This document shows, piece by piece, positions 1 to 64,000 of a DNA stretch of 64,000 nt. Under the pieces are notes generated by a model. It was not told the DNA's origin and searched no databases. It worked only from the letters and a program-made list of their open reading frames with translations. This DNA comes from Sphingobacteriales bacterium (lineage in GTDB: Bacteria > Bacteroidota > Bacteroidia > Chitinophagales > Chitinophagaceae): positions 28,349-92,348 of the forward strand of contig JAPLEF010000146.1 of assembly GCA_026391525.1 (NCBI GenBank), written 5' to 3'. The translations under genes and the position numbers were made by a program. Each line of letters opens with the position of its first letter. The first letter of the stretch is position 1.

Positions 1-2385
1 CAACAGAACAGGTATTCTTAAAAAATTGCCGGCAAATAAACGGTCCGTTTTGAAAAGTTTATTATTCATCCGTACTCCTTTTGGTATGCCTTGAGCAGGA
101 ATGACTAACATGATTTCTCTTGGCACATTGATATTATAGTTGCCTTTTCTGGTAATCACTATTTCAGTACCATTATACTTAGGCGTTGCAGAAAAATGGG
201 TGATGCGATAGTTCTTGTTTTTTATGGCAGCAGGGTCTGTACCATCATCTTCATACCAATGGTATTCACCTGGTTTTGCAGATGGGAAAAATAATACTGA
301 AAAAGAAGCTTTGTCATAATCTGCAGTGGTTGTCATACCTGTAGCCTGAGGAATAAAACTTCCTTCCATCGCATAAACCGGAATTTGATTGATATTGATA
401 TTGCTGTCTGTTACCCATTTTGGGCCTTCAAACTCACGATAATCATAAATGTTGGTCCATTTGCCTTCAGGGATATAATAGGTTTTGATTTTTTCTGATT
501 TATTGGTTATCGGAACAATCATCACTTTATCGCCCCATAAATACTGGTCTTCGGCCTTATATAGATTACTGTCTGCTTCATTCAGAAAAAAAAGCGGTTT
601 TATCAAAGGCTTGCCTGATAAGGTTTGCAGATAGCTCAGGTTGTAATTATAAGGCAACCATTGGTAACGTTCTTTAGCTGCCGATCGTGCAAGGCTAAGC
701 GTTGGTTCCGGCCATAAAGCTGCTTCGCTTGGTATATCTTTTACAGTAGGTTCGAGGTCTCCCAAAGCGGTTCCATGCGGACGGTAAATAGGGGTGAATA
801 CCGCAAACTGCAACCATCTGATATAGAGTTCTGCATCGCCGTCTCCTCCGGCAAATCCTCCTGCATCACTGTGGATATAGGGTATTGCACTTAATGCCAT
901 TCCTTGTATCAAAGGCAATTGGGCTTTTAATCCGGCCCAACTCCTGCTTACATCGCCGCTCCAGGGGAAACTACAAAAACGTGGGGATCCGGCATAACCG
1001 CTGCGGTTCAAATGGAAAAGCCTCTCCTTGGGATAATATTTGCGATAATTATTAAACAGCATCCTGCTCCAGTAATGGCCATAAATGTTATGCACTTCAT
1101 CTGCCGAAAATTTACGGGTGAAGCCAAGTGCAGACAAATCATGATAAATGGCCGGCGGGTGTTTTTCGGGTTCACCCAGATCGCCCCACCAACCACTAAC
1201 GCCAATGGACACCTGCTTTTGGTACTGGTTGAAAAACCAATCCTGGGCATCTTTCCGGAATATGTCGATTATGCCTCCTTCACCGAAATAAAAATCTTTC
1301 AATTCAAAGGCTTTGCCCATGCTGTCAGTTGCCAGATATCGCTTGGCGTTTTCATAATTGCCTGATGTTTTGAGTACGAAAGGTTCAGTAATGAGAATGG
1401 TTTTCACTTGTTGTTTCTGAAACCCTGCAATCATTTTTTTAGGATCCGGCCAAGCTTTGCGATTGACCCAATCGAGGTTGCCCATGGTTTTTTTAATGCT
1501 GTCGCCGAACCAGAACAGGTCGAAAATAACGGCATCAAAAGGAACTTTTTCTTTTTTCATGGCCTGAAAGATGCTGTTCACCTGATTTTCATTCCGGTAC
1601 CCGAAGCGGCTCATGAAGTTTCCCATAGCCCACCGGGGCGGCAGGGGTTGCGTTCCTACCAATTGCTGGTAGTTGGTTAAAACCTCTTCCGTGTTTATGC
1701 CAGGTACCAGGTAGAAACTCAATTCTCCGCTCATCACCGAATATTGTAAAGTGCCGGGTAGGGTTTTGCCAAGGTCCAGAAATCCTTTAGATGGGTTATC
1801 AAAAAAGAGGGCATATTTTCGGCTGGATAGCAAAACAGGTACACTGAAATTCAAAGCATCCGCATTCAGTTCATAACCATACCATGGATTGTTATTCAGG
1901 TTGAGGCGGTATCCAGCCCTGTTGAGCGGAAGGCTTCTTTCTCCTGTTCCAAAAAGTTTTTCATTTTGCTCCATATCGAAGAAGAAACCACGGGCACTGT
2001 CGTTGCAGAATCCATTTTGCAAGTTGATACCGGCTTTATTGTTTAAAACAAACCTGATGCTGTTATTTTCCCAATGCACTATCGTGCCATCTTTCCAGGA
2101 AATGATGGCATAGGTTCCCTGACTATTTACTGTTGGTAATTCTGCAACCGGTGAACCCAATACTGCGTCTGAAACCTGTTCGTTCCTGCTGCTGCCCGTT
2201 GCCCTAAAAGTGGTTTTCAATACATGGTTTGAAAAGAGGCTGAAACTCCATTTTCCCTGGGCGGTTTCTAATGTAGTAACCCTGGCATTTTTTCTTGCCA
2301 CCACTTCGGGCATGGGCTGAGCAAATGAAATCACCGGACAAATAAAAACTGCAATGATCATGCAGCACAATAAACGCTTTTTCAT
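1..2385 (-). CDS. Glycoside hydrolase family 31 protein (3' end outside window)
   Basis: This open frame starts at the ATG complementary to 2383-2385 and runs 795 codons to the window edge without a stop, so the ORF track omits it. It starts with a signal peptide (MKKRLLCCMIIAVFICPVISFAQ), so it is periplasmic or surface-exposed. An N-terminal beta-sandwich is followed by a GH31 barrel. The expected nucleophile is in GWWGDLGEPEKHP, the acid/base region is FPWSGDVSRSW, and a C-terminal beta domain contains YHWYEDDGTDP. GH31 enzymes hydrolyse alpha-glucosides, alpha-xylosides or alpha-galactosides; the sequence does not decide which. The galK/galM genes nearby suggest a sugar-utilisation locus. 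Only a short C-terminus is missing, judging by the usual family length of about 800 residues. Confidence 0.9.
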   Translation of the reverse strand, partial: MKKRLLCCMIIAVFICPVISFAQPMPEVVARKNARVTTLETAQGKWSFSLFSNHVLKTTFRATGSSRNEQVSDAVLGSPVAELPTVNSQGTYAIISWKDGTIVHWENNSIRFVLNNKAGINLQNGFCNDSARGFFFDMEQNEKLFGTGERSLPLNRAGYRLNLNNNPWYGYELNADALNFSVPVLLSSRKYALFFDNPSKGFLDLGKTLPGTLQYSVMSGELSFYLVPGINTEEVLTNYQQLVGTQPLPPRWAMGNFMSRFGYRNENQVNSIFQAMKKEKVPFDAVIFDLFWFGDSIKKTMGNLDWVNRKAWPDPKKMIAGFQKQQVKTILITEPFVLKTSGNYENAKRYLATDSMGKAFELKDFYFGEGGIIDIFRKDAQDWFFNQYQKQVSIGVSGWWGDLGEPEKHPPAIYHDLSALGFTRKFSADEVHNIYGHYWSRMLFNNYRKYYPKERLFHLNRSGYAGSPRFCSFPWSGDVSRSWAGLKAQLPLIQGMALSAIPYIHSDAGGFAGGDGDAELYIRWLQFAVFTPIYRPHGTALGDLEPTVKDIPSEAALWPEPTLSLARSAAKERYQWLPYNYNLSYLQTLSGKPLIKPLFFLNEADSNLYKAEDQYLWGDKVMIVPITNKSEKIKTYYIPEGKWTNIYDYREFEGPKWVTDSNININQIPVYAMEGSFIPQATGMTTTADYDKASFSVLFFPSAKPGEYHWYEDDGTDPAAIKNKNYRITHFSATPKYNGTEIVITRKGNYNINVPREIMLVIPAQGIPKGVRMNNKLFKTDRLFAGNFLRIPVLL

Positions 2386-2447
2386 CAGCTAAAGTTATTG
2401 CAAAATTCTGAAGTAGTTTACCAAAGCAGGCATAAGGATGCAGTGCT

Positions 2448-2455
2448 TATATTTG
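2448..2455 (+). promoter_or_regulatory. Candidate -7 box TATATTTG
   Basis: TATATTTG matches the Bacteroidota -7 consensus TAnnTTTG and ends 4 nt before the ATG at 2460. If used, the transcript would start at or next to the start codon. No clear -33 TTG was found at the usual spacing. Confidence 0.4.
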
Positions 2456-2459
2456 TGGC

Positions 2460-3080
2460 ATGAAATCAATACTGATGGTTTTGGTTATGGCATTTATTGC
2501 CATACAGGCCAGGGCCCAGAAAGACTTTACCGGTATCCTGAAGTATCACATGACAGTTGAAGGGGATAGCATACAACGTACAGATTCCATGAAACTTATT
2601 GTTGGGAAAAGCAAGATAAAAGTAGTGCTGTACATACCTTCTCAAAATGATCCCGGAAAAGCAACTGAACAGGTATTTATTGACGATCTGGTTAAAGAAA
2701 CCACTACCGTTATAGATTACCAGAAGTCCGGATATACGGTTTCTGCGCGCAAAAAAGAACCGCTTTATACTTTTTCAAATACCAATCAATACGATGCGGT
2801 TAACAGGAAACTATGTTTGCGTTACGAAACAGACCGTAAAACTTCTTTGTCTGCCGATGTAGTTAAAGCAAGCTGCCTTGCCGGCATCGATTTTTTAAAA
2901 CCGGATATTCCCTTTTATTATTTTCTTGGCGTACAGCCACTGATTATCGACAACCGTATGGTTCTCGATTATACACTGACGTTACGTAACGGTCATAAAC
3001 AAAAAACGGTTTGTTACGAAGTACAGGCTTTGGAAGAAGTGGATGTATTGTTTAGTCTGGAAGGCTTAAAACCCTTATGA
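2460..3080 (+). CDS. Secreted protein of unknown function
   Basis: The 206-residue product has a clear signal peptide (cleavage after IQARAQ, about residue 20) and no membrane segment after it. The mature part (DFTGILKYHMTVEGDS, MKLIVGKSKIKVVLYIP, VFIDDLVKETTTVIDY) looks like an all-beta envelope protein of the DUF4412/GLPGLI kind common in Bacteroidota. No catalytic motif was found and the family assignment is tentative. It is transcribed divergently from the GH31 gene, with about 75 bp between starts and a TATATTTG box 4 nt before the ATG, so the leader would be very short. Confidence 0.75.
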   Translation: MKSILMVLVMAFIAIQARAQKDFTGILKYHMTVEGDSIQRTDSMKLIVGKSKIKVVLYIPSQNDPGKATEQVFIDDLVKETTTVIDYQKSGYTVSARKKEPLYTFSNTNQYDAVNRKLCLRYETDRKTSLSADVVKASCLAGIDFLKPDIPFYYFLGVQPLIIDNRMVLDYTLTLRNGHKQKTVCYEVQALEEVDVLFSLEGLKPL

Positions 3081-3091
3081 TAAGGTAAGGA

Positions 3092-3394
3092 TTAAAGTAT
3101 TTTGTTTGCAATTAAATTACGAACCCTGTGCTTATTGAGTTCACTCTATTTTGCCCTATTTTTTCTAGGTGTGAAACGTTGAGCGCTATACTCATCATCA
3201 TAGCGCTTAGCTATGCCGTCTATCCAGCCAAAGCAAAGCGCTTCTTCAACAGCATCGTCATAAGGTATGCGAACCTGCCCACTTGTTTTTAAAGGGTATA
3301 AAACCCAGATTTCATTTTCTGTTTTATGGTTCAATGTCAACCATTTCCTCCAGGCTTTACGATCGGCTACATAAAGGGTTTTAGTAATTTCCAT
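3092..3394 (-). pseudogene. YdeI/OmpD-associated family gene, degraded
   Basis: The 82-residue ORF matches the N-terminal half of YdeI-type proteins (WLTLNHKTENEIWV, VEEALCFGWIDG, AQRFTPRKNRAK). Family members are usually about 180-200 residues and continue with a Trp after this arginine-rich stretch. Here the next codon is TAG (3146-3148). Reading through it gives SELNKHRVRNLIANKIL, which resembles the next conserved helix of the family (W-S-K-L-N-x-x-R-V), before a TAA at 3092-3094. A Trp TGG codon therefore seems to have become TAG, and the rest of the gene is lost. A short functional version cannot be excluded. Confidence 0.7.
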
Positions 3395-3477
3395 ATGCTC
3401 TTTTTTGCATCATGACGGCATAAATTTCCTGAATGGCTTACATTCAAAATTAAATAACTTGCATTAAAATCAGTGGT

Positions 3478-4173
3478 ATGAAAATAAACCTATGGGTTGT
3501 GGCGATTCTTTCTCTTATGATGAGCAGTTGTAAGGCGCAGGAAGAAAAAAATTTATCTGCCGGTAAGTTTCAGCAAACCCTTTTAGCTGTTCCCGGAGCC
3601 ATATTGTTAGACGTACGCACTCCGGAAGAATTCAGTGGAGGGTATCTTGAAGGCGCAAAAAATATGGATTACCATGCCAGGGGTTTTGACAAAGAACTGC
3701 TGTCGCTTGATAAATCAAAATCTTATTTCGTTTATTGTTTGTCTGGCGGAAGAAGCAGTGCTGCAGCAGGTTTAATGCGCGATAATGGATTCAAAAATGT
3801 GTACGAATTAGATGGGGGAATCCTTGCCTGGAAGAAAGCCGGATACCCATTAGTAACAGGTTCAGAACCTGTAGTTGATAAAATTTCAATGGCAGACTAT
3901 CAATCTTTTTTGCAAAAGGATAGTGTAGTGCTGATTGATTTTTATGCCCCATGGTGTGTTCCCTGTATGGAAATGGAACCCATGTTAGCTTCTTTAAAAA
4001 ATGAGTATAAAGGAAGGGTAGCCGTTTATCGTTTGAATATTGATGAGAATAAGAAACTTACCGATACCTTGGGTGTAATGGAAATTCCGTTGTTCAAACT
4101 TTACCGCAATGGCCAGGAAGTATGGAAGCATATTGGCAAAGTGGATAAAGCCACCCTGATTTCGAAATTCTAA
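3478..4173 (+). CDS. Rhodanese-thioredoxin fusion lipoprotein
   Basis: The 231-residue protein starts with a lipoprotein signal (lipobox SLMMSSC, Cys18), so it is probably anchored in an envelope membrane. Residues about 28-125 form a rhodanese domain (LLDVRTPEEFSGGYLEGA) with its catalytic Cys87 in YCLSGGRSS. Residues about 138-231 form a thioredoxin domain with the redox motif WCVPC (Cys160, Cys163) and the cis-Pro region MEIPLFKLY. Both active sites are intact. Rhodaneses carry sulfane sulfur as a persulfide and thioredoxins reduce disulfides or persulfides. Having both in one chain suggests an envelope sulfur or thiol transfer role, which is inference. The gene is followed by galK with a short gap. 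Confidence 0.88.
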   Translation: MKINLWVVAILSLMMSSCKAQEEKNLSAGKFQQTLLAVPGAILLDVRTPEEFSGGYLEGAKNMDYHARGFDKELLSLDKSKSYFVYCLSGGRSSAAAGLMRDNGFKNVYELDGGILAWKKAGYPLVTGSEPVVDKISMADYQSFLQKDSVVLIDFYAPWCVPCMEMEPMLASLKNEYKGRVAVYRLNIDENKKLTDTLGVMEIPLFKLYRNGQEVWKHIGKVDKATLISKF

Positions 4174-4239
4174 TCCTTTGGTGAATTTTTGGGAGCGACA
4201 TGTTTTTTTGCTGCATCCATCTTTCAATTACAGCCGGTC

Positions 4240-5391
4240 ATGATCAAACAACTTATAGAGAAATATTATCTGCACTTTGAAGGCCAGCCTTATGTATTCA
4301 GGGCGCCGGGCAGGGTTAACATTATTGGTGAACATACCGATTACAATGATGGATTTGTGTTGCCTGCGGCGATTGACAAATATATTTATGTAGCCATCAA
4401 TAAAAGGGCCGATCGTAAAATTCATCTCTTTGCAGCTGATTACAATGCTTCTTATGAAACCGATTGGAGTCATATAGAACCCACAACGCTTCACTGGCCT
4501 AATTATATCCTCGGTATTGCTGCTCAATTGTACAGGAAGAATAATCATTTGTCAGGCTTCAATATCTGCATTGATGGCAATATACCAATCGGTGCTGGAT
4601 TGTCTTCTTCAGCTGCCCTAGGCTCAGCGGCTATATTTGCTTTGAATGCAATTTTTGAAACAGGTTTCAGTTTGATGGAAATGGCCCTTATGGTGCAACA
4701 GGCAGAACATGAGTATGCAGGTGTGAAATGTGGTATCATGGATCCTTTTGCGAGCCTCTTTGGTAAAAAAGATCAGGCGATTAAACTCGATTGCAGGTCA
4801 TTACAATATGCATATATACCCATTGCAATGCCGGGCTATCAATGGCTTTTAATCAATAGCAATGTAAAACATAAACTGGCTTCATCAGCATATAATGAAC
4901 GAAGGCGACAATGCGAGGAAGCGGTAATTATCTTACAAAAAAGATTTAACCAGGTGAAAAGCTTAAGGGATGTGAACTTGCATCAACTCGATCAGGTGGC
5001 TCATGAAATGGAAACGACTGTATATCTGCGTAGCAAATATATCATAGAAGAAATCCATAGGGTGTCTGAAGCCTGTGTTCAATTAGCTGCCGGGAATGCA
5101 GCCGGAGTTGGGGCTTTGATGTTTGAAACACATTCCGGTCTTAGTAAAGATTATGAAGTAAGTTGTATTGAACTTGATTTTCTTGTGGATGAAGCCCGCT
5201 ATTTTCCGGGTGTAGCGGGGTCAAGAATGATGGGAGGAGGCTTTGGCGGATGCACCCTCAATCTGGTGAAGGATGAACAAGTTGCAGCATTAGAAGCGCA
5301 TGTTAAGGGTTCTTATCAGGCTGCATTTGGTAAAGAAGCTTATGGTTATCTTGTTGAAACCAGTGACGGAGCTGCAGCAGTTCCTTTTTAA
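4240..5391 (+). CDS. galK: Galactokinase
   Basis: The product phosphorylates alpha-D-galactose to galactose-1-phosphate, the first committed step of the Leloir pathway, in the cytoplasm. The 383-residue length is normal for the family. The galactokinase signature GRVNIIGEHTDYNDGFVLP is near residue 20, the GHMP ATP-binding loop PIGAGLSSSAALGSAA near residue 110, and GGGFGGC near the C-terminus. The track ORF begins earlier at a TTG (4189); the ATG at 4240 fits the family N-terminus (MIKQLIEKYYLHF) better. A symporter remnant and galM follow on the same strand. Confidence 0.96.
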   Translation: MIKQLIEKYYLHFEGQPYVFRAPGRVNIIGEHTDYNDGFVLPAAIDKYIYVAINKRADRKIHLFAADYNASYETDWSHIEPTTLHWPNYILGIAAQLYRKNNHLSGFNICIDGNIPIGAGLSSSAALGSAAIFALNAIFETGFSLMEMALMVQQAEHEYAGVKCGIMDPFASLFGKKDQAIKLDCRSLQYAYIPIAMPGYQWLLINSNVKHKLASSAYNERRRQCEEAVIILQKRFNQVKSLRDVNLHQLDQVAHEMETTVYLRSKYIIEEIHRVSEACVQLAAGNAAGVGALMFETHSGLSKDYEVSCIELDFLVDEARYFPGVAGSRMMGGGFGGCTLNLVKDEQVAALEAHVKGSYQAAFGKEAYGYLVETSDGAAAVPF

Positions 5392-5395
5392 AGAA

Positions 5396-5717
5396 ATGCT
5401 ATTTCACCATAAGGTTTTAACGCATTTAATTCACACGAAGCATTTAACCGGTTCTGATTACCTCTTTTTCTTATTTTATTTTTTGCTCACAATAGCCGAT
5501 GGGAAATAGGTTTACCGAAAGAAAAAAGCAAAAACTGCTTCCACATCTCATGATTGTTTTTTGGCAGAGGGATATCTCATTTGGTGGGCCATCGGTGCAT
5601 CTTTTAGCACCCAAAAGTGTTGTGTCTTCAAAAGATCTGTTCAAAGCAGAAAGGGCATTCCCTATCCGGGCTATATTGGTGATAGGAAACCTGGCTGGAT
5701 TATTTACTGTATTTTAG
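5396..5717 (+). pseudogene. Remnant of an SSS-family sodium/sugar symporter gene
   Basis: The 360-bp gap between galK and galM has no intact gene but holds two pieces of a solute:sodium symporter. In the frame of 5396, SDYLFFLFYFLLTIADGK resembles the first membrane helix. An in-frame TAG (5507-5509) then stands where a Trp is expected, followed by VYRKKKAK and by FLAEGYLIWWAIGASF (about 5558-5605), which closely resembles the family sequence FLAG/EGxLxWWAIGAS. The similarity then stops. From about 5607, one frame over, SKDLFKAERAF..LAGLFTVF* resembles a symporter C-terminus. Family members have about 530-560 residues, so most of the gene appears to have been deleted internally. Its place in the operon fits a galactose or glucose importer. 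Confidence 0.72.
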
Positions 5718-5750
5718 TGAGTGTTTAGCGCAACCTATTAATTTATTAAA

Positions 5751-6779
5751 ATGAAAGCAGGCATAAAGGAAATACCTTTCGGATCGGTAAATGGCAAAGC
5801 GGTGAAACTATTTACCATTACAACCCCATCGGGGATGGAAGTTTCTGTAATGAACCTGGGAGCCACGTTAACCAGAATCATCACTCCCGATAAAGAGGGG
5901 ATGCAAGGTAATATATTGATGGGCTTTGCGGATGCTGAATATTACCGGACATACAAGCACTGCTATTTCGGAAGTATCGTAGGCAGGTATGCCAACCGGA
6001 TTGCCAATGCCTCATTTGTTCATAACGGAAAAGAATACCTGCTGGAGAAGAATGAAGGAGCCAATTGTTTGCATGGAGGTTTTGCAGGATTTCATCAGGC
6101 TTTCTGGGCCATTGAAAAAAATGCCGGAGGCGATGCATTGGTAGCAAAATACCGCAGTGCTGATGGTGAAGCCGGGTTTCCCGGTAATCTGGATATAACG
6201 GTTACTTATACCCTGAGTGATGAGAACGGACTGGAAATAGATTATCATGCCATCACCGATCAATCTACACCGGTAAATTTAACCAGTCATGGTTATTTTA
6301 ACCTTTCAGCAGGTAAAAGTGCAAACGTACTTGATCATGAATTACAAATCAATGCAGCACAGTATACCGTATTAGATGAACAGCAGGTTCCTACCGGCGA
6401 ACTGAATCTGGTGGAAGGAACTGTGTTCGATTTCACTCAACGAAAGCCAATCGGGAAAAATATAATTGATCTGCCCAAAGGGTATGACCTGAATTATGTA
6501 TTGGATATCAACAATGATATCGCTGCCCAAGTGTATCATCCGGGAAGCGGTAGGGCAATGACAGTGAAAACCACCGAGCCTGGATTGCAATTTTATACGG
6601 CTAATTTTCCCTTTCCCTTACATCAGGAATCATCAAAAGCGCCTGAACTTTTTTCATCATTTTGTTTGGAGGCGCAGCATTTTCCGAATAGCCCCAATGA
6701 GCCTTCTTTCCCAAGCACTATGCTTAATCCGGGTGAAGTGTATCAGCAACATACGGCTTATCTATTTTCTATAAAGTAA
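5751..6779 (+). CDS. galM: Galactose mutarotase (aldose 1-epimerase)
   Basis: The enzyme interconverts alpha and beta anomers of galactose or glucose, feeding GalK. The 342-residue protein has the family landmarks: GRYANRIANASF (substrate Arg), LHGGFAGFHQAFW (His), the catalytic-His segment NLTSHGYFNLS, the aspartate region LPKGYDLNYVL, and the C-terminal catalytic Glu in FCLEAQHFPNSPN. There is no signal peptide, so it is cytoplasmic, unlike many secreted Bacteroidota mutarotases. It closes the galK / symporter remnant / galM series. Confidence 0.95.
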   Translation: MKAGIKEIPFGSVNGKAVKLFTITTPSGMEVSVMNLGATLTRIITPDKEGMQGNILMGFADAEYYRTYKHCYFGSIVGRYANRIANASFVHNGKEYLLEKNEGANCLHGGFAGFHQAFWAIEKNAGGDALVAKYRSADGEAGFPGNLDITVTYTLSDENGLEIDYHAITDQSTPVNLTSHGYFNLSAGKSANVLDHELQINAAQYTVLDEQQVPTGELNLVEGTVFDFTQRKPIGKNIIDLPKGYDLNYVLDINNDIAAQVYHPGSGRAMTVKTTEPGLQFYTANFPFPLHQESSKAPELFSSFCLEAQHFPNSPNEPSFPSTMLNPGEVYQQHTAYLFSIK

Positions 6780-6806
6780 ACAACCCTTAAATTTGGAGAA
6801 AAAAAA

Positions 6807-7340
6807 ATGGAAGATTCAACTTTAGGTATTGGTACCCGCTTGCAACATACCCAACATGGGCCGGGTGTGATTATTGCTGTAAGATATGCCACTTATCTTA
6901 TTTCATTCATTAATCATGGTATTAAGGAGATTGATAAAACCGATCAGAAATTGGAAGAAATCATTCCGGAATATTTACCTGATCAATCTGAAACAGACAG
7001 TGAGATGGAAAAATCTCTTCTTAAAATATTAAGGTATTGGAACGGCATCGGTGAACCTGTTCCGATGGGTGACCGATGGATCAAAGGAACATTACTTTTG
7101 CAGCCTGCCGATAAAACATTAAAGCCTAAAGAAATTCCGGTAGAAGATTTTTTTCATAAGATCGTGATGCTTCGCGACCGGCTTCGTGTGCTGGAACAGA
7201 ACATCAACAGCCATAAAAAACTCGACGATGAAGATAAAGTGAACCTGCAACAGTATATCACCCGTTGTTATGGCTCGCTAACAACATTTAATGTGTTATT
7301 CAGGAATAAGGAACAATGGTTCATAGGAGAGAAAAGTTAA
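6807..7340 (+). CDS. Conserved hypothetical protein
   Basis: The 177-residue soluble protein is not assigned to a named family. Its first 50 residues (GTRLQHTQHGPGVIIAVRYATYLISFINHGIKEI) read like a small SH3/Tudor-type beta-barrel as seen at the start of CarD-like or UvrD C-terminal segments. The rest is charged and helical (DKVNLQQYITRCYGSL). It lies 27 nt after galM on the same strand, downstream of an A-rich stretch, and may be co-transcribed. A strong hairpin terminator follows. Confidence 0.75.
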   Translation: MEDSTLGIGTRLQHTQHGPGVIIAVRYATYLISFINHGIKEIDKTDQKLEEIIPEYLPDQSETDSEMEKSLLKILRYWNGIGEPVPMGDRWIKGTLLLQPADKTLKPKEIPVEDFFHKIVMLRDRLRVLEQNINSHKKLDDEDKVNLQQYITRCYGSLTTFNVLFRNKEQWFIGEKS

Positions 7341-7377
7341 TCTTGGTAAGATTGAACGTAACGACCGATTAAAATAA

Positions 7378-7416
7378 CAACCCCTTCAGAAAATTTTATT
7401 GTTGCTGAAGGGGTTG
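7378..7416. terminator. Hairpin terminator between convergent genes
   Basis: CAACCCCTTCAG (7378-7389) and CTGAAGGGGTTG (7405-7416) are perfect 12-bp inverted repeats around a 15-nt loop. They sit between a + strand gene ending at 7340 and a - strand gene ending at 7455. The minus-strand exit sequence is T-rich (TTATTTTAATC), so it probably serves both directions. Confidence 0.85.
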
Positions 7417-7454
7417 ATTGCTTTGATAACTTTCCGTTTTTTGAGAATAATATT

Positions 7455-8033
7455 TTACTTTCCTTTTAGCATCCCGGTTATGGTATCCATCAAGCCGCCA
7501 CCCTGGCCCGAAGCACCACTTCCATTGAATGCTGCGGTAAGATCGTTTAGATCCACATCGCCATCTCCGTCTTTATCCATACCCGAGCCGCCGAATTTGG
7601 TTAGCAGTCCCGAGATGTTGATACCACTGGTTTTATTGTTACTGAGCTGGTTGAAAATATCCTGAATCTGAAACCCATTATCAGCCGGATTATTCGTACG
7701 GCTTACCAGTTTACCTAATACCATCGGCATCAAACCTGAAGCGATACTCATGGCCTGGCTTGAACTGATACCGAATTTTTCCATGATACCCGACATGAAA
7801 TTTCCGGAAACCTGTTGCACGGCCGGATTACTGTTGAGATTTTCTGGTGTGGTGTTGAAAAGGCTCAGTACATCTTTTGCCTGCCCGCCTGCCAGCATCG
7901 ACTGTAAGGTGCCTGTGATGGAATTTCCGGCTTCGGCCACAACAGCTTCGTTGTGTTCATTAGGAACATCAGGATTATTGATGATGGTTTCATCCGCATG
8001 TTCCCTGATTAATGAAATGATTTGGTGTAACAT
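7455..8033 (-). CDS. DUF937-family protein with an EF-hand-like loop
   Basis: The 192-residue protein has the repeated glycine/serine-rich helical pattern of DUF937 (YidB-like): GTLQSMLAGGQAKDVLSLFN, FMSGIMEKFGISSSQAMSIASGLMPMVLGKL, GFQIQDIFNQLSN. There is no signal peptide. Near the C-terminus (about residue 153) is DKDGDGDVDLNDL, a good match to a calcium-binding EF-hand or dockerin loop (D-x-D-x-D-G-x-x). The protein ends in a flexible glycine-rich tail. Its function is unknown; Ca2+ binding is inferred from the loop. Confidence 0.85.
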   Translation of the reverse strand: MLHQIISLIREHADETIINNPDVPNEHNEAVVAEAGNSITGTLQSMLAGGQAKDVLSLFNTTPENLNSNPAVQQVSGNFMSGIMEKFGISSSQAMSIASGLMPMVLGKLVSRTNNPADNGFQIQDIFNQLSNNKTSGINISGLLTKFGGSGMDKDGDGDVDLNDLTAAFNGSGASGQGGGLMDTITGMLKGK

Positions 8034-8066
8034 TATTTTTGATTTAAGGTGAAAATTTGATGTTGT

Positions 8067-8861
8067 TTATTTCTTTCGAAAAAGTAAAGTACGGTCTCCT
8101 AGCAAGTAGCAAATCAAACTGTCTCCCGATATTTTGTAATCTATCATGCTATTGTTGAAACTTTCTGTAAACATCTTTGTCGATTCAGTTGAGCAAGTAT
8201 TTTGGGAAAGCGTAAAGGAAGTAAACCTTATCCTGTTCCCCTGAACTTCCATGCGGCTTTCAAAATTGTTACAGCCATTGAAACCCTTCAGCTTATTGCT
8301 TTGTATATTGAAATCAAGGTACGGGATACCATTCTTAAATTGTGATGCACTCAAATCCTGCTGAAATGTTTGGGAAAGTACCCAACGCCCGTTCAGATAC
8401 TGGTTGGCAAAGTAAGAGCCACAGCCTTCATAGCGTATATTGTTTATCGTTATATACACTTTTTTAGGTTGAATTCCCTCACTTGACGGGTGCTTACATT
8501 TCTCACTGAAAATCATGATCGTCATGTTGCCATCTTTCAGTTTACAGATATAGCTTTCGGCTGGGGCATCCATTACCGGAGTTGCATTAACAGGAGTAGC
8601 TCTGATCATCGGCATGCCGGTAGCTGAAAAATCGAACGACCTGGAAAAATCCATTTGTAAATTCCACGGAACAGGACTATTTCCGCTTGCGAAAAAATCA
8701 ATGCCATTTTTAGAGAATTCTTGTTTTAAGGAATCAAGCCTGCTCTTTTTTACAACTGATGTTGAAGTTTTTTGCTGCTTTGATGGTTTACATCCATAAC
8801 AAATCCCAATCATAAAAATCAGCATTGCAAACTGTTGGATATTAAGCACGGGGTATATCAT
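8067..8861 (-). CDS. META-domain (HslJ-like) lipoprotein
   Basis: The 264-residue protein has an N-terminal hydrophobic stretch ending in a lipobox-like FMIGICYGC (Cys24). The middle (MTIMIFSEKCKHPSSEG, VYITINNIRYEGCGSYF) resembles the small conserved domain seen before META domains in Bacteroidota lipoproteins. The last 120 residues (LNGRWVLSQ, LKGFNGCNNFESRMEVQGNRIRF, LICYLLGDRTLLFRKK) are a META/HslJ domain. META proteins are linked to envelope stress or heat-shock phenotypes in other bacteria; the role here is not known. The nearest - strand neighbour is the DUF937 gene, 33 bp downstream. Confidence 0.8.
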   Translation of the reverse strand: MIYPVLNIQQFAMLIFMIGICYGCKPSKQQKTSTSVVKKSRLDSLKQEFSKNGIDFFASGNSPVPWNLQMDFSRSFDFSATGMPMIRATPVNATPVMDAPAESYICKLKDGNMTIMIFSEKCKHPSSEGIQPKKVYITINNIRYEGCGSYFANQYLNGRWVLSQTFQQDLSASQFKNGIPYLDFNIQSNKLKGFNGCNNFESRMEVQGNRIRFTSFTLSQNTCSTESTKMFTESFNNSMIDYKISGDSLICYLLGDRTLLFRKK

Positions 8862-8975
8862 TTACATTGGATACAATTTATGCCAATCCTTGGAAAAATT
8901 TCCTGGAAATCTAATTACTTCATTTATAAATAATACCATGACACTTGAAAATTAAATATCTTACAGAAAAATTTC

Positions 8976-9302
8976 ATGTCTTTTATCATAGAAGTATTGG
9001 TATTAGCTGCCATTTTATTTGCACTTTCAACTATCATCAAAGATATTGTTGTGAAGGATTATGGAACAGCTATTTGGGTCTGTTTGGTGATTGGTTTTCT
9101 TAATGCTACAATCGGAGCGGTTATCAGATTCCCTTTAAACTTACTCAGCCTTTTTCTGATTACATTTATTGTAAGGATTATAGTTTCTGTTCTGATGATC
9201 AAACTGGCCAACCGCTTTATTAAAGGTTTCCGGGTTAAAACCTGGTTGTCGGCCTTGATATTAGCTATTGCGATGGCTGCTGTAGGAGCAGTTATTGATT
9301 AA
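8976..9302 (+). CDS. Phage-holin-like (holin 4_2 / YvlD family) membrane protein
   Basis: The 108-residue protein is almost entirely hydrophobic, with about four predicted membrane helices (IIEVLVLAAILFALSTII; AIWVCLVIGFLNATIGAVI; LNLLSLFLITFIVRIIVSVL; WLSALILAIAMAAVGAVI). The pattern and length match the YvlD group of the mycobacterial four-TM holin superfamily. Despite the name, these are usually chromosomal membrane proteins rather than lysis proteins, and no phage genes are nearby. It is 8 bp upstream of the phosphatase gene, so the two are probably one transcript. Confidence 0.8.
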   Translation: MSFIIEVLVLAAILFALSTIIKDIVVKDYGTAIWVCLVIGFLNATIGAVIRFPLNLLSLFLITFIVRIIVSVLMIKLANRFIKGFRVKTWLSALILAIAMAAVGAVID

Positions 9303-9310
9303 CTTTACTT

Positions 9311-10114
9311 ATGAGAATATTTTATTTACTACTAGCTCTAACAGTTGCATCTTGCACTGCAACACATCAGCAAACGGCTTCCGATAAAGTTCCATCTTCA
9401 GCAGCTTTATATATCGATGGTAAAGTGTATGGAAGTTATTTTCAACAACATGCTGCAGAATACAAGGCCCTATGTTTTCAGGCTTTCAATATTGCCAGGT
9501 TACGGGTAGAGGCTTACCAACCGGTTTCAAGCCTTCCACTTTGTATTGTTACCGATATTGATGAAACGATTTTAGATAATAGTCCTTACCAAACCAGCCG
9601 GAACCTGGCAGGGCTTGATTATGATTTGGAAACCTGGAAGCAGTGGACAGAAAAATCGCAGGCTGATACCGTTCCCGGATCAGGTTCTTTTTTAAATTTT
9701 GTAGCACAGAAAAAAATCGAAGTATTTTACATCACCAACCGTACTGAAGCAGAAAGGAAAGGCACTTTAATCAACCTGCAAAAACTGGGATTACCATTTG
9801 CCGATTCTGCTCATCTGCTTTTGAAATCTACCACTTCAGGTAAAGAACCCCGTAGGAAAACGATTAGTGAAAACCATGAGATAATATTGTTGCTTGGCGA
9901 TAATCTGGCCGATTTTACCATGCTCTTCGATAAGAAATCATTATCCGAACGTGATGCCCAGGTGAAATATTTAGCCAATTTATTCGGAAACAGGTTTATT
10001 GTATTGCCCAATTCTGTTTACGGCGATTGGGAACATGCACTGTTTCAATATCAGTACAACTTATCCGCTAAGCAGAAAGACTCCCTGATTAGGGCTTCAC
10101 TGAAAACACAATAA
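9311..10114 (+). CDS. 5'-nucleotidase, lipoprotein e(P4) family (class C acid phosphatase-like)
   Basis: The 267-residue lipoprotein has the lipobox ALTVASC (Cys15). The HAD motif I is IVTDIDETILDNSPY (DxDET, expected nucleophile Asp), motif II is FYITNRTEAERKGT, and the last motif is ILLLGDNLADF. This layout matches the e(P4)/subfamily IIIB outer-membrane phosphatases that remove phosphate from nucleotides such as NMN so the nucleoside can be taken up. The gene is 8 bp after the holin-like gene and convergent with the E2 gene, only 15 bp away. Confidence 0.92.
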   Translation: MRIFYLLLALTVASCTATHQQTASDKVPSSAALYIDGKVYGSYFQQHAAEYKALCFQAFNIARLRVEAYQPVSSLPLCIVTDIDETILDNSPYQTSRNLAGLDYDLETWKQWTEKSQADTVPGSGSFLNFVAQKKIEVFYITNRTEAERKGTLINLQKLGLPFADSAHLLLKSTTSGKEPRRKTISENHEIILLLGDNLADFTMLFDKKSLSERDAQVKYLANLFGNRFIVLPNSVYGDWEHALFQYQYNLSAKQKDSLIRASLKTQ

Positions 10115-10129
10115 GAACGCTGAACACTT

Positions 10130-11452
10130 TTAAAAACTCCGGTTCGAATCGAAATTTTCCAACTCTTTACTCACGGCATTCAGGAAGGTAGAGCCCAATG
10201 CACCATCAATAATCCGATGGTCGTAACTGAGTGAAATGTACATCATGTGACGGATTCCGATCGTATCTCCCTGTGGCGTTTCAATCACAACCGGTCTCTT
10301 TTTGATAGCACCAACGGCCATGATGGCCACTTGAGGCTGATTGATGATGGGCGTACCCATGATGCTTCCAAAAGTGCCAACATTGGTTAAAGTGAAAGTG
10401 CCTCCAACCGTATCATCGGGTTTTAATTTATTATTACGTGCCGCATTGGCTAATCCGTTTACCTGTTTGGTAAGGCCTACCAGATTCAACTGATCGGCAT
10501 TTCTGATCACAGGAACAATCAGGTTTCCACTTGGCAATGCAGTAGCCATCCCGATGTTCAGGTCTTTTTTGATGATGATCCTGTCGCCATCAACCATACT
10601 GCTCAACATCGGATATTTTTTGATACTCTTTACGATGGCTTCAATGAATAATGGGGTAAAGGTGATTTTTTCTCCTTCTCTTTTCTCAAATTCCTTCTTG
10701 ATCCGCTCTCTCCATAACACAAGATTGGTAACATCGCATTCAGCAAAACTGGTTACGTGGGCACTGGTTCTTTTACTGTCTACCATATGCTTGGCAATGA
10801 GTTTGCGCATTCTGTCCATTTCAATGATTTCCACATTACCCTGATAGCTAACTTCAGCAACAGGATTTGAAACAGCTACCTGGTTTTGAACCGGTGCAGT
10901 AGGGAATGCAACTGGTTGTTCAGCGCTGGAAACGGGTTTTGGAGAACCAGATTGCTGTGTTACATAAGCAAGGATATCTTTCTTCGTAACCCTTCCATCC
11001 TGGCCGGTTCCTGAAATACTTTCTAAAACCGACATCGATATTCCTTCACTTTGCGCAATATTCAAAACAAGTGGGGAGTAAAACCGCATCCCGTTTGATG
11101 CAGTGGCTATTGGCGCCGAAGCTGTAGGTTGAAAAGGGATTACTTCCACAACATTAGCATCTTCATATGTTTTTTGAACGGGAGGAGTTACCGTAGCAGG
11201 AGTTACCGTAACGCCGGTTTTAATTCTGGCAATCACCATCCCGATAGGAACCACATCATTTTCTTTGTATAATATTTCTTCAATTACACCGGCAGCAGTT
11301 GACGGAACTTCACTATCTACTTTGTCTGTAGCAATATCAAGTACGGTTTCATCCATTGCAATAACATCACCGGGTTGTTTGTGCCATTTAAGGATGGTGG
11401 CTTCCATGATACTTTCCCCAAGCTTAGGCATGATCAGGTCTACTAGACTCAT
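10130..11452 (-). CDS. Dihydrolipoamide acyltransferase (2-oxoacid dehydrogenase E2)
   Basis: E2 is the core of a 2-oxoacid dehydrogenase complex and moves the acyl group from lipoate to CoA. Domains of the 440-residue protein: a lipoyl domain (residues 1-78, lipoylated Lys44 in DIATDKVDSE), a Pro/Thr/Ala linker, a peripheral subunit-binding domain (about 124-165, FYSPLVLNIAQSEGIS..GRVTKKDILAYV), and the catalytic domain with HRIIDG (His412, Asp416). The substrate (branched-chain 2-oxoacid, 2-oxoglutarate or pyruvate) is not decided; a single lipoyl domain and the sequence style favour a branched-chain type. No E1 gene lies nearby; an E3 gene is at 35.4 kb. Confidence 0.93.
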   Translation of the reverse strand: MSLVDLIMPKLGESIMEATILKWHKQPGDVIAMDETVLDIATDKVDSEVPSTAAGVIEEILYKENDVVPIGMVIARIKTGVTVTPATVTPPVQKTYEDANVVEVIPFQPTASAPIATASNGMRFYSPLVLNIAQSEGISMSVLESISGTGQDGRVTKKDILAYVTQQSGSPKPVSSAEQPVAFPTAPVQNQVAVSNPVAEVSYQGNVEIIEMDRMRKLIAKHMVDSKRTSAHVTSFAECDVTNLVLWRERIKKEFEKREGEKITFTPLFIEAIVKSIKKYPMLSSMVDGDRIIIKKDLNIGMATALPSGNLIVPVIRNADQLNLVGLTKQVNGLANAARNNKLKPDDTVGGTFTLTNVGTFGSIMGTPIINQPQVAIMAVGAIKKRPVVIETPQGDTIGIRHMMYISLSYDHRIIDGALGSTFLNAVSKELENFDSNRSF

Positions 11453-11556
11453 ATAAACAAAATGTAAAATGAAAAAATATGAACTGCAAATGTAAGTAAA
11501 AAGCTCATCTGGGAGCTAAGATTATATAGAAATTCAGCCTCATAAAAGCGTGTAAG

Positions 11557-11585
11557 TTCCTGAAATATAGGTTCGTCATCAGGAA
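11557..11585. other. Inverted repeat between cinA and the E2 gene
   Basis: TTCCTGA (11557-11563) and TCAGGAA (11579-11585) can pair around a 15-nt loop within the 185-bp gap between cinA and the E2 gene. It lacks a T-run, so it is a weak terminator or mRNA structure candidate only. Confidence 0.35.
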
Positions 11586-11637
11586 ATTTCAACTGATATT
11601 CAATTTAGGATAATGTAAAAATGGGGATACAAAGCCA

Positions 11638-12879
11638 TTAATGTTTTAAGATATATGCTCTGAGTAAGTTCATAGCATGCATTGCGGCAACCTGTGTATT
11701 TTTCTCCCGGTTAAACCGTAAATGAATTTTTTTGGTAATAATTTCCTTAGTGTCGCCTGCTGCCATCCATACGGTACCAACGGGTTTATCGGGTAGTCCG
11801 CCATCCGGGCCCAGTATTCCAGAAACGGCAATGGCGTAATCACTTTTCATTCTATTCAATAATCCGGAAGCCATTTCCTTTACTACCTGTTCACTTACGG
11901 CTCCATACTCAATTAAAGTGGATTGATTTACTCCGAGGAGCTGTTCTTTGGCTTCATAAGAATACGTAACCATACTGCCGGCATAATAGGCAGATGAACC
12001 CGGATTTTTACTGAGCAGATGAGCGATATATCCACCCGTGCAACTTTCAGCGGTGGCTACAGTTTGCGATTTGCTGATGAGCAGTGAAGCCAATATTTCT
12101 TCCATAGTTTGATCAGCAGTTGCAATAAGGTAGGTACCCACTATCTTAGCAAGGCTTTGAAAGGTTCTTTCTAAATTATTGTGATTTTTAACATCATAGC
12201 TTGATAACCGTAACCGCACCATCCCATCATGGGGGAGGTATGCCAATTTGATTTCGGGAGGTAAACCCGATTCAAAATCTGCAGTCAGGTCTGCCAGCAT
12301 CGCTTCCCCAATTCCATAGCAAACCAGGGTACGATGTTCAATTTTAGGGAACTGAAACCTTTCGGCCACCATTGGAATCACCGTGTTTTCCATCATACCT
12401 TTCATTTCGTGGGGCACACCGGGTAAACTCACATAAATGCAACCATTTTTCTCAAACCACATGCCGGGTGCTGTTCCTCTTTTATTAGGGATCAGGGTAC
12501 AGTTGTTGGGCACTTCAGCTTGTTTGATGTTTCTTTCAGTTAAGGGACGTTTGAAAACGGTTTCAAAAAGACAGGTCACATTTTCCAGGGCTTCTGCATT
12601 CATCACCATCTTTCCCCCGAAATATTCGCATAGCAGGGGTTTGGTGATGTCGTCTGCTGTAGGGCCCAGTCCGCCTGTAATTAAAATGATACCGGCCTTT
12701 TTACTTTCTTCATCAAGGGCGTTCCATATTTCGTTCCAATTATCTCCAACGGCTACACGACGTATTACCCTGATGCCCCATTTATTCAGTTCCTGGGCCA
12801 TCCATGCACTGTTGGTATCTATCACTTGTCCGATCAATAGTTCATCGCCGATGGTAATGATGGATACGTTGGTGTTCAT
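11638..12879 (-). CDS. cinA: CinA-family nicotinamide-nucleotide amidohydrolase
   Basis: CinA proteins combine an N-terminal MoaB/MogA-like (COG1058) domain, often an ADP-ribose pyrophosphatase, with a C-terminal NMN deamidase used in pyridine nucleotide salvage. The N-terminal part shows ISIITIGDELLIGQ-type sequence (here VSIITIGDELLIGQVIDTN) and ITGGLGPTADDITKPLL. The C-terminal domain shows TVATAESCTGGYIAHLLS and AIAVSGILGPDGG. The start chosen is the ATG at 12879 (MNTNVSIITIG), giving 413 residues. The track ORF extends upstream to 12939 only because the 77-bp repeat is open in this frame; that extension does not look like protein. Confidence 0.93.
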   Translation of the reverse strand: MNTNVSIITIGDELLIGQVIDTNSAWMAQELNKWGIRVIRRVAVGDNWNEIWNALDEESKKAGIILITGGLGPTADDITKPLLCEYFGGKMVMNAEALENVTCLFETVFKRPLTERNIKQAEVPNNCTLIPNKRGTAPGMWFEKNGCIYVSLPGVPHEMKGMMENTVIPMVAERFQFPKIEHRTLVCYGIGEAMLADLTADFESGLPPEIKLAYLPHDGMVRLRLSSYDVKNHNNLERTFQSLAKIVGTYLIATADQTMEEILASLLISKSQTVATAESCTGGYIAHLLSKNPGSSAYYAGSMVTYSYEAKEQLLGVNQSTLIEYGAVSEQVVKEMASGLLNRMKSDYAIAVSGILGPDGGLPDKPVGTVWMAAGDTKEIITKKIHLRFNREKNTQVAAMHAMNLLRAYILKH

Positions 12880-12910
12880 ATTTTTTGTTATTCGGATGGA
12901 TTGATGAATA

Positions 12911-12986
12911 ATACCGATTGGACAATCAATATAGTCCAATATCGGCTATCGCCTCATTGTACTATTTGTTTGATACCATCGGCATT
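12911..12986. repeat. Single copy of the 77-bp repeat family
   Basis: This 76-nt segment (ATACCGATTGGACAATCAAT ... CATCGGCATT) is identical, except for one base (ACAATCAA versus ACAAACAA), to the tandem repeat at 63884-64000. It contains an imperfect hairpin: CCGATTGGAC pairs with GTCCAATATCGG apart from a 2-nt bulge. It lies just upstream of cinA and about 150 bp upstream of the divergent PBP4-like gene. It is clearly a dispersed repeat; no protein is suggested. Confidence 0.93.
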
Positions 12987-12989
12987 TAC

Positions 12990-13042
12990 TCCCGAAAGCA
13001 TTCGGGATAAGATTTATAAAATATTGGCATATTATATAAATC
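12990..13042. repeat. Two inverted repeats next to the 77-bp repeat
   Basis: TCCCGAA-AGCA-TTCGGGA (12990-13007) is a perfect 7-bp hairpin. Directly after it, GATTTATA (13011-13018) pairs with TATAAATC (13035-13042). Together with the 77-bp copy, this fills most of the 253-bp gap between the divergent cinA and PBP4-like genes. It could be part of a larger non-coding element or a regulatory structure. Confidence 0.6.
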
Positions 13043-13132
13043 ACATTGGTATAAAATCAAGCCGGTGTGTTTCTTTTGTGAGTTGAAGCAGGCAAAGATA
13101 ATTCTTTTAGCTTTGAAGGATAATCTGCTGAT

Positions 13133-14521
13133 ATGAAAAAGATGGTTATGCTGTTGGGGTCCTTTTTTGTTACAGGAATACTTATTGCGCAAAATTTATC
13201 TGATCGGTTAAAAGAGGGTATGGCTGCCTTATTAAAGGATGAGCAGTTCACTTATGCCATTACAGGTATGATGGTAACAGATGCTGAAAGCGGACAACAG
13301 ATTTACAGTTGGAATGCAGATATCGGTTTAGCCCCCGCCAGTTGCCAGAAAGTAATAACCAGTGCCGCTTCATTTGCTCTTTTGAAACCTGAATTCCGTT
13401 ACCAAACCCGTTTTACGCTTCGTTTTCAAGGTGATAGTAGTTTTTTGGTTTTGAACCCTTCGGGAGATCCCAGTCTGGGTTCAGATCGCTGGTCCGCTAC
13501 CGGTTCCGCAGCATTGCTGAACTCGCTCGCATCGGCACTTGAAAAAAGAAAACCTGTTAATCTTTCTCAAACCATCCTCACAACCGGCGCTGATCTTGAT
13601 TTTCAGCGTATCCCCGACGGATGGATATGGCAGGATATCGGTAATTATTATGGCGCTTGTGCAGGAAGTTTCAACTGGATGGAAAATAAGTTCGATTGGT
13701 TGTTGCGTTCAGGTAATAATTCCGGAGATCCGGTTGAAATCATCAGGTTTGTACCAGATTGTGATATCAAATCTGTCAGCAATTTAATCTGTACCGGTGA
13801 AAAGGGGAGTGGCGACAAAGCCTATGTGTATACCAACCCCGGAGTAAAAAGTTATGCAGCATCCGGAACCATCCCGCCAAATCAGGAAAATTTTAAGATT
13901 ACAGCCGCCATGCACCGGCCGGAAGATTTTTTTGTTTCTGCTCTGAATGATCAATTATCAAAAGGATTTCATGTGCATGGAATAAAATCTTTTCGTTTTG
14001 GAAATAAGGTTAAGGTGAAAAAAGAAGATGAATTATTGATGACATATTTTTCCCCTTCGCTCGACAGCCTCAATTATTGGTTCATGAAAAAAAGCATCAA
14101 TCTTTATGGCGAAGTGTTTTTAAAAACAATCGCCCTGCAGGAAAATAAGCCGGGGATTAACGATTCAGGTGTTGCGGTGATCAGGCGCTTCTGGCAACAA
14201 AACGGCATCTCTCAGGGTGCCATTAAGATCATTGATGGCAGCGGGCTTTCTCCGGCAAACAGGATTACGGCACATGCTTTACAACAGGTTTTAACTTACG
14301 CCAGTAAACAGAACTGGTTTGCCAGTTTTAAAAATGCATTGCCGGTTATCAATGGCATCATAATGAAAGATGGCTATATCAGCGGCGTACGTTCCTATGC
14401 AGGTTATGTAAAGCAAAACTCCGGAAGGGTACTGATATTTGCCTTTATTGCCAACAATATAGATGGTAATCCGGTTGCTGCGAAAGAAAAAATATGGAAG
14501 GTTCTGGATCTTTTAAAGTAA
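13133..14521 (+). CDS. dacB: D-alanyl-D-alanine carboxypeptidase/endopeptidase (PBP4/DacB family) with altered KTG box
   Basis: PBP4-type enzymes trim or cut peptidoglycan cross-links in the periplasm. The 462-residue protein has a signal peptide (LLGSFFVTGILIAQ). The nucleophile motif is PASCQK (Ser70, Lys73), the SxN motif is KKSINLYGE, and the conserved SGLSPANRIT segment is present. The third motif, normally K-T/S-G, reads K-D-G (Lys412-Asp413-Gly414) in MKDGYISGVRSYAGYV; the surrounding family pattern is intact, so the alignment is secure by eye. Activity may be changed. It is 25 bp upstream of the next + strand gene. Confidence 0.9.
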   Translation: MKKMVMLLGSFFVTGILIAQNLSDRLKEGMAALLKDEQFTYAITGMMVTDAESGQQIYSWNADIGLAPASCQKVITSAASFALLKPEFRYQTRFTLRFQGDSSFLVLNPSGDPSLGSDRWSATGSAALLNSLASALEKRKPVNLSQTILTTGADLDFQRIPDGWIWQDIGNYYGACAGSFNWMENKFDWLLRSGNNSGDPVEIIRFVPDCDIKSVSNLICTGEKGSGDKAYVYTNPGVKSYAASGTIPPNQENFKITAAMHRPEDFFVSALNDQLSKGFHVHGIKSFRFGNKVKVKKEDELLMTYFSPSLDSLNYWFMKKSINLYGEVFLKTIALQENKPGINDSGVAVIRRFWQQNGISQGAIKIIDGSGLSPANRITAHALQQVLTYASKQNWFASFKNALPVINGIIMKDGYISGVRSYAGYVKQNSGRVLIFAFIANNIDGNPVAAKEKIWKVLDLLK

Positions 14522-14546
14522 CTTCAACCCATAACAACTAATAAAT

Positions 14547-14984
14547 ATGAAAGAACAAAATTTTCGAAACCACAACCGCATGGTGCCACTTTATCATTAT
14601 GTGCTCCTCCTCCTTATTTTATTGGCCATCATTGGGTCTATAGTAAAATTGTATCGGAGCTATCAAACCGGACTTACCGGATTGCTGGTGCCCGGAATTT
14701 TATTGTTGCTATCCATAGCTTTATTGATCACTGCGGCTTTTGCAAGAACTTTTGCATTGAAGGCACAGGACAGGGCGATTCGTGCGGAAGAAAGTCTGCG
14801 TTATTTTGTACTCACCGGTAAATTGCCCGATCGTCAGCTGCGTATTGGCCAGATTATTGCGTTGCGTTTTTCAACCGATGAAGAATTCGTTCAGCTCACT
14901 CAAAGGGCCGTTTCAGAAAAAATGACACCAAAACAGATCAAAGAAGCTATCAGCAAGTGGAAAGCAGATGATTATCGGGTATAG
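14547..14984 (+). CDS. DUF6526-like membrane protein
   Basis: The 145-residue protein opens with EQNFRNHNRMVPLYHY, as in the DUF6526 family (recalled pattern N-H-x-R-x-x-P-L-Y-H). Two membrane helices follow (YVLLLLILLAIIGSIVKLY and LLVPGILLLLSIALLITAAFA), then a cytoplasmic helical tail rich in charged residues (RAIRAEESLRYFVLTGKLP, MTPKQIKEAISKWKADDYR). Function unknown. It probably shares a transcript with the PBP4-like gene upstream and the thioesterase downstream. Confidence 0.75.
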   Translation: MKEQNFRNHNRMVPLYHYVLLLLILLAIIGSIVKLYRSYQTGLTGLLVPGILLLLSIALLITAAFARTFALKAQDRAIRAEESLRYFVLTGKLPDRQLRIGQIIALRFSTDEEFVQLTQRAVSEKMTPKQIKEAISKWKADDYRV

Positions 14985-15010
14985 TTCGCTGAATCAACTT
15001 CATTTATAAG

Positions 15011-15433
15011 ATGTACCAATCATCAACCAGCATCCGGATTCATTATGCGTTTACCGACCAGATGGGCTTTGTTTATTATGGCCACTATGCACAATTTTAT
15101 GAAATCGGACGAACAGAAGCCATACGGGCACTGGGTTTAACTTATAAGGATATGGAAGCAATGGGTGTGATCATGCCTGTTGTAGAAATGCAGTGCCGTT
15201 TTCTAAGACCTGCAAAATACGACGATCTGATTACCGTGAAAACCATTTTAAAGGAATTGCCTGAAAACCATGAAATCCTTTTTCATGGCGAAGTGTACAA
15301 TGAAGCAGGGAAATTGCTCAATACCGGTTTGGTAACGCTGTATTTTTTATCTGCCGACGGTTTGAACCGCATAACAATGCCCGAAAATTTGCGTGAAAAA
15401 CTGCAGCCATTTTTTTCAGAGAAAAAAGTATGA
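15011..15433 (+). CDS. Acyl-CoA thioesterase, YbgC/4HBT family
   Basis: The 140-residue hot-dog-fold protein has the 4HBT motif FTDQMGFVYYGHYAQFYEIGRTEAI, containing the catalytic Asp (TDQMG) that activates water to hydrolyse acyl-CoA thioesters. The length is normal for YbgC-type enzymes. Substrate unknown, probably short- or medium-chain acyl-CoA or 4-hydroxybenzoyl-CoA-like. It is convergent with the DoxX gene, with only 1 bp between the stop codons. Confidence 0.9.
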   Translation: MYQSSTSIRIHYAFTDQMGFVYYGHYAQFYEIGRTEAIRALGLTYKDMEAMGVIMPVVEMQCRFLRPAKYDDLITVKTILKELPENHEILFHGEVYNEAGKLLNTGLVTLYFLSADGLNRITMPENLREKLQPFFSEKKV

Positions 15434-15434
15434 C

Positions 15435-15842
15435 CTATTTTCCAGTCATGCCATCCACACTGAATTTTCCCGGTCCAAGAATCAGCAATGTGAGGTAAGC
15501 CCCTAAATAAATCGTTGCCATTTCTCCTTCACCCATAAAATCGCTATGGTGTGCTTTGGTCAAAGCAACCAGCATGGTGATGATCAGAGGCACACAGGCC
15601 AGGCGGGTAAACAAGCCAAGTATGATGAAAAGGGCACAGAAAAATTCTGCAAAAACAGTCAGGGATAATGAAGCCGCCTGACCGATTCCCATAAAATTCA
15701 TAAAATCTTTTTTGTACTCTGCGAAATGCACGAGTTTATCGTAGCCATGTTTCATCATTAGCACTCCTGAAAATAACCTGAGCAGTAGCATGGCAATATT
15801 GAAAGCCCCGGCTGAATAATGAGTGGAAATCAGTTTTTTCAT
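15435..15842 (-). CDS. DoxX-family membrane protein
   Basis: The 135-residue protein has four hydrophobic segments and the family pattern LLLRLFSGVLMMKHGYDKL, GQAASLSLTVFAEFFCALFIILGLFTRLA and IIMLVALTKAHHSDF. DoxX-type proteins are small four-helix inner-membrane proteins, some linked to quinone or thiosulfate metabolism and redox stress; the exact role here is not shown. Transcribed singly and divergently from the TPR gene, with a 212-bp gap in which no clear site was recognised. Confidence 0.88.
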   Translation of the reverse strand: MKKLISTHYSAGAFNIAMLLLRLFSGVLMMKHGYDKLVHFAEYKKDFMNFMGIGQAASLSLTVFAEFFCALFIILGLFTRLACVPLIITMLVALTKAHHSDFMGEGEMATIYLGAYLTLLILGPGKFSVDGMTGK

Positions 15843-16054
15843 AATGTATCGTTTGGATGAGATGGTAAAAATAAGAAAACCATCGGTACAATTTGTTATT
15901 CCGGAGATGAAAAAAACTATTGCTTTACCAACTTTTTAACAGCATGTTAGAAAGAGATTCCTTTTGTTTACATCCTTAAATGTAATTTTCTGTTTTTGGA
16001 AACTAAAGTGTACAGGTGATTTGCCTTTGCAGATGAAAATGGAATAATAAACCT

Positions 16055-19000
16055 ATGTGGAAAAATTGGTTAATAGTCGCTTTTATTTTCAAGATGGTAT
16101 TTAATACCGGGTTTGCCCAATCCACACATGTGGTGAACGATCCGGAAAAGGCTTTCAAGCAAATGAAAGACCATTTTGTAAAGGGTGAATATGGCTTTGC
16201 TTATCCTTTAGCACGTGAATTGCAGTCAACTTATACTGCCGAAAAATCTACTGATGCCGGATATCTGTTTGATGAAGTGAACTATTATACAGCAGCACTG
16301 GAGTTGATTTTGCAACTCCCCGTTGGCGTTAGTCATGCTGAAACACTGCTATCAGGAACTATGAATCCTGCACGCAGGCAATTGTTGCATTATCACCTGG
16401 CCCATCACTATTTTCTTCACGATGATTTCAACAATACGATAAACCATTATACACTAGCCGGAGTAGATAATCTGGATAATGATGCCATTGCCACAGCAAA
16501 GTTCGAGAAAGCCTATGCCCATTTCAACCTGAAACAGTTCGAAGCGGCCAAGCCCCTTTTTAATGAAATATTTCAATTGCCTGATAGCAAGTATCATCTC
16601 GCCGCAAGTTATTATTATGGGTTTATCTGTTATCATCAGGGATTTTATGCAGAAGCGATAAAGGCATTCCGTTTAATTGAAGCCAACCCTGCTTATTCGG
16701 GAGTGGTTCCTTACTATCTTTCCGAATTGTATTATTTCCAGGGAAAGAAGGAAGATGCCCTTAAGTATGGCGAGAGCGTTCTTGCCCGTGGTGGTAACCT
16801 TTACTATGAAAAGGAACTCAAATTACTGATTGGTCAGTTATACTTTGAAAAAAAGGAATTTGCCATCGCCTTACCACTGTTGAGAGATTATGTTGCTGCA
16901 AGCGAAAAGGTTTCTAAAGAAGTGATGTACGAATTGAGCTATTGTTATTATAAGGTCAACAACATCGAAAAAGCTATTGAAGGTTTCCGGCAGCTCAGTA
17001 ATGAAAAGGATTCTATGGCACAGAACAGCATGTATCTGCTTGGCAACCTCTACCTGAAGAAAGATGATAAATCTAATGCACGCATCGCTTTCCAGTATTG
17101 TGCGTTCAACAGCAGCAATGCCCAACAACAGCAGGCCTCCCGTTTCAATTACGCTAAACTGTCATTCGAGTTGGGCTATCAGGATATCGCACTTCGTGAA
17201 ATGCGTTCCTATCTCAAAGATTATCCCACTGCCACTGATGCAGATGAAGCAAAAGAAATCCTCCTTAGCTTATTAGCCAATACCAATAATTTCACTGATG
17301 CATTGGAGATGTACAAACAGTTTGGGCAGCCAACATCAGCTATGCAGAAAATGCTGCCTAGGATACAATTTGGACTTGCCATGGATTTGCTGAACGACCA
17401 GCGGTTGGATGAAGCATCAGGTTTGCTGCAATCGATATTGAAAAATCCGCAGGCAGGTGGAACGTTGCCATATGCCCTTTTCTGGAATGCTGAAATTGCA
17501 TATAGGCAAAATCGTTATGATGAAGCCAATCGCGGATATCAATCATTTTTAGAAGCCCGTGTACAGCCCGTTGGTGAAGCCAACGCTCAAACGGCACAAT
17601 ATAATTCGGGGTATTGCTGGTTTCAAAAAGGAGATTATAAAAATGCGCTTACTCAATTTGAATCAGTCACTAAAACGGTGAACAGCAACAGCAGCAGTTT
17701 GATCCAGGATGCTTATGTTCGTGAGGCGGATTGCTATTACATGTTACGTGATTATCAAAACGCTAATATTATTTATACAAAAGTTATTAAGCTTTCATTA
17801 CCTGCTTCAGATCATGCTTTGTATCAACAGGCGATGATTGCCGGAATCAAGAACCCTTCTGAAAAAATTAATTTGCTCAATAAGCTTACCGCACAATATC
17901 CCACGAGTAATCTGGTTGCAGACGCAACAATGGAAATAGCGAATACTTTTCTGGCAGATGAAAAGTTTGCTGCTGCAGTACCTTACCTTAACAAACTCAT
18001 CAACCAAAAATCTGCCGAAGGTTTGAAACCAAAAGTTTACCTCAAACTAGCACTGGCTCATTACAATAACAATGAAAATGGGGAAGCTTTAAAAGCCTAT
18101 GATGCACTCATAGAAAATTATCCTCAATCCGCAGAAGCCATGGAAGCTATAGGTTTGGTGAAGAATATCTATGTAGAAGAAGGCAAGCCTGATGCTTATA
18201 TCGAACTCATGGCCCGCCTTGGCAAACCGGTGAGCATGAATGAAGCAGATTCACTTGCTTATGCTTCAGCCATTTTAAAAGCAGGTAAAGCAGATTGTAA
18301 TACTACTGTTGCTGCATTTCAGGAATATTTAACGCGTTTTCCGGATGGGGCTTCCGCCTTAGTTGCACATCAGCATATCGGTGAATGTTATGTGGAATTG
18401 AAAAATTATGCGGAAGCCATCAAATCGTATCAATTCATTTTTAGCATGGGGGTTAGTCCATATTTTGATGAAGCTTGCAGCGAACTGGCCCGCCTTCAAT
18501 ATGTGGAATACAAAGATTATCTATCGGCAAGAAAATATTATGAGAGTTTGTATCAAAACACCAATGATGAAACGATGCGGCTTGATGCATTGCGCGGATG
18601 GGTTCGCTGCAATTACCAGCTTAAAGATTATCAGGGAGCAAGTTCAATAGCTAGCCAGTTGCTTTCCCGAAAAGGCATCAGTACCGATGATAAATCGATT
18701 GCCGCACTCGTATTGGGTAAATCGCAACAAGCAACCGACTGTAATGCAGCCATTACCTCCTTCAAATCGGTTGCCGCTATAAATAAATCTGCCTGGGGGG
18801 CTGAGGCAAGGTATGAAATAGCTGCCTGTTATTTTCAGCAAAAACAACTTAGGCTTTCAGAAAAAGCAGCATTGGCCGTAATCAAAGAAACCGGCTCCTA
18901 CGATTATTGGGTAACCAAGGCTTATATTCTTATCGGTGATATTTTTATGGAAGAGAAAGATTATTTCAATGCTAAGGCAACCTACGAAAGTGTTTCCCGT

Positions 19001-19096
19001 AATGCTAACATTGAAGAATTGAAAACCATTGCAACAGATAAGTTTCAGCTTGCTGTTGATGCCGAATCAAAAAATACTAAAATTGCCAACCCCTAA
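16055..19096 (+). CDS. Large periplasmic tetratricopeptide-repeat protein
   Basis: The 1013-residue protein has a signal peptide (LIVAFIFKMVFNTGFAQ) and then almost only TPR units, e.g. AKFEKAYAHFNLKQFEAAKPLFNEIFQLP, EVMYELSYCYYKVNNIEKAIEGFRQL and YNSGYCWFQKGDYKNALTQFESV. TPR arrays act as scaffolds for other proteins. It is 3 bp upstream of an outer-membrane barrel gene, followed by an HU-CCDC81-type gene; this three-gene order recurs in Bacteroidota by recollection. The array therefore probably serves an outer-membrane assembly or envelope complex. Confidence 0.9.
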   Translation: MWKNWLIVAFIFKMVFNTGFAQSTHVVNDPEKAFKQMKDHFVKGEYGFAYPLARELQSTYTAEKSTDAGYLFDEVNYYTAALELILQLPVGVSHAETLLSGTMNPARRQLLHYHLAHHYFLHDDFNNTINHYTLAGVDNLDNDAIATAKFEKAYAHFNLKQFEAAKPLFNEIFQLPDSKYHLAASYYYGFICYHQGFYAEAIKAFRLIEANPAYSGVVPYYLSELYYFQGKKEDALKYGESVLARGGNLYYEKELKLLIGQLYFEKKEFAIALPLLRDYVAASEKVSKEVMYELSYCYYKVNNIEKAIEGFRQLSNEKDSMAQNSMYLLGNLYLKKDDKSNARIAFQYCAFNSSNAQQQQASRFNYAKLSFELGYQDIALREMRSYLKDYPTATDADEAKEILLSLLANTNNFTDALEMYKQFGQPTSAMQKMLPRIQFGLAMDLLNDQRLDEASGLLQSILKNPQAGGTLPYALFWNAEIAYRQNRYDEANRGYQSFLEARVQPVGEANAQTAQYNSGYCWFQKGDYKNALTQFESVTKTVNSNSSSLIQDAYVREADCYYMLRDYQNANIIYTKVIKLSLPASDHALYQQAMIAGIKNPSEKINLLNKLTAQYPTSNLVADATMEIANTFLADEKFAAAVPYLNKLINQKSAEGLKPKVYLKLALAHYNNNENGEALKAYDALIENYPQSAEAMEAIGLVKNIYVEEGKPDAYIELMARLGKPVSMNEADSLAYASAILKAGKADCNTTVAAFQEYLTRFPDGASALVAHQHIGECYVELKNYAEAIKSYQFIFSMGVSPYFDEACSELARLQYVEYKDYLSARKYYESLYQNTNDETMRLDALRGWVRCNYQLKDYQGASSIASQLLSRKGISTDDKSIAALVLGKSQQATDCNAAITSFKSVAAINKSAWGAEARYEIAACYFQQKQLRLSEKAALAVIKETGSYDYWVTKAYILIGDIFMEEKDYFNAKATYESVSRNANIEELKTIATDKFQLAVDAESKNTKIANP

Positions 19097-19099
19097 CCT

Positions 19100-20779
19100 A
19101 TGAGGCTCAAGTTTACGATAGCAATGATCAGATCCTGCAGTTTCCGAATGGCAGGCATTGTTTTATTCCAATTGGTTTTACTTACGGCTTCTGCTCAGCG
19201 TGATACTTTGAAAAAGCCACAAGCCATAGAAATCATTTCGGCCTATAAACCCATCCTTCGTTCCGTAGTAAAAATAAATTTCTCCGGTACAGCTTTACCT
19301 GCTGATTCTAACCGAACAGTTCGTGCTTATCAATTGCCTTCCCAGCAATTGTTTTATGCTTATCAGGCCGTTCCTTTGAAACCACTGGCATTGGAAAACG
19401 ACACATCCATTTATCTGGGCCAACGCAATTATGCAAAGCTGGGTATCGGTAATCTTCAAACTTTATATGCCGAAGCAGGTGTTGGTTTTGGCGATGGAAG
19501 AAATCGTCTTCTAAATATCATAGGTAGTTTCCGAAATAGTAAAGGCAAAATTCGTTTTCAGGATTATAGCGAATTTTCCATAAAAGCCAACGGAAGTTAT
19601 TTTCTTCCGGGAAAAGAAGTTTATGGCTCATTGGGTTTTCAACAGCGCCAGCAATTTTTTTACGGATATAATCAGCAAGTGTTCGATTTCTCCAAAGATC
19701 AGTTAAGGCAACAGTTTCAAAGTATAAACATCAAAGCAGGCATCAGGAATACTGAGCCCAATGAATTAGGCATAGATTACGACCCAACCATACAGGTGAA
19801 ATTCTTTGCCAATAAAGACCGAAACAGCGAGAGTTCATTTCTGATTGATTTGCCGGTTACAAAAAGATGGGATGAGCATATCAATGCCGGTTTGCTTTTC
19901 CGTGCCGACCTTACCAATTATGCTTCTAAGGAACTGTTGCCGGAGGATATCAGTTTCAGCAATAATGTAGCTCTGCTTACAGCAAAAGTGGGTTATCAAA
20001 AAAACAGTTTAAACCTTACCATCGGAGCAACGGCTTCCTGGGATAATTCGGATTTTGCATTTCTTCCAAACATTTATGGAGAGTGGCAGTTGGTTGAAAA
20101 TAAATTTTCAATCATTGGCGGATGGGTAGGCGCCATCAACAAAAACACTATGCAGAATCTTACTGCCATCAATCCATTTCTAAGCACTTTACGTTCACAA
20201 ACCAATACCAGAGAAACAGAATTTTATGGGGGTGTAAAAGCGCAGATTGGAAATCATTTTCAGTTCAATGCCAAAGCAGGGTTCCTTACTTACCGGAACT
20301 ATCAGTTTTTTGTAAACGATTACCGGGCAGGTGCTGAGGGAAAGAGTTTCATTTTGTCGGATGAAAGCACCATGAATAATTTCAGGATAAAAGCTGATAT
20401 GAGTTATGTGAACAAGGAACATTTCACTATCAATGCGGGCATCACCCTGAATGGATTCACCGGAGTGACGGATAATGAAAAAGCCTGGCATACGGTTCCA
20501 ATGGAAATCAATGCTTCACTTCGATGGTGGATTTTGAAACCTTTACTACTCAAGGCCGACTGCTATATTTTTGGTGGTGGCAATTATCTTGAAGTTGGTA
20601 ATTTAAGCCGTTCATTCAACGGGGCTGCAGATTTTAGTGCAGGTGCTGAATATAAAATCAACCGTCGTTTTAGTGCATTTCTTGATATCAACAATATCTT
20701 TGGCCAAAATTATCAGCGCTGGCATAATTATCCGGTTTACGGAATTAATTTCCTCGCTGGGCTGGTGGCCCGATTTTAA
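19100..20779 (+). CDS. Outer-membrane beta-barrel protein (TonB-receptor-like)
   Basis: The 559-residue protein has a signal peptide ending near LLTASAQ (about residue 33) and then alternating aromatic/polar beta strands typical of a barrel (YAKLGIGNLQTLYAEAGVGFG, FFANKDRNSESSFLIDL, RRFSAFLDINNIFGQNYQRW). The C-terminal strand ends in Phe (FLAGLVARF), an outer-membrane insertion signal. Genes of this type are often labelled TonB-dependent receptor, but at 559 residues with no evident plug domain the TonB link is weak. It starts 3 bp after the TPR gene and is followed by the HU-CCDC81-type gene. Confidence 0.85.
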   Translation: MRLKFTIAMIRSCSFRMAGIVLFQLVLLTASAQRDTLKKPQAIEIISAYKPILRSVVKINFSGTALPADSNRTVRAYQLPSQQLFYAYQAVPLKPLALENDTSIYLGQRNYAKLGIGNLQTLYAEAGVGFGDGRNRLLNIIGSFRNSKGKIRFQDYSEFSIKANGSYFLPGKEVYGSLGFQQRQQFFYGYNQQVFDFSKDQLRQQFQSINIKAGIRNTEPNELGIDYDPTIQVKFFANKDRNSESSFLIDLPVTKRWDEHINAGLLFRADLTNYASKELLPEDISFSNNVALLTAKVGYQKNSLNLTIGATASWDNSDFAFLPNIYGEWQLVENKFSIIGGWVGAINKNTMQNLTAINPFLSTLRSQTNTRETEFYGGVKAQIGNHFQFNAKAGFLTYRNYQFFVNDYRAGAEGKSFILSDESTMNNFRIKADMSYVNKEHFTINAGITLNGFTGVTDNEKAWHTVPMEINASLRWWILKPLLLKADCYIFGGGNYLEVGNLSRSFNGAADFSAGAEYKINRRFSAFLDINNIFGQNYQRWHNYPVYGINFLAGLVARF

Positions 20780-20792
20780 CTATTTTTACCGG

Positions 20793-21431
20793 ATGGAACA
20801 ACTGATGGCTGCTTATCTTTTCAGCAACGGGCATTGTCCCCTCCCGGGAATTGGTTCTTTACAGATCCATGCCGGATCAGCAAAAGCCTTTTATGCCAAT
20901 AATTCGATCCTCGGTCCGCAGCCGGAGATCAGGTTGGTGAATAAGGAAGAAAATGCCACTTCTTTTTTGCATTACCTTATCCGGAAGCTTGAGTTGAATG
21001 AGCAGGTTGTGATTACGATGGTTGGCGATTTTTGTGCAAAAATCAATCACCTCGATTTTGGGGAAGAACTTTCCTTAGCCGATGCGGGATTTTTCATGCG
21101 AACTAAAGAAGGAACGTTGAAATTTCATTCTGCCGTTGTACCTGCTTCCTTTTTTCCTGAGCTGCCTTTGGAAAGGATCTCACAACCTGGCAGCATCCAT
21201 CAGGTTCGGGTAGGCGATACCGAAACCACCAGTGATGTGATGACCGAATATCTGAATGAAGCACCTCCTGTAAAAAAGTTTACCTGGTGGATGGCTGCAT
21301 TACTGTTGCTTTTTTTAAGCATCGGCCTGATCATCTTTTACCAACAGGCAGCATCTCATCAGGAATTATGGGGGAACAGTCAGCCTATCAAGCCTCCACA
21401 ACCTTCTTCATCTTATCAAATAGTGAACTGA
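20793..21431 (+). CDS. HU-CCDC81-type DNA-binding-fold membrane protein
   Basis: The start used is the ATG at 20793 (MEQLMAAYLFSNGHCPLPG), giving 212 residues; the longer track ORF begins at a GTG inside the barrel gene. The N-terminal 60 residues resemble the bacterial CCDC81-like HU domain (LPGIGSLQI). A single membrane helix (WWMAALLLLFLSIGLIIFY, about residues 165-185) is near the C-terminus. Family members often end with a SPOR domain; here only about 27 residues follow the helix, so no SPOR domain is present. These proteins are thought to link the cytoplasm to the envelope, but their function is not established. Confidence 0.75.
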   Translation: MEQLMAAYLFSNGHCPLPGIGSLQIHAGSAKAFYANNSILGPQPEIRLVNKEENATSFLHYLIRKLELNEQVVITMVGDFCAKINHLDFGEELSLADAGFFMRTKEGTLKFHSAVVPASFFPELPLERISQPGSIHQVRVGDTETTSDVMTEYLNEAPPVKKFTWWMAALLLLFLSIGLIIFYQQAASHQELWGNSQPIKPPQPSSSYQIVN

Positions 21432-21456
21432 CCGAATTTTCTGTTTATTTATATTC

Positions 21457-22347
21457 ATGAACCATTACGAACATTGTCCATTATGCGGATCTGCTTTGAT
21501 CTCTTCGGTTTTGAAGGCAAAAGACCACACCGTATCGGGAGAGATTTTCAATATCTGGGCTTGTAAGGATTGCACCGGAAGGTTTACCCAGGATGTTCCA
21601 GCTATGGAAGCGATTGCGCCGTATTACCAATCTGAAAATTATGTTTCCCATACAGAAACAAAGGCTGGCTTTATCAACCGATTGTACCATCAGGTTCGGA
21701 ACATAACGGTGAAGGGTAAATGCAATTTTATTCGGAAAGAAACCGGGCTTACTACCGGGCGATTGCTTGATGTTGGTGCAGGTACAGGTACTTTTCTTAG
21801 TGTGATGAAAAAAGAAGGATGGGAAGTTACGGGTATTGAACCCGATGAACAAGCCAGAAAGAATGCCAATATTATCAATGATATATCGCTTTTACCTGCA
21901 GCAAGTTTTTTTGAACAGCAGCCGGAAAGTTTCGATGCCATCAGCATGTGGCATGTACTGGAACATGTGCACCAGTTACATGAATACATAGCTCATCTGA
22001 AAAAAATCCTGAAAAAGGATGGAGTGCTTTTTATCGCTGTTCCCAATTATACCAGTTCAGATGCTCAACATTACGATTCTTTATGGGCTGCATATGATGT
22101 ACCCAGGCATCTTTATCATTTTTCTCCTTTGAGTATGAAGCTATTGATGATCAAGCATGGTTTGGAAATTACGCGAATGGCCCCTATGTGGTTCGATAGT
22201 TTTTATGTGAGCATGCTCAGTGAAAAGTACCGGTCAGGGAAAAACAAACTTATACCCGCTTTCGTACAGGGCTTGAAAACAGATCTGGCAACTATGAAAA
22301 AGGTAAGTTCTTGTAGTTCTATCATTTATATCATCCGAAAAAAATAA
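21457..22347 (+). CDS. Class I SAM-dependent methyltransferase with N-terminal zinc ribbon
   Basis: The 296-residue protein begins with a likely zinc ribbon (HCPLCG ... WACKDC) and has a Methyltransf_23-type domain with the SAM-binding motif LLDVGAGTGTFLSVMKKEGW, the acidic residue GIEPDEQAR, and the post-motif AISMWHVLEHVHQL. The C-terminal segment YDVPRHLYHFSPLSMKLL is typical of this family of methyltransferases, often found in polysaccharide and lipid loci. The substrate is not known. It is 25 bp after the HU-CCDC81-type gene and convergent with purC. Confidence 0.88.
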   Translation: MNHYEHCPLCGSALISSVLKAKDHTVSGEIFNIWACKDCTGRFTQDVPAMEAIAPYYQSENYVSHTETKAGFINRLYHQVRNITVKGKCNFIRKETGLTTGRLLDVGAGTGTFLSVMKKEGWEVTGIEPDEQARKNANIINDISLLPAASFFEQQPESFDAISMWHVLEHVHQLHEYIAHLKKILKKDGVLFIAVPNYTSSDAQHYDSLWAAYDVPRHLYHFSPLSMKLLMIKHGLEITRMAPMWFDSFYVSMLSEKYRSGKNKLIPAFVQGLKTDLATMKKVSSCSSIIYIIRKK

Positions 22348-22354
22348 CAGGGCA

Positions 22355-23281
22355 TCAAGTAAGTTGCGCTATTGCCGCTTCGATGCGGCTAATGGTTTCA
22401 TCATCGCTTAAACTAACGGGTTCAAACGGTTTCCCAATCAATTTTCCATAAAGTTCTATGTATCTCCCACTGATTTCGCCGATCCATTCGGGGCTCATAT
22501 GGGGAACCTGCTGGCCTTCCTTGCCCATGAAATGGTTGGCAATAAGCCATTCTCTTACGAATTCTTTGCTGAGTTGTTTTTGTTTTTCCGAATTCGATTG
22601 CCTTTCTTCAAAACCATCTTTTAAAAAATAGCGGGAAGAATCAGGCGTGTGGATTTCATCCATCAAGGTAATCTGATCATCAATTTTTCCGAACTCATAT
22701 TTGGTATCCGCCAGAATCAGGTTTCGGTTAGATGCGATTTCTTGTCCTCTTGCAAACAATGCCAAAGCATATTGGCTGAGCGTTTCCCACTCTGCCGGGG
22801 TACATAATCCGGTTGCAATGATTTCTTCTTTGCTGATATCTTCATCATGCCCTTCTGAAGCCTTTGTTGAAGGAGTGATTATCGGATGTGGAAAGGCGTC
22901 GTTTTCTTTCATGTTTTCGGGAAGCGGCACACCACAAAGCACACGAAGGCCTTGCTGGTAAGTGCGCCAGGCATGACCTGTTAGGTTGCCCCTCACTACC
23001 ATTTCAATTTTGTAAGGGATACACTTCTTTCCTATACTCACCTGGGGTGCGGGGCAGGAGAGCAGCCAATTGGGACAAATATCTTTTGTAGCATTCAGCA
23101 TATATGCAGCAATTTGATTCAAAACCTGTCCTTTAAAAGGAATCGGTTGAGGAAGAATCACATCGAAGGCAGAAATACGGTCGCTGGCAACCATCACCAA
23201 CCATCGATCACTGATGGTGTAAACATCTCTTACTTTGCCGCTGTAAAATGACGTCTGATCGGTAAATTTCATGCCTTTCAT
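22355..23281 (-). CDS. purC: SAICAR synthase (phosphoribosylaminoimidazole-succinocarboxamide synthase)
   Basis: PurC joins CAIR and aspartate using ATP in purine biosynthesis, in the cytoplasm. The 308-residue length matches the longer, eukaryote-like PurC form. Motifs: FYSGKVRDVYTI (N-terminal nucleotide loop), VMVASDRISAFDVILPQPIPFKG, EMVVRGNLTGHAWRTYQQG and LILADTKYEFGKIDDQITLMDEIHTPDSSRY (the SAICAR signature, given here in parts). The start at 23281 or four codons later is equally possible. No other pur gene lies nearby. Confidence 0.96.
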   Translation of the reverse strand: MKGMKFTDQTSFYSGKVRDVYTISDRWLVMVASDRISAFDVILPQPIPFKGQVLNQIAAYMLNATKDICPNWLLSCPAPQVSIGKKCIPYKIEMVVRGNLTGHAWRTYQQGLRVLCGVPLPENMKENDAFPHPIITPSTKASEGHDEDISKEEIIATGLCTPAEWETLSQYALALFARGQEIASNRNLILADTKYEFGKIDDQITLMDEIHTPDSSRYFLKDGFEERQSNSEKQKQLSKEFVREWLIANHFMGKEGQQVPHMSPEWIGEISGRYIELYGKLIGKPFEPVSLSDDETISRIEAAIAQLT

Positions 23282-23420
23282 GCCGCTAAAGTAGCATCAA
23301 TCCTCTAATAATCTGGCAGTGATTTTTGCTTAAGATTTCAACACCTGTTCACAAATATTATTTCAAAAGGAGGTCAACAATGCTTATTTTGCTATTTATT
23401 GTAAACCAAAACAACCAGAT

Positions 23421-26171
23421 ATGAGAAAACTTACAAGCTATTTGGCTATGTTATTGCTCATGGCGATTTTTAGTAATGCCGTATCAGCACAAAACGTAAC
23501 CATCAGCGGTAATGTCCGGAACAGTGCTACCCAGGAAAAAGCATCAGCTGTTTCTGTTACCATAAAGGGTACATCTGTTGGTACTTATACCAACGACAGG
23601 GGAGAATTCACTCTTAACAGTAAAACGCTACCGGTTACGTTGATTATTTCTTCCATCGGATACGAACCACAGGAAGTAACCGTAACTTCTGCAACCCAAA
23701 AAATTGATATCGCATTTGTGCCTGCCAGTTCACTCGGGCAGGAAATTGTGGTTTCTGCTTCACGTGTGCCGGAAAGAATCATGGAGTCTCCTGTTTCTAT
23801 TGAGCGGGTAAGTGCGGCAAATATCCGTAATGCCCCGGCAGCAAATTTTTATGATGTGGTTTCCACGCTTAAGGGAGTAGATATCACTACTTCTTCACTG
23901 ATTTTTAAAACTCCTACCACCCGCGGTTTTGGAGCCAGCGGAAATACACGTTTCAATCAATTGGTTGATGGTATGGATAATCAGGCACCCGGACTGAACT
24001 TTTCTGTTGGTGCCATCATCGGTTTGAACGAGTTGGATATCGATAATATGGAATTACTCTCCGGTGCATCATCTGCACTTTATGGTCCGGGTGGTATGAA
24101 TGGTACCCTTTTGATGACCAGTAAGAATCCGTTCAAATACCAGGGTTTATCTTTCAGTATCAAAGAAGGGATGATGCATACAGATGGAAGGGAACGTCCA
24201 ACATCACCTTTTCACAACTGGGCTTTGAGATGGGGTAAAAAAGTATCCGATAAATTCGCATTCAAAATCACCTCGGAAATTTTACAGGCAAAAGACTGGA
24301 TCGGGATCGACTACCGCAATTACGACCGATCAAATGGTGTAATGAAAGCCGGAAATCGCAATACCGACCCCAACTATGATGGCGTGAATGTATATGGTGA
24401 TGAAACTACATTGAATCTGGCACCTATCCTTACCGGTATCGGGCAACAAGCGCCATTCCTTGCCGGTTTCATTTCTACCTTAACGGCCAATCCGATATTT
24501 GTTTCCCGTACCGGCTATACCGAACAGGAACTGATTGATCCCAATACGGTAAATTTTAAATTAGGAGGTTCTGTTCATTATAAAATCACTCCGGGAACAG
24601 AAGCTACATTAGCCGGTTATTGGGGTACCGGAAATACCATCTACACCGGTGCTTCAAGATATTCAATCAAGGATTTCAAAATGGGTCAGTACAAATTTGA
24701 GCTGAACAATAAAAATTGGATGTTCCGTGCATATACCACACAGGAAAATGCAGGTCAATCGTATAACCTTGCCGCAACCACCCAGAATTTCAATGAATCA
24801 TGGAGGCCATCCGTAACCGTTATTAATGGCAAGCCTGCACCAAAGGCATCAGATTGGTATATTGTTTATGGACAAACCTTTATTGCCGCAAAATTAAACG
24901 GTGCATCAGATGCAGATGCGCACAATGCAGCTCGGGCTTCGGCTGATGTTGGCAGGCCAAAAGTGGGAACACCCGAGTTCAATAAAAGCTATGAAGCCAT
25001 AAGGAAATTACCCGTTCCGAAAGGAGGAGCTTTGCTCGACCGTACGGATTTATATGGCGTAGAAGGCAATTACAATTTATCTCCTTATACATCTAAGATT
25101 GCTGATATCCTTGTGGGAGCTAATTTTCGCCGTTATGTATTGAATTCTGAGGGAACTCTTTTTGCTGATAAGCCAGGTGAACCCATTAACATTGATGAGT
25201 TTGGTGCCTTCCTTCAGGCTTCACGCGAAATCACCAGCAGTTTGAAAATTACTGCTTCAGGCCGCTATGATAAGAATCAGAACTTCAAAGGCCGTTTTAC
25301 ACCAAGGGTGACTGCTGTTTATAAAGTGGCCCCGAATAACAATATACGGTTGTCGTATCAAACCGCTTACCGTTTCCCATCCACACAACAGCAATGGATC
25401 AACCTCGATTTAAGTTCTTATAAGCTGATTGGAGGAAACAAAGAGTTCAGTAATATTTACAATTTCAATGGCAACCCCATTTATGATAGAGATTCATTGA
25501 AGAAAGGCGTTCAGGCAGTGGAAAGTTTTGGTAACCTCAAGCCGGAATCACTTAGTTCCTTTGAACTAGGTTATAAAGGCTTGATGATGGATAATAAACT
25601 GTTGGTAGATGTGTACGGTTATTTTGGACAGTTCAACGATTTCCTTGCACGTAAAATAGTGGTTCAATCTAAAACAGGTGGCCCTATCAATCAATTGGAT
25701 GCAGATACCGGACAAATCTATTCCATTCCAATCAATTCAACTGAAAAGATCAAGACCTATGGATTCGGACTTGGATTGGAGTATAAGTTTCCACGTAATT
25801 TCTTTGTGAGTGTGAATTTTGCATCTGATAATCTGCGTGATGTACCGTCTAATTTCATCGCTTCATTCAACTCACCCCAATACAAAGCAAATGCTTCTGT
25901 GGGGAATTCAGGTTTTGGTCCGAAGCGCCGTATGGGTTTCAATATCGCTTACAGGTGGCAGGATGAATTTTATTATGAAGGCGATTTAGCCAATGGAACA
26001 CTACCGGCTGTGCAAACACTCGATGCACAATTCAGCTACAAATTGCCTAAAACAAAATCAATTGTGAAAATCGGGGCCAACAACCTGCTTAACCAATACT
26101 ATTACAACGGTGTAGGCAACTCTTTTGTAGGAGGTTTATATTATGTCAGCTTTGCCTACAATGTATATTAA
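23421..26171 (+). CDS. TonB-dependent receptor with carboxypeptidase-like N-terminal domain
   Basis: The 916-residue outer-membrane receptor has a signal peptide (LLLMAIFSNAVSAQ), a CarbopepD_reg-like domain (VTISGNVRNSATQEKASAVSVTIKGTSVGTYTNDRGEF, seen in parts), a plug domain (SRVPERIMESPVSIERV, TTRGFGASGNTRFNQLVDGMD), and a long barrel ending in YYVSFAYNVY. Such receptors take up large substrates using TonB energy. There is no SusD-like gene after it; a FAS1-domain lipoprotein gene begins 45 bp downstream instead. The substrate is unknown. Confidence 0.93.
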   Translation: MRKLTSYLAMLLLMAIFSNAVSAQNVTISGNVRNSATQEKASAVSVTIKGTSVGTYTNDRGEFTLNSKTLPVTLIISSIGYEPQEVTVTSATQKIDIAFVPASSLGQEIVVSASRVPERIMESPVSIERVSAANIRNAPAANFYDVVSTLKGVDITTSSLIFKTPTTRGFGASGNTRFNQLVDGMDNQAPGLNFSVGAIIGLNELDIDNMELLSGASSALYGPGGMNGTLLMTSKNPFKYQGLSFSIKEGMMHTDGRERPTSPFHNWALRWGKKVSDKFAFKITSEILQAKDWIGIDYRNYDRSNGVMKAGNRNTDPNYDGVNVYGDETTLNLAPILTGIGQQAPFLAGFISTLTANPIFVSRTGYTEQELIDPNTVNFKLGGSVHYKITPGTEATLAGYWGTGNTIYTGASRYSIKDFKMGQYKFELNNKNWMFRAYTTQENAGQSYNLAATTQNFNESWRPSVTVINGKPAPKASDWYIVYGQTFIAAKLNGASDADAHNAARASADVGRPKVGTPEFNKSYEAIRKLPVPKGGALLDRTDLYGVEGNYNLSPYTSKIADILVGANFRRYVLNSEGTLFADKPGEPINIDEFGAFLQASREITSSLKITASGRYDKNQNFKGRFTPRVTAVYKVAPNNNIRLSYQTAYRFPSTQQQWINLDLSSYKLIGGNKEFSNIYNFNGNPIYDRDSLKKGVQAVESFGNLKPESLSSFELGYKGLMMDNKLLVDVYGYFGQFNDFLARKIVVQSKTGGPINQLDADTGQIYSIPINSTEKIKTYGFGLGLEYKFPRNFFVSVNFASDNLRDVPSNFIASFNSPQYKANASVGNSGFGPKRRMGFNIAYRWQDEFYYEGDLANGTLPAVQTLDAQFSYKLPKTKSIVKIGANNLLNQYYYNGVGNSFVGGLYYVSFAYNVY

Positions 26172-26216
26172 ACAAGTAATGTTTGAAATTTATTTGAGAA
26201 CACTAAATAGTTCATT

Positions 26217-27452
26217 ATGAAAAATAATATCTGTGGAACGAAAGTACTGGCCTTACTGGCTATTGCATTTACCTTCACTTTCGTATCCTGTAACAAAGAA
26301 CCGGAGGAAATCATCGACAATACCGTAATCACTCCTCCTGTAAGTAATTTAACCCTTGCTGAAACACTCGATAATAATGCTGATGACAGCCTGTATTACC
26401 GGCTTGTGGTTCATGGTGGACAAGTGCCTGTGATAAGCAATGACAGCAGTTCATACACGCTATTTGTGCCAAATAACAATGCGATGCGTGTTTTCATCAA
26501 CGCTATTTCCGGTGGATTAGTTCCTATAAATGCACCCGATGCGGTATTCTCCGGATTTATCACCAATAATATTCCGCCAACAACCGCCGGTGCAATCGTT
26601 GGATATAATATCATACCGCAAATTGTGCGTGCTGCACAGATACCGGGTACTTTTCCAAACCTGCAGTATCCAACAACAATCAACCCGGCACCTTCCATTA
26701 GCGCATTGCTTAGGCTTACCACTTTTCCAACCACACGCAATGGCGCATGGGTTAATAATATTCCGATTACTGCAGTAGATCAGGAAGCTGTAAATGGTGT
26801 AATACATCATACTGCATTTTTGGTTACCCCTCCACAGCGGTTCTTATGGGATAGGATCAATACAGATACAGACCTGGAATATCTTAAAGCAGCGATAGTT
26901 CGTGCCGACAGCGGAACTGCTGCTCCTGGTTTCCTCGTAGGGGTTTTGAATAATATCGGCGCTAACCTTACAGTATTTGCACCAACAGATGCAGCGTTTC
27001 AGGGCACACTCACTTTAGCGATTGCTCAGATTTTGATCAATTTGGGAGTTCCTCCTGCAACGGCATTGGCTCAGGCACAGGCGCTGGCATCTACTCCGGC
27101 AATTTTCAGCAACCCTAATCTTTATCCATTCCTTACTGCACAAACCGTAAAAGGCATAGTAGTGTATCATGTATTGGGCAAACGGGCATTTACCAATAAC
27201 TTTCCTACCACTTTAACCAATTATCCAACCTTATTGAACGGGGCAGTAGCTGCTCATCCGGGTTTAGGCATACAAGCCACTTTCGGTGTTCCCTTTGTAT
27301 CTGCTGCAACGGTAAAAGGATTGGGTAACCCAACGGCTGCAAACATTGTTATCAATGCATCACCCTTAATACCGGATCCCAATGGTTCAAGCGATCAGCA
27401 TTACCTCAATGGGGTGATTCATAAAATAGATCAGGTTTTATTGCCACAATAG
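26217..27452 (+). CDS. Fasciclin (FAS1)-domain lipoprotein, two domains
   Basis: The 411-residue lipoprotein has the lipobox FTFTFVSC (Cys about 25). Two FAS1 repeats are visible: the first with YTLFVPNNNAMRVF and VNGVIHHTAF, the second with LTVFAPTDAAFQGTL and YLNGVIHKIDQVLLPQ. FAS1 domains mediate adhesion or carbohydrate and protein binding at the cell surface. The position just after a TonB receptor, where SusD usually sits, suggests a surface partner of that receptor; this is inference. A terminator follows directly. Confidence 0.9.
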   Translation: MKNNICGTKVLALLAIAFTFTFVSCNKEPEEIIDNTVITPPVSNLTLAETLDNNADDSLYYRLVVHGGQVPVISNDSSSYTLFVPNNNAMRVFINAISGGLVPINAPDAVFSGFITNNIPPTTAGAIVGYNIIPQIVRAAQIPGTFPNLQYPTTINPAPSISALLRLTTFPTTRNGAWVNNIPITAVDQEAVNGVIHHTAFLVTPPQRFLWDRINTDTDLEYLKAAIVRADSGTAAPGFLVGVLNNIGANLTVFAPTDAAFQGTLTLAIAQILINLGVPPATALAQAQALASTPAIFSNPNLYPFLTAQTVKGIVVYHVLGKRAFTNNFPTTLTNYPTLLNGAVAAHPGLGIQATFGVPFVSAATVKGLGNPTAANIVINASPLIPDPNGSSDQHYLNGVIHKIDQVLLPQ

Positions 27453-27468
27453 TTTTTCAACTTATCGT

Positions 27469-27503
27469 TAAAAAAAGCTCCTGTAAATTTGCAGGAGCTT
27501 TTC
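27469..27503 (+). terminator. Rho-independent terminator after the FAS1 gene
   Basis: AAAAGCTCCTG (27473-27483) pairs with CAGGAGCTTTT (27492-27502) around an 8-nt loop. The T-run gives an intrinsic terminator on the + strand, and the A-run does the same for the minus strand gene that ends at 27555. Confidence 0.88.
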
Positions 27504-27554
27504 TATTATTTTTGAGTTGAAAAAACCAAGGTTGATTGATCCAAGAGGATGATA

Positions 27555-28367
27555 TTAGTTATTCAATTTCAATTCAAATAATTTTGGCCAGCGTTTCCCG
27601 GTGATGAGAAAAAGGTTTCGGCTACGGTCGTACGCAATGCCGTTGAGCACATTGGTACGGTAGGCTATAATATCTGAAGGTGAAAGCAAACCGGCCAGAT
27701 TCATTCTTCCTACAACATGGCCGGATTCTGCATCGATTTTCAAAATCATATCGGTTTCATACACATTGGCATAAATAAAACCATCTACATATTCCAGTTC
27801 GTTGAGCATATTTACATTGCCCAGGTTATCCTTTACAGCGATGGTATTTTTGATCTTGAAATTTGACGGGTCAACGAAATATAAATTGGCAGATCCATCG
27901 CTGATGATGAGCGAACTGCTGTCGTGCGTGATTCCCCATCCTTCCATCGGCCAGAAAATAGTTTGAATGGGTTTATCGATATTCTTCAATTCATAAACAT
28001 AAACTATATTATTCTGCCAGGTAAGTTGGTAGAGCTTATCCTTAAAAATGGTGATACCCTCTCCAAATGTGGTATCCGAACCCATAGGATGGTTTTTTTC
28101 CACATTGCCGGTAGACCAATCAGTGATGCGAAGCGATGAACTGTTATAATCTCCCGTACCCTCAAATAGCTTCCCATCATGCATCTCAAGCCCCTGTGTA
28201 TATGCACTGGTATCATGCGGATGCTGGCTTAAAATGGTAAAGGATATTTCTTTTGGTGCGGCAATTCCGGTAGGAGCGGGAATCAAATCAGGGTCGCTAT
28301 CTACTGTTTTAGGGTTATTACAAGCCAGAAAAAATAAGCTCAGCAAAAAAATAGGGGAACGTTTCAT
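27555..28367 (-). CDS. Glutaminyl-peptide cyclotransferase (plant/bacterial type), lipoprotein
   Basis: The enzyme turns N-terminal glutamine of peptides into pyroglutamate. The 270-residue protein has the lipobox LSLFFLAC (Cys16). The five-bladed propeller of this QC type is marked by HDTSAYTQGLEMHDGKLFEGTG (with catalytic Glu), EGITIFKDKLYQLTW, GWGITHDSSSLIISDGS and LNGIAYDRSRNLFLITGKRWPKLFEL. In Bacteroidota, QC acts on secreted and lipoprotein substrates after signal cleavage, consistent with an envelope location here. Confidence 0.92.
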   Translation of the reverse strand: MKRSPIFLLSLFFLACNNPKTVDSDPDLIPAPTGIAAPKEISFTILSQHPHDTSAYTQGLEMHDGKLFEGTGDYNSSSLRITDWSTGNVEKNHPMGSDTTFGEGITIFKDKLYQLTWQNNIVYVYELKNIDKPIQTIFWPMEGWGITHDSSSLIISDGSANLYFVDPSNFKIKNTIAVKDNLGNVNMLNELEYVDGFIYANVYETDMILKIDAESGHVVGRMNLAGLLSPSDIIAYRTNVLNGIAYDRSRNLFLITGKRWPKLFELKLNN

Positions 28368-28626
28368 ACTGTGGGTTTACCTACAAAATTAGGATTACTC
28401 GATGGCCTGCTATAAGATATTCTGAAAATAATTGGTAAATATTTTCTTTTTCTGGTTTATGTTATTATTTTTGTACTACCTCTGAGCCGATATTTATACT
28501 TTCCATAATTATAAATGCTGCGCTCCTTCCAATATACAGAATTACTGCAGTACGTTTCAATTCCTCGAAAAAGCTGGTCAATATCATTTTGAAAAATGAT
28601 TGCATAGTCATTTTTAATATTCCCTG

Positions 28627-29865
28627 ATGAAGGTTCCAGTAGTGTTTTTGATTTCCCTTTTGTGGATAGGTACGTTACAGGCACAACGTGATTGTAGCTT
28701 TAAAATGATACCTGCAGATCAGGGTACTTTGCAGCAATTCAGAACAGATAACAGTTCGTTACAAAGTGCTGTTTCCCGCGATACGGCAGCCAATGAAATC
28801 ATTACGATTCCGGTTGTTATTCATCTTCTTTTTAATAATGCGGCACAGAATTTAAGTGATGCCCAGGTACTTTCTCAACTTAAGGTTTTGAATGATGATT
28901 TTCGCAGGCTCAATGCAGATGCTGCAAATACTCCTGACGCCTTCCGTAGTGTAGCTGCTGATACCCGTATCATGTTCTGCCTCGCACAGGTAGATCCACA
29001 GGGACGTCCTTCAAAAGGAATCATCAGGAAGTATACCACAAAAGAATATTTTCTCGGCGACGATGGGATGAAGTTTTCTGCTGCAGGTGGAGATGATGCA
29101 TGGGACTGTAAAAAATACCTTAATATCTGGGTGTGTAGTATGTTTGGCCGTAATTTGGGATATGCAACTCCTCCGGGCGGACAAGCAGATAAAGACGGTG
29201 TGGTAATTAATTACGATGTGTTCGGATCAATCGGAAACCTGCGTACTAATTTCGACAAAGGCCGCACAGCAACACATGAAGTGGGTCATTGGTTAGGATT
29301 ACAACACCTCTGGGGCGATCAAAACTGTGGCAGTGATGGCATCATGGATACACCACAACAAGCCAGCTATAATTACAATTGTCCTTCTTTTCCTCATGTA
29401 TCCAGTTGTTCTCCGAATGCAAATGGAGATATGTTCATGAACTATATGGATTTCACCAGTGATGTGTGCATGAATATGTTCACACTGGGACAAAAGGAAA
29501 AGATGCGTTCCTTGTTTGCTTTGAACGGTATCAGGAATAGCTTTTTACTTTCCTACGCTTGCGACAGTTCATTGGCTACTGGTGCACCTGTACCCGACGA
29601 TACGATTCCGGTTGCTCGTACTGCAGCAGGTATAAACATCTTTCCGAACCCGGTTCAGCAAATGGTAAACATCGAAACCACCAACGGATATGAGCTGAAA
29701 GGGAAAACGATAAGCATCTTCACGGTATCGGGTAACCGCATTTTTCAGCAAATGTGCAACAGTAATACAGAAAAAATCAACCTGGGCCAATTAGCTGCAG
29801 GAATTTATATCCTTACCGTAGGTGAAGGCAATGACAGGAAAATAACAAAATTGATAAAATTATAA
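28627..29865 (+). CDS. Secreted M43-type zinc metalloprotease with T9SS sorting domain
   Basis: The 412-residue protease has a signal peptide (LISLLWIGTLQAQ), the zinc motif HEVGHWLGLQH (His217, Glu218, His221, His227), and a Met-turn MNYMDFTSD, matching the pappalysin (M43B) group. Cysteines are plentiful, as expected for disulfides. Residues about 335-412 form a type A T9SS sorting domain (INIFPNPVQQMVNIE, AGIYILTV, KITKLIKL). It should be exported and attached to the surface or released. It is preceded by a 259-bp gap without a recognised gene. Confidence 0.94.
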   Translation: MKVPVVFLISLLWIGTLQAQRDCSFKMIPADQGTLQQFRTDNSSLQSAVSRDTAANEIITIPVVIHLLFNNAAQNLSDAQVLSQLKVLNDDFRRLNADAANTPDAFRSVAADTRIMFCLAQVDPQGRPSKGIIRKYTTKEYFLGDDGMKFSAAGGDDAWDCKKYLNIWVCSMFGRNLGYATPPGGQADKDGVVINYDVFGSIGNLRTNFDKGRTATHEVGHWLGLQHLWGDQNCGSDGIMDTPQQASYNYNCPSFPHVSSCSPNANGDMFMNYMDFTSDVCMNMFTLGQKEKMRSLFALNGIRNSFLLSYACDSSLATGAPVPDDTIPVARTAAGINIFPNPVQQMVNIETTNGYELKGKTISIFTVSGNRIFQQMCNSNTEKINLGQLAAGIYILTVGEGNDRKITKLIKL

Positions 29866-29892
29866 AACGCGTTTTCTTTGGGGGTTATTAGT

Positions 29893-29928
29893 TGCCGGGC
29901 TATTTCTATAGGCCGGCATCATTTTTTA
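29893..29928. terminator. Hairpin terminator between convergent genes
   Basis: TGCCGG (29893) and CCGGCA (ending 29918) pair. An inner CTAT/ATAG pair extends the stem to 10 bp with one G-G mismatch and a 4-nt loop. ATTTTTTATA follows on the + strand. It terminates the M43 gene (end 29865) and may also serve the - strand gene ending at 29926. Confidence 0.8.
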
Positions 29929-31059
29929 TACACCGCCTGAAATGCGCTGATGATAAATTACATTCCTATCCTTCAAATATTGCATCATAAAGGAATAACT
30001 GGATGCTGACTTTCCCAGCAACTCTGGCGGAAAAACGCCCGTTTCAGTGAACAAGCCTTTGATGAGCACGTTTAATGCAGCATTACAGGTATATCCCGTA
30101 GTACGGCTCATCGAACTGATGCCGGAAGTTTTATCAGTTTCATCATACAATAAGTATTCAATGTGTTGACGTGAACCCTCTTTCTCTCCTGAAATACTGA
30201 TTTTCATCAGTGTGAATTCTTCCTCATCCTCTTCAAGTTTCCATTGATCGAATAACAGTTTTGTTGTAAGCTCTAAGGGCACAACGGTTTGTCCATCTAC
30301 CAGCATTGGTTCCCGATTCATAAATCCTGCTTTGAATAATGCCTTCATGAGAGCGGCATGGCCCGGGTAACGAAGGGTTTTTTCTTTCATGTTCGGGATA
30401 TGCGGCATCGTGTAGATCAAACTCCTTAATCCATCACTGTTAAACGATTCCAAGGTTCCCACATGCGGCAAGTCGTGCCATTCTACATCGCTTAAAGCGG
30501 GTTTGCTGATTAATTGCCCCTGCTCAACATAGCGTGCTGTTCGGGTATATTCTTCAATCACATCAATCGGTGAAAACGGGGCTTTGTATTCAAACGGCAA
30601 CACACGTAGCTTTGGCAAACCGCCAACAAGGCATTCAAAATGGGTCACTGTCATCTGGTTGTCATGGTATCCCAGGATAAGGTTGCTCATCCCTGGAGCT
30701 ACGCCGCAATCCACTATGGCTGTCACTCCCTTTGCCTTTGCCACTATATCAAGTTGCAAGGCATCTTCAGGGAAGAAACTGATATCCACTACATTTTTAC
30801 CTGCATTGATGATGGCTTCAAGTGCTTGATATCCCATAAATCCGGGTACTGCACAAACCACCCATTGAAAGGGGGCTAAGAAATTCGAATAGGCATCGTA
30901 GTTACTCAAATCGCAGATTTCTGTTTTGATTTTTCCATTCGTAGCCAATTTCATAAGCGAAGTTGCTGATATATCAAAAGAAGTAACCTCATAGTTTAAG
31001 GAAAGATCTTTAGCGATGGCACTGCCTACCATCCCGGCACCCAAAACTGCAATTTGCAT
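29926..31059 (-). CDS. Saccharopine dehydrogenase-like NAD(P)-binding protein
   Basis: The 377-residue protein has the Rossmann motif VLGAGMVGSAIAKDLS and the Sacchrp_dh_NADP segment WVVCAVPGFMGYQALEAIINAGKNVVDISF, followed by AIVDCGVAPGMSNL. This is the saccharopine dehydrogenase or reductase fold (Lys9-like), which interconverts saccharopine with aminoadipate semialdehyde and glutamate in lysine metabolism. It could equally be an unrelated oxidoreductase of the same fold. It stands alone, flanked by a terminator, with no lysine genes nearby. Confidence 0.88.
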   Translation of the reverse strand: MQIAVLGAGMVGSAIAKDLSLNYEVTSFDISATSLMKLATNGKIKTEICDLSNYDAYSNFLAPFQWVVCAVPGFMGYQALEAIINAGKNVVDISFFPEDALQLDIVAKAKGVTAIVDCGVAPGMSNLILGYHDNQMTVTHFECLVGGLPKLRVLPFEYKAPFSPIDVIEEYTRTARYVEQGQLISKPALSDVEWHDLPHVGTLESFNSDGLRSLIYTMPHIPNMKEKTLRYPGHAALMKALFKAGFMNREPMLVDGQTVVPLELTTKLLFDQWKLEEDEEEFTLMKISISGEKEGSRQHIEYLLYDETDKTSGISSMSRTTGYTCNAALNVLIKGLFTETGVFPPELLGKSASSYSFMMQYLKDRNVIYHQRISGGV

Positions 31060-31243
31060 GGTTGATGATTAATTTCTGATCTGAATTTTGATTCCGCAAG
31101 CTAAGATACTAAAGCCCGATGCAATAAATTGAAAGGATTGATGATTTGATCTGTCGGGATCTGTAATATATGGAGCAAACACGCGTTTAAAGCTTCTATC
31201 AACGGGCTGATCTATTTTAACCCTTTATTAGCAAGGCAGCCTG

Positions 31244-31251
31244 TACATTTG
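31244..31251 (+). promoter_or_regulatory. Candidate -7 box TACATTTG
   Basis: TACATTTG matches TAnnTTTG and ends 9 nt before the ATG at 31261 of the DUF4197 gene. The track start (TTG, 31249) overlaps the box, which argues for the later ATG. No clear -33 TTG at normal spacing. Confidence 0.4.
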
Positions 31252-31260
31252 TATAAAATA

Positions 31261-32028
31261 ATGTCTATGAAAAAACTGCTATTTACCATCTTAACTTTTG
31301 CCTTGTTTCAATCAATACAGGCACAGGGCATATTGGATAAATTGAATAAGAAACTCAAAACTGATACTACGGTAAAGTCGAACCGTTCTTTGGATGGTGT
31401 GCTCAACCGAAAATCTGGCAATAATTTATCTTCTGCAGAAATAATCGATGGCCTGAAAGAAGCCTTATCGGTTGGTACTAACAACACGACCCTGAAACTT
31501 GGTGCTGCAGATGGATTTTATAAAGATGCAGTGCTCAAAATCCTAATGCCTGAAGAAGCCAAGCAAGTGGAATCAGTTTTACGCAAAGCAGGGATGGGAA
31601 GTATGGTCGACAAAGCAATCCTATCAATGAACCGTGCCGCTGAAGATGCAACTAAGGAAGTAGGGGATATTTTTTTGGGTGCCATTAAAGGGATGACCGT
31701 AAACGACGGACTAAGCATTTTGAAAGGTGGTGATTTTGCAGCTACTGAATACTTGCGCAAAACCAGCAGCACAGCACTCACTGAAAAAATGCGCCCCGTA
31801 ATTGAAACATCTTTAAAAAAATTCGATGCCACTACGTATTGGAAAGACGTATTCACCCAATACAACAGGCTATCATTCAAAAAAGTTGATACCGACCTAA
31901 TTAGCTACGTAACAGATAAATCTTTAGATGCCTTGTTTTATACCATCGCACAGGAAGAGCAGAAAATAAGAAAAGACCCGGCAGCACAGGTTACATCTTT
32001 ATTGAAAAAAGTTTTCGCACAACCCTAA
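31261..32028 (+). CDS. DUF4197-family secreted protein
   Basis: This 255-residue protein (start ATG at 31261, or 31267) has a signal peptide (KKLLFTILTFALFQSIQAQ) and the DUF4197 pattern: GILDKLNKK, IDGLKEALSVGTNNTTLKLG, ADGFYKDAVLKILMPEEA, AEDATKEVGDIFLGAIKGMTVNDGLSIL, STALTEKMRPVIETSL. The family is mainly alpha-helical, periplasmic, and of unknown function. It is convergent with the S46 peptidase gene, with 3 bp between. Confidence 0.9.
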   Translation: MSMKKLLFTILTFALFQSIQAQGILDKLNKKLKTDTTVKSNRSLDGVLNRKSGNNLSSAEIIDGLKEALSVGTNNTTLKLGAADGFYKDAVLKILMPEEAKQVESVLRKAGMGSMVDKAILSMNRAAEDATKEVGDIFLGAIKGMTVNDGLSILKGGDFAATEYLRKTSSTALTEKMRPVIETSLKKFDATTYWKDVFTQYNRLSFKKVDTDLISYVTDKSLDALFYTIAQEEQKIRKDPAAQVTSLLKKVFAQP

Positions 32029-32031
32029 CCG

Positions 32032-34188
32032 TTATTTACCGGAGGAAATATTCATCTCTGCAATCAGGTTGGTTGCCCCGGCAAACTTATCAACGATGAA
32101 TAGGATGTACCTGATATCCACCATGATGTTCCTGCAGATGCTGGCATCATAATTCAGGTCACTCATAGTGCCTTCCCAAACCCGGTCGAAATTCAGCCCC
32201 ACCAGATTGCCATACGCATCAAGCGCCGGACTTCCGGAGTTGCCTCCCGTAGTATGATTGGCTGCAATAAAACAAACGGGTTGTTTTCCATTTACCCCAT
32301 ACCGGCCAAAATCTTTTGTTTTATAGAGATCTATCAGCTTTTGCGGAACATCAAATTCATAATCTCCCGGTTTATATTTCTCCATGATCCCTTCCATGTA
32401 GGTATAGTAATGGTAACTCACTCCATTACTTGGCTGATAGGGTTTTACATTTCCATAAGTGACCCGTAAGGTGCCATTGGCATCCGGATAAAACTTCTTT
32501 TCAGGAAACACTTCCAATTGCGCCTTCATGTAGCTTCGTTGCCATTGATTGATATTGCTCTGCCATTCATTCAATTTAGGCGAAACATTTGTAGTATAGG
32601 TTTTATTCATATCCAGGTACAATTGATAGGCAGGATCAGCTCCAATCGCTTCAATGGTTTCTGCTGGCGTTTTGGCGAGAAGTGCATACATGCTGTCGGG
32701 ATAGGCAAAGCTGGTTTTGGCATAAAGGTCTGCAGCAACGGCCAGGTAAGTCTGCTGCTGATTGGTGAGCGATTGTTTCAAAATAGGGGACACATAATTC
32801 CCTGGCTGATCAACCGAATACAATGCAATCAAACTTTCAAAAAGAGAGCGGTCTACCTGCATATTATACTCCTTATAAGTTTCTTCCAGTTTAATCCTGA
32901 TTTCTTCTTTCCTTTTCAAATAGCTTGCTTCATCTTTTGCATAGGCTATTACCAAACTATTCATATCTGCTGCGATACCCATCAATTCTATCCTGGGCAT
33001 CACCTCATTGTAATAATCTCTTGCATACGCATAAGGTTCAATCATTGCATAGGCTTCATTGAGTTTGGGCAGCAAGTCGGAATAAGCGGCTTTCCATTGT
33101 GGATTAGCATTCACGCGTTTGGTAAATTCCATTTCATAAGCAAGTTTTTTATCTACAGCCCCGGAACGGGTAAGGCCCAGTACTTCGCCTTGCCATTTTT
33201 TATAGGCATTTTCTACACTTGCATATTTTGCAGCATACTGAATGCGGATTTTTTCGTCGCTACGCATGTACCTGTTGAGTACGTCAAGGGCTTGGTGCCT
33301 GATTTTTATCTTAGCCGGATCGTTTACGGTCATCACTTGTTTAACGGCAGCAGCAGTAAGGTATTCATTGGTTCTTCCCGGAAAACCAAATACCATGGTG
33401 AAGTCGCCTTCTTTCAATCCCTTCAGTGAAATTTTCAAAGAGCGTTTAGGCGTATACGGTACATTTTCGGGAGAATAGGCCGCAGGCTTATTGTCTTTGC
33501 CGGCATAAATCCGGAACATCGAAAAATCGCCGGTATGTCTGGGCCACATCCAATTGTCTGTATCTTTTCCAAAATTACCGATTGATGATGGAGGTGCGCC
33601 AACCAGGCGAACATCCCGATAGGTTTCAGTAACAAACAGGTAATATTTATTGCCGTCAAAAAATGGACGGATGATCAGGTCTTCATAAGTTTCTTTCTTG
33701 TAGTCTTTACGCAATTGTGCGATATTCTTATCGATCAGAGATTGCCTTTCCTTCTCTGAAATATTTGCAGGAAGTCCGGCAAGTACAGTGTTGGTAACTT
33801 CTTCTATTCGTACGATAAACGTAGCAAACAAGCTCTGGTTCGGCAGTTCCTGTCCATAGTTTTTTGCCCAAAAACCTTTTTGGATGTAATTATCGGTTAG
33901 GGAAGAATGATTTTGTATCGCATCGAAGCCGCAATGGTGGTTGGTGAGCAGTAATCCTTTATCGGAAATCACTTCTGCTGTACAAAATCCGCCAAAGCTC
34001 ACGATGGCATCTTTCAAACTGCTTTTACTGATGCTGTAAATATCAGCGGCACTTATTTTCATGCCCATCCGTTTCATCTCTTTTTCATTTAGCGATTGTA
34101 ATAACTGCGGCAGCCACATGCCTTCATCGGCCTTCACTTTTACAGAGAATAAAATGAAAATACCCAGGCTCAGGAAAAAAGACTTCAT
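32032..34188 (-). CDS. S46-family dipeptidyl-peptidase (DPP7/DPP11-like)
   Basis: The 718-residue periplasmic serine peptidase removes dipeptides from the N-terminus of oligopeptides. A signal peptide (SLGIFILFSVKVKA) precedes the chymotrypsin-fold halves. The catalytic His lies in LLTNHHCGFDAIQ, the Asp region is DNWMWPRHTGDF, and the Ser is in HTTGGNSGSPALDAYG. Family size is about 700-720 residues. Such enzymes allow growth on peptides and amino acids, consistent with the nearby secreted protease. Whether it prefers hydrophobic (DPP7) or acidic (DPP11) P1 residues cannot be told by eye. Confidence 0.95.
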   Translation of the reverse strand: MKSFFLSLGIFILFSVKVKADEGMWLPQLLQSLNEKEMKRMGMKISAADIYSISKSSLKDAIVSFGGFCTAEVISDKGLLLTNHHCGFDAIQNHSSLTDNYIQKGFWAKNYGQELPNQSLFATFIVRIEEVTNTVLAGLPANISEKERQSLIDKNIAQLRKDYKKETYEDLIIRPFFDGNKYYLFVTETYRDVRLVGAPPSSIGNFGKDTDNWMWPRHTGDFSMFRIYAGKDNKPAAYSPENVPYTPKRSLKISLKGLKEGDFTMVFGFPGRTNEYLTAAAVKQVMTVNDPAKIKIRHQALDVLNRYMRSDEKIRIQYAAKYASVENAYKKWQGEVLGLTRSGAVDKKLAYEMEFTKRVNANPQWKAAYSDLLPKLNEAYAMIEPYAYARDYYNEVMPRIELMGIAADMNSLVIAYAKDEASYLKRKEEIRIKLEETYKEYNMQVDRSLFESLIALYSVDQPGNYVSPILKQSLTNQQQTYLAVAADLYAKTSFAYPDSMYALLAKTPAETIEAIGADPAYQLYLDMNKTYTTNVSPKLNEWQSNINQWQRSYMKAQLEVFPEKKFYPDANGTLRVTYGNVKPYQPSNGVSYHYYTYMEGIMEKYKPGDYEFDVPQKLIDLYKTKDFGRYGVNGKQPVCFIAANHTTGGNSGSPALDAYGNLVGLNFDRVWEGTMSDLNYDASICRNIMVDIRYILFIVDKFAGATNLIAEMNISSGK

Positions 34189-34268
34189 ACAAAAAAATTT
34201 ATAGGTAAATGTACTGAAATTAACTTACTGCATTTTCAAAATCAGGACTGCATGATCAGCTATAGGGT

Positions 34269-34691
34269 TCATTTTTCTCCTAATAGTAACTTTGCAAAAC
34301 GGAGGATTTCATCTTTTTCATTTTGTTGAAAAGGTTCCCTTTGCTTATGTTTCTGTTGTAAAAAAAGTACGCGTTTGTGGGTAGGGTATTTCAGTAAAAT
34401 CTCTTCTATCAATGCCGGGAGTGGGTCGGTAACTGGAATCACCGGAAGGTTCAGTGTTTTATCATTGCGGTGCCGGATAGGTTTTTTATTGATGATGGCC
34501 TGCAGCGTTGCCAATCGTGCCGTGGGGATCTCAGCTAGTTTTTCCGCTTTGCTATAAAGTCCTTCCAATTGTTTCCTGCTCAAACCACCCCGGTTACAAT
34601 ATTGCTGATAAAGGCTTTCAACGAAACTGGAATCAGGCCGGGCTGCTTTAAGCATCTTTAAGATATCCATCACTATATCAATACCCGACAT
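34269..34691 (-). CDS. Conserved hypothetical protein, small and helical
   Basis: The 140-residue soluble, basic protein is not from a named family known to me. It has a clear motif-like stretch FVESLYQQYCNRGGLSRKQLEGLYSKAEK and a C-terminal charged part KHKQREPFQQNEKDEILRFAK. There is no signal peptide, membrane helix or enzyme motif. It lies between the S46 peptidase and a PNPOx-family gene on the same strand, about 80 bp from each. Confidence 0.65.
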   Translation of the reverse strand: MSGIDIVMDILKMLKAARPDSSFVESLYQQYCNRGGLSRKQLEGLYSKAEKLAEIPTARLATLQAIINKKPIRHRNDKTLNLPVIPVTDPLPALIEEILLKYPTHKRVLFLQQKHKQREPFQQNEKDEILRFAKLLLGEK

Positions 34692-34775
34692 AAATTCAAC
34701 ATTTGGATGAGAAAATATTTACGGTACGAATGAAAGTCATTTAATGTATTGAGAAGCAGTTAATACTTCGTTTAC

Positions 34776-35414
34776 TTATTGATGTTCAGCAACGAAATTT
34801 TTTACACTTTCAGATAACGGAAGTATTTTGCCAAATTTTTCATCGGGTATTGGAGTACTTGCAGTGGTAACCAGCGGTATATGGCCCGACCATGCTTCAT
34901 GTGTAACGGTATCATCACCCTTTGGACCTTCATTGCGAATTTTTGCCGATGCCGTTTCAATTTCAAATTTCACAACCATGGTTGCTTTCAATTGATTGGT
35001 GTCGCCAACAGGAACCTCATCCCAACGTCCTTTGATGATGTTCTCCGTGATCACTTTTAATCCATGCATCCTTTCTGATTCATCACTTATCAAATCTGCT
35101 TTTCCAAATAATACCACCGATCGGTAATTTACAGAGGTATCAAATAGGGTTCTTGCCAAAACAATACCATCCAGATGGGTAACGGATATACAAACTGTTT
35201 GTCCGTTAACAATTTGATTCAGCATGAAATTTTTTGCTGATCCATGTAAATATAAACCGGAACCCGATCTGCCATAGGCTGTAGGAATCATCAGGGTTTG
35301 CCCTTCATGCTGAAAAGCTACATGACATAAAAAACCTGCATCAAGTATTTCGTAAACGGATGACTCATCATTTGCCGCTCTCTTAGCACCTCTAATAACT
35401 GGATTGAAGTTCAT
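34776..35414 (-). CDS. Pyridoxamine 5'-phosphate oxidase-family flavoprotein
   Basis: The 212-residue split-barrel protein has the family motif RGAKRAANDESSVYEIL, FLCHVAFQHEGQTLMIPTAYGR, LYLHGSAKNFMLNQI and ICISVTHLDG-like sequence (VCISVTHLDGIVLA). These are FMN- or F420/heme-binding split barrels with varied roles; the group often found in Bacteroidota is annotated as a PNPOx-family protein, with no proven substrate. It lies 27 bp downstream of the lpdA stop on the same strand, so co-transcription is likely. Confidence 0.87.
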   Translation of the reverse strand: MNFNPVIRGAKRAANDESSVYEILDAGFLCHVAFQHEGQTLMIPTAYGRSGSGLYLHGSAKNFMLNQIVNGQTVCISVTHLDGIVLARTLFDTSVNYRSVVLFGKADLISDESERMHGLKVITENIIKGRWDEVPVGDTNQLKATMVVKFEIETASAKIRNEGPKGDDTVTHEAWSGHIPLVTTASTPIPDEKFGKILPLSESVKNFVAEHQ

Positions 35415-35441
35415 GATGTATTTTTATGCCCATTATTTTGA

Positions 35442-36830
35442 TCAGATGTCTATCGCCTCTCCATATGCTGCTGCAGTTGCCTCTTTCAATCCTTCACTCA
35501 TGGTGGGGTGCGGATGTACCGCATTCAAAATCTCATGGGCGGTAGTTTCCAGTTTGCGTGCAACAACTGCTTCAGCAATGAGTTCGGTAACATTATTACC
35601 AATCATGTGGCAACCAAGAAATTCACCATACTTCGCATCGTAAATCACTTTCACAAAGCCTTCTGTTGCACCGCCTGCAACTGCTTTACCGCTTGCGATG
35701 AATGGGAACTTGCCCACTTTGATATCGAATCCGGCATCTTTAGCAGCTTTTTCGGTGTAACCCACAGAGGCAATTTCAGGGTAGGTATAAGTACATCCCG
35801 GAATGTTGTTGTAATCCATGGCTTCAGGTTTATGTCCACTCAGGTGCTCAGCAGCATTGATACCTTCCTTAGCCGCAACATGCGCTAATGCCTGACCAGG
35901 AGTACAATCTCCAATGGCATATAATCCGGGAACGCTGGTTTGTTGGAACACGTCAACAATTATTTTTCCTTTGTCTGTTTTAACCCCAAGTTGTTCTAAT
36001 CCGATATTTTCAATATTGGCCACTACTCCTACAGCGCTTAACAGTATATCCGCTTCAAGCACCGATTCGCCTGTAGCAGTTTTTACTGTAGCTTTAACGC
36101 CATTACCTGATACATCTACCTTGGTAACTTCACTGTTCGTCATGATGGTAATACCTTGTTTCTTAAATTGCTTCTCCATTTCTTTACTGATGTCCTCATC
36201 TTCAACCGGAACAATACGGGGCATGAACTCAACTATCGTCACTTTGGTACCCATTGAATTATAGAAATAGGCAAATTCACTTCCTATGGCTCCACTTCCG
36301 CAAATGATCATCGATTTGGGTTGTGACGGAAGCGACATGGCTTCACGATAGCCAATGATTTTTTTCCCATCAATCGGCATGGAAGGCAACTGGCGAGCTC
36401 TTCCTCCTGTGGCAATGACAATATTTTTTGCTTCCAGAATTTGTTTGCTGTTATCCGCCGCCGTTATCTCCAGTTTATTGGCTGATATTAATTTCCCTGT
36501 TCCCATCACTACATCAATCTTGTTCTTTTTCATAAGGAACTGGATGCCTTTGCTCATCTTGTCTGCAACACCACGGCTTCTGCCGATAACGGCGCCGAAA
36601 TCATGACTGGCATCTGTAACTTTAATTCCATAATCAGCCGCATGTTTGCTGTATTCATAAACCTGTGCGCTTTTTAAAAGTGCTTTGGTAGGGATGCATC
36701 CCCAATTGAGGCAGATTCCGCCCAGACTTTCTTTCTCAATAATGGCAACTTTTTTGCCGAGCTGACTAGCCCTGATTGCCGCAGGATATCCACCCGGGCC
36801 ACTGCCTAATACAATTACATCATATGCCAT
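35442..36830 (-). CDS. lpdA: Dihydrolipoyl dehydrogenase (E3)
   Basis: E3 reoxidises dihydrolipoamide with FAD and NAD+ in 2-oxoacid dehydrogenase complexes. The 462-residue protein has the FAD motif VLGSGPGGYPAAIRA, the redox disulfide GGICLNWGCIP (Cys about 40 and 45), the NAD motif IICGSGAIGSEFA, the second FAD motif LYAIGDCTPGQALAHVAAKEG and the active-site His-Glu in NAVHPHPTMSEG. All key residues are present. It may partner the E2 at 10.1 kb, but the two are far apart and the pairing is an inference. Confidence 0.96.
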   Translation of the reverse strand: MAYDVIVLGSGPGGYPAAIRASQLGKKVAIIEKESLGGICLNWGCIPTKALLKSAQVYEYSKHAADYGIKVTDASHDFGAVIGRSRGVADKMSKGIQFLMKKNKIDVVMGTGKLISANKLEITAADNSKQILEAKNIVIATGGRARQLPSMPIDGKKIIGYREAMSLPSQPKSMIICGSGAIGSEFAYFYNSMGTKVTIVEFMPRIVPVEDEDISKEMEKQFKKQGITIMTNSEVTKVDVSGNGVKATVKTATGESVLEADILLSAVGVVANIENIGLEQLGVKTDKGKIIVDVFQQTSVPGLYAIGDCTPGQALAHVAAKEGINAAEHLSGHKPEAMDYNNIPGCTYTYPEIASVGYTEKAAKDAGFDIKVGKFPFIASGKAVAGGATEGFVKVIYDAKYGEFLGCHMIGNNVTELIAEAVVARKLETTAHEILNAVHPHPTMSEGLKEATAAAYGEAIDI

Positions 36831-36982
36831 ATCGTTTTTTTTATGGTGATTTTAAAGGAAATTGATTCGTAATGCCAAATGCTTTTTTGTTTTCTATAAA
36901 CAGGATGCAAATTAACCTGAAATAGGGGATTGTCCAAAACCAGATTCATCAAATTCATTTTGCAGGAGATGATCAACAGGAA

Positions 36983-37510
36983 ATGGCTTATTTTTATGTC
37001 ATGACCCGTTTCATAGTGATACTTCTTTATGCTTTATCGGCTTTTTCTAAAAGCAATGCACAGGAAATCAATAAATGGAAAATCACTGATGTGCAAGAGA
37101 TGCTAAATGCTGAGGGTGGGGTAGTGGTGCTCAATTGCTGGGCCACATTTTGTAAGCCTTGTGTTGGCGAAATACCGCATTTTATCCGTACGGTTGAGCA
37201 ATTCAAAAACCGTGGCGTAAATCTTTACTTGTTGAGCCTTGATTTACCATCTCAATATCCCGAAAAAATTCAGCAGTTTATCCAGCATAAACAATTCACA
37301 GGCCCCCAACATGCCTGGCTGGAGGAAACGGATGCTGATTATTTTTGCCCTAAGATAGATTCATTGTGGTCGGGCTCCATTCCGGCAACATTAATCCTTA
37401 ACCGAAAAACCGGATATCGTGCTTTTTTTGAAGAAGAAATGACTTCAGCAAAACTGGAAATTGAAATAGAGAAAGCATTGAGCAGCAGGAAAGTTGACGG
37501 ATCCCTTTAG
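36983..37510 (+). CDS. TlpA-like thioredoxin-fold protein
   Basis: The 175-residue protein (second possible start at ATG 37001, MTRFIVILLYALSAFSK) has a signal peptide ending near SNAQ and a TlpA-type domain: VVLNCWATFCKPCVGEIPHF (redox CKPC) and the cis-Pro region SGSIPATLILN. Such periplasmic proteins reduce disulfides, for instance in cytochrome c maturation. It is convergent with a second thioredoxin-fold gene 11 bp downstream. Confidence 0.88.
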   Translation: MAYFYVMTRFIVILLYALSAFSKSNAQEINKWKITDVQEMLNAEGGVVVLNCWATFCKPCVGEIPHFIRTVEQFKNRGVNLYLLSLDLPSQYPEKIQQFIQHKQFTGPQHAWLEETDADYFCPKIDSLWSGSIPATLILNRKTGYRAFFEEEMTSAKLEIEIEKALSSRKVDGSL

Positions 37511-37520
37511 TTTATTGAAA

Positions 37521-38129
37521 TTAGCTTTTCCTCTTGATGGTGCACCCCACACTTCGGCTTTCTTTCACGGCAATCGATTTTCCTGAAGATAGTTCCATCA
37601 TGGCTTCCCTTAAGTGTTGGCGTTTAACGGCTGTTTCATCAGATGGATTATCGTCGATAGCTCCGTGGTAGGCAAGTGTCAGATTTTTATCGAATAAAAA
37701 ACACTCAGGTGTACGGTTAGCTCCAAATGCATCGGCCACTTCACTGTTCTGATCTACCACATAATACCAATTGTATTTCTTTTCTGCTGCATAAGCTTTC
37801 ATTGCCTCATAACTATCTTCTGTTTCGCGGTAGGCTTCATTGCTGTTGATGATGATAAAACCGATATTGAGTTTTGCAGCCAATTCGCCGGCCGTAATGA
37901 TGCGTTGCTCGTTCTTTACCACATATGGACAAGTATTGCAACTGAACATCACCAGCACTCCGTTTCCTTTCAGGGCGTTTTTCATGGAAACCTGCTTGCC
38001 TGAAATATCCTTCATCTGTTGGTTGGCCTTTGGCATTTCAGCCCCGATAGGCAATACTACATTTCCTGATTGAAAGGCAAGTATCGAGAACAAAGTTCCT
38101 GCGAGGAGAATTGTGTATAATTTTTTCAT
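37521..38129 (-). CDS. Redoxin (AhpC/TSA-like) thioredoxin-fold protein
   Basis: The 202-residue protein has a signal peptide (ILLAGTLFSILAFQSG) and a thioredoxin fold with the CxxC motif in VMFSCNTCPYVVKNEQRI, then DQNSEVADAFGANRTPECFLFD, the cis-Pro loop. Members of this group (redoxin family) are often linked to thiol-based peroxide reduction, but the substrate is unknown. It ends 11 bp from the TlpA-like gene on the opposite strand, so both stops share a short spacer. Confidence 0.86.
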   Translation of the reverse strand: MKKLYTILLAGTLFSILAFQSGNVVLPIGAEMPKANQQMKDISGKQVSMKNALKGNGVLVMFSCNTCPYVVKNEQRIITAGELAAKLNIGFIIINSNEAYRETEDSYEAMKAYAAEKKYNWYYVVDQNSEVADAFGANRTPECFLFDKNLTLAYHGAIDDNPSDETAVKRQHLREAMMELSSGKSIAVKESRSVGCTIKRKS

Positions 38130-38193
38130 GACAAGAAAATATTAATTGTACCTAAAGTTACCTAAAGTAATGGGTAACCCCTAATGCTATTAG

Positions 38194-39150
38194 CTATTTT
38201 TTGAGCTTTTTTTCATCCTCCTTTCGTCGGTTGGAAATAATTTTTAGTGAATTGATGCTCACATTGAGTTCAAATCCAATCAATATGGCCAGTGCATTGA
38301 TATAAACCAATGCCATCAGCATCATGATTGTACCTATCGAGCCATATAGCACATTGTAACGGCCAAAATTGGTTACAAAAATAGAAAAGCCAACCGATGA
38401 GATGATACTGAGAAAGGTGGTTGTGATGGTTCCTGGGGAATTAATTTTCCATCTTTTTTCTACGGATGGGGCAAACTTGAAAATATAACCGATAGCCAGA
38501 AAAATCAATAGAATCATGAAGATCCATCTGGTATTTGAAATCAGGTTACGCCAGTATTTGCTGGCTACAAGCATTTTCAGCAATACACCTTGCGAAAGGA
38601 GCAGCACAAAATAACCCAATAAAAGACCGAAGAGGATGATGGTCAGTTTGATGGCAGTCCATCTTTGGTGTATGCCCATCCTTTTTTCAAAGCCAAGGTA
38701 TTGTTGTTTGTTGAAAGAGCGTATAAGCCCCATCATGGCATTGGAAGCGAAAAATAAGGAAAACAATAAACCAAAAGAGATCAACCCTATCTGCGTATCA
38801 AAAATGAAGGAATCTACAAACTTGATCACTTCCCGGTTGTAAACTTTGGAAGGTACGATATCGTAAATCAGCCGGTGTAATTGTATTTGAATGGTTTTTT
38901 TCGAAAAGAAGGGAAGGCTTGGAATTAGTGTGAAAAGAAATAATAAAGATGGCGGAATGGCCATGATAAAATTATAGGAGATGGCTGAAGCCCTTTCTGT
39001 TAAGCCATGGGCTTTAATCTGACGATGAAAAAATCGGATCACATCATAAAGGGGTACACCTCCAAAACCGGGAGGGTGAATCCTTTTGGTTTTGTTGAGC
39101 AGATACATCAACGGTGTGCGGGTAATCAATATCCTTTCGAATTTTGTCAC
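38194..39150 (-). CDS. YihY/BrkB-family membrane protein
   Basis: The 318-residue inner-membrane protein has six predicted helices and the family pattern ASAISYNFIMAIPPSLLFLFTLIPSLP, IGLISFGLLFSLFFASNAMMGLIRSFN and IYINALAILIGFELN-like sequence (VYINALAILIGFELNV). These proteins are of uncertain function (the ribonuclease BN name is historical). The start is a GTG that overlaps the mltG stop by 4 nt (GTGA), so translation is probably coupled to mltG upstream. An ATG 14 codons further in (MYLLNKTKRIH) is an alternative start. Confidence 0.88.
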   Translation of the reverse strand: MTKFERILITRTPLMYLLNKTKRIHPPGFGGVPLYDVIRFFHRQIKAHGLTERASAISYNFIMAIPPSLLFLFTLIPSLPFFSKKTIQIQLHRLIYDIVPSKVYNREVIKFVDSFIFDTQIGLISFGLLFSLFFASNAMMGLIRSFNKQQYLGFEKRMGIHQRWTAIKLTIILFGLLLGYFVLLLSQGVLLKMLVASKYWRNLISNTRWIFMILLIFLAIGYIFKFAPSVEKRWKINSPGTITTTFLSIISSVGFSIFVTNFGRYNVLYGSIGTIMMLMALVYINALAILIGFELNVSINSLKIISNRRKEDEKKLKK

Positions 39151-40187
39151 TGGCTATTTGGTTTTGCTTGGGCGGCTTTCCTGATGATCAAACTGTCGAG
39201 TGCCAGTTGATATGCTCTTGCATATTTAAGGTGATCGGCATAATTACTGGCAAAATTAGAATATCCATTAAAATCGGGTTTCGCCACAAAAAAAAGATAA
39301 TCGGTTTCCGGGGCATCCAGCACGGCATCGATGCTGCTGATCGATGCGGAACAAATAGGCCCCGGAGGAATGCCGTTGCTGTAATAAGTATTGTATGGCG
39401 ATGGGTAAGAAAGATGGCCATGCAATATCCTTTTCAAACCAAAATTGCGCATCGCATATTTTACCGTTGGATCGGCTTCCAGCTTCATCCCTTTCTTAAT
39501 CCGATTGAGATAAACACTCGCAATTTTTCCTTTGTCTTCTGCTTTGTTGGTTTCTTCTTCCACAATACTGGCAATGGTATAAACTTCCGCTGTTCGCAAC
39601 CCAAGTTTTTTTGCTTTAGCTGTTCGGCTTCCTTCCCAGAAAAGGTCGTGCTGGCTTTTCAGACGTTCAAAAATTTTCCTAAAAGAGCCATTCCACCAAA
39701 ACAGATAGGAGTTGGGGATGATTACAGTCATCACCGTATTGGTATCCAAACCATAGGGTTTTAATGAATCATTGCTCAAAAGAAAGCGGATGGCTTCTGT
39801 GGAATCGGCTTCAAATTGCAGACCAATTTTTGAGGCTAGGTCTTCTTTCGTCCTGATTTTATTGATGACAAGCCGCACTGCCGTTTGCTGGCCTACTTTA
39901 AGCGTCCTTATTAAGGTCCACATACTGGTGCCATTCTTTATCAAATACCTGCCTGGTTTGATATGTTCAGGATAATTTAGCCGATTGGCCAATTGGTTGA
40001 AAATAAATCCCGGTTTGATGATTTGCTGATCTTTCAGTTGTTGCTTTACGGTATTGAAATCGCTTCCGGTTGCGATGAGCAGGTATTTTTTTTCCGGAAC
40101 CCTGATGCCTGCAATGAATACCTCCCAGATGAAGTATCCTCCTACTAGGGCTAATACTAAAACAATGAAGCCAACCGTTTTTTTCAT
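39147..40187 (-). CDS. mltG: Endolytic peptidoglycan transglycosylase MltG (YceG)
   Basis: MltG cuts growing glycan strands inside the chain and so sets their length. The start chosen is the ATG at 40187 (MKKTVGFIVLVLALVGGYFIW), giving 346 residues with an N-terminal membrane anchor; the track ORF extends to 40397 only through the opposite end of secG. YceG domain signatures: EVYTIASIVEEETNKAEDKG, containing the catalytic Glu, IASVYLNRIKKGMKLEADPTV, and the C-terminal GIPPGPICSASISSI. It is coupled with the YihY gene by a 4-nt overlap. Confidence 0.94.
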   Translation of the reverse strand: MKKTVGFIVLVLALVGGYFIWEVFIAGIRVPEKKYLLIATGSDFNTVKQQLKDQQIIKPGFIFNQLANRLNYPEHIKPGRYLIKNGTSMWTLIRTLKVGQQTAVRLVINKIRTKEDLASKIGLQFEADSTEAIRFLLSNDSLKPYGLDTNTVMTVIIPNSYLFWWNGSFRKIFERLKSQHDLFWEGSRTAKAKKLGLRTAEVYTIASIVEEETNKAEDKGKIASVYLNRIKKGMKLEADPTVKYAMRNFGLKRILHGHLSYPSPYNTYYSNGIPPGPICSASISSIDAVLDAPETDYLFFVAKPDFNGYSNFASNYADHLKYARAYQLALDSLIIRKAAQAKPNSQ

Positions 40188-40209
40188 CTTGAAAAATTGA
40201 ATGACACAA

Positions 40210-40246
40210 CAAAGTAAAATAAAAAACCCCGCCTTTTTTGCGGGGT
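40210..40246 (-). terminator. Intrinsic terminator downstream of secG
   Basis: ACCCCGC (40226-40232) pairs with GCGGGGT (40240-40246). On the minus strand the stem is followed by TTTTTTATTTTACTTT, a classic T-run. It ends the secG-side transcript before the mltG start at 40187, which implies mltG-yihY has its own promoter or reads through. Confidence 0.88.
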
Positions 40247-40266
40247 GGCTATTTTTAAGGGAAAGC

Positions 40267-40623
40267 TTATGGGTTTGAATCTGCAGGAGCAGTTGATGTG
40301 CCTGGCAGGTTGGTAGTATTTGCTGGAGCAGGAGCAGCTTTCTGCTGTGGCGTGGTGCTGATATTTTTAAGCAGGTCGTCGCCTTTACCAACACCATCTT
40401 TTGGAATGAAAGCAGGTGATATCAAACAAAGCAGCCCTACAATGGCAGCAAAAACCCAGGTTCCTTTTTCAAGGATGTCGGTAGTTTGTTTAACACCCAT
40501 GAGCTGGTTGCCAAATCCGCCCAGGTTGCCGGCCAATCCGCCACCTTTAGGGTTTTGGATTAAAACTATCAGACCAAGGATGATTGAAGCAAGAATAATC
40601 AGGATTCCAAAAATGGCTAACAT
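40267..40623 (-). CDS. secG: Preprotein translocase subunit SecG
   Basis: SecG is the small accessory subunit of the SecYEG channel. The 118-residue protein has two membrane helices (IFGILIILASIILGLIVLIQ and GTWVFAAIVGLLCLISPAF) separated by the conserved loop QNPKGGGLAGNLGGFGNQLMG. A Pro/Ala-rich C-terminal tail is typical for Bacteroidota. It begins 1 nt after the stop of the preceding - strand gene, so the two are co-transcribed. Confidence 0.95.
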   Translation of the reverse strand: MLAIFGILIILASIILGLIVLIQNPKGGGLAGNLGGFGNQLMGVKQTTDILEKGTWVFAAIVGLLCLISPAFIPKDGVGKGDDLLKNISTTPQQKAAPAPANTTNLPGTSTAPADSNP

Positions 40624-40624
40624 C

Positions 40625-41332
40625 TTATTTTTCTTTTAAAGTATCAATTTTGGTTGCAAAGTAAGCGATTTTAGCAGGATCGAGCAAACTTAATTTTTCA
40701 TACACGTCAATGGCCTTTTTCGTTTTACCCTGGGCAGCCAATGCTTCTGCCATCGATTCGGTGATGATTTCTGCTTCCTGATTGCTTTTTTCTGCCAATT
40801 GTTGAACGCTGAGATCTAGTGGCGCTGTGGTGGATTGGCCTTCTGCTGCCTGAATTTTCTTCATCGTTTTTAGCCAGCCTGTAAAACTGCGTAGTTGCTT
40901 GCCCAATTTATCCTGCCCCATAGCCTCATCAGTTAACTTGATGCCCTGTGAGGCAAAATAATCGGAAGCGAAAAGGGGTTCAAAAACCAGCGGGGCTTCT
41001 TCCACAATAGGAGCGGGTTCCTGAACTAATTCTGTTTGTGGATCTGTTGTTTCTGCAGCAATGGTAGCAGTGCCATTTTCTTCAGGAGCTTCAGCTTTAT
41101 CCGGTGTGGCTGTTTCATGCATTCTGCTGAACAAAAGAAATGGATTATCAAAGTAAAGTGCAGCTTTAGCTTCCAATGCCGGGTTGATTCCCAATCCGGT
41201 TTCTTTCAGCTGAAAAAATGGAAACGCACTGCAATATGGATATTTGCGGGTAAGCGATGCCAAACGGTCGAGCTTATCCTGCTGCGCTGAACCGATGCCG
41301 GTAAGTGTATGGAAGAGCTTTGCGTATTGCAT
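40625..41332 (-). CDS. Conserved hypothetical protein with C-terminal TPR-like segment
   Basis: The start chosen is the ATG at 41332 (MQYAKLFHTLTG); the track start two codons upstream is a TTG. The 235-residue soluble protein has a folded N-terminal helix region (LDRLASLTRKYPYCSAFPFFQL), a Glu/Pro/Ala-rich disordered middle, and a C-terminal helical hairpin, SMAEALAAQGKTKKAIDVYEKLSLLDPAK, resembling one TPR unit. Function unknown. It lies in the run miaB, sigma-54 activator, lptE, this gene, secG, which seems common in Bacteroidota. Confidence 0.75.
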   Translation of the reverse strand: MQYAKLFHTLTGIGSAQQDKLDRLASLTRKYPYCSAFPFFQLKETGLGINPALEAKAALYFDNPFLLFSRMHETATPDKAEAPEENGTATIAAETTDPQTELVQEPAPIVEEAPLVFEPLFASDYFASQGIKLTDEAMGQDKLGKQLRSFTGWLKTMKKIQAAEGQSTTAPLDLSVQQLAEKSNQEAEIITESMAEALAAQGKTKKAIDVYEKLSLLDPAKIAYFATKIDTLKEK

Positions 41333-41361
41333 AGTCAAATCTAAAATTTAATGGTCAATGC

Positions 41362-41892
41362 TTACCAGTTTGAAAATATTTTATTGAAAATTTCATCAAC
41401 AATATTACTCACGATATCGGTTGTACGTTGTTGTTCTAATGCTGTTAAGCTCTGTTCGGCCGGGAAATCGATCGTTCGAAGCAAATCCGCTTCAAAATTT
41501 TTCTTTTCATCCAACTTGTTGATGAATATCAGGTGAAACCCTACCGTTAGCCGGTTTCCGCTCGAATTGGAGCCTGTAATACTTATAGTGCTGGTGAAAT
41601 ACTGCGATACGTAACCGCTGATATCGTAATCGGCATTATCGTCATTGGTTTGCCTAAGCCTGGTGGTGTTGATGATTTTCTGTTTCAGTTTTTCAGTAAT
41701 CTGCGGACTCAACTGTGTATTCACATACTGGGCTTTATTTTCGAAATAGTTTACCCGGAATGTTTTTACTTCAGCAGGCAGCGAAACATCTTTAGTTGAA
41801 TAGCGGCAGGTTGAAAAATTAAAAAGACTGATAATAATAAACGCCAACAAGATATGGAGCCGATGTTGTTGCCTTAGTTTTGAATAACTCAT
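41362..41892 (-). CDS. lptE: LptE-family LPS-assembly lipoprotein
   Basis: LptE plugs the LptD barrel that inserts LPS in the outer membrane. The 176-residue protein has the lipobox LFNFSTC (Cys29) and the Bacteroidota LptE pattern RYSTKDVSLPAEVKTFRVNYFENKA, then LSPQITEKLKQKIINTTRLR and ALEQQRTTDIVSNIVDEIFNKIFSNW near the C-terminus. It lies 20 bp after the sigma-54 activator and is probably co-transcribed with it. Confidence 0.9.
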   Translation of the reverse strand: MSYSKLRQQHRLHILLAFIIISLFNFSTCRYSTKDVSLPAEVKTFRVNYFENKAQYVNTQLSPQITEKLKQKIINTTRLRQTNDDNADYDISGYVSQYFTSTISITGSNSSGNRLTVGFHLIFINKLDEKKNFEADLLRTIDFPAEQSLTALEQQRTTDIVSNIVDEIFNKIFSNW

Positions 41893-41911
41893 GATGAGGT
41901 TAGTGAATCAG

Positions 41912-43159
41912 TTAAAGATTTTCAATATCATATTCTTTGAGCTTACGGTAAAGCGTACGCTCACTAATGCCAAGATCGAGTGAGGCATCCCTTCTCTTTC
42001 CCCGGTGTTTTTTCAGGGCTTTTACAATCAGTTCTTTTTCTTTATCGATGATACTGAGTGATTCTTCAAATTCTTCGTGATGCTGGATTACAGGATTATT
42101 ATTGTTGTTACTAAAAATTACCTGAGGGGGATTATTGCTGAAATTATTGCCATTTACCGTTGGTGAAAGTTCTTTATAACTATTTCCATCCGGTTGAAAA
42201 ACGGGCATCTGTGAAGCCATGGCAGGGTTTTGTACCAGATCGAAAAACATCTTTTTCAATTCATTCACGTCCTTCTTCATATCGAAAAAGAGTTTGTACA
42301 AAATCTCTCTTTCATTGGCGAACTCAGCCTGGCTAACTGCACCGGGACCGCCACTGAGCGCAGGCAAGCGGCTATAATGGTGGTCGGGAAGGAATGCCCG
42401 CAACTGTTCGGCAGTGATGGTTTTCTCTTTACTGAGCACAGAAATCTGTTCTGCGATATTTTTCAGTTCGCGAACATTGCCCGGCCAGCTGTATTTGATC
42501 AGCACTTCTTTGGCATCGTCGGTTAATTGTACCGGAGATGTTTTATAACGTTCTGCAAAATCTGTAGCAAACTTCCTGAATAAAAGTAAAATGTCTTCCT
42601 GCCGGTCGCGCAAGGCCGGCACCCGGATAGGTACGGTATTCAAACGGTAATATAGGTCTTCCCGGAACTTTCCGTTTTGGGTGTATTCGAGTAACTCTTT
42701 ATTTGTTGCGGCGATAACACGCACATCTGTTTTTTGAACCTTGCTGCTTCCCACCCGGATATACTCACCGGTTTCGAGTACCCGAAGTAACCTGGCTTGC
42801 GTTCCCAAAGGCATTTCACCGATCTCATCTAAAAAAATAGTACCGCCGTTTACGGTTTCAAAATATCCTTTCCGGCTATCTACAGCCCCGGTAAATGATC
42901 CTTTTTCGTGGCCAAACAATTCAGAATCTATAGTGCCTTCAGGTATCGCGCCACAGTTCACTGCAATAAATGGATTGTGTTTACGGGCCGAAAGGGCATG
43001 TATGATTTGAGAAAACACTTCTTTACCTACACCGCTTTCCCCGTTGATCAAAACACTAAGATCGGTATTGGCCACCTGGATGGCCACATTGAGCGCATGA
43101 TTTAGCGAGGCCGAATTGCCTATGATGCCAAACCTGTTTTTGATTGATTGCTGGTCCAT
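41912..43159 (-). CDS. Sigma-54-dependent activator without receiver domain
   Basis: The 415-residue protein begins directly with the AAA+ domain: Walker A NGESGVGKEVF (about residues 39-50), the sigma-54 contact loop GHEKGSFTGA (GSFTGA instead of the usual GAFTGA), Walker B GGTIFLDEIGEMPL and the arginine region FREDLYYRL. A low-complexity Asn-rich linker precedes a Fis-type helix-turn-helix (IVKALKKHRGKRRDASLDLGISERTLYRKLKEY). With no sensor domain, it may be controlled by abundance or a partner. Its place between miaB and lptE suggests envelope-related targets; that is inference. Confidence 0.93.
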   Translation of the reverse strand: MDQQSIKNRFGIIGNSASLNHALNVAIQVANTDLSVLINGESGVGKEVFSQIIHALSARKHNPFIAVNCGAIPEGTIDSELFGHEKGSFTGAVDSRKGYFETVNGGTIFLDEIGEMPLGTQARLLRVLETGEYIRVGSSKVQKTDVRVIAATNKELLEYTQNGKFREDLYYRLNTVPIRVPALRDRQEDILLLFRKFATDFAERYKTSPVQLTDDAKEVLIKYSWPGNVRELKNIAEQISVLSKEKTITAEQLRAFLPDHHYSRLPALSGGPGAVSQAEFANEREILYKLFFDMKKDVNELKKMFFDLVQNPAMASQMPVFQPDGNSYKELSPTVNGNNFSNNPPQVIFSNNNNNPVIQHHEEFEESLSIIDKEKELIVKALKKHRGKRRDASLDLGISERTLYRKLKEYDIENL

Positions 43160-43164
43160 TTGGT

Positions 43165-44583
43165 TTATTTATCTACAGGCGATCCGATAAGGGTTCCAGC
43201 CGTGCAACGGTGGATGTTCACCCATACATAATCTCCCTTTTTATGATTGGATTGTGGAAATACCACCACTTTATTCTGGTCGTTTCTTCCATAAAGTTCT
43301 TCGCTGTTCTTTTTAGATACGCCTTCTACCAATACTTTAAAAGTTTTTCCAATATCCCGTTGCATACTTTGGAGGGAATGGATGCGATGTAAATTGATCA
43401 TCTCCTGTAACCTGCGTTTCTTCACTTCCAACGGCACATCATCGGTAAACCGCCTTGCAGCAAGGGTTCCCGGCCTTTCTGAATAATAGTACATGTAAGC
43501 CAGGTCGTATTTACAGTATTCCATCAAACTCAACGATTCCTGATGTTCTGCTTCTGTTTCGGTGCAAAAACCTGTGATCATATCGGTTGATAATCCACAG
43601 TCCGGTAATATCTCCCGGATGCGGTTTACTTTGGCCATATACCATTCGCGACTATACGTACGGTTCATCATCTGCAACACCCTCGAGCTGCCGCTTTGAA
43701 CCGGGAGGTGGATATAATTACAGATATTCTCATACTTTTTCATGGTAAACAGCACCTCGTCGGTGATGTCTTTCGGGTGAGAGGTAGAAAATCTTACCCT
43801 CAGCAAAGGTGATATCATGGCAACTTTTTCCAGCAATTGGGCAAAACTGGTTACCGTTCCGGTTTGCGGGTGAGAAAAATGATAACTGTCTACATTTTGT
43901 CCCAGTAAAGTCACTTCCCGGTATCCATCATAGAAAAGATTTTCGCATTCCATTAGTATGCTTTCTACACTTCTACTTCTTTCTCTTCCCCTGGTAAAGG
44001 GTACTACGCAGAATGAGCACATGTTATTACAACCCCGCATGATGCTTACAAAAGCGTTTACGCCATTACTGTTCAGGCGGATGGGGGCGATATCTGCATA
44101 AGTTTCATCGCGGCTCAGCATTACATTCACTCCTTTCTGGCCGGTATCTGCTTCGTTGATCAGGATGGGTAGGGTGCGGTAAGCATCCGGACCTACAACA
44201 ATATCTACCAGTTTATCTTCCTCCAGCAAACTGCCTTTCAAACGTTCGGCCATGCAACCGAGAATGCCTACCAATAATCCGGGTTTTTCTTTTTTAATCT
44301 GACGGATTTCGGTAAGCCTTTTCCTGATTTTATCTTCCGCTTTTTCACGGATAGAACAGGTATTGATGAGGATGAGATCTGCTTCCCAGGCATTTGCAGA
44401 AGCGCCATATTCATGTTCTGAAAGGATGGATGCCACTACTTCGCTGTCGGCAAAATTCATGGCGCAGCCATAGCTTTCGATATAGAATAATTTCTTAGGT
44501 ACCGACAACTGTTTCCCAGAAGGTAAAAAAACTTCGCCTTGCCTGGCTTCATCATGTGTTTTATCAATCAACAGTAACTCCAT
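43165..44583 (-). CDS. miaB: tRNA-2-methylthio-N6-dimethylallyladenosine synthase MiaB
   Basis: MiaB is a radical SAM enzyme that adds a methylthio group to i6A37 of tRNA. The 472-residue protein (ATG at 44583; the track start one codon earlier is a TTG) has the UPF0004 domain ([17 protein letters not shown] with Cys, [14 protein letters not shown]), the radical SAM Cys motif [20 protein letters not shown], and a C-terminal TRAM domain ([15 protein letters not shown]). It is 6 bp upstream of the sigma-54 activator gene. Confidence 0.96.
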
Positions 44584-44695
44584 CAATGCAGAAAATTTTA
44601 GCGCAAAGATATAGGAATTGATTGGAATTCTGACAGTATGTCAGCAATCCTGGCTTTGCTAATAGGGTAAGGTGTAAATAGAAGAACGGAAAGGT

Positions 44696-45202
44696 TTATT
44701 GAAGTTGAAGTTTAGTTTTTAACCAACTGTTTTCCAATGAGATAAGCCAGTTATTTTCAAATTCCTGTTTAGTAAGAACGGTATTGTTGAAGTAAGGGGT
44801 TAAAGGTTGTAAATTTCCATCTTTTAAAGCCTGAGGAACGGCTGTTAAAGGTAACTGTATCAGGGAATCATTTACCAGGAATGCCAGATTGAGGCGGTTA
44901 AAAAGCTGGAGTTGAAACTTGTTTTCTATCTCTTTGATGATATGGATGGCGCCGTCGGTACTGCAACCACTTACCATTGTTTCCGATTCATCGGCCATTA
45001 ATAAGATGAATCTGTTGTAGAGGATGGTAGCATATCCTTTTACCCGATCTCCATGGCTTTTCCACCGGGCAATAAAGGGTTGTAACAGCTCATCAATATC
45101 CTGAATATCCTGGGCTGATAAATATCGTTCCGACTGAAAGATCCAGATGCGGGAATCGGGATGAAAATCATTGGGAAGTTCAATAGCTGAGGTGCTGATC
45201 AT
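44696..45202 (-). CDS. Conserved hypothetical protein
   Basis: The 168-residue soluble protein shows no enzyme motif I can name. It has FHPDSRIWIFQSERYLS, FIARWKSHGDRVKGYATILYNRFILLMADES and CSTDGAIHIIKEIENKFQLQL. Similar Bacteroidota proteins are sometimes labelled ABC transporter ATPase, but no Walker motif is visible, so that label is unsupported here. It lies 14 bp after the CCG-domain gene and is likely co-transcribed with it. Confidence 0.72.
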   Translation of the reverse strand: MISTSAIELPNDFHPDSRIWIFQSERYLSAQDIQDIDELLQPFIARWKSHGDRVKGYATILYNRFILLMADESETMVSGCSTDGAIHIIKEIENKFQLQLFNRLNLAFLVNDSLIQLPLTAVPQALKDGNLQPLTPYFNNTVLTKQEFENNWLISLENSWLKTKLQLQ

Positions 45203-45216
45203 GTTACAAAATTACA

Positions 45217-45999
45217 TTAACCCATCGACGCCGCAAGTATTTCTGCAATATCCAATACCTGAACCTCGGATTCTTTTTCTTTATTTTTAACGCCATCGGT
45301 TAGCATGGTATTGCAAAAGGGACAAGCCGCTGCAATCACACTGGCACCGGTTTCAAGGGCTTCATTGCTCCGTTCGATATTCACCCTTTGATCGCCTTTT
45401 TCTTCTTCTTTAAACATTTGGGCACCACCGGCACCACAACATAAACCATTGCTACGGCAACGTTTCATTTCCACCAGGGCTACATCCAAAGCTTCCAATA
45501 CCTTCCTTGGGGCTTCATAAATGCCATTTGCACGGCCGAGGTAGCAACTGTCGTGATAAGTGATTTTTTTACCTTTGAATGTTCCACCGCCGGTTAATTT
45601 GATTCGGCCTTCATCAATCAGTTGCTGCAGATAGCTGGCATGGTGCATCACTTCATAACTTCCACCTAAAACAGGATATTCGTTCTGAAAAATATTAAAG
45701 CAATGCGGACAGGTAGTAACGATTTTCTTGATCCCATAGCCATTCAACACCTGAATGTTCTGGTAAGCCATCATCTGGAACATGAATTCATTTCCGGCTC
45801 TTCGCGCAGGATCGCCTGTACACATCTCTTCCTTCCCCAATATGGCATATTTAATACCAACAGTATTGAGAATTGTGGCAAAAGCCCTTGTGATTTTTTG
45901 GGCACGCTGATCGAAACTTCCTGCACAACCCACCCAAAACAGTACTTCCGGTTGTTCGCCACTGGCCATCATTTCAGCCATTGTTGGTACATGCATCAT
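45217..45999 (-). CDS. CCG-domain (HdrB-like) Fe-S protein
   Basis: The 260-residue protein (ATG at 45999, MMHVPTMAEM; a longer start at 46029 is possible) has two CCG-type motifs: VTTCPHCFNIF..EY and GLCCGAGGAQMFKEE..., plus the first VGCAGSFDQRA. These bind non-cubane or [4Fe-4S] clusters, as in heterodisulfide reductase subunit B and LutA-like proteins. It is the usual partner of a membrane Fe-S oxidoreductase such as the one at 52.7-54.0 kb, here 6.7 kb away. Substrate unknown. Confidence 0.9.
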   Translation of the reverse strand: MMHVPTMAEMMASGEQPEVLFWVGCAGSFDQRAQKITRAFATILNTVGIKYAILGKEEMCTGDPARRAGNEFMFQMMAYQNIQVLNGYGIKKIVTTCPHCFNIFQNEYPVLGGSYEVMHHASYLQQLIDEGRIKLTGGGTFKGKKITYHDSCYLGRANGIYEAPRKVLEALDVALVEMKRCRSNGLCCGAGGAQMFKEEEKGDQRVNIERSNEALETGASVIAAACPFCNTMLTDGVKNKEKESEVQVLDIAEILAASMG

Positions 46000-46081
46000 T
46001 ATCGGTTTGAATAACAAAGTAAACAACATTTTATCATTGATGTTTGTTCCATTACATTTAATTTCACAATTTTAGCGACTA

Positions 46082-47131
46082 TTGAAAAAACTTATCCATA
46101 ACATAACGCATTGGGAAGCATGGCCTTTCAAACTGATTTATGCTCCTTTATCACTAATATGGATTCATTATGCCATTCGTTCGAGGGCATTATGGTTTTT
46201 CACGCCAAGCAATCCTAAATTAACTTTCGGGGGCATGGATGGTGAGCCAAAAAAAGAGATGTACGACCTGTTGCCCAAATCGTATTATCCGCCTACTTTT
46301 ATCAACCATCCTACCGAAAATTTCGATGTGCTGGCCGAACGCTTGCTGAAATCAGGTATCCGTTTCCCGCTCATAGTAAAACCCGAAGTTGGTGGGCAGG
46401 GCATTTTATTCCGCAAAATTGATAACGAAGCTCAATTACGCAAATATCACCATCAGGTGCCGGTAGAATATATGGTTCAGGAAATGCTGCAATATCCCAT
46501 CGAACTTAGTGTGTTTTATATCCGCCATCCCGAGGAAAGTACCGGAAGGATCACGGGATTTTTACATAAGATTCCTTTACGGGTTATGGGGGATGGAAAG
46601 CATACCCTTGAAGCACTGGTTCAACATCACCCCAAAGCTGCCAAAAGAAAAGAGGAATTATACAACAAGCACAAAGCCATTTGGCATCATATCGTACCCG
46701 AAGGGAAAGCGGTTATCCTCAGTTATGCGGCTAACCATAATCGGGGTGCCCATTTTATAGATTTGAAAGAGCAGATAGACCCGGCATTAGTAAAGATTTT
46801 CGATCAGATCAGTTTCAGCATCAATGATTTTTTTTATGGCCGTTACGATATCATGTGCCAAAGTGTGGAAGCACTAAAAGCCGGTCGAGATTTTGCCATC
46901 CTCGAGTACAATGGATGTGGTGCCGAACCGAACCATATTTACGATACCGGCTATACGCTTTTAGCTGCCTACCGCGAAATCCTCATGCATTGGAAAGCGC
47001 TATTTCATATCAGCAGGTTCAATGCCCGCAAAGGAGTGAAGCCATGGCCGTTCATGAAAGGCTTGCGTTTTCAATACAAAACAAAAGCGTTATTCAGGGT
47101 GATGAAGGAAGCCGATAAGCAAATGGCCTGA
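46082..47131 (+). CDS. ATP-grasp superfamily protein, unknown substrate
   Basis: The 349-residue protein begins with a TTG (46082, giving MKKLIHNITHW); no upstream ATG in frame is suitable. ATP-grasp features: RFPLIVKPEVGGQGILFRKI (ATP-binding lysine), MVQEMLQYPIELSVFYIRH, and GRYDIMCQS with a metal-binding loop LEYNGCGAEPNHIYD. It resembles D-alanine:D-alanine ligase-like carboxylate-amine ligases but lacks their N-terminal domain; the substrate is unknown. It is convergent with and adjoins the FAD oxidoreductase gene directly, and may belong to the polyketide block. Confidence 0.78.
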   Translation: MKKLIHNITHWEAWPFKLIYAPLSLIWIHYAIRSRALWFFTPSNPKLTFGGMDGEPKKEMYDLLPKSYYPPTFINHPTENFDVLAERLLKSGIRFPLIVKPEVGGQGILFRKIDNEAQLRKYHHQVPVEYMVQEMLQYPIELSVFYIRHPEESTGRITGFLHKIPLRVMGDGKHTLEALVQHHPKAAKRKEELYNKHKAIWHHIVPEGKAVILSYAANHNRGAHFIDLKEQIDPALVKIFDQISFSINDFFYGRYDIMCQSVEALKAGRDFAILEYNGCGAEPNHIYDTGYTLLAAYREILMHWKALFHISRFNARKGVKPWPFMKGLRFQYKTKALFRVMKEADKQMA

Positions 47132-48271
47132 TCAAAATGGATTACCATGCGTTTGGCGGATAAGCCATTGGGAAAGGTTAGGTGTTTTTTTCATCATCCA
47201 TAAGAAAATATTGGTTGTAGTTGGTTTACCAAATACCCGCTGTATCAGCCTTCCGGTAACAAGCCTCCCGGCAAACAGTTGCTTCCATTGCTTTTGATAG
47301 CGTTTTTCCATTTCAACTCGGCTTATTTTTTTTTCAAGAAAATCTTCCACTACCGCAACTGCTAATTTACCAGAATGCATGGCCATGCTCATTCCATTGC
47401 CACTTAACGGAGCTATCAATCCGGCCGCATCGCCTAGCATCAACACATGATTTTCCACCTGCGTTTTCTTGTTGAAGGAAACCTGCGAGATGGTTATCGG
47501 CTGCTCGTAAAAAGACTGACGTTCGCTGATTATTTTTTCGAGATGAGGGTTTTTAGATAAGATTTCCCTTTCCATTGTTTCGATAGAATTACCACTTCGT
47601 TTTAAGTTTTCGGCTGTAGTAAGATAACAAAGGCAATACCGATCGCCCTCAATTTTAGAAAGGCCGCAATAGCCATCACTGAAATTATGCAATGCAATCT
47701 GATCAGTATTAAAATGCCCGGCTATATGATATTTTACACCGATAAAATGATTGAGCGGATTTGGTTTTTTGAGGATGAATGGCCTCTTCCATATCCGGTC
47801 GAGATTGCTTCTTTTGCCATAACTCCCGCAACAACAAGTGCAGGTAAATACTCCTGCCGAACTGTTGATGGTAAACTGTTTTCCGTCAAATGCAACGGAT
47901 TCTACTTTTGCAGGATTCATTACTATAACGCCATTTTTTTTCGCTATATGCATTAGGGTTTCATCCAGCAGGTAACGGCTGATTCCAAAGCCGCCGAGGG
48001 GTAAATCCTGCTCCAGTGTAATACCTATAGGGGCAGTCACCAGCAACTTTTTGATGCGGGGCAACTGCATATCTGCAAGGGGTAGTCCCAGGCGAACCAA
48101 ATAATCCCAACTCTCCATACTGATATATTCGCCGCAAACCTTATGAAAGGGATAGGTTTCTTTTTCAAATAACAGGATGCGGTAGCCGCTTTTGGCGAGA
48201 TTGATAGCCGCTGTCAGTCCTGCTAATCCACCACCGATAAAAGCACAATCATATGTATCTACCTTACTCAT
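47132..48271 (-). CDS. FAD-dependent oxidoreductase of the type III PKS operon
   Basis: The 379-residue flavoprotein belongs to the geranylgeranyl-reductase / flavin monooxygenase group: FAD motif FIGGGLAGLTAAINLAKSG, the group marker FHKVCGEYISMESW, and LMLGDAAGLIAPLSGNGMSM. It could hydroxylate or dehydrogenate an aromatic polyketide. Oddly, the strand before GSYGKRSNLD reads TCTCCC, whereas frame +1 at the same bases reads ALVVA, as the fold needs; see findings. Its ATG overlaps the methyltransferase stop by 8 nt (ATGAGTAA). It is the last gene of the operon. Confidence 0.85.
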   Translation of the reverse strand: MSKVDTYDCAFIGGGLAGLTAAINLAKSGYRILLFEKETYPFHKVCGEYISMESWDYLVRLGLPLADMQLPRIKKLLVTAPIGITLEQDLPLGGFGISRYLLDETLMHIAKKNGVIVMNPAKVESVAFDGKQFTINSSAGVFTCTCCCGSYGKRSNLDRIWKRPFILKKPNPLNHFIGVKYHIAGHFNTDQIALHNFSDGYCGLSKIEGDRYCLCYLTTAENLKRSGNSIETMEREILSKNPHLEKIISERQSFYEQPITISQVSFNKKTQVENHVLMLGDAAGLIAPLSGNGMSMAMHSGKLAVAVVEDFLEKKISRVEMEKRYQKQWKQLFAGRLVTGRLIQRVFGKPTTTNIFLWMMKKTPNLSQWLIRQTHGNPF

Positions 48272-48971
48272 GCCGGCAAATGATTAAATAACGAAAAGCC
48301 CATTTCCATTGGATGGTATAATCCCGGATTCCTGCTCTTGCCAAAAGCGTTTCCCATTCCGTTTGATGAAATCCTCTGGCAACGGACAAAGGTGCATCGT
48401 GCTTTACAAGATATGAATTTGAGAATATTTTTGTGATAAGTTTGATCAATTGATAAGCAAGGGCATTTCGTTGTAAGTCGTTGATGAAAAAACCATGTAT
48501 GCTGTTTAAGCGCATCCATCGTAATATATCATGGATTCCGTTTTCATTAAAATGATGGCAGAAAAGAGAATTGAAGAGAATATCAGGCTTATCTCCTCCA
48601 AAATCAACCAGCTTATAATCGCTGCAGATCCATTGGGCAGGTAAGGAAGGGTATTGCTTTCTCGCATACAAGGTGCAGGTTTCTTTGATATCAATACCGG
48701 TGAACCTTAGCCGAAGTCCCGCTTTAAGTCCCCATGCATAAATAGCCTGTAAATTATCACCACCACCACAACCGATTTCTGCGATATGTATGGTTTTTCC
48801 TCTGGGTACTTTCGGAAGTAAACTGCGTATACCCGTTAAAGTGATGGCGTGCCCTCCCAGTAATGAATTAACGGTATTTAGTTCAGCCATATTCATACGG
48901 ATATCTTCGAAAGGGATGTTATCTCCATCGAGTAATTCCGGTTCATAAGATCGTGTGTTTAACTTACCCAT
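48264..48971 (-). CDS. SAM-dependent methyltransferase of the type III PKS operon
   Basis: The 235-residue protein has a class I methyltransferase fold with motif I in HIAEIGCGGGDNLQAIYAWG, then LRFTGIDIKET and DILFNSLFCHHF. The N-terminal part (YEPELLDGDNIPFEDIRMNMAELN) is characteristic of methyltransferases seen beside type III PKS genes in Bacteroidota. It likely methylates the polyketide ring or oxygen. Both ends overlap neighbours by 8 nt: its ATG overlaps the PKS stop (ATGGGTAA), and its stop overlaps the oxidoreductase ATG (ATGAGTAA). Confidence 0.85.
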   Translation of the reverse strand: MGKLNTRSYEPELLDGDNIPFEDIRMNMAELNTVNSLLGGHAITLTGIRSLLPKVPRGKTIHIAEIGCGGGDNLQAIYAWGLKAGLRLRFTGIDIKETCTLYARKQYPSLPAQWICSDYKLVDFGGDKPDILFNSLFCHHFNENGIHDILRWMRLNSIHGFFINDLQRNALAYQLIKLITKIFSNSYLVKHDAPLSVARGFHQTEWETLLARAGIRDYTIQWKWAFRYLIICRHE

Positions 48972-50070
48972 AGCTGGCAGTAAAGGTTTCCATGGTTAAT
49001 CCCGGACCAAAAGCAGCTCCGAATATATGAGGCGCATTTTCTTGTTGTGATGATTTGCAGGATTCAAAAATGCGTTGCAGCACAAAAAGGATGGTAGGGG
49101 AGCTCATGTTGCCAAAATCTTCCAGTACCTGATAGCTGTGTTGCAAGGAATTTTTTTCTAAATCAAGGGAGCCGGCGATATCATCCAGAATTTTTCGTCC
49201 CCCGGGATGAAAACACCAGTAACTAATATCCTGTTGGCTGAGCTGATGTGTTTCCAGTGCTGCCTCAACCAATTTAGCGATATCTTTTTTGATCAAATCA
49301 GGTACTTCACCGGTAAGGGTCATCAGGAAGCCGGTTGGAGAGATGTTCCAGGTCATTTCATCTTTCCCTGCAAATAATACCTTACTGTAAAAACCGTTAA
49401 GATTTATGCCCGGTTGTTGTGGTAACGAACTTTTAGCGGTAACCAGCACAGCCGCAGCACCGTCGCCAAAAAGTAATGATGAGGTGATATTATCCAACAG
49501 CGGCTCATGCTGAAAATGGATGGTGCAGAGTTCCACGCATACCAGCAATACCCTTGCATCGGGGTGGCGTGTACAAATGGCATCAGCCATTTTAAGGGCA
49601 TGGATGGCGGCATAACAGCCCATGAAATTAACGGAAGTACGCACCAGTGTTTCAGGTAACTGCAATGCTTCCATGATTTGAAGGTCTAAGCCCGGCGCAC
49701 TCATTCCGGTGCAACTTACAGTGATCAGGTGCGTGATTTCGTTTAAGGGTAGCTGTTGGTTCAAACAGTTTTCTATCGCTTCCAATGCCAGTGGACAAGC
49801 TTCCTTTTGATACCATTCCATTCGTTGGCTGATGCCGGGTACTTCGGCTTGGGTGCTTTCAAAAAAGCGGTTTTTTGCTTCATCACCGGCAACCGTAAAA
49901 TCAGGGATCACCGAATAACGGTAACGGATACCACTTTGACGGTATAAAAATGCCAATTTCCTTTTTTCAGTCTCATCTTGAGTGTAAACTTTTGAAGCAA
50001 AATGCATGAGGTCTTCCTGTTTATGGGCAAACCTTGGAACGCTGGTAGCTATAGAAATAATCTTACTCAC
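48964..50070 (-). CDS. Type III polyketide synthase (chalcone/stilbene synthase family)
   Basis: The 368-residue homodimeric-type enzyme would extend an acyl-CoA starter with malonyl-CoA and cyclise it into a pyrone, resorcinol or phloroglucinol. The catalytic triad is visible: Cys120 in TVSCTGMSAPGLD, His288 in CFHPGGRKIL and Asn321 in FGNMSSPTILFVL. The size fits (350-400). It starts with GTG, inside an 8-nt overlap with the UbiA stop (GTGAGTAA), and its stop overlaps the methyltransferase ATG (ATGGGTAA). Starter and product cannot be read from the sequence. Confidence 0.93.
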   Translation of the reverse strand: MSKIISIATSVPRFAHKQEDLMHFASKVYTQDETEKRKLAFLYRQSGIRYRYSVIPDFTVAGDEAKNRFFESTQAEVPGISQRMEWYQKEACPLALEAIENCLNQQLPLNEITHLITVSCTGMSAPGLDLQIMEALQLPETLVRTSVNFMGCYAAIHALKMADAICTRHPDARVLLVCVELCTIHFQHEPLLDNITSSLLFGDGAAAVLVTAKSSLPQQPGINLNGFYSKVLFAGKDEMTWNISPTGFLMTLTGEVPDLIKKDIAKLVEAALETHQLSQQDISYWCFHPGGRKILDDIAGSLDLEKNSLQHSYQVLEDFGNMSSPTILFVLQRIFESCKSSQQENAPHIFGAAFGPGLTMETFTASYG

Positions 50071-50926
50071 TGTTTGTATTGATCAATAAAAAAATAAAAC
50101 CTGCATTGCAACAAATGGAGGCAATGATGTTCATATATAAAGTATTGCGGTAACTGGCCGCTTTGATGTTCTTGAATACTTTAAAAAACCACCAAAGAAA
50201 ATAAACCGTTACCGGCAGCAGGAACAGCTGCAGGATAAAGAAGCCTGTAACCTTTCCTTGATTTGATAACAAAATCCAGAGCAACAAGTTGGCGGCAGTA
50301 AACAACAGGGCGGAAAAATAAAAAGTGCCTCTATAGCCCAACAGGTAACTGATGGTAGTAACGCCGTCTTCCCGGTCTTGCTGATGCTGATAAATTTGTG
50401 AAAGCGGATAAAAACTTCCGATCAGTAATGAGGCTGCTGCCATGCCTTGCCAGGGAATGTTAAGGGTTTTATCTGCCGAAGCGCCATGAAGTACCAGAAA
50501 AAAGGTAACTGCCCCCTGTAAAATCATCACCACAAGAAAACCCCATAATGGATATTTTTTTAACCGGATGCCTCTGTAACTGTAAGCACGGGATGCAAGT
50601 ATGTAAAGCAGGATGCCGGTTGCAAAAATCGTACTGATCCAAAGCGATAATATCACAGCGATCAGGTCCATTGCCAGGGTTACGAAATACAGTTGTTTTG
50701 AAGGCGGAAGCGGGTGCTCTATACCGCCGATACTTCCGGTATCGCGGTCCATATAACTATTATATCCATTGCTGGCCGGATAAACCAGTACATGCAGGAT
50801 GAAGCCTATCAGCAAAGCATCGTTTAGTTGGATGTTTGTACATTGGCTGAGTGCGAACCAATACACCGGCATGAGGAAGAGAGAGAAATGAAAACGAAGC
50901 AACTGGATGGTAGATGGTTCAAGCAT
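50063..50926 (-). CDS. UbiA-family prenyltransferase
   Basis: The 287-residue membrane protein has about eight hydrophobic segments. UbiA aspartate-rich motifs are altered but recognisable: NGYNSYMDRDTGS (first) and QHQQDREDGVTTI (second). These bind the Mg2+-diphosphate of a prenyl donor. It is the first gene of the operon, and could attach an isoprenoid to the polyketide or carry out another aromatic transfer. It ends 8 nt into the PKS gene and is divergent from the LysE-type gene, with 79 bp between starts. Confidence 0.86.
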   Translation of the reverse strand: MLEPSTIQLLRFHFSLFLMPVYWFALSQCTNIQLNDALLIGFILHVLVYPASNGYNSYMDRDTGSIGGIEHPLPPSKQLYFVTLAMDLIAVILSLWISTIFATGILLYILASRAYSYRGIRLKKYPLWGFLVVMILQGAVTFFLVLHGASADKTLNIPWQGMAAASLLIGSFYPLSQIYQHQQDREDGVTTISYLLGYRGTFYFSALLFTAANLLLWILLSNQGKVTGFFILQLFLLPVTVYFLWWFFKVFKNIKAASYRNTLYMNIIASICCNAGFIFLLINTNSE

Positions 50927-51005
50927 GGCATGTTGAAATTACGCAAACTGTGCTACACCTTGGCACATAGACGAAGATAAATCGGGTAAGCCCTTATCTT
51001 TGGAT

Positions 51006-51668
51006 ATGCCCAAATGGATAAACGTATTTTTATGGGGGTTGATGATCAGCTTTTTGGGATCATTACCTCTTGGAACACTGAATGTGGCGGCGATGCAGAT
51101 CGGCATACAGGAATCGGTGTTGCAGGCTTTGTATTTTTCCTTAGGATCATTGCTGGTAGAAATGATTTATGTGCGTTTATCGCTGGTTGGGATAGATTGG
51201 GTGCGCAAACAGGCCAAACTGATGAAGGCGATGGAATGGATCACTTTTTTTATCATCCTGGCTTTGGCGGTAGGCAGTTTTATTGCGGCTATGCATGAAG
51301 GAGGGGCGACAAAGAATGTATTGTTGAACAATAACATGCATCGTTTTTTATTGGGGATGTTGATGTGTGCCATCAATCCGGTACAGATACCGTTCTGGTT
51401 TGGATGGAGCACGGTGTTGTTTACCAAAAAGATATTATCTCCCGAACCGTTACAGTATAATTGCTATATCATCGGTATTGGCTTAGGCACTTTATTGGGC
51501 AATGCGGTTTTCATCTTTGGCGGAAAATACCTGGTAAGCCGTATCGCCAACAGTGAACAATACCTGAATTGGGTGATCGGTGGCATTTTTGCGCTTACCG
51601 CCATTTTGCAATTGATAAAAATCCTTCGTCATAAAGATGCGGCTGAGCAATTGAGAATTGAGAATTGA
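51006..51668 (+). CDS. LysE-family exporter
   Basis: The 220-residue inner-membrane protein has about six helices and LysE/RhtB-like patterns (SLPLGTLNVAAMQIGIQESV, LLVEMIYVRLSLVGIDWV, GMLMCAINPVQIPFW). It starts at the ATG at 51006 (the track start is a TTG at 51000). As the only transporter beside the polyketide operon and divergent to it, it may export a product or related metabolite; that is inference. The last codons (QLRIEN) lie in a run of 7-bp repeats. Confidence 0.83.
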   Translation: MPKWINVFLWGLMISFLGSLPLGTLNVAAMQIGIQESVLQALYFSLGSLLVEMIYVRLSLVGIDWVRKQAKLMKAMEWITFFIILALAVGSFIAAMHEGGATKNVLLNNNMHRFLLGMLMCAINPVQIPFWFGWSTVLFTKKILSPEPLQYNCYIIGIGLGTLLGNAVFIFGGKYLVSRIANSEQYLNWVIGGIFALTAILQLIKILRHKDAAEQLRIEN

Positions 51669-51680
51669 TAATGGATAATT
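51649..51680. repeat. Degenerate 7-bp tandem repeat
   Basis: Four units AATTGAG, AATTGAG, AATTGAT, AATGGAT plus AATT run over the end of the LysE-family gene and its stop codon. They match the perfect AATTGAT array at 52502-52560. Confidence 0.8.
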
Positions 51681-51763
51681 AGCCGAGGCTTGGTTTACCT
51701 GCCGAATTTGTATTTTCTGCGTCGGTGTGATCTCCCGACCAGCCGATTTTAGTATTTATGTTT

Positions 51764-52462
51764 CTACTGATCAAACATCGACAACCCATTTTGAACCTTA
51801 ACCCTTGACGGACCTGATTTGTTTCTTTTAAACAAAGGCTGCCACCTTTTAAGATTTATAAAAATCCATTGCAATTCACTTTCTTCAAAAGCTGTTAAAC
51901 TGTTTTGTTCTTTGGGAAATTGTACATCTGTAACCAGTCCGGAGCTATTAATGCTAACAATAGCAAAAACTTGTTTATTGAAACGCAAAGTAGATTGGGC
52001 ATATTCTGTAGCGAGTTCATCAATGAGTTTTTTTTGGGCAAAATAAAACACGGGTGGGAGTGTAAAATCACGATATCGGAGGTATCGTGAATATGCTTTG
52101 GGATATTGTGTGCTGTCGAATGTCAGTTCCTCAAGGTAGGTGCTGTCTGTAAGGTTTACGATACTCCCGGTAAACCGCTCAGAGCCTGCATAAAGTACAA
52201 ATGGATCATGGTCACCAACCGATGGCAGCCATACCATTGCCGTATCGTTGTTCTCGTAGATCACAACAGGACTCACTGGTACATCATTCTCATAAGTACA
52301 GCTCACTTTTATTTCACCATCCTGGTTGAAAAAAAGCCATTCACCCTGCTTGCGGTCTTCCTTATCGATGTAATTGATTTTATAGCCCTTCACTTTGATA
52401 AATGGTTGGCCTTGGGTAATAAACCCGAGGAGAAGAAGGAGTATGGTAAGTTTGGAGTTCAA
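51764..52462 (-). CDS. Secreted MORN / TonB-C-like protein
   Basis: The 232-residue protein starts with TTG (52462) and has a signal peptide (LTILLLLLGFITQGQ). Residues 25-75 contain a MORN/YwqK-type repeat (KQGEWLFFNQDGEIKVSCTYENDVPV). The C-terminal part (FNKQVFAIVSINSSGLVTDVQFPK, FINLKRWQPLFKRNKSGPSRVKV) resembles a TonB C-terminal (energy-transducer) fold without a membrane anchor. Similar proteins are common in Bacteroidota with no known role. A perfect 7-bp repeat array lies 40 bp upstream of its start. Confidence 0.75.
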   Translation of the reverse strand: MNSKLTILLLLLGFITQGQPFIKVKGYKINYIDKEDRKQGEWLFFNQDGEIKVSCTYENDVPVSPVVIYENNDTAMVWLPSVGDHDPFVLYAGSERFTGSIVNLTDSTYLEELTFDSTQYPKAYSRYLRYRDFTLPPVFYFAQKKLIDELATEYAQSTLRFNKQVFAIVSINSSGLVTDVQFPKEQNSLTAFEESELQWIFINLKRWQPLFKRNKSGPSRVKVQNGLSMFDQ

Positions 52463-52501
52463 GTGAGGAAGGCGAAAAATAATTTACAATTTACATTTTA
52501 C

Positions 52502-52560
52502 AATTGATAATTGATAATTGATAATTGATAATTGATAATTGATAATTGATAATTGATAAT
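52502..52560. repeat. Heptanucleotide tandem repeat (AATTGAT)8
   Basis: Eight perfect copies of AATTGAT (52502-52557) followed by AAT. It is preceded by A/T-rich variants (AATTTACA ATTTACATTTTAC). It lies 40 bp upstream of the 51764-52462 gene on the minus strand, within the likely promoter or leader region. The rest of this 215-bp gap (52561-52677) shows no gene. Confidence 0.95.
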
Positions 52561-52677
52561 GAATGATGAACAGGGAACAAGAAATATTGAAGTTTGGAAA
52601 TGCTATAACCTACTTTAGTGTTTTATGTTTTTGTATAAAATAAAACTTAGTGCCTTAGCGTCTTTGTGGCAAAATAC

Positions 52678-53985
52678 TTATGCATTCACCCAGGCATCTC
52701 TCTCATCAGGGCTTAATTTCCAGGGTGCGAAGTTATTCTCAATATTACTGAACATGCCGTTCCATTCCTGCGGTGCATTGCTGTCTTCCATGATCAGGCT
52801 CCTGCGGAGTTCGATGATGATATCGAGTGGATTGATACTAACCGGACAAGCCTCCACACAGGCATTACAGGTGGTGCAGGCACGTAGTTCTTCCACTGTA
52901 ATGTAATCGTTCAGTAGCGTCTTGCCGTCGCCGTTAAAGCTGCCGCCTTTGGGAATCTGACGGCCTACTTCTTCCAGCCGGTCGCGGGTATCCATCATGA
53001 TCTTACGAGGGGAAAGCAACTTTCCGGTTAAATTAGCCGGACAGGAAGCGGAACATCGTCCACATTCGGTGCAGCTATAGGCATCTAATAAGCTCTTCCA
53101 ACTCAAATCCATCACATCCTTTGCACCAAACTTCATCGGTTGCGCTTCACCGGTAGGTGCCAGTTCAGGATGCATCATATATTTCACTTCGTTCTGAACA
53201 GAAGGCATATTGTGCAATTGCCCTGCCGGTTGCAAACGCGCATAATATGCATTCGGGAAGGCCAGCATGATATGCAAATGCTTACTGTAGGGCAGATAAT
53301 TTAAAAAGGCAAAGATGCCGATGATATGCAGCCACCAACAGGTACGTTCGATAATGATCAGTGTAGATTGCGTCATCCCCGAAAAAAGCGGTGCTATCAT
53401 TCCTGAAAATATAAAATTTCCGGTATCGTGGTAATGTGCCGATCCCTGCAGTTGCAAAGCCCGGTCGGTAGCGTTCATAGTAAGGAATAAACTCATCAGG
53501 ATGATTTCCACAATCAATATATAATTGGCATCGGAACGGGGCCATCCGTTGAGATCTTTACTGATAAATCTTTTTAGCTTGATGATATTGCGGCGACAAA
53601 GAAAAACCACACAAACGGCAATCACGCCTATGGCAAGAATCTCAAAGAAATTGATGAGGAAGGTATAAAAACCACCCAGTGAAGAAAGGAAAAGGCGGTG
53701 CGTACCAAGCAGTCCATCTAACACAATCTCCAGCACTTCAATATTGATGATGATAAAACCCGCATAAATGATGAAATGCATTACAGCTACCAACGGATTG
53801 GCAAACATCTTGCGTTGCCCTAATGCCAAAAGCATCAGGTTCTTCCAACGGGCCGAAGGGTTATCGCTGAGGTCTTCTTGCCGTCCCAGAAAAATATTGC
53901 GCCTGATCTTTGCCGCTTTTCCTGCAAATAACCATACCGCCAAACCGCTCAGCAGTAGGAAGGCTGCCTGTTGTAGATACTGCAT
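52678..53985 (-). CDS. Membrane Fe-S oxidoreductase (NarI-like plus 4Fe-4S dicluster)
   Basis: The 435-residue protein has five or six membrane helices in residues 1-240 (AAFLLLSGLAVWLFAGKAA, AVMHFIIYAGFIIINIEVLEI) and, after these, a dicluster ferredoxin part: CTECGRCSASCPANLTG and CTTCNACVEACPVSINPLD, eight cysteines for two [4Fe-4S] clusters. The layout matches respiratory Fe-S proteins that pass electrons between quinone and a CCG subunit. The expected CCG partner (45.2-46.0 kb) is separate here. Substrate unknown. Confidence 0.92.
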   Translation of the reverse strand: MQYLQQAAFLLLSGLAVWLFAGKAAKIRRNIFLGRQEDLSDNPSARWKNLMLLALGQRKMFANPLVAVMHFIIYAGFIIINIEVLEIVLDGLLGTHRLFLSSLGGFYTFLINFFEILAIGVIAVCVVFLCRRNIIKLKRFISKDLNGWPRSDANYILIVEIILMSLFLTMNATDRALQLQGSAHYHDTGNFIFSGMIAPLFSGMTQSTLIIIERTCWWLHIIGIFAFLNYLPYSKHLHIMLAFPNAYYARLQPAGQLHNMPSVQNEVKYMMHPELAPTGEAQPMKFGAKDVMDLSWKSLLDAYSCTECGRCSASCPANLTGKLLSPRKIMMDTRDRLEEVGRQIPKGGSFNGDGKTLLNDYITVEELRACTTCNACVEACPVSINPLDIIIELRRSLIMEDSNAPQEWNGMFSNIENNFAPWKLSPDERDAWVNA

Positions 53986-54070
53986 ATCAGTGGATTGTTA
54001 ACACTAAGGTAAAGGTTTTGCCTCTTCCTATTGAATAATTTCAGAACTTTCCGTTTCAAAAAAGCCCTAC

Positions 54071-54556
54071 ATGATACTCAACAAAGATACGGCCGGAAAG
54101 AAGTTGCGCAGGATGGCCATGGAAGTTGCGGAAAGAAATTTTGATAAACCCGAACTCATCATCATCGGTATCCGCGAAAACGGCATCTTTATTGCGGAAC
54201 GAATTGCCAGTCATTTGAAAGACCTTTTTCCGGGCAAGGTTCAGCTGCTCAATCTGTGGATGGATAAAAAACATCCGGTAGAAATTCGCCTCAGCGAAGC
54301 CATCAACTTCAACAACAAATGTATTTTACTTGTGGATGATGTGGCGAACAGTGGACGAACACTTTTATACGCCCTGAAGCCATTGCTGGATGCGCATCCT
54401 GCACAGATAGAAACCCTGGTTCTGGTAGAACGTACCTACAAAAAATTTCCGGTGAGCGCCGATTACGTAGGGCTATCGGTTTCAACTACCAGTATGGAAA
54501 ATATTGTAGTATCGGTAGAAAACGGCGATGTAACTGGTGCTTATCTGGCTGTTTAA
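54071..54556 (+). CDS. Phosphoribosyltransferase-family protein (PyrR-like)
   Basis: The 161-residue cytosolic protein has the PRPP-binding motif CILLVDDVANSGRTLLYALKP and an N-terminal IIIGIRENGIFIAERIASHL. This resembles PyrR, the pyrimidine regulator and uracil phosphoribosyltransferase. PyrR-type RNA binding cannot be judged by eye, and no pyr gene is near, so it may be a stand-alone enzyme. It shares TTAA with the convergent DUF2279 gene (4-nt overlap of stop codons). Confidence 0.87.
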   Translation: MILNKDTAGKKLRRMAMEVAERNFDKPELIIIGIRENGIFIAERIASHLKDLFPGKVQLLNLWMDKKHPVEIRLSEAINFNNKCILLVDDVANSGRTLLYALKPLLDAHPAQIETLVLVERTYKKFPVSADYVGLSVSTTSMENIVVSVENGDVTGAYLAV

Positions 54557-55608
54557 AAATGGATCCAATTCCAGGAGAGTTTTCCTCTGGATAATTCCAG
54601 CGAAGGACTGGGAAATTTTAAAGAATTCAATACAAACAACGCAAAGCGAATCCCTTTTTTTCGGGTTTTAATTTTGGTGAGATCAATATCCGGTGCCAGG
54701 TACCATTGCCGGTAACGGGGGATATCGGTTCGGTTGAAAACAACATTGCCGGTTTCATCAGTATCGGTATTGTCTCTTGCCCCAAACATGCCTTCTGAAC
54801 CATAGCCGATAGATACCTGTAGCCATTCCGGCCATCTCGAATTAGGGAAAAAGGGTTTGATGCTGGTGCTCATCCAGTAGGTTTGTCCGTTGTAATCTTT
54901 TAAATACCTTTCGATGCTGCTGTTACCGAAAAGATCATCACTCCTTTGGTTGAGGCTTTCATCATCATAACGCTTACGGTGAAACGAGGTTTTGAGTTGC
55001 ACCCTTTGTTCATCCCAGGCAAGTTCCTGTGAAATGAGTGCTGCACTTCCAAGAATATTCGCTCCCATATCGCCCCAGCTCCAGCCCCATTCGGTACTGA
55101 ACCCATCGAGCACTTCTATAACTGTTTGAAACAGAACACCGCTAAGGCCGCCATACCAGATCCTTTTCTTCCTTTCGATGCCGCTGTAACGCCAGAGTTC
55201 CATGCTGAACTTGCCCATCGTGTAAGCACTATACACATGGCCTACCTTATCTACCTGGTTCCATTCGTGCCAATCGTTAAACGTATGGAATTTACCCTGC
55301 GGATAATCTTTGTACCAGGCGCTGTATAAACCCAGCATACTACCGCCATAAAGGGCCACATGTGCGATGGCAACTGTATTTACTTTTTTTCTATCATAGG
55401 GAAGTTGAACCTGATTTAACGGAGGTAACCATGTTTTAACAGTAGGTTTGCTGGTATCAGGTAAAAAGGGAGTAGCATAAATTGGAGCTGTAAAATGCAA
55501 CAGAAATACCATAAACAGCAGGATCAGATGCTTACAGTAATGCAAAACCGGCGCAACATTATTTTTGCGTATTACCGGTGATGAAAAAGCTGGTTTTGTG
55601 AAGTGCAT
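54553..55608 (-). CDS. DUF2279/YfiM-family envelope protein
   Basis: The start used is the ATG at 55608 (MHFTKPAFSS); the track's first residues begin at a TTG. The 351-residue protein has an N-terminal hydrophobic signal (LILLFMVFLLHFTAPIYA), then the DUF2279 core KVNTVAIAHVALYGGSMLGLYSAWY, FHTFNDWHEWNQVDKVGHVYSAYTMGK and GVLFQTVIEVLDGFSTEWGWSWGDMGANILGSA, seen in parts. The function is unknown; the family is found in the envelope of Bacteroidota. The last residues are aromatic-rich and strand-like. Confidence 0.87.
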   Translation of the reverse strand: MHFTKPAFSSPVIRKNNVAPVLHYCKHLILLFMVFLLHFTAPIYATPFLPDTSKPTVKTWLPPLNQVQLPYDRKKVNTVAIAHVALYGGSMLGLYSAWYKDYPQGKFHTFNDWHEWNQVDKVGHVYSAYTMGKFSMELWRYSGIERKKRIWYGGLSGVLFQTVIEVLDGFSTEWGWSWGDMGANILGSAALISQELAWDEQRVQLKTSFHRKRYDDESLNQRSDDLFGNSSIERYLKDYNGQTYWMSTSIKPFFPNSRWPEWLQVSIGYGSEGMFGARDNTDTDETGNVVFNRTDIPRYRQWYLAPDIDLTKIKTRKKGIRFALFVLNSLKFPSPSLELSRGKLSWNWIHF

Positions 55609-55653
55609 CAAAAACAAAATTAAACCTTAACCGGGTTATTGCCCAACGAATAA

Positions 55654-55661
55654 TATATTTG
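55654..55661 (+). promoter_or_regulatory. Candidate -7 box TATATTTG
   Basis: TATATTTG matches TAnnTTTG and lies 22 nt upstream of the phospho-sugar mutase ATG (55684), a usual distance for a leader. A TTG occurs at 55639-55641, closer than the normal -33 spacing. Confidence 0.5.
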
Positions 55662-55683
55662 TGCAGCTTAAAAAAATCAGTAT

Positions 55684-57408
55684 ATGAACGAGCAGATACA
55701 GGCAAAAATCAACCAATGGCTCATCGGGCCTTATGATGAAGCTACCAAAGAAGGCATCAGACACCTACAGGAAACACAACCCAATGAGCTTTTGGATGCC
55801 TTCTACCGTAATCTTGAATTCGGTACCGGCGGACTTAGAGGGATCATGGGCATAGGTACCAATCGTATGAACCGTTATACCGTAGGGATGGCCACACAGG
55901 GCTATGCCAATTACCTGAAACAATCCTTTGAAGGAACCATAACTGTAGCTATTGCACACGATTCGCGTAACCATAGCCGTGAGTTTGCCGAAATCACCGC
56001 CAATGTATTTGCTGCAAACGGCATCGGGGTATATCTTTTTGAAAGTTTACGGCCGACACCTGAATTGAGTTTTGCCATCCGCCATTTTAAATGCAAGGGC
56101 GGGGTGGTATGCACGGCCAGCCATAATCCCAAAGAATACAATGGCTACAAAGCTTATTGGGATGATGGTGCACAATTGGTACCTCCTCATGATAATAATG
56201 TAATACGGGAAGTGGAAAAAATAGCCGGTGTGGATGAGGTTAAATGGTCGGGTGGTGAAAGCAAGATCACCATTATCGGAAAAGAAGTTGATGAGGTTTA
56301 TCTCGAAATGCTGCAAGGTTTAAGTGTATATCCGGAAGTATGTAGGTTGCAGCACGATCTTAAAATAGTATATACGCCTATACATGGTTCTGGCATCATG
56401 TTGGTGCCACAGGCGTTGGAACGTTTCGGGTTTACGAACGTGCATGTGGTTCAGGCGCAGGCGGTACCTGATGGCAATTTCCCCACTGTGGCTTATCCCA
56501 ATCCGGAAGAAAGGGAAACCATGCAGTTGGGATTAGAGCAGGCAAAAGCTTTAGGTGCTGATATTTTGCTGGGTACCGATCCGGATGCCGACAGGGTTGG
56601 TATTGGAGTACGAAATGATGAAGGGGAATGGGTCTTAATGAATGGCAACCAAACAGCTCTGCTCGCATTTAATTACATGATTGAAGCCCGCAAAGCGAAA
56701 GGAATTGCAAGGGCTAATGATATGGTGGTGAAAACCATCGTTACCACCGATATGATAGATGCCATTGCCAAAGCAAACGGGGTGAACTGTTACAATGTAC
56801 TCACCGGGTTTAAATGGATTGCAGCGCTGATCAATGAAAAGGAAAGCACAGAAAATTATATCATAGGAGGAGAAGAGAGTTTTGGGTTGATGATAGGCAG
56901 CAAGGTACGCGATAAGGATGCGGTGAGTGCAGTGGCGATACTTTGTGAGATGGCCGCTTACGAAAAAAAACAGGGCCGTTCGCTCTACGCCAAATTGCTT
57001 GACCTATATGTGAAATATGGATGTTACAAAGAAGATTTGATCAGCATCACCAAGAAGGGCATGAACGGTGCTGCAGAGATACAAACCATGATGGATACTT
57101 TTCGCAGTAATCCTCCGGCAACATTGGATGGCACTGCAGTGGTGCAAATGCTGGATTATGAAAGCGGTATTGGTAAACATTTACCCGATGGCGGCACATG
57201 GAAAATAGAATTACCCAAGAGCAATGTGCTGCAATTTATACTGGCAGATGGCAGTAAGATTTCTGCTCGACCCAGTGGTACAGAACCCAAGATAAAATTT
57301 TATTTCAGTGTGAACACGGCATTGTCTTCAGCCGATGCATTCCACTCAACCGAAAAGGCTTTGGATGAAAAGATCAAAAGAATTGCGATAGAAATGGGAT
57401 TGAAATAG
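55684..57408 (+). CDS. Phospho-sugar mutase (phosphoglucomutase/phosphomannomutase)
   Basis: The enzyme moves a phosphate between C1 and C6 of a hexose phosphate. The 574-residue size matches the PgcA-like large bacterial group. Key motifs: active-site Ser loop VVCTASHNPKEYNGYKAYW, Mg2+ motif LLGTDPDADRVGIGV, sugar loop GGEESFGLMIGSKVRDKDAV, and phosphate loop ISARPSGTEPKIKFYF. It links the galactose pathway product glucose-1-phosphate to glycolysis, but is not in that locus. Confidence 0.95.
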   Translation: MNEQIQAKINQWLIGPYDEATKEGIRHLQETQPNELLDAFYRNLEFGTGGLRGIMGIGTNRMNRYTVGMATQGYANYLKQSFEGTITVAIAHDSRNHSREFAEITANVFAANGIGVYLFESLRPTPELSFAIRHFKCKGGVVCTASHNPKEYNGYKAYWDDGAQLVPPHDNNVIREVEKIAGVDEVKWSGGESKITIIGKEVDEVYLEMLQGLSVYPEVCRLQHDLKIVYTPIHGSGIMLVPQALERFGFTNVHVVQAQAVPDGNFPTVAYPNPEERETMQLGLEQAKALGADILLGTDPDADRVGIGVRNDEGEWVLMNGNQTALLAFNYMIEARKAKGIARANDMVVKTIVTTDMIDAIAKANGVNCYNVLTGFKWIAALINEKESTENYIIGGEESFGLMIGSKVRDKDAVSAVAILCEMAAYEKKQGRSLYAKLLDLYVKYGCYKEDLISITKKGMNGAAEIQTMMDTFRSNPPATLDGTAVVQMLDYESGIGKHLPDGGTWKIELPKSNVLQFILADGSKISARPSGTEPKIKFYFSVNTALSSADAFHSTEKALDEKIKRIAIEMGLK

Positions 57409-57456
57409 CTTATTCATTTTTTCTTTGCCGGAAGTTTTTTAACTTGCCGTACAACT

Positions 57457-58128
57457 ATGAGTAAATCAAGAAGGAATTATGAAGACAGCTACCGTCATAA
57501 GGGATTGCGTAAGCAACTGATGGATATCATCCGCGAGAAAGGGATCAGCGATGAAGCGGTACTTGCTGCCATGAATAATGTGCCCCGTCATTTTTTTCTG
57601 GATACAGCGATGGATAATATCGCCTACGAAGACCGTGCCTTTCCGATTGCAGAGGGGCAAACCATTTCACAACCATATACAGTGGCTTATCAAACCGAAT
57701 TGCTGCAATTGAAGCCTCACGATAAAGTGCTGGAGATCGGAACCGGAAGCATGTACCAGGCTTCGGTGCTGGCAGAAATGGGAGCAAGAGTATATACCAT
57801 TGAAAGACAGAAAGTGCTTTTCGATAAAACAAAAGATTATTTTTTTAAACAAAAATATCCGCACCTGAAATTCTTCTATGGCGATGGTTATCTGGGATTG
57901 CCCACTTTTGCACCATTCGACAAGATTTTGATCACTGCTGCTGCACCTTACATTCCATCTCAGTTGGTAGACCAATTGAAAGTTGGCGGTAAGATGGTTG
58001 TTCCGTTAGACGAAGACGATCAGCAACGTATGCTCCGCATTACACGCAATGCAGATGGAACGATTGCAGAAGAGGCTTTTAGCAGGTTTTCATTCGTGCC
58101 GATGCTTACCGGGAAAAACGGCAATTGA
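57457..58128 (+). CDS. pcm: Protein-L-isoaspartate O-methyltransferase
   Basis: The 223-residue repair enzyme methylates L-isoaspartyl residues in damaged proteins with SAM. It has the family motif AEGQTISQPYTVAYQTELLQL, motif I VLEIGTGSMYQASVLAEMGA, and FDKILITAAAPYIPSQLVDQL. Motif I has Met where Gly is normal (GTGSGYQ to GTGSMYQ). It starts 49 bp after the sugar mutase on the same strand. Confidence 0.92.
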   Translation: MSKSRRNYEDSYRHKGLRKQLMDIIREKGISDEAVLAAMNNVPRHFFLDTAMDNIAYEDRAFPIAEGQTISQPYTVAYQTELLQLKPHDKVLEIGTGSMYQASVLAEMGARVYTIERQKVLFDKTKDYFFKQKYPHLKFFYGDGYLGLPTFAPFDKILITAAAPYIPSQLVDQLKVGGKMVVPLDEDDQQRMLRITRNADGTIAEEAFSRFSFVPMLTGKNGN

Positions 58129-58197
58129 TTTATTTATGCTTTATGCGCATCAATATTAAGAGATAAATTAAATCTTCACCGAACATATCATCTGTCT

Positions 58198-58500
58198 ATG
58201 CGCCTGTTTTCAAAATTCGTATTCCTTTGTAACTGCTGTTTTCTGATAGCGATGATACTGCGTTGGGTGGAAATGTTGAAGCGCAGCAAAGGCAATTTCA
58301 GTGGTGCCATCCCTTTTCAGCCCCTTGAAAGCACTTTAGTGGTGCTTGGATACAGCGCCATCCTGTTCAATCTTATTTTTTGTTTATGGATGATTATTCG
58401 CTTCCTTACCAAATCCGGTACTGCACTACCCAAATGGATGCTTTGGTTTAATTTGCTGTTGTTGCCCGCCCAGGTAACCTTTTTCTTTTTCATGCGTTAA
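58198..58500 (+). CDS. Small conserved membrane protein
   Basis: The 100-residue protein has three hydrophobic helices (FVFLCNCCFLIAMIL, STLVVLGYSAILFNLIFCLWMI, WMLWFNLLLLPAQVTFFFFM) and a short charged loop VEMLKRSKGNF. No family is recognised. It ends 8 bp before the YhhQ-type transporter gene and is probably part of that transcript. Confidence 0.68.
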   Translation: MRLFSKFVFLCNCCFLIAMILRWVEMLKRSKGNFSGAIPFQPLESTLVVLGYSAILFNLIFCLWMIIRFLTKSGTALPKWMLWFNLLLLPAQVTFFFFMR

Positions 58501-58508
58501 TTGAAGTT

Positions 58509-59318
58509 ATGATCCATAATATTTTACAAAGCAAGGGCACGCGATTATTCATTGTACTTGCCGGTTTTTTCATCTCAAATGCATTGGTAGCGGAAGTGAT
58601 CGGTGTAAAGATATTTTCCCTGGAAGATACCCTTGGCATTCCCCGTGCAGCCATTCCTATTTTTGGTTCTCCTTTCAGCTTTCACTTAACTGCGGGGGTA
58701 TTGCTATGGCCGGTTGTTTTTATCATGACGGATATCATCAATGAATATTATGGTCCGCGTGGAGTGAAATTCCTTTCTTACCTCGCCATGGGTTTAATCG
58801 CCTTTTCTTTTCTGGCTTACCAGGCGGCGATAGCATTGTCGCCTTCTGAATATTTTAGCATAGGCCATGGTATAGAGCGGGCGAATGATGCCTTTGGCGG
58901 GATATTCGGACAAGGTTTATGGATTATCATAGGATCAATTGTGGCTTTTTGGATCGGACAGCTACTGGATGTGCTGGTTTTTCACCGGATCAAAAAGCAC
59001 ACCGGCGAAAAGCATATCTGGTTGCGGGCAACGGGTTCTACCCTGGTTTCGCAACTAGTAGATAGTTTTGTGGTATTGTTCATCGCTTTTTATGTAGGCA
59101 AACGCATTCAAACCGATCAAGGTACAGCATGGAGTATGCACCAGGTTATGGTAACAGGCATGGGAAACTATATCTACAAATTCATTGTTGCCTTATTGAT
59201 GACGCCTGTGATTTATTTAGTGCATAATCTCATCGAAAAATACCTAGGCAAATCCACAGCCGCTGAAATGAAAAAAGCAGCGATGTACAACACAGAACCC
59301 TTACCTGCTGCCAGTTGA
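58509..59318 (+). CDS. Queuosine-precursor transporter (YhhQ/VUT family)
   Basis: The 269-residue inner-membrane protein has about six helices and the family motif IFSLEDTLGIPRAAIPIF-like start, LLWPVVFIMTDIINEYYGPRGVKFLSYLAM, RATGSTLVSQLVDSFVVLFIAFY and GNYIYKFIVALLMTPVIYLVHNL, shown in parts. YhhQ-type proteins import preQ0/preQ1 for queuosine tRNA modification. The family assignment is firm; the substrate is by similarity. Confidence 0.92.
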   Translation: MIHNILQSKGTRLFIVLAGFFISNALVAEVIGVKIFSLEDTLGIPRAAIPIFGSPFSFHLTAGVLLWPVVFIMTDIINEYYGPRGVKFLSYLAMGLIAFSFLAYQAAIALSPSEYFSIGHGIERANDAFGGIFGQGLWIIIGSIVAFWIGQLLDVLVFHRIKKHTGEKHIWLRATGSTLVSQLVDSFVVLFIAFYVGKRIQTDQGTAWSMHQVMVTGMGNYIYKFIVALLMTPVIYLVHNLIEKYLGKSTAAEMKKAAMYNTEPLPAAS

Positions 59319-59365
59319 GATCTCTTTCACAGTGCCAACTGAAACTGATGTAACTTTAAGTATTC

Positions 59366-61216
59366 ATGTGGAGCATTCAAAACATCCCAATATTTTTTTC
59401 ATTCCTGCCCAGGCTTTTCAGCATATGTGTTGTTATAGTTGTTTCCAGTATTTTAGCTTGTGCTCAAGCTCCGGAAGATAATGATACTTTCTTTCTGGCC
59501 AAGAAGAAAGGCCTTATTGGGAAGTTCGGTAAAAGCCTTACGAAAAGCCCGGTTACCGAACCTGTAAAGCTGATCAATCCCTTTCTCCGGTATCAGGGTA
59601 AAATCATCCGTTCTATAGAAGTTTCTACTCTCGGGTTCAATGAAAATATCAACGATACTTCTATTTCAAAAACCAGTTATTGGATTAATCTTGCCAATAA
59701 ATTCCATCGCAATACCCGTTCACAGATTGTTCGGAATAATCTGTTTTTCCGTACAGGAGAATCATTCCTGCCCTTATTGGTAGCGGATAATGAGAGATAT
59801 CTGCGGGACCTTAGTTTCTTGCAGGATGCCCGCATTTTTGTTACCGATGATTCACCCCTTTCAGATTCAGTAGATGTGCTGGTACTGGTGAAGGATGTAT
59901 TTTCTATCGGAGGAAGATTCACGGCTTCATTACCCGACCGTTATTTTGTTGAAGTAAGAGATGACAACATCAATGGAAGCGGAACTGCCATTGCCACACA
60001 ATTGTATTACGATAACAACCGCAAGCCAAATGTAGGAACCGGGGCAAGATTGACCTCACGCAATATGGCGGGGAGTTTTATCGACTGGACGATCGGCTTC
60101 ACTACTTTTAACAATGGATACAACACAGGCAGGGCGGAAGAATTATCGTTTTATACCCGGGTTTCAAAACCTTTTGTATCTCGGTTCTCCAAATGGACAG
60201 GCGAATTTCTGTTAACCGTGAATGAGAACAACAATGTATATCTGTCGAAAGAGTTTTATTATAAAGAAAGGTACGCATACCATTTTATTGATTTATGGGC
60301 AGGGTATAACCTTGGATATAAAAAAGCCCAGAAGGCAACTAACGAGAATGCCTACAGGCAGTTTGTAGCCGTAAGAGGTTTTTACAACAATTTCACCGAA
60401 TTGCCGATTGCTTATGCCGATCGAAAAACGGATACTTTTGCGAATTTGAACGGAGGGTTATTTTCGTACACTGTTTATAAACAAAATTATTACCGTTCGA
60501 AATTTATTTATGGTTTTGGCCGGAATGAAGATGCACCTGTTGGGGCTAGTGGTACATTAATAGGTGGCTGGGCCAATACCCAAAATCGAAAAAGGTTTTA
60601 TGGGGGGTTAGAACTTGCCGGAAGTATTTTAACTGAAAAAGGGTATTTTAATGCTTTCGCTTTTAAACTTGGAGCTTTCAACTACCAACAGTATTTTGAA
60701 GACATCAGCTTATTACTGAGTACCAATCATTTCTCAAGGCTTAGAAAGCTGGGAAGCATGTGGCTGAACCGTAATTTTCTAAATTTTTCGTTTACCCGCA
60801 TCTACAACAAAACCTATCTTAGTCAACCCCTGGTGTTACAGAGCGAATTCGGGTTACCTGCTTTCAATGATATTAGTATTAGGGCAAACGTGCGGGCAGT
60901 AGCAAAGGCGGAAACTGTATTCTTTAATATGCAAAAATTTCTGGGGTTCCGTTTCGCACCATTTGCCTTTACGGAATTTGCTTTATTAAAAGAAATCGAT
61001 CAGCCTACTTCCAAATCGAACGGTTATACAGCCATTGGTGGTGGCATAAGAACCAGGAATGAGAACCTTGTTTTTGGAACCATTGAATTGAAGGGCTATT
61101 ATTTTCCCAGAACAATAGGAGATATGAAAAATTACCGTATCGAACTAAGTTCAAAACTTCAGTTCAAGTTCAACAGCAGTTTTGTAAACAAACCAGATTT
61201 TGTGAGGTATAATTGA
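59366..61216 (+). CDS. Outer-membrane POTRA/beta-barrel-like protein
   Basis: The 616-residue protein has a signal peptide (ICVVIVVSSILACAQ; the Cys could also be lipidated). Residues about 75-165 resemble a POTRA domain (KIIRSIEVSTLGFN, IVRNNLFFRTGESFLPLLVADNERYLRDLSFLQDARIFV). The rest is a long run of alternating strands with a barrel look (FVAVRGFYNNFTELPIAYADRKTD, RKRFYGGLELAGSILTEKG). It is therefore probably an Omp85-like assembly or transport protein, but the BamA/TamA loop motif (R-G-F/Y) was not identified. It stands alone between two other transcripts. Confidence 0.75.
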   Translation: MWSIQNIPIFFSFLPRLFSICVVIVVSSILACAQAPEDNDTFFLAKKKGLIGKFGKSLTKSPVTEPVKLINPFLRYQGKIIRSIEVSTLGFNENINDTSISKTSYWINLANKFHRNTRSQIVRNNLFFRTGESFLPLLVADNERYLRDLSFLQDARIFVTDDSPLSDSVDVLVLVKDVFSIGGRFTASLPDRYFVEVRDDNINGSGTAIATQLYYDNNRKPNVGTGARLTSRNMAGSFIDWTIGFTTFNNGYNTGRAEELSFYTRVSKPFVSRFSKWTGEFLLTVNENNNVYLSKEFYYKERYAYHFIDLWAGYNLGYKKAQKATNENAYRQFVAVRGFYNNFTELPIAYADRKTDTFANLNGGLFSYTVYKQNYYRSKFIYGFGRNEDAPVGASGTLIGGWANTQNRKRFYGGLELAGSILTEKGYFNAFAFKLGAFNYQQYFEDISLLLSTNHFSRLRKLGSMWLNRNFLNFSFTRIYNKTYLSQPLVLQSEFGLPAFNDISIRANVRAVAKAETVFFNMQKFLGFRFAPFAFTEFALLKEIDQPTSKSNGYTAIGGGIRTRNENLVFGTIELKGYYFPRTIGDMKNYRIELSSKLQFKFNSSFVNKPDFVRYN

Positions 61217-61353
61217 GAAGGTCTGCATACATTACATCATATAAATAAGTTTTTCTTATGAAGGGTTAATAAATAGTTATAGATTAGCATTGCATCATAC
61301 ATCACGGCAAAACTTTTTTCGCATCTTTATGTTTAATCATCAAAACCATATAC

Positions 61354-62193
61354 ATGCAAAAACATAGCATAATTTCTTTTTTCAGTATCGTTTTGTTTTC
61401 AGCTTTATTATCATGCAACAGCGAAACCAAAAAGCCAACCCTTGCCGATCCTTCACCTGCAGCACCAGTGATCAAAACACAAACTCTTAATTATGCTCTG
61501 GATACGGTACAGATGAATGGTTTCATCGCCTACGACGAATCTTTCAAAACAAGAAGACCTGTGGTGTTGATCGTACATGAATGGTGGGGTTTAAACGATT
61601 ACGCACGTTTGAGAGCTAGCAAATTGGCAGAACTGGGTTATCTGGCTTTTGCCATCGACCTGTATGGTAATGGCACTACAGCTGATAACCCTGAACTTGC
61701 CGGAAAACTTGCTGGTCCCTTTTATCAGGATCCCGGCATGGCCAAAAAACGTTTTGATGCAGCTTTACAAACCATCCGTTTAAATGAGTTGGCCGATACC
61801 ACCAGGATAGCTGCCATCGGATATTGCTTTGGAGGAGCACAAGTAATCAATATGGCAAAACTGGGTGATCATTTAGCAGGAGTGGTAAGCTTTCACGGAA
61901 ACCTTAATGTAGTTCCCACTGATAAAGCCCTGCTGCACACACCGATCTTAGTTTGCCATGGTGCAGATGATAAATTTGTACCGGAAACCGAAGTGGCTAT
62001 ATTTAAAAAGCAAATGGATTCTATAGGAGCAAGCTATACTTTCAAGAGCTATGCGGGGGCAACACATGCATTCACTAATCCGGGTGCAACAGCGATGGGA
62101 CAAAAATTCAGCATTCCCATTGCTTACAATGCAGCTGCAGATTCGGCATCTTGGAACGATATGAAGACTTTCTTTGGAACGATTTTCAAATAA
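61354..62193 (+). CDS. Dienelactone hydrolase-family lipoprotein
   Basis: The 279-residue protein has the lipobox FSALLSC (Cys21). The alpha/beta hydrolase fold is marked by PVVLIVHEWWGLNDY, the nucleophile elbow GYCFGGAQ (Cys as in dienelactone hydrolases), the Asp region LVCHGADDKFVPETE and the His in GATHAFTNPGAT. The family cleaves lactones and esters; many are uncharacterised. The envelope location is unusual compared with cytosolic dienelactone hydrolases but common in Bacteroidota. Confidence 0.9.
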   Translation: MQKHSIISFFSIVLFSALLSCNSETKKPTLADPSPAAPVIKTQTLNYALDTVQMNGFIAYDESFKTRRPVVLIVHEWWGLNDYARLRASKLAELGYLAFAIDLYGNGTTADNPELAGKLAGPFYQDPGMAKKRFDAALQTIRLNELADTTRIAAIGYCFGGAQVINMAKLGDHLAGVVSFHGNLNVVPTDKALLHTPILVCHGADDKFVPETEVAIFKKQMDSIGASYTFKSYAGATHAFTNPGATAMGQKFSIPIAYNAAADSASWNDMKTFFGTIFK

Positions 62194-62225
62194 TTGTAAA
62201 AATATAGATTGTGTTAGTGAACATA

Positions 62226-62636
62226 TCAATAGGTGATTTTTGTTCTTGAAACTGAAGATGCCTGATCTGCATTAGCATCGATCACATCCAGTTCACAGGT
62301 AGCCTGGCCTTTGTCTTTCATCTTTGCAGCAGTGCTTTTTATTTTTTTGATGAATTTTTTCTGCTGATTTCGGGTGAGTTCATTCAGGGTAAAACCTATA
62401 TGATACTCTCCTTCACGGCCCATCGGTGCAATTTTTGTTGCTGCGATTGTGTTTATTTTATTAGATTTTTTAAAAGATTGGATGGCTTTTTCCAAAGGCG
62501 ATGCATCGGGTACACCACAACAAATACTTTCGAATTTAACCAGCAGTTTATAGGTGTAATCCGGTTTGGTTTCAGTTTGTGCCTCAGCACGCTGATAAGC
62601 AGATAAAAAAAATAAGACCAAGAGGATAGGTTTCAT
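62226..62636 (-). CDS. Secreted hypothetical protein
   Basis: The 136-residue protein has a signal peptide (LLVLFFLSAYQRAEAQ) and a compact basic domain (FESICCGVPDASPLEKAIQSFKKSNKINTI, MGREGEYHIGFTLNELTRNQQKKFIKKIKSTAAKMKDKG, shown in parts). No family is recognised. It is a single gene between two + strand genes. Confidence 0.7.
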   Translation of the reverse strand: MKPILLVLFFLSAYQRAEAQTETKPDYTYKLLVKFESICCGVPDASPLEKAIQSFKKSNKINTIAATKIAPMGREGEYHIGFTLNELTRNQQKKFIKKIKSTAAKMKDKGQATCELDVIDANADQASSVSRTKITY

Positions 62637-62765
62637 TAGAAATAGATTGTTAGTTGTTCAACAAAAATAGGTAGTTAAATCTAATCGATAAAAGGAAGGG
62701 TGTTAATGGAAACACAAGAAAGGCTTTTGGGACTGGCACTTTACCCTATTAATGTTTAAACAAGG

Positions 62766-62773
62766 TATATTTG
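62766..62773 (+). promoter_or_regulatory. Candidate -7 box TATATTTG
   Basis: TATATTTG ends 18 nt before the ATG at 62792 of the OB-fold gene. The track start (TTG 62771) lies inside the box, which supports the later ATG. No clear -33 element at normal spacing. Confidence 0.45.
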
Positions 62774-62791
62774 TACCTCAATGAATTAATC

Positions 62792-63238
62792 ATGGCTTGG
62801 TTTCCGTTAAAAAAATTCCTCACTGTGGCACTTATTTTTGCAATTTTCGCTGTTGCATTAACGGTTTATTATCTTACCAAGGAATATAAAGATACCCGTA
62901 ACGTTAAGCCTGATTATACACTTACCGCTAATGAATTGTTTCAGGCTTTTCAAAAGAACGACAGTTCGGCAAATAAAAACTATACTGAAAAAATCCTTGA
63001 AATTAATGGCATCATTTCTGCAGTAGAAAAAGCGGATACGGTTTACAATCTCAAAATGACAGACAGTGCTACCGGTTCGTTTATCAATTTTGCCTTACAG
63101 TGGGATGAGAACCTAAAAGAAAGCGATATCCATGCCGGCGATAAGGTGACTGTAAGGGGTTCCTGCAGCGGAGCCATTTATAGTGAGATACTCGAAACCC
63201 GTGCCATTAATTTCAAAAGGTGTATCCTCATCAAATAA
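62792..63238 (+). CDS. tRNA_anti-like OB-fold membrane-anchored protein
   Basis: This 148-residue protein (ATG 62792, MAWFPLKKFL) has one N-terminal membrane helix (LTVALIFAIFAVALTVYYL) and a periplasmic part with LTANELFQAFQKNDSSANKNYTEKILEINGIISAVEKADTVYNLKM, seen in pieces, and GDKVTVRGSCSGAIYSEILETRAINFKRCIL. This pattern is the OB-like tRNA_anti-like (PF12869) family in Bacteroidota. Function unknown. It is 27 bp upstream of the YceI gene on the same strand. Confidence 0.82.
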   Translation: MAWFPLKKFLTVALIFAIFAVALTVYYLTKEYKDTRNVKPDYTLTANELFQAFQKNDSSANKNYTEKILEINGIISAVEKADTVYNLKMTDSATGSFINFALQWDENLKESDIHAGDKVTVRGSCSGAIYSEILETRAINFKRCILIK

Positions 63239-63265
63239 AAAATAATCAACTTTAAAATTAAAACA

Positions 63266-63808
63266 ATGAAAAAATTATCCTTTATTCTTGCTCTAACCCT
63301 ATTCGCTTTCGCAGGGAATGCACAAAAAAGAACAACCACTTCAGCTGTTGTAAGTTTTGATGCTACAACACCTATTGATGAGCTTCCAAAAGCGGAAAAC
63401 AAAACAGTTATCGCAGCTTTCGACCCAACAACCGGAACTATTGCTTTTGAAGCAGCTATTAGGAACTTCTCATTTTCCAATGCTATGATGCAAGATCATT
63501 TTAATGGGAAGAAGTGGCTGAACTCCGAACAGTTTCCAACAGCCATCTTCAAAGGCATCGTGAGCAACATCAGCAAGTTAGATCTTACAAAAGATGGCAA
63601 CTACACTGCTGATGTGGAAGGCGACCTTACAATACATGGCGCAACCAAACCTGTAAAAACTACTGCTACAATTGTTGTTGCCAACAAAGCCATTACCGCC
63701 AATGCTGCATTTAGTATAAAACTTGAGGACTTCAACGTTACCGGAGGTGCCATAAGTGCCGGAAAAATTGCTCCTGAACCAAAAATTATAGTTAAGGCTA
63801 CCTGGTAG
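63266..63808 (+). CDS. YceI-family periplasmic protein
   Basis: The 180-residue protein has a signal peptide (KKLSFILALTLFAFAGNAQ) and the YceI lipocalin-like beta-barrel: VVSFDATTPIDELPKAENKTV, FEAAIRNFSFSNAMMQDHFNGKKWL, FPTAIFKGIV, VEGDLTIHGATKPVKTTATI and FSIKLEDFNVTGG. YceI proteins bind polyprenoid lipids in the envelope. The last gene before the repeat array; a terminator follows. Confidence 0.92.
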   Translation: MKKLSFILALTLFAFAGNAQKRTTTSAVVSFDATTPIDELPKAENKTVIAAFDPTTGTIAFEAAIRNFSFSNAMMQDHFNGKKWLNSEQFPTAIFKGIVSNISKLDLTKDGNYTADVEGDLTIHGATKPVKTTATIVVANKAITANAAFSIKLEDFNVTGGAISAGKIAPEPKIIVKATW

Positions 63809-63823
63809 TAATTATATCCGCTG

Positions 63824-63863
63824 AAAAGGGTGTTTCTGATCAAATAGGGAACACCCTTTTTTT
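63824..63863 (+). terminator. Rho-independent terminator after the YceI gene
   Basis: AAAAGGGTGTT (63824-63834) pairs with AACACCCTTTT (63850-63860) around a 15-nt loop and is followed by a T-run. It separates the YceI gene from the repeat array 20 bp later. Confidence 0.9.
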
Positions 63864-63883
63864 ATGGGAATGAATGTAGGCGT

Positions 63884-64000
63884 TATACCGATTGGACAAA
63901 CAATATAGTCCAATATCGGCTATCGCCTCATTGTACTATTTGTTTGATACCATCGGCATTTATACCGATTGGACAAACAATATAGTCCAATATCGGCTAT
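63884..64000. repeat. 77-bp tandem repeat, 1.5 copies before window end
   Basis: Copy 1 spans 63884-63960 and copy 2 starts at 63961 with the same TATACCGATTGGACAAACAA and is cut by the window edge after 40 bp. The period is 77 bp, not a multiple of 3. Each unit contains an imperfect hairpin (CCGATTGGAC / GTCCAATATCGG). The array may be longer outside the window; a single near-identical copy sits at 12911-12986. Confidence 0.93.

Follow-up and report, generated by a model that had tools for sequence, protein, structure and literature searches.

The window analyzed here, a stretch of 64,000 nucleotides, carries a four-gene cassette of a Ferruginibacter-like bacterium, which is a common, widely shared kit of known lipid-making type. 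With a probability of roughly 0.6, this cassette makes a decorated, probably isoprenoid-tagged phenolic or quinone membrane lipid that resembles the products of the agq cluster of Actinoplanes missouriensis, reportedly described by Awakawa in 2011 as alkyl-O-dihydrogeranyl-methoxyhydroquinones. The four minus-strand genes and their three exact 8-nt overlaps, as reported in the first-pass annotation, are present as follows, with the gene families borne out by Pfam:

ubiA, 50063..50926, minus strand: 287 aa, UbiA-superfamily membrane protein, probable prenyltransferase (PF01040, E 8.6e-16)
pks, 48964..50070, minus strand: 368 aa, type III polyketide synthase with a GTG start (PF00195/PF02797; T3PKS matches in the PDB)
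mt, 48264..48971, minus strand: 235 aa, class I SAM-dependent methyltransferase (PF13649/PF08241)
fad, 47132..48271, minus strand: 379 aa, FAD-dependent monooxygenase or hydroxylase-like flavoprotein (Pfam FAD/NAD-binding; AlphaFold model)
ubiA/pks overlap, 50063..50070, minus strand: 8 nt, GTGAGTAA
pks/mt overlap, 48964..48971, minus strand: 8 nt, ATGGGTAA
mt/fad overlap, 48264..48271, minus strand: 8 nt, ATGAGTAA

No Bacteroidota-type promoter (TAnnTTTG) was found upstream of ubiA on the ubiA strand.

Distribution and co-inheritance of the cassette

Of about 100 loci, which come largely from Chitinophagaceae, most have the order ubiA-pks-mt-fad, the relatives being mostly MAGs and sister loci not being independent of each other. 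Cultivated carriers of the cassette include Ferruginibacter paludis, Cnuella takakiae and a Chitinophaga sp. Other Bacteroidota families keep pks-mt-fad, with ubiA divergent in six loci (L144, L146, L147, L149, L173 and L183), and in L175 ubiA is located after fad, and hence the link of ubiA to the other genes survives rearrangement. Related type III PKS matches are found in 184 of 393 Bacteroidota genomes and in 92 of 179 genera. Plasmids of Deinococcus, Psychrobacter, Microvirga and Novosphingobium also carry homologous pks, mt and fad genes in close proximity, and no UbiA homologues were found on plasmids; the pks-mt-fad set is found repeatedly in Bacteroidota, Deinococcus and Proteobacteria. 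In the genus to which the window belongs, ubiA accompanies the PKS gene in all 16 PKS-positive genomes tested and is present in none of the 14 PKS-negative ones, which also lack fad, indicating that the cassette is gained or lost as a unit. The comparison with relatives that had been proposed at the outset reveals a gene order conserved in dozens of genomes and a set that comes and goes together. No further operon gene recurs in most of the neighbourhoods of these loci, nor is a starter-loading gene (ACP or ligase) recurrent in them.

In five cassette-free genomes of the same genus (G011, G012, G025, G054 and G056), the two flanking Fe-S protein genes still have lysE between them, which in four of the five adjoins the ATP-grasp gene, while in a sixth cassette-free genome (G045) the two Fe-S genes stand side by side. 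Because of these cassette-free sites, LysE and the ATP-grasp protein are regarded as neighbours at the site and not as parts of the cassette. The divergent LysE-type gene had been assigned the export of the product, a role that was discarded since the gene persists in those five genomes, and the ATP-grasp gene was ruled out as a cassette component on the same ground.

Enzyme families and the predicted lipid pathway

From the protein families and from known clusters we infer the cassette product, its substrates, the order of steps and the prenyltransferase activity of UbiA. The PKS, using the residues C152, H288 and N321, would extend a fatty-acyl starter with malonyl-CoA, most likely to an alkylresorcinol, whose ring or hydroxyl would be methylated by the methyltransferase. 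Ring hydroxylation by the flavoprotein would lead to a hydroquinone or quinone, and with an isoprenoid attached by UbiA, the outcome would be a membrane lipid of phenolic or quinone type that resembles the agq products. An operon whose aromatic or alkyl polyketide is methylated, oxidised and possibly prenylated, as originally suggested, is supported by the conserved gene order and the unit-wise gain and loss.

The N- and C-terminal chalcone/stilbene synthase domains of the PKS score 97.9 and 86.8 bits in Pfam (cut-off 27), and by alignment all three residues of the triad C152-H288-N321 are invariant in the family. C120 is located in an SCTGM motif and C152 in NFMGC. Although conservation extends to both, it is C152 alone that lines up with the FMGC cysteine of solved type III PKSs; hence, in the triad first given as Cys120-His288-Asn321, the histidine and the asparagine stand and the cysteine is replaced by C152. 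PDB matches include pks18, 4b0n and chalcone- and stilbene-forming enzymes, 4b0n being the nearest by sequence, yet a distant relative. With such solved relatives, alkylpyrones or a different aromatic could be the PKS product instead of alkylresorcinols, a reading that is rendered quite unlikely by the mt-fad set accompanying alkylresorcinol-making T3PKSs in Planctomycetota and cyanobacteria (PMC10896814) and by ring hydroxylation, which would fit a resorcinol better than a pyrone.

For the tailoring of the presumed alkylresorcinol, the methyltransferase is of class I (Methyltransf_25/11 in Pfam), not of the ICMT type, and has a PRK06202-like match below cut-off. The AlphaFold model of the FAD protein (pLDDT 89) has its nearest folds in FasV, 3-hydroxybenzoate 6-hydroxylase, which is a para-hydroxylase of phenols, and PltA, with UbiI and pyrrole halogenases among the closest folds. 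Its best NCBIfam match, which stays below cut-off, is to the geranylgeranyl reductase superfamily, and profile matches to FADH2 halogenases are observed, so that the protein might, instead of being a ring hydroxylase, be a halogenase or a reductase acting on the prenyl chain, which dihydrogeranyl products would require. Either function is improbable, as pks and mt are accompanied by fad-like genes also at sites with no ubiA found in the vicinity (L161, L162, L163, L172, L182 and others, and the plasmids), and hence the substrate of the flavoprotein need not be prenylated. Furthermore, a phenol para-hydroxylase and UbiI are among the closest folds of the predicted model, and SrsC provides, by analogy, a precedent for hydroxylation (PMC6669644).

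The UbiA domain scores 58.4 bits in Pfam (cut-off 34.2), and the AlphaFold model (pLDDT 95) has its nearest fold in the A. fulgidus UbiA 4tq4 (E 1.4e-06) and also matches 4od5 (TM about 0.7), the UbiA proteins of A. fulgidus and A. pernix both being matched; prenyl transfer is the likely activity. However, the Asp-rich motifs deviate from the canonical form, with motif 1 reading NSYMDRD (N56, D60 and D62) and motif 2 YQHxxDxxDG (Q180, D184 and D187), and the family-wide motifs being NxxxDxD and QxxxDxxD as compared to canonical NxxxDxxxD and DxxxD. One canonical Asp is missing from each Asp-rich motif, since the third Asp of motif 1 is variable and the first Asp of motif 2 is changed to Gln in essentially all members. 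UbiA paralogues in the same genome read NDYFDRQID (L114) and NRYLDRHID (L112). These altered positions, along with the conservation of all six residues named above across the family and a family profile that finds just one solved UbiA, and weakly, would be in line with a protein that is not a classical Mg-dependent prenyltransferase, using another donor (e.g., a different diphosphate-linked lipid) or another metal arrangement, or serving as a non-catalytic membrane anchor for the three soluble enzymes. This alternative is held to be unlikely, because the modelled fold matches substrate-bound UbiA structures, N56, D60, D62, D184 and D187 remain available as potential Mg-diphosphate ligands, and AgqD, as described in a citing paper, sets a precedent for prenylating such substrates (PMC3227686).

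Prenylation of a T3PKS product finds its closest parallel in the agq cluster, in which, according to the papers citing it, alkylresorcinols made by AgqA are then prenylated and hydroxylated (PMC10896814) and the UbiA-like AgqD O-prenylates alkyl-methoxyhydroquinone (PMC3227686). The likeness lies in a T3PKS combined with a UbiA-type prenyltransferase, and in the cassette a T3PKS, a methyltransferase, a flavin hydroxylase and UbiA co-occur as a unit. However, agq is actinobacterial, hence from another phylum, and is likened here on its description in those citing papers. The initial statement that this arrangement has no assigned product thus requires amendment, as the agq pairing of a T3PKS with a UbiA-like O-prenyltransferase does have one in those citing accounts (PMC10896814, PMC3227686), although it holds for the window cassette, to which the papers found assign none. 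Among open-licence papers, no named UbiA-T3PKS cluster of Chitinophagaceae or Bacteroidota was found.

Other known clusters share parts of the set. The hierridin genes hidABC of cyanobacteria and the planctomycete mt-fdo-t3pks genes combine a methyltransferase, a FAD oxidoreductase and a T3PKS, and the T3PKSs of the planctomycete operon have alkylresorcinols as products (PMC10896814); however, their order is mt-fad-pks and UbiA is unmentioned in that account (PMC10896814). Homologues of mt and fad lie beside a T3PKS gene across Bacteroidota and other phyla, the hid genes being likened by description. In srsABC of Streptomyces griseus, a T3PKS with a methyltransferase and a monooxygenase gives methylated, hydroxylated alkylresorcinols, SrsB methylating and SrsC hydroxylating them (PMC6669644), but SrsB-type enzymes carry an isoprenylcysteine carboxyl methyltransferase annotation, in contrast to the class I enzyme of the cassette, and srsABC is without UbiA. 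In the loseolamycin cluster of Micromonospora endolithica, a T3PKS gene lies near genes for UbiA and a methyltransferase (PMC7587189), but this cluster is actinobacterial and has an acyl-CoA dehydrogenase gene beside the T3PKS in place of the FAD hydroxylase. Mycobacterial polyketide quinones (Anand 2015), as presented in a citing paper, are T3PKS-derived alkylquinones described as electron carriers (PMC10896814), and their relation to the window cassette, known by that description, is a functional analogy only.

Overlap lengths at the gene junctions

All three overlaps in the window being exactly 8 nt, they had been interpreted as coupling translation at every junction. In such a phase, overlaps of 2 or 5 nt are impossible, as none of the stop codons has AT, GT or TT as its last two letters (PMC2542354), and hence 8 nt, in the form xTGNN+stop, is the shortest overlap. 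Among cassette loci, the ubiA/pks junction overlaps by 4 nt in 41 and by 8 nt in 41, pks/mt by 8 nt in 47 and by 4 nt in 13, and mt/fad by 8 nt in 34 and by 4 nt in 17, with the remainder consisting of gaps or other lengths. The 8/8/8 triple is found in the window only, that is, in one of 86 complete loci, and no excess of such triples exists, since about 6 of 86 would be expected from the marginal frequencies. On the PKS tree, the overlap class has changed at least 14 times at ubiA/pks, at least 8 times at pks/mt and at least 18 times at mt/fad. In the common pks gene start TTGAGTAA, each of the two remaining frames contains a stop (TGA and TAA), and hence ubiA overlaps pks by 4 or 8 nt in whichever frame it arrives. 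No excess RNA structure or hairpin was found at the ubiA/pks junction (mean z +0.48). Overlaps among flanking genes number 15, too few for background statistics, and include seven of 4 nt and one of 8 nt. That selection has shaped the overlaps to couple translation at each junction is very improbable in view of the single 8/8/8 locus, the repeated changes in length, the phase minimum, the stops already present in TTGAGTAA and the lack of excess structure, and the meaning given to the identical overlaps is thus withdrawn. The overlap lengths are a side effect of tightly packed operon genes, and the matching 8s are a coincidence.

Start codon of the PKS gene

A more constant feature is the start codon of pks. 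Across 91 distinct loci, with starts called by alignment and L105 counted as GTG by homology, it is TTG in 82, GTG in 4 and ATG in 5, so that TTG or GTG is used in 86 of 91, and the GTG of the window is one of the rare departures from TTG. Most PKS frames have few codons upstream before a stop, without an alternative start. By comparison, mt starts with ATG in 92 of 99 of the same loci, and PKS homologues from other Bacteroidota families have an ATG start in 34 of 38. Where the protein begins M-S-K-I, as it does in 72 loci, the start codon has changed four times on the tree (three loci to GTG and one to ATG), as compared to 29 changes in the codon of Ile4, of which ATT<->ATA alone accounts for 13. 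The ATT/ATA swap at Ile4 is of the same T/A class of change as TTG/ATG. Synonymous bases beside the PKS start thus vary freely, while TTG is kept across the family.

Since UUG-to-AUG switches are favoured genome-wide (PMC5622118), the conservation of TTG suggests that selection maintains a weak PKS start in Chitinophagaceae. TTG is also kept in most loci without a gene overlap, and hence it does not simply follow from the overlap. A weak TTG/GTG start probably keeps PKS output low, and this output may perhaps be coupled to the translation of ubiA. A wider reading, which is tentative and more doubtful than not, takes TTG as a selected throttle on PKS dosage, possibly tied to the place of pks behind ubiA, and UbiA as a separate clade whose metal site is altered and which adds an isoprenoid or another group to an undescribed Bacteroidota quinone lipid.

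The PKS gene provides a clean natural test of whether selection can maintain weak start codons. A quinone-like lipid that only some members of a genus produce, the others lacking it, would be directly testable by lipidomics.

A variable site between two Fe-S protein genes

Within the genus, the content of the stretch between two Fe-S protein genes (45217-53985) differs among species, and the site is found empty, with lysE alone, with lysE and the ATP-grasp gene, or with both of these and the type III PKS cassette.

45217-46029, CCG-domain Fe-S protein gene, one border
46082-47131, ATP-grasp-like protein gene
50068-50070, minus strand, start codon of pks
52678-53985, 4Fe-4S protein gene, other border

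A Pfam search with the ATP-grasp-like protein returned no match, and the protein resembles models of the cyanophycin synthetase and carbamoyl-phosphate synthase-like kinds only weakly.

Divergence of the PKS

The PKS of the window (48964-50070) lies on a long branch (0.71 vs a median of 0.24) and differs at several family-conserved positions, such as Y255E, S245P and E81S, despite which its catalytic residues are intact.

Retention of a non-ATG start in pks

Across the Chitinophagaceae, pks begins with TTG or GTG in 86 of the 91 loci compared (L003-L111), and this start is kept while neighbouring synonymous sites vary freely, whereas PKS homologues outside the family start with ATG. A GGAGGT-like Shine-Dalgarno sequence directly precedes the TTG start in loci L020, L051, L060, L077, L083, L101, L102 and L106 and is absent before pks in other loci; it could compensate for the weak start.
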